From: JBHIBR01 sp046759145 [NCBI: Nitrospinota bacterium]
Lineage (GTDB): Bacteria > UBA8248
Assembly: GCA_046759145.1 (NCBI GenBank)
Contig: JBHIBR010000112.1
Coordinates: forward strand, 1-6,378
Reading direction: 5' to 3'
Length of the DNA stretch: 6,378 nucleotides
Position numbers and translations under genes: made by a program. Positions 1 through 6,378 of this stretch are shown here, in pieces (the first letter of the stretch is position 1; each line of letters begins with the position of its first letter). The notes under the pieces were generated by a model that did no database searches, was not told the origin of the DNA, and saw only the letters and a list, made by a program, of their open reading frames with translations.

Positions 1-2
1 TG

Positions 3-995
3 CACCATCTCTTCCTCGGGATCCCGGTCGAATCGCTCGGCGTCGCGCCCTACGTCCCCCTCGTGGACGAGGACGTGGCGTTCAGGCCGCGCGACCTGGG
101 CCTGCGGCTCCCGCCTGGGGCGCGGGCGCACTTCCTGCCGCTGCTGGCCGGCTTCGTCGGAGCCGATGCCGTGGGGGTGGCGCTCGCGCTCAACCTCGAC
201 CGTCCGGGACGCGAAAAAGCGGCGCTCGCGGTGGACCTGGGCACGAACGTGGAGCTGCTCCTCGGGACGCCGGACGGCGTCCTCTGGTGCGCCTCCACGC
301 CGGCCGGCCCGGCTTTCGAAGGAGGCGAGGTCCGTTGCGGCATGGCCGCAGGCGAGGGAGCGATCTGCGCGATGGACGTGCAGGAGGGGCGGATCCGCCT
401 CTGCACGATCGAGGGGCTGCCCGCCGCAGGGATCTGCGGTACGGGTCTCGTCGAGGTGGTGGCGGGTCTTCTGGACCTGGGAGTGGTCGAGCCCTCCGGG
501 CGGATGCGCCCGGCCGAGGAGCTTCCCGAGGGGGCGTCCGAGGCCCTGCGCCGCCGCATCTTCGAGAGCGACGGAGGGCGCGGATTCACCCTCGAGGAGG
601 GGAGAAACTCGGCGTCGGTCAGGCCGATCGTGCTCGAGCAGTGGGACGTGCGCAGGCTCCAGTTCGCGAAGGCGGCCGTCCGCGCGGGAGCGGACCTCCT
701 CCTTCAGGCGGCGGGCCTCGCCTGGGAGGACGTCGGGGCGGTCCGCCTGGCCGGGGCGTTCGGCGCCCACCTGCGCTCCGAACGGGCCCGGCGCGCCGGC
801 CTCCTTCCGCCCGTTCCGCTCGAACGGGTCCGCGTGGTAAACAACGCGGCGGCGAGCGGGGCCCGGCTCGCCCTCCTCGCGCGGGCGGAGCTTGAGCGGG
901 CCTCGGCCCTGAAAGAGAGGGCGCGCTACGTCGAACTGGCCGGTCGGCCCGAATTCCAAGATGCCTTTGTAAAGGCGCTGCCGTTTCCGGGATGA
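3..995 (+). CDS. Corrinoid activation/regeneration protein, ASKHA ATPase domain (RACo/RamA-like, DUF4445), 5'-truncated by window edge
   Basis: The frame is open to the left edge, so the true start lies upstream; the GTG at 63 is only the first internal start-like codon, and family residues precede it (HHLFLGIP, then LG and APYVPL). The 330 visible residues are the C-terminal half of the corrinoid reductive activators: a phosphate-1-like motif DLGTNVE (234-254), STPAGPAFEGG and RCGMAAGEGAI (about 295-365), GICGTGLVEVVAGLLDLG (about 430-483), QWDVRRLQFAKAAVRAG (about 640-690), LAGAFGAHL (about 748-774) and NNAAASGARLALL (about 841-880). The end, YVELAGRPEFQDAFVKALPF, is also typical of the family. 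Known family role: ATP-dependent reduction of inactive Co(II) corrinoid proteins in methyltransferase systems, usually with an N-terminal 2Fe-2S ferredoxin domain, which would lie outside this window. Inference: the partner corrinoid protein or methyltransferase genes are probably upstream. Oddity: Val replaces the usual Gly in DIGTNGE. Family call is firm; the specific partner is unknown. Confidence 0.9.
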   Translation, partial: HHLFLGIPVESLGVAPYVPLVDEDVAFRPRDLGLRLPPGARAHFLPLLAGFVGADAVGVALALNLDRPGREKAALAVDLGTNVELLLGTPDGVLWCASTPAGPAFEGGEVRCGMAAGEGAICAMDVQEGRIRLCTIEGLPAAGICGTGLVEVVAGLLDLGVVEPSGRMRPAEELPEGASEALRRRIFESDGGRGFTLEEGRNSASVRPIVLEQWDVRRLQFAKAAVRAGADLLLQAAGLAWEDVGAVRLAGAFGAHLRSERARRAGLLPPVPLERVRVVNNAAASGARLALLARAELERASALKERARYVELAGRPEFQDAFVKALPFPG

Positions 996-1114
996 ACCCC
1001 CCTCCCGGCCCGTCGGGACTCGCCGCAATCGGTTCTCATCCCCCAAAGATCCTCGAATTTGCGCTCTCTCTCCCCCCACCCCGTGAGGCCTCAAGCCGAC
1101 ATGGCTCCCGAGTG

Positions 1115-1166
1115 GCTGGCCCCTCCGCCCTGTGGACTATCCGCCAAAGGCCCCCCAGGGGCCAGC
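1115..1166. repeat. 10-bp perfect inverted repeat (GCTGGCCCCT / AGGGGCCAGC) with a competing inner hairpin
   Basis: The arms at 1115-1124 and 1157-1166 are perfect reverse complements separated by 32 bases. The right arm also pairs with GGCCCC at 1149-1154 to make a tight 6-bp stem with a 3-base CCA loop (1149-1163). The two structures exclude each other. No T-run follows either one, and both lie upstream of the candidate promoter, so a role in an attenuator is not supported. Chance GC-rich complementarity is possible. Confidence 0.5.
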
Positions 1167-1233
1167 GAGCCGCGCGAGGCAGGCGCCCGGGGTCTGCCGA
1201 AATCTCCGCCTGGGGTGAGGCCGCTCTCGCGAA

Positions 1234-1253
1234 TACTGTATCCCTATAGAGAT
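1234..1253. promoter_or_regulatory. Possible operator dyad resembling a LexA box, at the -35 position
   Basis: The left half reads TACTGTAT, identical to the left half of the E. coli-type LexA box. The right half reads TATAGAG, so the core is CTGT-N8-AGAG instead of CTGT-N8-ACAG, one mismatch. By hand 14 of 20 positions agree with the E. coli consensus. The site ends 4 bases before the TATAAT, where a repressor would block polymerase. LexA boxes differ between phyla and the host is unknown, so the assignment is weak; a chance match or another regulator's dyad is possible. Confidence 0.25.
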
Positions 1254-1257
1254 GGCA

Positions 1258-1263
1258 TATAAT
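1258..1263 (+). promoter_or_regulatory. Candidate -10 element (TATAAT) for the selenoprotein gene
   Basis: A perfect sigma-70-type TATAAT stands in a short AT-rich island in otherwise GC-rich sequence, 63 bases before the start codon at 1327. The -35 position (around 1234-1240) has no good TTGACA match; instead it falls in the dyad at 1234-1251. No extended -10 TG is in register. A weak -35 is often seen with activator-dependent or repressed promoters, but this is inference. Confidence 0.4.
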
Positions 1264-1312
1264 CCCTTGTGGAGATTTCCCAACTCGGATGACTAGCTAG
1301 AGACGGGTCCGC

Positions 1313-1319
1313 GGGAGGG
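1313..1319 (+). promoter_or_regulatory. Ribosome binding site of the selenoprotein gene
   Basis: GGGAGGG lies 7 bases before ATG 1327, good Shine-Dalgarno strength and spacing. It matters because it fixes the start of the upstream half of the interrupted frame: translation is set up to begin at 1327, not at the TTG at 1615 after the TGA, which has no comparable purine-rich site at proper spacing. Confidence 0.7.
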
Positions 1320-1326
1320 TTGTGCA

Positions 1327-2028
1327 ATGGCGACGGACAAGCGGAACGACTACCGCAGGAAGCCACCCGGGCCGCTGGCGGGGTTCTGGTCCTGGCGCTA
1401 CCTGGACTTCTGGCGCACGGTGCGGTTGGTCACCAGCCCGCGGGTCAAAGCGTTCTACAAGAACTTTCCCTCCCTCTTCCCCCCGGGCTCCGAGTTCCCG
1501 GCCATCGACCTCGAGACGGCCGACGGGAGCCGGATCAACACGGCAGAGCTGAGGGGCAAGAAGCACTTCGTCCTCCTCACTGGTGCCATCACCTGAGCGC
1601 CCGCCCGGAGGCAGTTGCCTCTTCTGGAAGAGCTGGCGAGGAAATACGCTGAGCGCGACGTGCAGACCTTCCTCATGTATGTGCGGGAACCCCACCCCCA
1701 GGAGCGCGGCTTCCGCCAGTATCGAAAGCACGGGAGCTACGAGCACAAGATGGAATATGCCCGCCTCCTGGCGGAGAAGCACGGGCTGACCATCCCGGTG
1801 CTCGTGGACGGCCTCGACGAGAAGGTGCACCAGTTGCTGGGCAACCTCCCGAACCTGGTGTATGTGGTGAACAAGCAGGGCCGGGTGGAGTACAAGTGCA
1901 CCTGGACCGACGCCGACGCCATCGACGAGGTGCTCGCTGAGATGGTGACAGCAGAGGACCCCTCGCGCCCCGTGTCGAAGACCATGGACAGCAGCCAGGT
2001 GCCGGGCAGGGTTCCTGTGGAAGTGTAA
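1327..2028 (+). CDS. Iodothyronine deiodinase-like / redoxin-fold selenoprotein, TGA at 1594-1596 read as selenocysteine
   Basis: Two open segments, 1327-1593 and 1597-2028, are in the same frame and divided only by TGA 1594-1596. Joined, they give 233 residues with Sec at 90. The halves make one thioredoxin-fold protein of the deiodinase-like type: PPGSEFPAIDLETADG (about 53-68), the strand HFVLLTGAIT (80-89) ending at the redox position, APARRQLPLLEELARKY, then MYVREPHP (117-124), matching the YI-x-EAHP segment of deiodinases with Glu121 and His123, TIPVLVDGLD (155-164, with a cis-Pro-type Pro157), and LVYVVNKQGRVEYK, matching the deiodinase LYV...GKVVYQ strand. Deiodinases carry T-Sec-P-P at the site; here it is T-Sec-A-P. 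No cysteine occurs except Cys191. ATG 1327 has a strong Shine-Dalgarno. Family knowledge: bacterial deiodinase-like selenoproteins exist, with unproven substrates (reductive dehalogenation or peroxide/thiol redox). A pseudogene with a Cys/Trp-to-stop mutation is the alternative, but the intact flanks and SECIS-like hairpin argue against it. Confidence 0.85.
1594..1622 (+). promoter_or_regulatory. Sec UGA codon with bacterial SECIS-like hairpin
   Basis: After TGA 1594-1596 a stem GAGGC (1608-1612) pairs perfectly with GCCTC (1617-1621), extended by a G-T wobble (1607/1622), around the tetraloop AGTT (1613-1616). Sixteen bases separate the TGA from the loop, and a G is the second loop base. Both fit the known bacterial SECIS rule (G among the first two loop bases, loop about 16-37 bases after UGA). 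The spacing is at the short limit and the stem is short, so it is a plausible but not a strong element by itself. Confidence 0.6.
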
Positions 2029-2031
2029 TCG

Positions 2032-2055
2032 CACCCTTCGGGTGAGGCTTTCTTT
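2032..2055 (+). terminator. Probable intrinsic terminator after the selenoprotein gene
   Basis: Three bases after the TAA at 2026-2028, CACCC (2032-2036) and GGGTG (2040-2044) form a perfect 5-bp stem closed around TTC, followed by a T-rich tract (GGCTTTCTTT, to 2055). The stem is short and the T-run is interrupted, so termination may be partial. It separates the selenoprotein from the transporter operon. Confidence 0.5.
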
Positions 2056-2340
2056 GAGGGGATGGAAGTCGGCGTTGCCGGCGGCGGAGGCAGGCGACGC
2101 TCTGCCCTAATCTATTGTTTTTTGGCGAGTTTTATGTCCCCCCTCGGCGCTGGTGCCCCGGCCCATGGGGGGACTGGAAGTGAATTTCTGGGAATTTTTG
2201 AAGAATCCTCGTGTTCGTTAGTTCTGGGGATTTGTAGCTATATACCTTCAGGAGCGGTTTCCGTCCTTGCCGCAGGGCCATGCTCTGTGGCCTTGCGCGA
2301 TGGGCTTGGCATGAGGGACCCAGCGCGGTATGCATTACGG

Positions 2341-2348
2341 GGGAGGAG
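2341..2348 (+). promoter_or_regulatory. Ribosome binding site of the substrate-binding protein gene
   Basis: GGGAGGAG is followed after 6 bases by ATG 2355. It decides the start: the open frame extends upstream to ATG 2280, but that extension would bury the twin-arginine signal peptide 25 residues inside the protein. Confidence 0.75.
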
Positions 2349-2354
2349 TTCACC

Positions 2355-3608
2355 ATGAAACCTATCACCAGGCGGAAGTTCCTCAAAGGCGCGGCGGCGG
2401 CAGGTGGGGCCGCTGCCATCTCGGGCTTTCCCGCCTTCCTGCGGGAGGGCCTGGGGGCGCGCCCCGTCAAGTGGGGCTCCATCCAGCCCACCACGGGTCC
2501 CTACTCCACCGAGGCGTTCGACCAGAAGCTGGGCGTAGAGCTGGCCATCGCCCATGTCAACGAGCAGGGGGGCGTGATGGGCCGTCCGGTGAAGCTCCTC
2601 TTTCGCGATGACCAGTTCAAGTGGGACCAGACCACGAGCCACGCCCTGGACCTGCTCGACAACCACCGGGTGGATTTCATCGGCGGCTCGATGGTGGGTC
2701 CCGAGGAGGTGCGCCTGAACGAGATCTCCAGGAAGCGCGGGATCATCTACGCCAACTACCCCCAGCACATTCTGAGCACGCCGGGCAATGCCAAGAAGAT
2801 GTCCCGTTACTTCTTCACGGCGAACGTCACCCCTTATCAGACGGCGGCCGCGGTCGCGCGGTATGCGGACAGAAAGAAGCTCGGCAAACGCTGGCACTTT
2901 ATCGGGGATGACTACATCTGGCCGAAGATGTTCATCCCGGCCTACACGACCATTGCCAAGCAGGTGGGGGCGAGTTTCGATCCGGACCGGGACACCTCCT
3001 GGGTTCCCTTCCCGGCCTCGACCGACTACTCGGCTCACTTTCCGAAGATCTTGAAGGCGAAGCCCGATGTCCTGTTCCCCACCATGTGGGGCTCGCATCA
3101 GGTGGCCTTCGTGAAGCAGGCCCGCGAGGCTCGGCTCCACGAGAAGATCCAGATCGTGCTCTCCCTCACGGAGATCACCATGCCCGAGGCGGCAGGGGTG
3201 GGGATGTACAGCGACTTCTTCGCCGGGACCACCTGGTACTGGACCGTGAAGGACCGTTATCCCGGGGCCAAGAAATTCTACGACGCCTTTTTCGCCGTGC
3301 GGAAACGGCCTCCCTCGGCCTACGCGTCCTCGGCCTACGAGCTGGTCCGCCTCATCCTGGAGACTGCCAACGAGATCAAGTCCCTCAAGCCAGAACCCCT
3401 GCGGAAGGCCCTGGAGGGGCGAAGGTTCCAGTACGTGAAGGGCGAGTCCTGGATACGGCCCTGCGACCATGTGTGTGTCAGCGACTTCTTCGTGATGAAG
3501 GGTAAGAAGGCCTCGGCCATGAAGAGCAAGTGGGACTTCTTTGACGTGGTGGACCTGGTCGGGGGAGAGGGGAATACGCTCCCTTGCGCAGCTAAGGGTC
3601 TCGTCTGA
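2355..3608 (+). CDS. Tat-exported ABC transporter substrate-binding protein, HAAT/LivK-type (Peripla_BP_6)
   Basis: A 417-residue periplasmic binding protein of the branched-chain amino acid/amide/urea class. The N-terminus carries a twin-arginine signal: TRRKFLK (5-11), then an Ala/Gly-rich hydrophobic stretch (12-28), with likely cleavage near Ala35. The mature part opens with VKWGSIQPTTGPYS, the first strand and ligand loop of this fold, followed by GVELAIAHVNEQGGVMGRPVKLLFRDDQ, the classic early segment of LivK-like proteins, then VDFIGGS and an IIYANYPQ strand. The end contains an IRPCDHVC segment, similar to the IRACDHQ-type motif of some relatives. It would deliver a small solute to the LivHM permease encoded downstream; the ligand cannot be read from the sequence, and amino acids, amides, urea or aromatic acids are all possible. 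Tat export suggests folding before export, which is common in this subgroup. Homology is clear, specificity is not. Confidence 0.9.
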   Translation: MKPITRRKFLKGAAAAGGAAAISGFPAFLREGLGARPVKWGSIQPTTGPYSTEAFDQKLGVELAIAHVNEQGGVMGRPVKLLFRDDQFKWDQTTSHALDLLDNHRVDFIGGSMVGPEEVRLNEISRKRGIIYANYPQHILSTPGNAKKMSRYFFTANVTPYQTAAAVARYADRKKLGKRWHFIGDDYIWPKMFIPAYTTIAKQVGASFDPDRDTSWVPFPASTDYSAHFPKILKAKPDVLFPTMWGSHQVAFVKQAREARLHEKIQIVLSLTEITMPEAAGVGMYSDFFAGTTWYWTVKDRYPGAKKFYDAFFAVRKRPPSAYASSAYELVRLILETANEIKSLKPEPLRKALEGRRFQYVKGESWIRPCDHVCVSDFFVMKGKKASAMKSKWDFFDVVDLVGGEGNTLPCAAKGLV

Positions 3609-3624
3609 GAGCCCCATCGCTCTC
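3607..3624 (+). other. Hairpin at the stop codon of the binding-protein gene
   Basis: GAGAGC (3607-3612) and GCTCTC (3619-3624) pair perfectly over a 6-base loop, beginning inside the TGA stop. No T-run follows, so it is not a standard terminator. It may protect the 3' end of the binding-protein message together with the longer hairpin at 3643-3697. Confidence 0.4.
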
Positions 3625-3642
3625 TCGCTGTTCTCGCCAAAC

Positions 3643-3697
3643 CGCCGGAAGGGGTGGGGTTGTTTTCCCCAAAGACAGCCCTAACCCCTTTCCGGCG
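3643..3697 (+). other. Long bulged hairpin between binding-protein and livH genes (possible mRNA stabiliser/attenuator)
   Basis: Bases 3643-3655 (starting CGCCGGAA) pair with 3684-3697 (ending CCGGCG) as 13 base pairs with a single bulged T at 3689. Inside it a second small stem pairs TGGGG (3655-3659) with CCCCA (3667-3671) over a T-rich loop, in competition for base 3655. No T-run follows the outer stem, so read-through into livH is expected. In importer operons such structures commonly protect or partly terminate the message of the binding protein, which is needed in excess over the permease; that role is inference here. The stem ends 17 bases before the GTG at 3715. Confidence 0.6.
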
Positions 3698-3714
3698 TAT
3701 GGGGGGTGCGAGGG

Positions 3715-4680
3715 GTGGAAGGCGTAACCTTCACCGAATTTCTCCAACACCTCTACATGGGCCTCGTGCAAGGGTCCATCTATATCCTGCTCGCCCTTGG
3801 CCTTTCCATCATCTTTGGCCTCATGGGGATCATCAACTTCGGCCATGGGGCCTTTTATATGCTGGGCGCATATATGGGCTTCACCGTCCTGGCCACCAAG
3901 CTCGGCGGCCTGAACGCCGCCTTCTTCATGGCCCTGCTCTTGGCCCCCGTTGCCATGTTTTTCATCGGGAGTCTCACCGAGTGGGGGGTCATGCGGCGGA
4001 TCTACACATCCAAGAATCCTCTCTTTTCGGGTGTGCTCGTTACCTACGGGCTCTCCATCTTTCTCCCTGACTTCGTCAGGGCCGTGTGGGGGCGGCCGGG
4101 AAAGTCCTTTAATATCCCGCCCGCCCTCAGCGAGACCCTCTTCAAGGTGGGGGGCCTTGACTTCTCCAGCTATCGGGCCTTCATCGTCTTGGTGGCCCTC
4201 ATCCTGGTGCCGCTTATCTGGTTGCTGTTGCATCGGACGAACCTGGGGATGGTGATCCGGGCGGGGACGAGCAACAACGAGATGGTGAAGGTCCTGGGTA
4301 TCGATGTCTCCCGGGTCTGGACCATCACCTTCGGGCTTGGCATCGCCCTGGCCGGTTTCGCCGGCATCATGGTGGCCCCGCTCTTCGCCGTGGAGCCCAC
4401 GATGGGGGAAACCATATTGATCCAGACCTTTATCGTGGTCGTGGTGGGGGGGATGGGGAGCTTCATCGGGCCCGTCCTCGGCGCCCTTATCGTGGGGCAG
4501 ATCTGGGCCATGACTCCCCTTCTGGGCCGGACGGCCTTTGTCGCCCACTACCTCGGGGGGACTCCCATCGGTCCCCAGTTCTGGGAAAAGGCCTCCGACA
4601 TCCTCCTCTTCGTCGTCATGGCCTTTGTCCTCCTGGTGAGGCCTCGTGGGATCTTGGGAAGGGAAGGGGCCTTTGATTGA
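3715..4680 (+). CDS. livH: Branched-chain amino acid-type ABC transporter permease, LivH family
   Basis: A 321-residue integral membrane protein (324 if the GTG at 3706 is used). I chose GTG 3715 because GGGGGG at 3701-3706 then sits 8 bases upstream, whereas it would touch the 3706 start; the choice is not certain. The family hallmark is clear: GSIYILLALGLSIIFGLMGIINFGHGAF in the first 45 residues, with the conserved INFGHG. Several hydrophobic segments follow (about 57-80, 151-170, 200-225, 235-265, 300-315). The segment from RTNLGMVIRAG to VLGI (about 175-197) is the cytoplasmic coupling loop that contacts the ATPase, followed by LAGFAGIM. The end LLVRPRGILG is typical. It forms the channel with the LivM protein encoded next; its stop overlaps the livM ATG by one base (TGATG), indicating translational coupling. 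The symbol denotes the family, not proven leucine specificity. Confidence 0.92.
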   Translation: MEGVTFTEFLQHLYMGLVQGSIYILLALGLSIIFGLMGIINFGHGAFYMLGAYMGFTVLATKLGGLNAAFFMALLLAPVAMFFIGSLTEWGVMRRIYTSKNPLFSGVLVTYGLSIFLPDFVRAVWGRPGKSFNIPPALSETLFKVGGLDFSSYRAFIVLVALILVPLIWLLLHRTNLGMVIRAGTSNNEMVKVLGIDVSRVWTITFGLGIALAGFAGIMVAPLFAVEPTMGETILIQTFIVVVVGGMGSFIGPVLGALIVGQIWAMTPLLGRTAFVAHYLGGTPIGPQFWEKASDILLFVVMAFVLLVRPRGILGREGAFD

Positions 4681-5942
4681 TGGCGACGGCGACGGAGGTA
4701 AGGCGGCGCGCTCCCATCAAGACCCAGGTGGGGCTGGGAGTGCGAGCCATCGAGTTCCTGCTGAGGTACGGGATCCTCGTCGTAGGCGCGCTCCTTGTCC
4801 TGGCGCCCTTCATCTTAAACGGGATCACCTCCCTGGCCTTGTATGCGGAGGACGAGGGATGGGCCGCCGCCCCTCTCATCCGGGGAATTCAAAACACCCT
4901 GCCGAATGTTCCGCTCATGATTCAGATCATGGTCTATGCCCTCTATGGGATCGCCTTCAACATCGCCCTCGGCTATACGGGGGTCCTTTCGCTGGGGCAC
5001 TGCGCCTTCTTCGGCATCGGGGGCTACGCGGCAGGCCTCCTCTTCGCCTGGTTCAAGCAGGGCACGCCAGTCCCTGCGGGGCTGACCCAGTTCTTTCTCG
5101 GATTCCCCATGGAATACGCCCTCCTGGCGACCGTGGTCTCCACCTTCCTCGTCGCCTTGGGGATGGGATTCCTCTGCCAGCGCAAGCTGGGGGTCTACTT
5201 CGCCATCCTCACCCTGGCCATCTCTCAGGTCTTCTACTATGCTGCCCAGACCTTCGATGACCTGACGGGTGGAACAGATGGCCTGGGAGGTCTGGAGAAC
5301 ATTCGGCTGGGAACCCTCGGCCTTCGCCTGGGAGTCGTCGACGCACAGAAGACCTACTGGTTTGTGTTGATCACCAGTGCCGTCTGCGTCTTTCTGATCT
5401 GGCAGATCCTCCGCTCCCCCTACGGGCAGGTGCTTCGCGCCATCAAGGAGAACGAGGAGCGGGCGCGGGCGTGCGGCTACAACACCCAGCGCATCAAGCT
5501 GACGGCCTTTGTCGTCTCGGGGGTCTTCTCGGGTATCGCGGGTTACCTGGCCATCGTCTACGGGGAGTCCGTCCCCATCGAGAACATCCACTGGTCGAAC
5601 TCGGGGACCGTCGTCATCATCTCCCTCTTCGGGGGAACGGGGGTCTTCCTCGGGCCGGCGGTGGGCTCCTTCATCTACTGGTATCTTCGCCAGCTCATGA
5701 GCACACAGTTCGTCACCTTCTGGCAGGGTTTCGAGTACTGGGAGGCCTGGGTGGGGGGCATCTTCGTCCTGATCGTGCTCTTCCTGCCGGAGGGCATCCT
5801 GGGCACTTTGCGGAAGCTCGCTCTGAACTACCGGGCGAAGCGCTACCAGGCGGTTTCGGAGGGCCTCGAGCAGGCCGCCGAGGCCGCCCCGGTCGCCCCC
5901 GCCGTCGAGGGAGCGAGGGCCCCCGACCGTGGCGCTCCTTGA
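4680..5942 (+). CDS. livM: Branched-chain amino acid-type ABC transporter permease, LivM family
   Basis: A 420-residue membrane protein. ATG 4680 overlaps the livH stop by one base; AAGGGG at 4664-4669 is a fair Shine-Dalgarno. Residues 26-48 are a first membrane segment (LLRYGILVVGALLVLAPFIL). After an amphipathic stretch comes the LivM hallmark ALYGIAFNIALGYTGVLSLG followed by HCAFFGIGGYAAGLL (about 88-120); relatives usually have HAAF where this one has HCAF. The coupling loop RSPYGQVLRAIKENEERARACG lies at about 245-267, then FVVSGVFSGIAGYLA and SLFGGTGVFLGPAVG, with LPEGILGTLRKL near the end. The last 35 or so residues are a hydrophilic Ala/Pro/Glu-rich tail with no recognisable domain, and its last codons overlap livG. 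The protein pairs with LivH to form the translocation pore. Family assignment is firm; solute specificity is unknown. Confidence 0.92.
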   Translation: MATATEVRRRAPIKTQVGLGVRAIEFLLRYGILVVGALLVLAPFILNGITSLALYAEDEGWAAAPLIRGIQNTLPNVPLMIQIMVYALYGIAFNIALGYTGVLSLGHCAFFGIGGYAAGLLFAWFKQGTPVPAGLTQFFLGFPMEYALLATVVSTFLVALGMGFLCQRKLGVYFAILTLAISQVFYYAAQTFDDLTGGTDGLGGLENIRLGTLGLRLGVVDAQKTYWFVLITSAVCVFLIWQILRSPYGQVLRAIKENEERARACGYNTQRIKLTAFVVSGVFSGIAGYLAIVYGESVPIENIHWSNSGTVVIISLFGGTGVFLGPAVGSFIYWYLRQLMSTQFVTFWQGFEYWEAWVGGIFVLIVLFLPEGILGTLRKLALNYRAKRYQAVSEGLEQAAEAAPVAPAVEGARAPDRGAP

Positions 5943-6378
5943 GACGCGGGACCTGACGAAAAACTTCGGCGGCCTGGTCGCCGTGAACGGGGTGGACTAC
6001 CGCGCCGATGAGGGTGCGCTGCGCGCCATCATCGGCCCCAACGGGGCGGGGAAGACCACCTTCTTCAACATGGTGGCGGGGGCCCTCCCCGCCACCCGGG
6101 GTCAGATCTTCTTCCGCGGGGAGGACATTACCCACCTCTCCCCCCACGAGCGCTCCCACAAGGGGATCAGCCGCACGTATCAGCTCACCAACGTCTTCTC
6201 CGACCTCTCGGCCCTGGAGAACATCCGCATCGCCGCCCAGTCGCGCAAGACCAGCTACAATTTCTGGTCCAGGGTGGAAAGCCACCGCGAGCTCACCGAG
6301 AAGGCTGAGCAGATCTTGGAGGACGTGCAGCTCGCGGACAAGCGCGATTTCCCTGCCTCGGCCCTGGCCCACGGGGAA
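5929..6378 (+). CDS. livG: ABC transporter ATP-binding protein, LivG family, 3'-truncated by window edge
   Basis: The first 150 codons of the transporter ATPase; the frame runs off the right edge. GTG 5929 overlaps the end of livM by 14 bases; GAGGG at 5915-5919 is a Shine-Dalgarno 9 bases upstream. The start ALLETRDLTKNFGGLVAVNGV is the normal LivG opening (first strand, then the aromatic A-loop region with Phe13). Walker A is GPNGAGKTT (36-44), followed by FFNMVAGALPATRGQIFFRGEDIT. The Q-loop glutamine is Gln85 in ISRTYQLTNVF. The RIAAQSR segment and the long helical insert that follow (about 112-140) fit the LivG family. The window ends in ALAHGE, just at the signature region, so Walker B and the switch histidine are not visible. 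It would energise LivHM import, usually with a LivF partner encoded next. Confidence 0.92.
   Translation, partial: MALLETRDLTKNFGGLVAVNGVDYRADEGALRAIIGPNGAGKTTFFNMVAGALPATRGQIFFRGEDITHLSPHERSHKGISRTYQLTNVFSDLSALENIRIAAQSRKTSYNFWSRVESHRELTEKAEQILEDVQLADKRDFPASALAHGE

What the first reader, a model, noticed from the sequence alone, without database searches (positions are those of the whole stretch)
1327..2028. Deiodinase-like selenoprotein hidden behind an in-frame TGA
Seen: two open segments in one frame, split only by TGA 1594-1596, that together make one continuous thioredoxin-fold protein. The TGA falls exactly at the redox position after the strand HFVLLTGAIT, where deiodinases have Sec, and the Glu-x-His of MYVREPHP follows at the expected distance. 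Known: deiodinases and their bacterial relatives use Sec here. Inference: the codon is decoded as Sec. A standard gene caller would report two fragments or lose the N-terminus, so databases may hold this gene as truncated.
Basis: partly seen in the sequence, partly recalled or inferred. Interest (0 to 1): 0.75.

Follow-up and report, generated by a model that had tools for sequence, protein, structure and literature searches.

The report
Bacterial deiodinase-like selenoprotein gene
A bacterial gene that looks broken by a stop codon very probably encodes one intact selenium-containing redox enzyme, a distant cousin of the animal enzymes that process thyroid hormone; such bacterial proteins were already known, so this is a well-supported new member of a known kind.

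Summary
Window 1327-2028 is one 233-residue frame split only by TGA 1594-1596. Among 108 gene copies the same column is TGA in 80 and Cys in 24. A SECIS-type hairpin follows the TGA; such hairpins occur in 72 of 80 Sec copies, 0 of 24 Cys copies and 80 of 793 background stretches. In the nearest phylum, tRNA-Sec is found in 16 and selA, selB and selD each in 14 of 18 genomes. The window's own genome is not held, so its machinery is untested.

The protein is a confident thioredoxin fold. A family-wide profile matches DIO3 best (6.5e-32); a profile of its own clade ties ResA (1.4e-14) and DIO3 (2.7e-14), the DIO3 match running through the deiodinase insertion. Thr-Sec, Tyr, Glu-x-His, His and a basic residue line up with DIO3's active-site network. 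SCTU, Trp207 and the full loop are missing, and DIO3 itself is nearer another bacterial branch. Verdict: a deiodinase-like selenoprotein, a family known since 2005, not a thyroid-hormone deiodinase; my best guess is a one-Sec, thiol-dependent peroxide reductase.

The parts
1313..1318 (+). Shine-Dalgarno-like GGGAGG, 8 nt before the ATG
   Evidence: read from sequence
1327..2028 (+). deiodinase-like selenoprotein gene, 233 residues with Sec at 90, stop TAA
1594..1596 (+). in-frame TGA read as selenocysteine (Sec90)
   Evidence: column is TGA in 80 and Cys in 24 of 108 gene copies
1607..1622 (+). SECIS-type hairpin: arms 1607-1612 and 1617-1622, apical loop AGUU 1613-1616, 16 nt from UGA to the loop
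   Evidence: constraints from a passage of PMC13188914
1591..1593 (+). Thr89 codon, aligned with DIO3 Thr169
   Evidence: 46 of 47 rows Thr; alignment
1678..1695 (+). Tyr118, Glu121 and His123 codons, aligned with DIO3 Tyr197, Glu200 and His202
   Evidence: 47, 46 and 47 of 47 rows; alignment
1729..1749 (+). His135 to Lys141, aligned with DIO3 His219 to Arg225
   Evidence: His in 33 of 47 rows, Lys or Arg in 47 of 47; alignment

Best explanation
The gene encodes a thioredoxin-fold selenoprotein of the bacterial deiodinase-like family, probably soluble in the cytosol. Shown by comparison: UGA 1594-1596 sits where its close relatives have UGA and more distant ones UGA or Cys, a SECIS-type hairpin follows it, and the protein keeps a deiodinase-type active-site network (Thr-Sec, Tyr, Glu-x-His, His, basic residue) with no second Cys conserved in its clade. 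Inferred: SelB with Sec-tRNA reads the UGA as Sec. The Sec selenolate then attacks an electrophilic substrate, most likely a hydroperoxide (about 0.5). The oxidised selenium is reset by an outside thiol (a one-Sec cycle). The confidence below is for the Sec-protein identity, not for the substrate.
For: Codon column 80 TGA, 24 Cys of 108. The window lies in an all-Sec clade of 25 rows (SH-aLRT 96). Hairpin in 72 of 80 Sec copies, 0 of 24 Cys copies, 80 of 793 background stretches; with the full 16-37 nt spacing 72, 2 of 24 and 170 of 793. In 15 close sequences the covariation score is reached in 0 of 500 shuffles; the window's AGG/CCT against CGG/CCG in the 13 group-A relatives keeps one pair by synonymous changes. 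In the nearest phylum tRNA-Sec is found in 16 of 18 genomes, selA in 14, selB in 14 and selD in 14. SelA gene directly downstream in L074, L076 and L077. Profile of the whole family to DIO3 6.5e-32, DIO2 2.7e-27, ResA 2.5e-16. Model pLDDT 89.6; DIO3 and DIO2 first by structure, Z 17.1. The Sec is the only Cys/Sec in 12 of 17 clade rows. Peroxide step: 1-Cys peroxiredoxin AhpE is among the close folds (Z 15.6), and the gene lies near G6PD with glucokinase or 6-phosphogluconolactonase genes in L011 and L012.
Against: The window's genome is not held, so its Sec machinery is unseen. Taken alone, the window's hairpin is not exceptional: folding z-score 0.02 and -0.30, synonymous-shuffle p 0.096. 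The number of pairs changed on both sides (2) is reached in 182 of 500 shuffles, and sliding by +1 gives a slightly higher covariation score (0.230 against 0.214) though only 56.7% paired. Rows are related, so counts are not independent. Some genomes with TGA copies lack a machinery gene in the held assembly: L003 and L053 no clear tRNA-Sec; G024 and G027 no selA, selB or selD, G031 no selA, G015 no selB, G001 and G017 no selD, G027 no tRNA-Sec; incomplete assemblies are the likely cause but were not checked. A profile of the window's clade alone puts ResA level with DIO3, and Pfam Redoxin scores above T4_deiodinase. Nothing bears directly on the substrate. The peroxiredoxin PxxxTxxC motif (recalled) is absent.
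Confidence: 0.93

Rival explanations
1. Same Sec protein, but its substrate is an organohalide: the selenolate takes a halogen off a carbon-halogen bond, as animal deiodinases do, and an outside thiol regenerates it.
For: The residues that DIO3 papers tie to activity and loop anchoring line up. A one-Sec, thiol-resolved cycle suits both chemistries.
Against: No halogen-related family appeared among the neighbours looked at: window genes, 19 neighbours, ten, and the 25 families shown of 102. SCTU is AITU here, Trp207 is not kept, the loop between the His202 and Arg225 equivalents has 17 residues against 22 by DIO3 numbering, and the DIO3 fragment is nearer another bacterial branch.
Confidence: 0.2
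2. Same Sec protein acting as a thiol-disulfide or other redox exchanger of the ResA/TlpA kind.
For: ResA and DsbE structures score within 1 Z of the deiodinases (ResA 16.3, DsbE 16.4 against 17.1); Foldseek ranks such chains first; ResA is level with DIO3 for the clade-only profile and for the window protein alone.
Against: No Cys at U+3 (UAPA; 3 of 80 Sec copies have UxxC); highest 19-residue hydropathy mean 0.95, so no membrane-like stretch; the ResA sequence match covers mainly the N-terminal half, while the DIO3 match runs through the Glu-x-His insertion.
Confidence: 0.15
3. The TGA is a true stop, a pseudogene mutation or a sequencing error, and the gene is two fragments.
For: The window's own genome and Sec machinery cannot be inspected; its hairpin alone is not significant.
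Against: The same TGA stands in its close relatives from many separate assemblies, with hairpin, machinery and conservation on both sides.
Confidence: 0.02
4. The TGA is read as another residue through a changed genetic code or simple read-through.
For: One relative has TGG at this column (L008).
Against: Where the column is not TGA it is Cys in 24 of 28 copies, and SECIS-type hairpins track TGA. TGA is also the terminal stop of many of the copies.
Confidence: 0.01

Closest known systems
Bacterial deiodinase-like selenoproteins (PF00837), reported from the Sargasso Sea in 2005 (PMC1088965; passages read)
   Same: Thioredoxin fold, Sec or Cys at the same place, bacterial SECIS, Pfam T4_deiodinase match above cut-off
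   Different: The window belongs to a separate all-Sec clade with a shorter loop after Glu-x-His (17 residues; 25 in 12 of 47 rows). Two reviews list the motif as UxxC, which 3 of 80 Sec copies here have
Mouse iodothyronine deiodinases DIO3 (4tr3) and DIO2 (9h48)
   Same: Fold, Sec position, Thr-Sec, Tyr, Glu-x-His, His and basic residue aligned
   Different: No SCTU, no Trp207, shorter loop, no membrane-like stretch. The DIO3 fragment is 24% identical to the window (5.5e-7) but 36% to L047 of the other clade (5.3e-33)
NCBIfam NF038285 deiodinase_rel
   Same: Matches residues 56-191, E 1.1e-21
   Different: 77.7 bits against a cut-off of 250; that model has 347 positions
ResA/TlpA thiol-disulfide oxidoreductases and 1-Cys peroxiredoxin AhpE
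   Same: Same fold (ResA Z 16.3, AhpE Z 15.6, DIO3 17.1); ResA level with DIO3 in the clade-only profile
   Different: No CxxC or UxxC; no Glu-x-His insertion in the ResA match

Membership tests
Bacterial deiodinase-like selenoprotein (PF00837) | Pfam T4_deiodinase above gathering score | tested here: met
   35 bits against 27; Redoxin scores higher, 40.9
Bacterial deiodinase-like selenoprotein (PF00837) | Sec or Cys at the catalytic column in relatives | tested here: met
   104 of 108 copies TGA or Cys
Bacterial deiodinase-like selenoprotein (PF00837) | bacterial SECIS after the UGA: loop 3-9 nt, stem 4-16 bp, G in first two loop positions, 16-37 nt spacing (a fourth, free-energy limit was cut off in the passage and not tested) | tested here: met
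   loop 4, stem 6, loop begins AG, spacing 16 nt; constraints read
Bacterial deiodinase-like selenoprotein (PF00837) | UxxC motif listed in two reviews; the 2008 survey lists none, so not taken as defining | tested here: not met
   UAPA in the window; 3 of 80 Sec copies have UxxC
Bacterial deiodinase-like selenoprotein (PF00837) | Sec machinery in the same genome | not testable with these tools
   window genome not held; 14-16 of 18 genomes of the nearest phylum have each part
NCBIfam NF038285 deiodinase_rel | curated cut-off 250 bits | tested here: not met
   77.7 bits
Iodothyronine deiodinase (animal DIO) | thioredoxin fold with Sec and Glu-x-His network | tested here: met
Iodothyronine deiodinase (animal DIO) | SCTU active-site motif and Trp207 of the omega-loop | tested here: not met
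   AITU; Gly128-Phe129 in the window. Elsewhere among the Sec copies SCTU occurs in 2 and DGW in 24 of 80. Residue roles from passages of PMC7506546
Iodothyronine deiodinase (animal DIO) | N-terminal membrane segment | tested here: not met
   highest 19-residue hydropathy mean 0.95, starting at residue 82
Iodothyronine deiodinase (animal DIO) | removes iodine from thyroid hormones | not testable with these tools
   needs an assay
ResA/TlpA thiol-disulfide oxidoreductase | CxxC (or UxxC) redox pair | tested here: not met
   U90-A-P-A93
Peroxiredoxin | PxxxTxxC active-site motif (recalled) | tested here: not met
   residue 83 is Leu and 87 is Ala

The most novel reading that the evidence does not exclude
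The bacterial deiodinase-like selenoproteins as a whole are one-Sec reductive dehalogenases, with the window's clade as a diverged, multi-copy branch. Animal deiodinases came from the other bacterial branch, which already has the Trp and longer loop, so that thyroid-hormone chemistry was inherited from bacteria. (Probability lowered from 0.15 to 0.12 on checking, because DIO3 is nearer the other branch than the window's.)
Probability: 0.12. Interest if true: 0.75.

Novelty: new member of a known kind. Interest (0 to 1): 0.36.

Why it matters
It shows that the active-site network of the thyroid-hormone deiodinases, including Glu-x-His, is kept in a bacterial selenoprotein branch that lacks SCTU, Trp207 and the full-length loop. 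Genomes of the nearest phylum carry up to three such genes. That makes 'what did this active site do before thyroid hormone' open to a direct enzyme assay. It is also a clear case of a gene that a standard ORF call splits in two.

Tried and rejected
Window-only folding gave nothing significant (z 0.02; z -0.30; synonymous-shuffle p 0.096); the hairpin case rests on comparison. Rfam and tRNA scans of the window found nothing. Phage search: no match. Plasmid search: one match, 30% identity, Cys. Five viral-contig scans found no relative. The first genome-contig scan used poorly chosen patterns and found none. Of 198 sampled genomes of the phylum of G003, only G003 itself matched at 1e-20.

Operon with the window's ABC transporter: not supported. 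The window's other genes had no match at 1e-8 in the loci of the window's own clade, including the longer ones fetched later. One distant relative, L069, does have a related branched-chain permease and ATPases within about 1.3-4.5 kb of the gene, and L013, L014 and L053 have stray ATPase matches. The solute-binding protein has a relative in 12 of 18 genomes of the nearest phylum at 1e-30. Solute-binding proteins of several families stand beside the gene in L007, L012 and L013; this was not tested against a background.

Structure alone does not settle the family: DsbE, DipZ and ResA lie within 1 Z of DIO3. Paper searches for a function or origin of bacterial deiodinase-like proteins, or for this phylum, gave nothing on point in the listings.

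Mended on checking: two copies counted as Cys, 88-era notes and 97 (second copies on L007 and L008) are TGA copies with UxxC, the aligned Cys being three codons after the TGA. One search recounts all copies; the older figures were 78 TGA and 26 Cys, and 70 of 78, 1 of 26 and 77 of 774 for hairpins. The tree was built with the old labels for these two.

Full report
The frame. Window 1327-2028 reads as one 233-residue protein if TGA 1594-1596 is decoded. A mechanical ORF list gives 1327-1596 and 1615-2028 as separate ORFs. GGGAGG stands 8 nt before the ATG. Neighbours in the window are a RACo-type corrinoid activator fragment (3-995), then a TAT-type Peripla_BP_6 solute-binding protein (2355-3608) and two permeases of the urea/branched-chain type, and an ATP-binding ORF (5929 to the end) that I name from its sequence only. 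The gene is separated from both sides by about 330 nt.

Relatives and the codon. A scan of one genome for each of 84,980 species found 86 relatives among 119 matched stretches; the best 80 were kept. At the column of residue 90 they show TGA in 53, plus L016 where the TGA lies three codons before the aligned Cys; Cys in 23; TGG in 1 (L008), GAT in 1 (L017) and an ambiguous TNA in 1 (L076). The best match, L002 (a Nitrospinae-labelled MAG, 51% identity), led to its phylum. There 18 of 18 genomes have a match at 1e-3, though G016 has only a weak 60-residue one. 38 of the 38 matches with at least 36% identity that span residue 90 contain an in-frame TGA (44 places listed). They fall into groups of about 51-56, 40-44 and 36-41% identity, and several genomes (for example G018, G021, G022, G029) hold one of each. 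Four of the 38 also list a TAA or TAG, and one of these a second TGA; I take these to lie past the gene end, which I did not check one by one. In all, 108 distinct copies including the window give 80 TGA, 24 Cys, and one each of TGG, GAT, GAC and TNA (which corrects). In a tree built without that column the window falls in a 25-row all-Sec clade with 96% SH-aLRT support.

The SECIS. Published constraints for bacterial SECIS (a passage of PMC13188914) are a 3-9 nt loop, a 4-16 bp stem, a G in the first two loop positions and 16-37 nt from UGA to the loop, plus an energy limit not visible in the passage. The window has a 6-pair stem, loop AGUU and 16 nt. Under my own stem limits and 16-22 nt spacing, 72 of 80 Sec copies, 0 of 24 Cys copies and 80 of 793 other stretches of the same genes pass; with 16-37 nt the figures are 72, 2 and 170. 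Among 15 close sequences the helix is 92.2% paired and the covariation score exceeds all 500 shuffles. Against this, the number of pairs changed on both sides (2) is reached in 182 of 500 shuffles, and a slide by +1 scores 0.230 against 0.214 on covariation, while pairing only 56.7%. In the window, Arg95 AGG and Pro98 CCT replace the CGG and CCG of the 13 nearest (group A) sequences, so both sides of one pair changed synonymously; L110, with CGG and CCT, breaks that pair. By itself the window's hairpin is not significant, and related rows are not independent.

The machinery. The window's genome is not held. In 50 of the 80 relatives' genomes, tRNA-Sec at 60 bits or more is present in 23 of 25 genomes whose copy is TGA (L003 and L053 lack it) and in 4 of 23 whose copy is Cys (L039, L040, L049, L071 have it); the two others, L008 (TGG) and L017 (GAT), have it (Fisher p 1.8e-7). 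The 60-bit line is mine, drawn at a gap between 64.9 and 54.8 bits. SelB over the curated cut-off is found in 9 of 14 genomes tested: seven of the eight TGA genomes (L006 has only fragments), plus L008 and L017, and none of the four Cys genomes. In the 18-genome phylum: selA 14, selB 14, tRNA-Sec 16, selD 14 of 18; the selD matches themselves each carry an in-frame TGA (14 of 14). SelA is encoded directly downstream of the gene in L074, L076 and L077; in L076 the codon itself is ambiguous.

The protein. Pfam gives Redoxin 40.9, T4_deiodinase 35 and AhpC-TSA 34.4 bits, all above cut-off. The model has pLDDT 89.6 and pTM 0.88, with Sec90 at the start of helix 91-106 after strand 80-86. By structure mouse DIO3 and DIO2 lead (Z 17.1, 165 and 161 residues), tied within 1 with DsbE, DipZ and ResA. 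Foldseek by E-value puts thiol-disulfide chains first and the deiodinases at ranks 27 and 29. By sequence the answer depends on the query. The window protein alone matches ResA 1.5e-4, a putative thiol-disulfide oxidoreductase 1.9e-4 and DIO3 2.4e-4. A profile of 17 rows of its own clade gives ResA 1.4e-14, DIO3 2.7e-14, DIO2 1.4e-12, where the DIO3 match runs in one stretch through the deiodinase insertion. A profile of 47 rows from both clades gives DIO3 6.5e-32, DIO2 2.7e-27, ResA 2.5e-16. The DIO3 fragment printed is nearest to the other clade (L047, 36%, 5.3e-33) and stands far from the window (24%, 5.5e-7, line 107 of 111). So the window belongs to the family but to a branch far from the animal enzymes.

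The active site. Against DIO3 residues named in PMC7506546 and PMC11592359 (passages read): Thr169, Sec170, Tyr197, Glu200 and His202 match T89, U90, Y118, E121 and H123, kept in 46, 45 (as Sec/Cys), 47, 46 and 47 of 47 rows. His219 matches H135 (33 of 47 rows) and Arg225 matches K141 (Lys or Arg in 47 of 47). Ser167 is Ala87, Trp207 is not kept, and the loop has 17 residues against 22 by DIO3 numbering. Elsewhere in the family SCTU occurs in 2 and Asp-Gly-Trp in 24 of 80 Sec copies. Hence the window's protein shares deiodinase-type active-site parts but lacks features that the papers link to hormone binding. DIO3 Arg275 was not aligned rigorously; the window has Trp193/Thr194 in that region, and Arg275 is not kept even in DIO2.

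Mechanism. No second Cys is conserved in the clade: the Sec is the only Cys/Sec in 12 of 17 rows, and Cys at the window's residue 191 is found in 2 of 47 rows, the window included. In 15 of 47 rows a Cys aligns with the window's residue 148. There is no strongly hydrophobic 19-residue stretch. I therefore infer a soluble one-Sec enzyme reset by an outside thiol. Peroxide is the likeliest substrate (about 0.5), organohalide about 0.2, other redox exchange the rest. Weak support for a reductant link: in L011 and L012 the gene lies near G6PD with glucokinase or 6-phosphogluconolactonase genes. These substrate steps are inference only; the stated confidence of 0.93 is for the Sec-protein identity.

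Known or new. Deiodinase-like bacterial selenoproteins were reported in 2005 (PMC1088965) and recur in a 2008 survey (PMC2398784) and in reviews (PMC9312934; PMC13188914); I saw passages only. So this is a new member of a known kind. What I did not see in print, in searches (open-access library; listings, and passages of the papers named), is the expansion to three groups in this phylum or the matching of the DIO3 active-site network in bacterial copies; absence from those searches is weak evidence.

Noticed in passing
L008:3088, 4044, 6936: One 7.5 kb contig holds three deiodinase-like copies with TGA (UxxC type), TGG and TGA at the catalytic codon; the TGG copy still has a SECIS-type hairpin, possibly a recent loss of Sec.
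   Followed up: partly
L007:9323, L008:3088, L016:8073: A small group of copies with Sec-Pro-Tyr-Cys (UxxC); 3 of 80 Sec copies, although reviews give UxxC as the family motif.
   Followed up: partly
L017:631 and L117: Copies with Asp codons (GAT, GAC) at the Sec column, probably without redox function.
   Followed up: no
L074:6994-8427, L076:1049-2470, L077:8538-9974: SelA gene directly downstream of the deiodinase-like gene in Rhodospirillaceae- and Flavobacteriales-labelled MAGs.
   Followed up: yes
G015:C154 and G017:C28: tRNA-Sec lies about 4.6 kb from a deiodinase-like Sec gene in two genomes.
   Followed up: no
L011:4564-7217, L012:4527-7856: The gene lies near G6PD and glucokinase or 6-phosphogluconolactonase genes in two deltaproteobacterial MAGs.
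   Followed up: partly
L007, L012, L013 flanks; L069:3572-6727: ABC solute-binding proteins of different families stand next to the gene in bacteria and archaea, and a branched-chain-type transporter lies near it in L069; frequency not compared with background.
   Followed up: no
L045, L047 and other-clade loci: The other bacterial Sec branch (many Planctomycetota-labelled) is clearly nearer mouse DIO3 than the window's branch: 36% for L047, SCTU in L045 and L047. It looks the better place to seek the origin of animal deiodinases.
   Followed up: partly
window 3-995: C-terminal part of a RACo-type corrinoid activation protein at the window's left edge.
   Followed up: no
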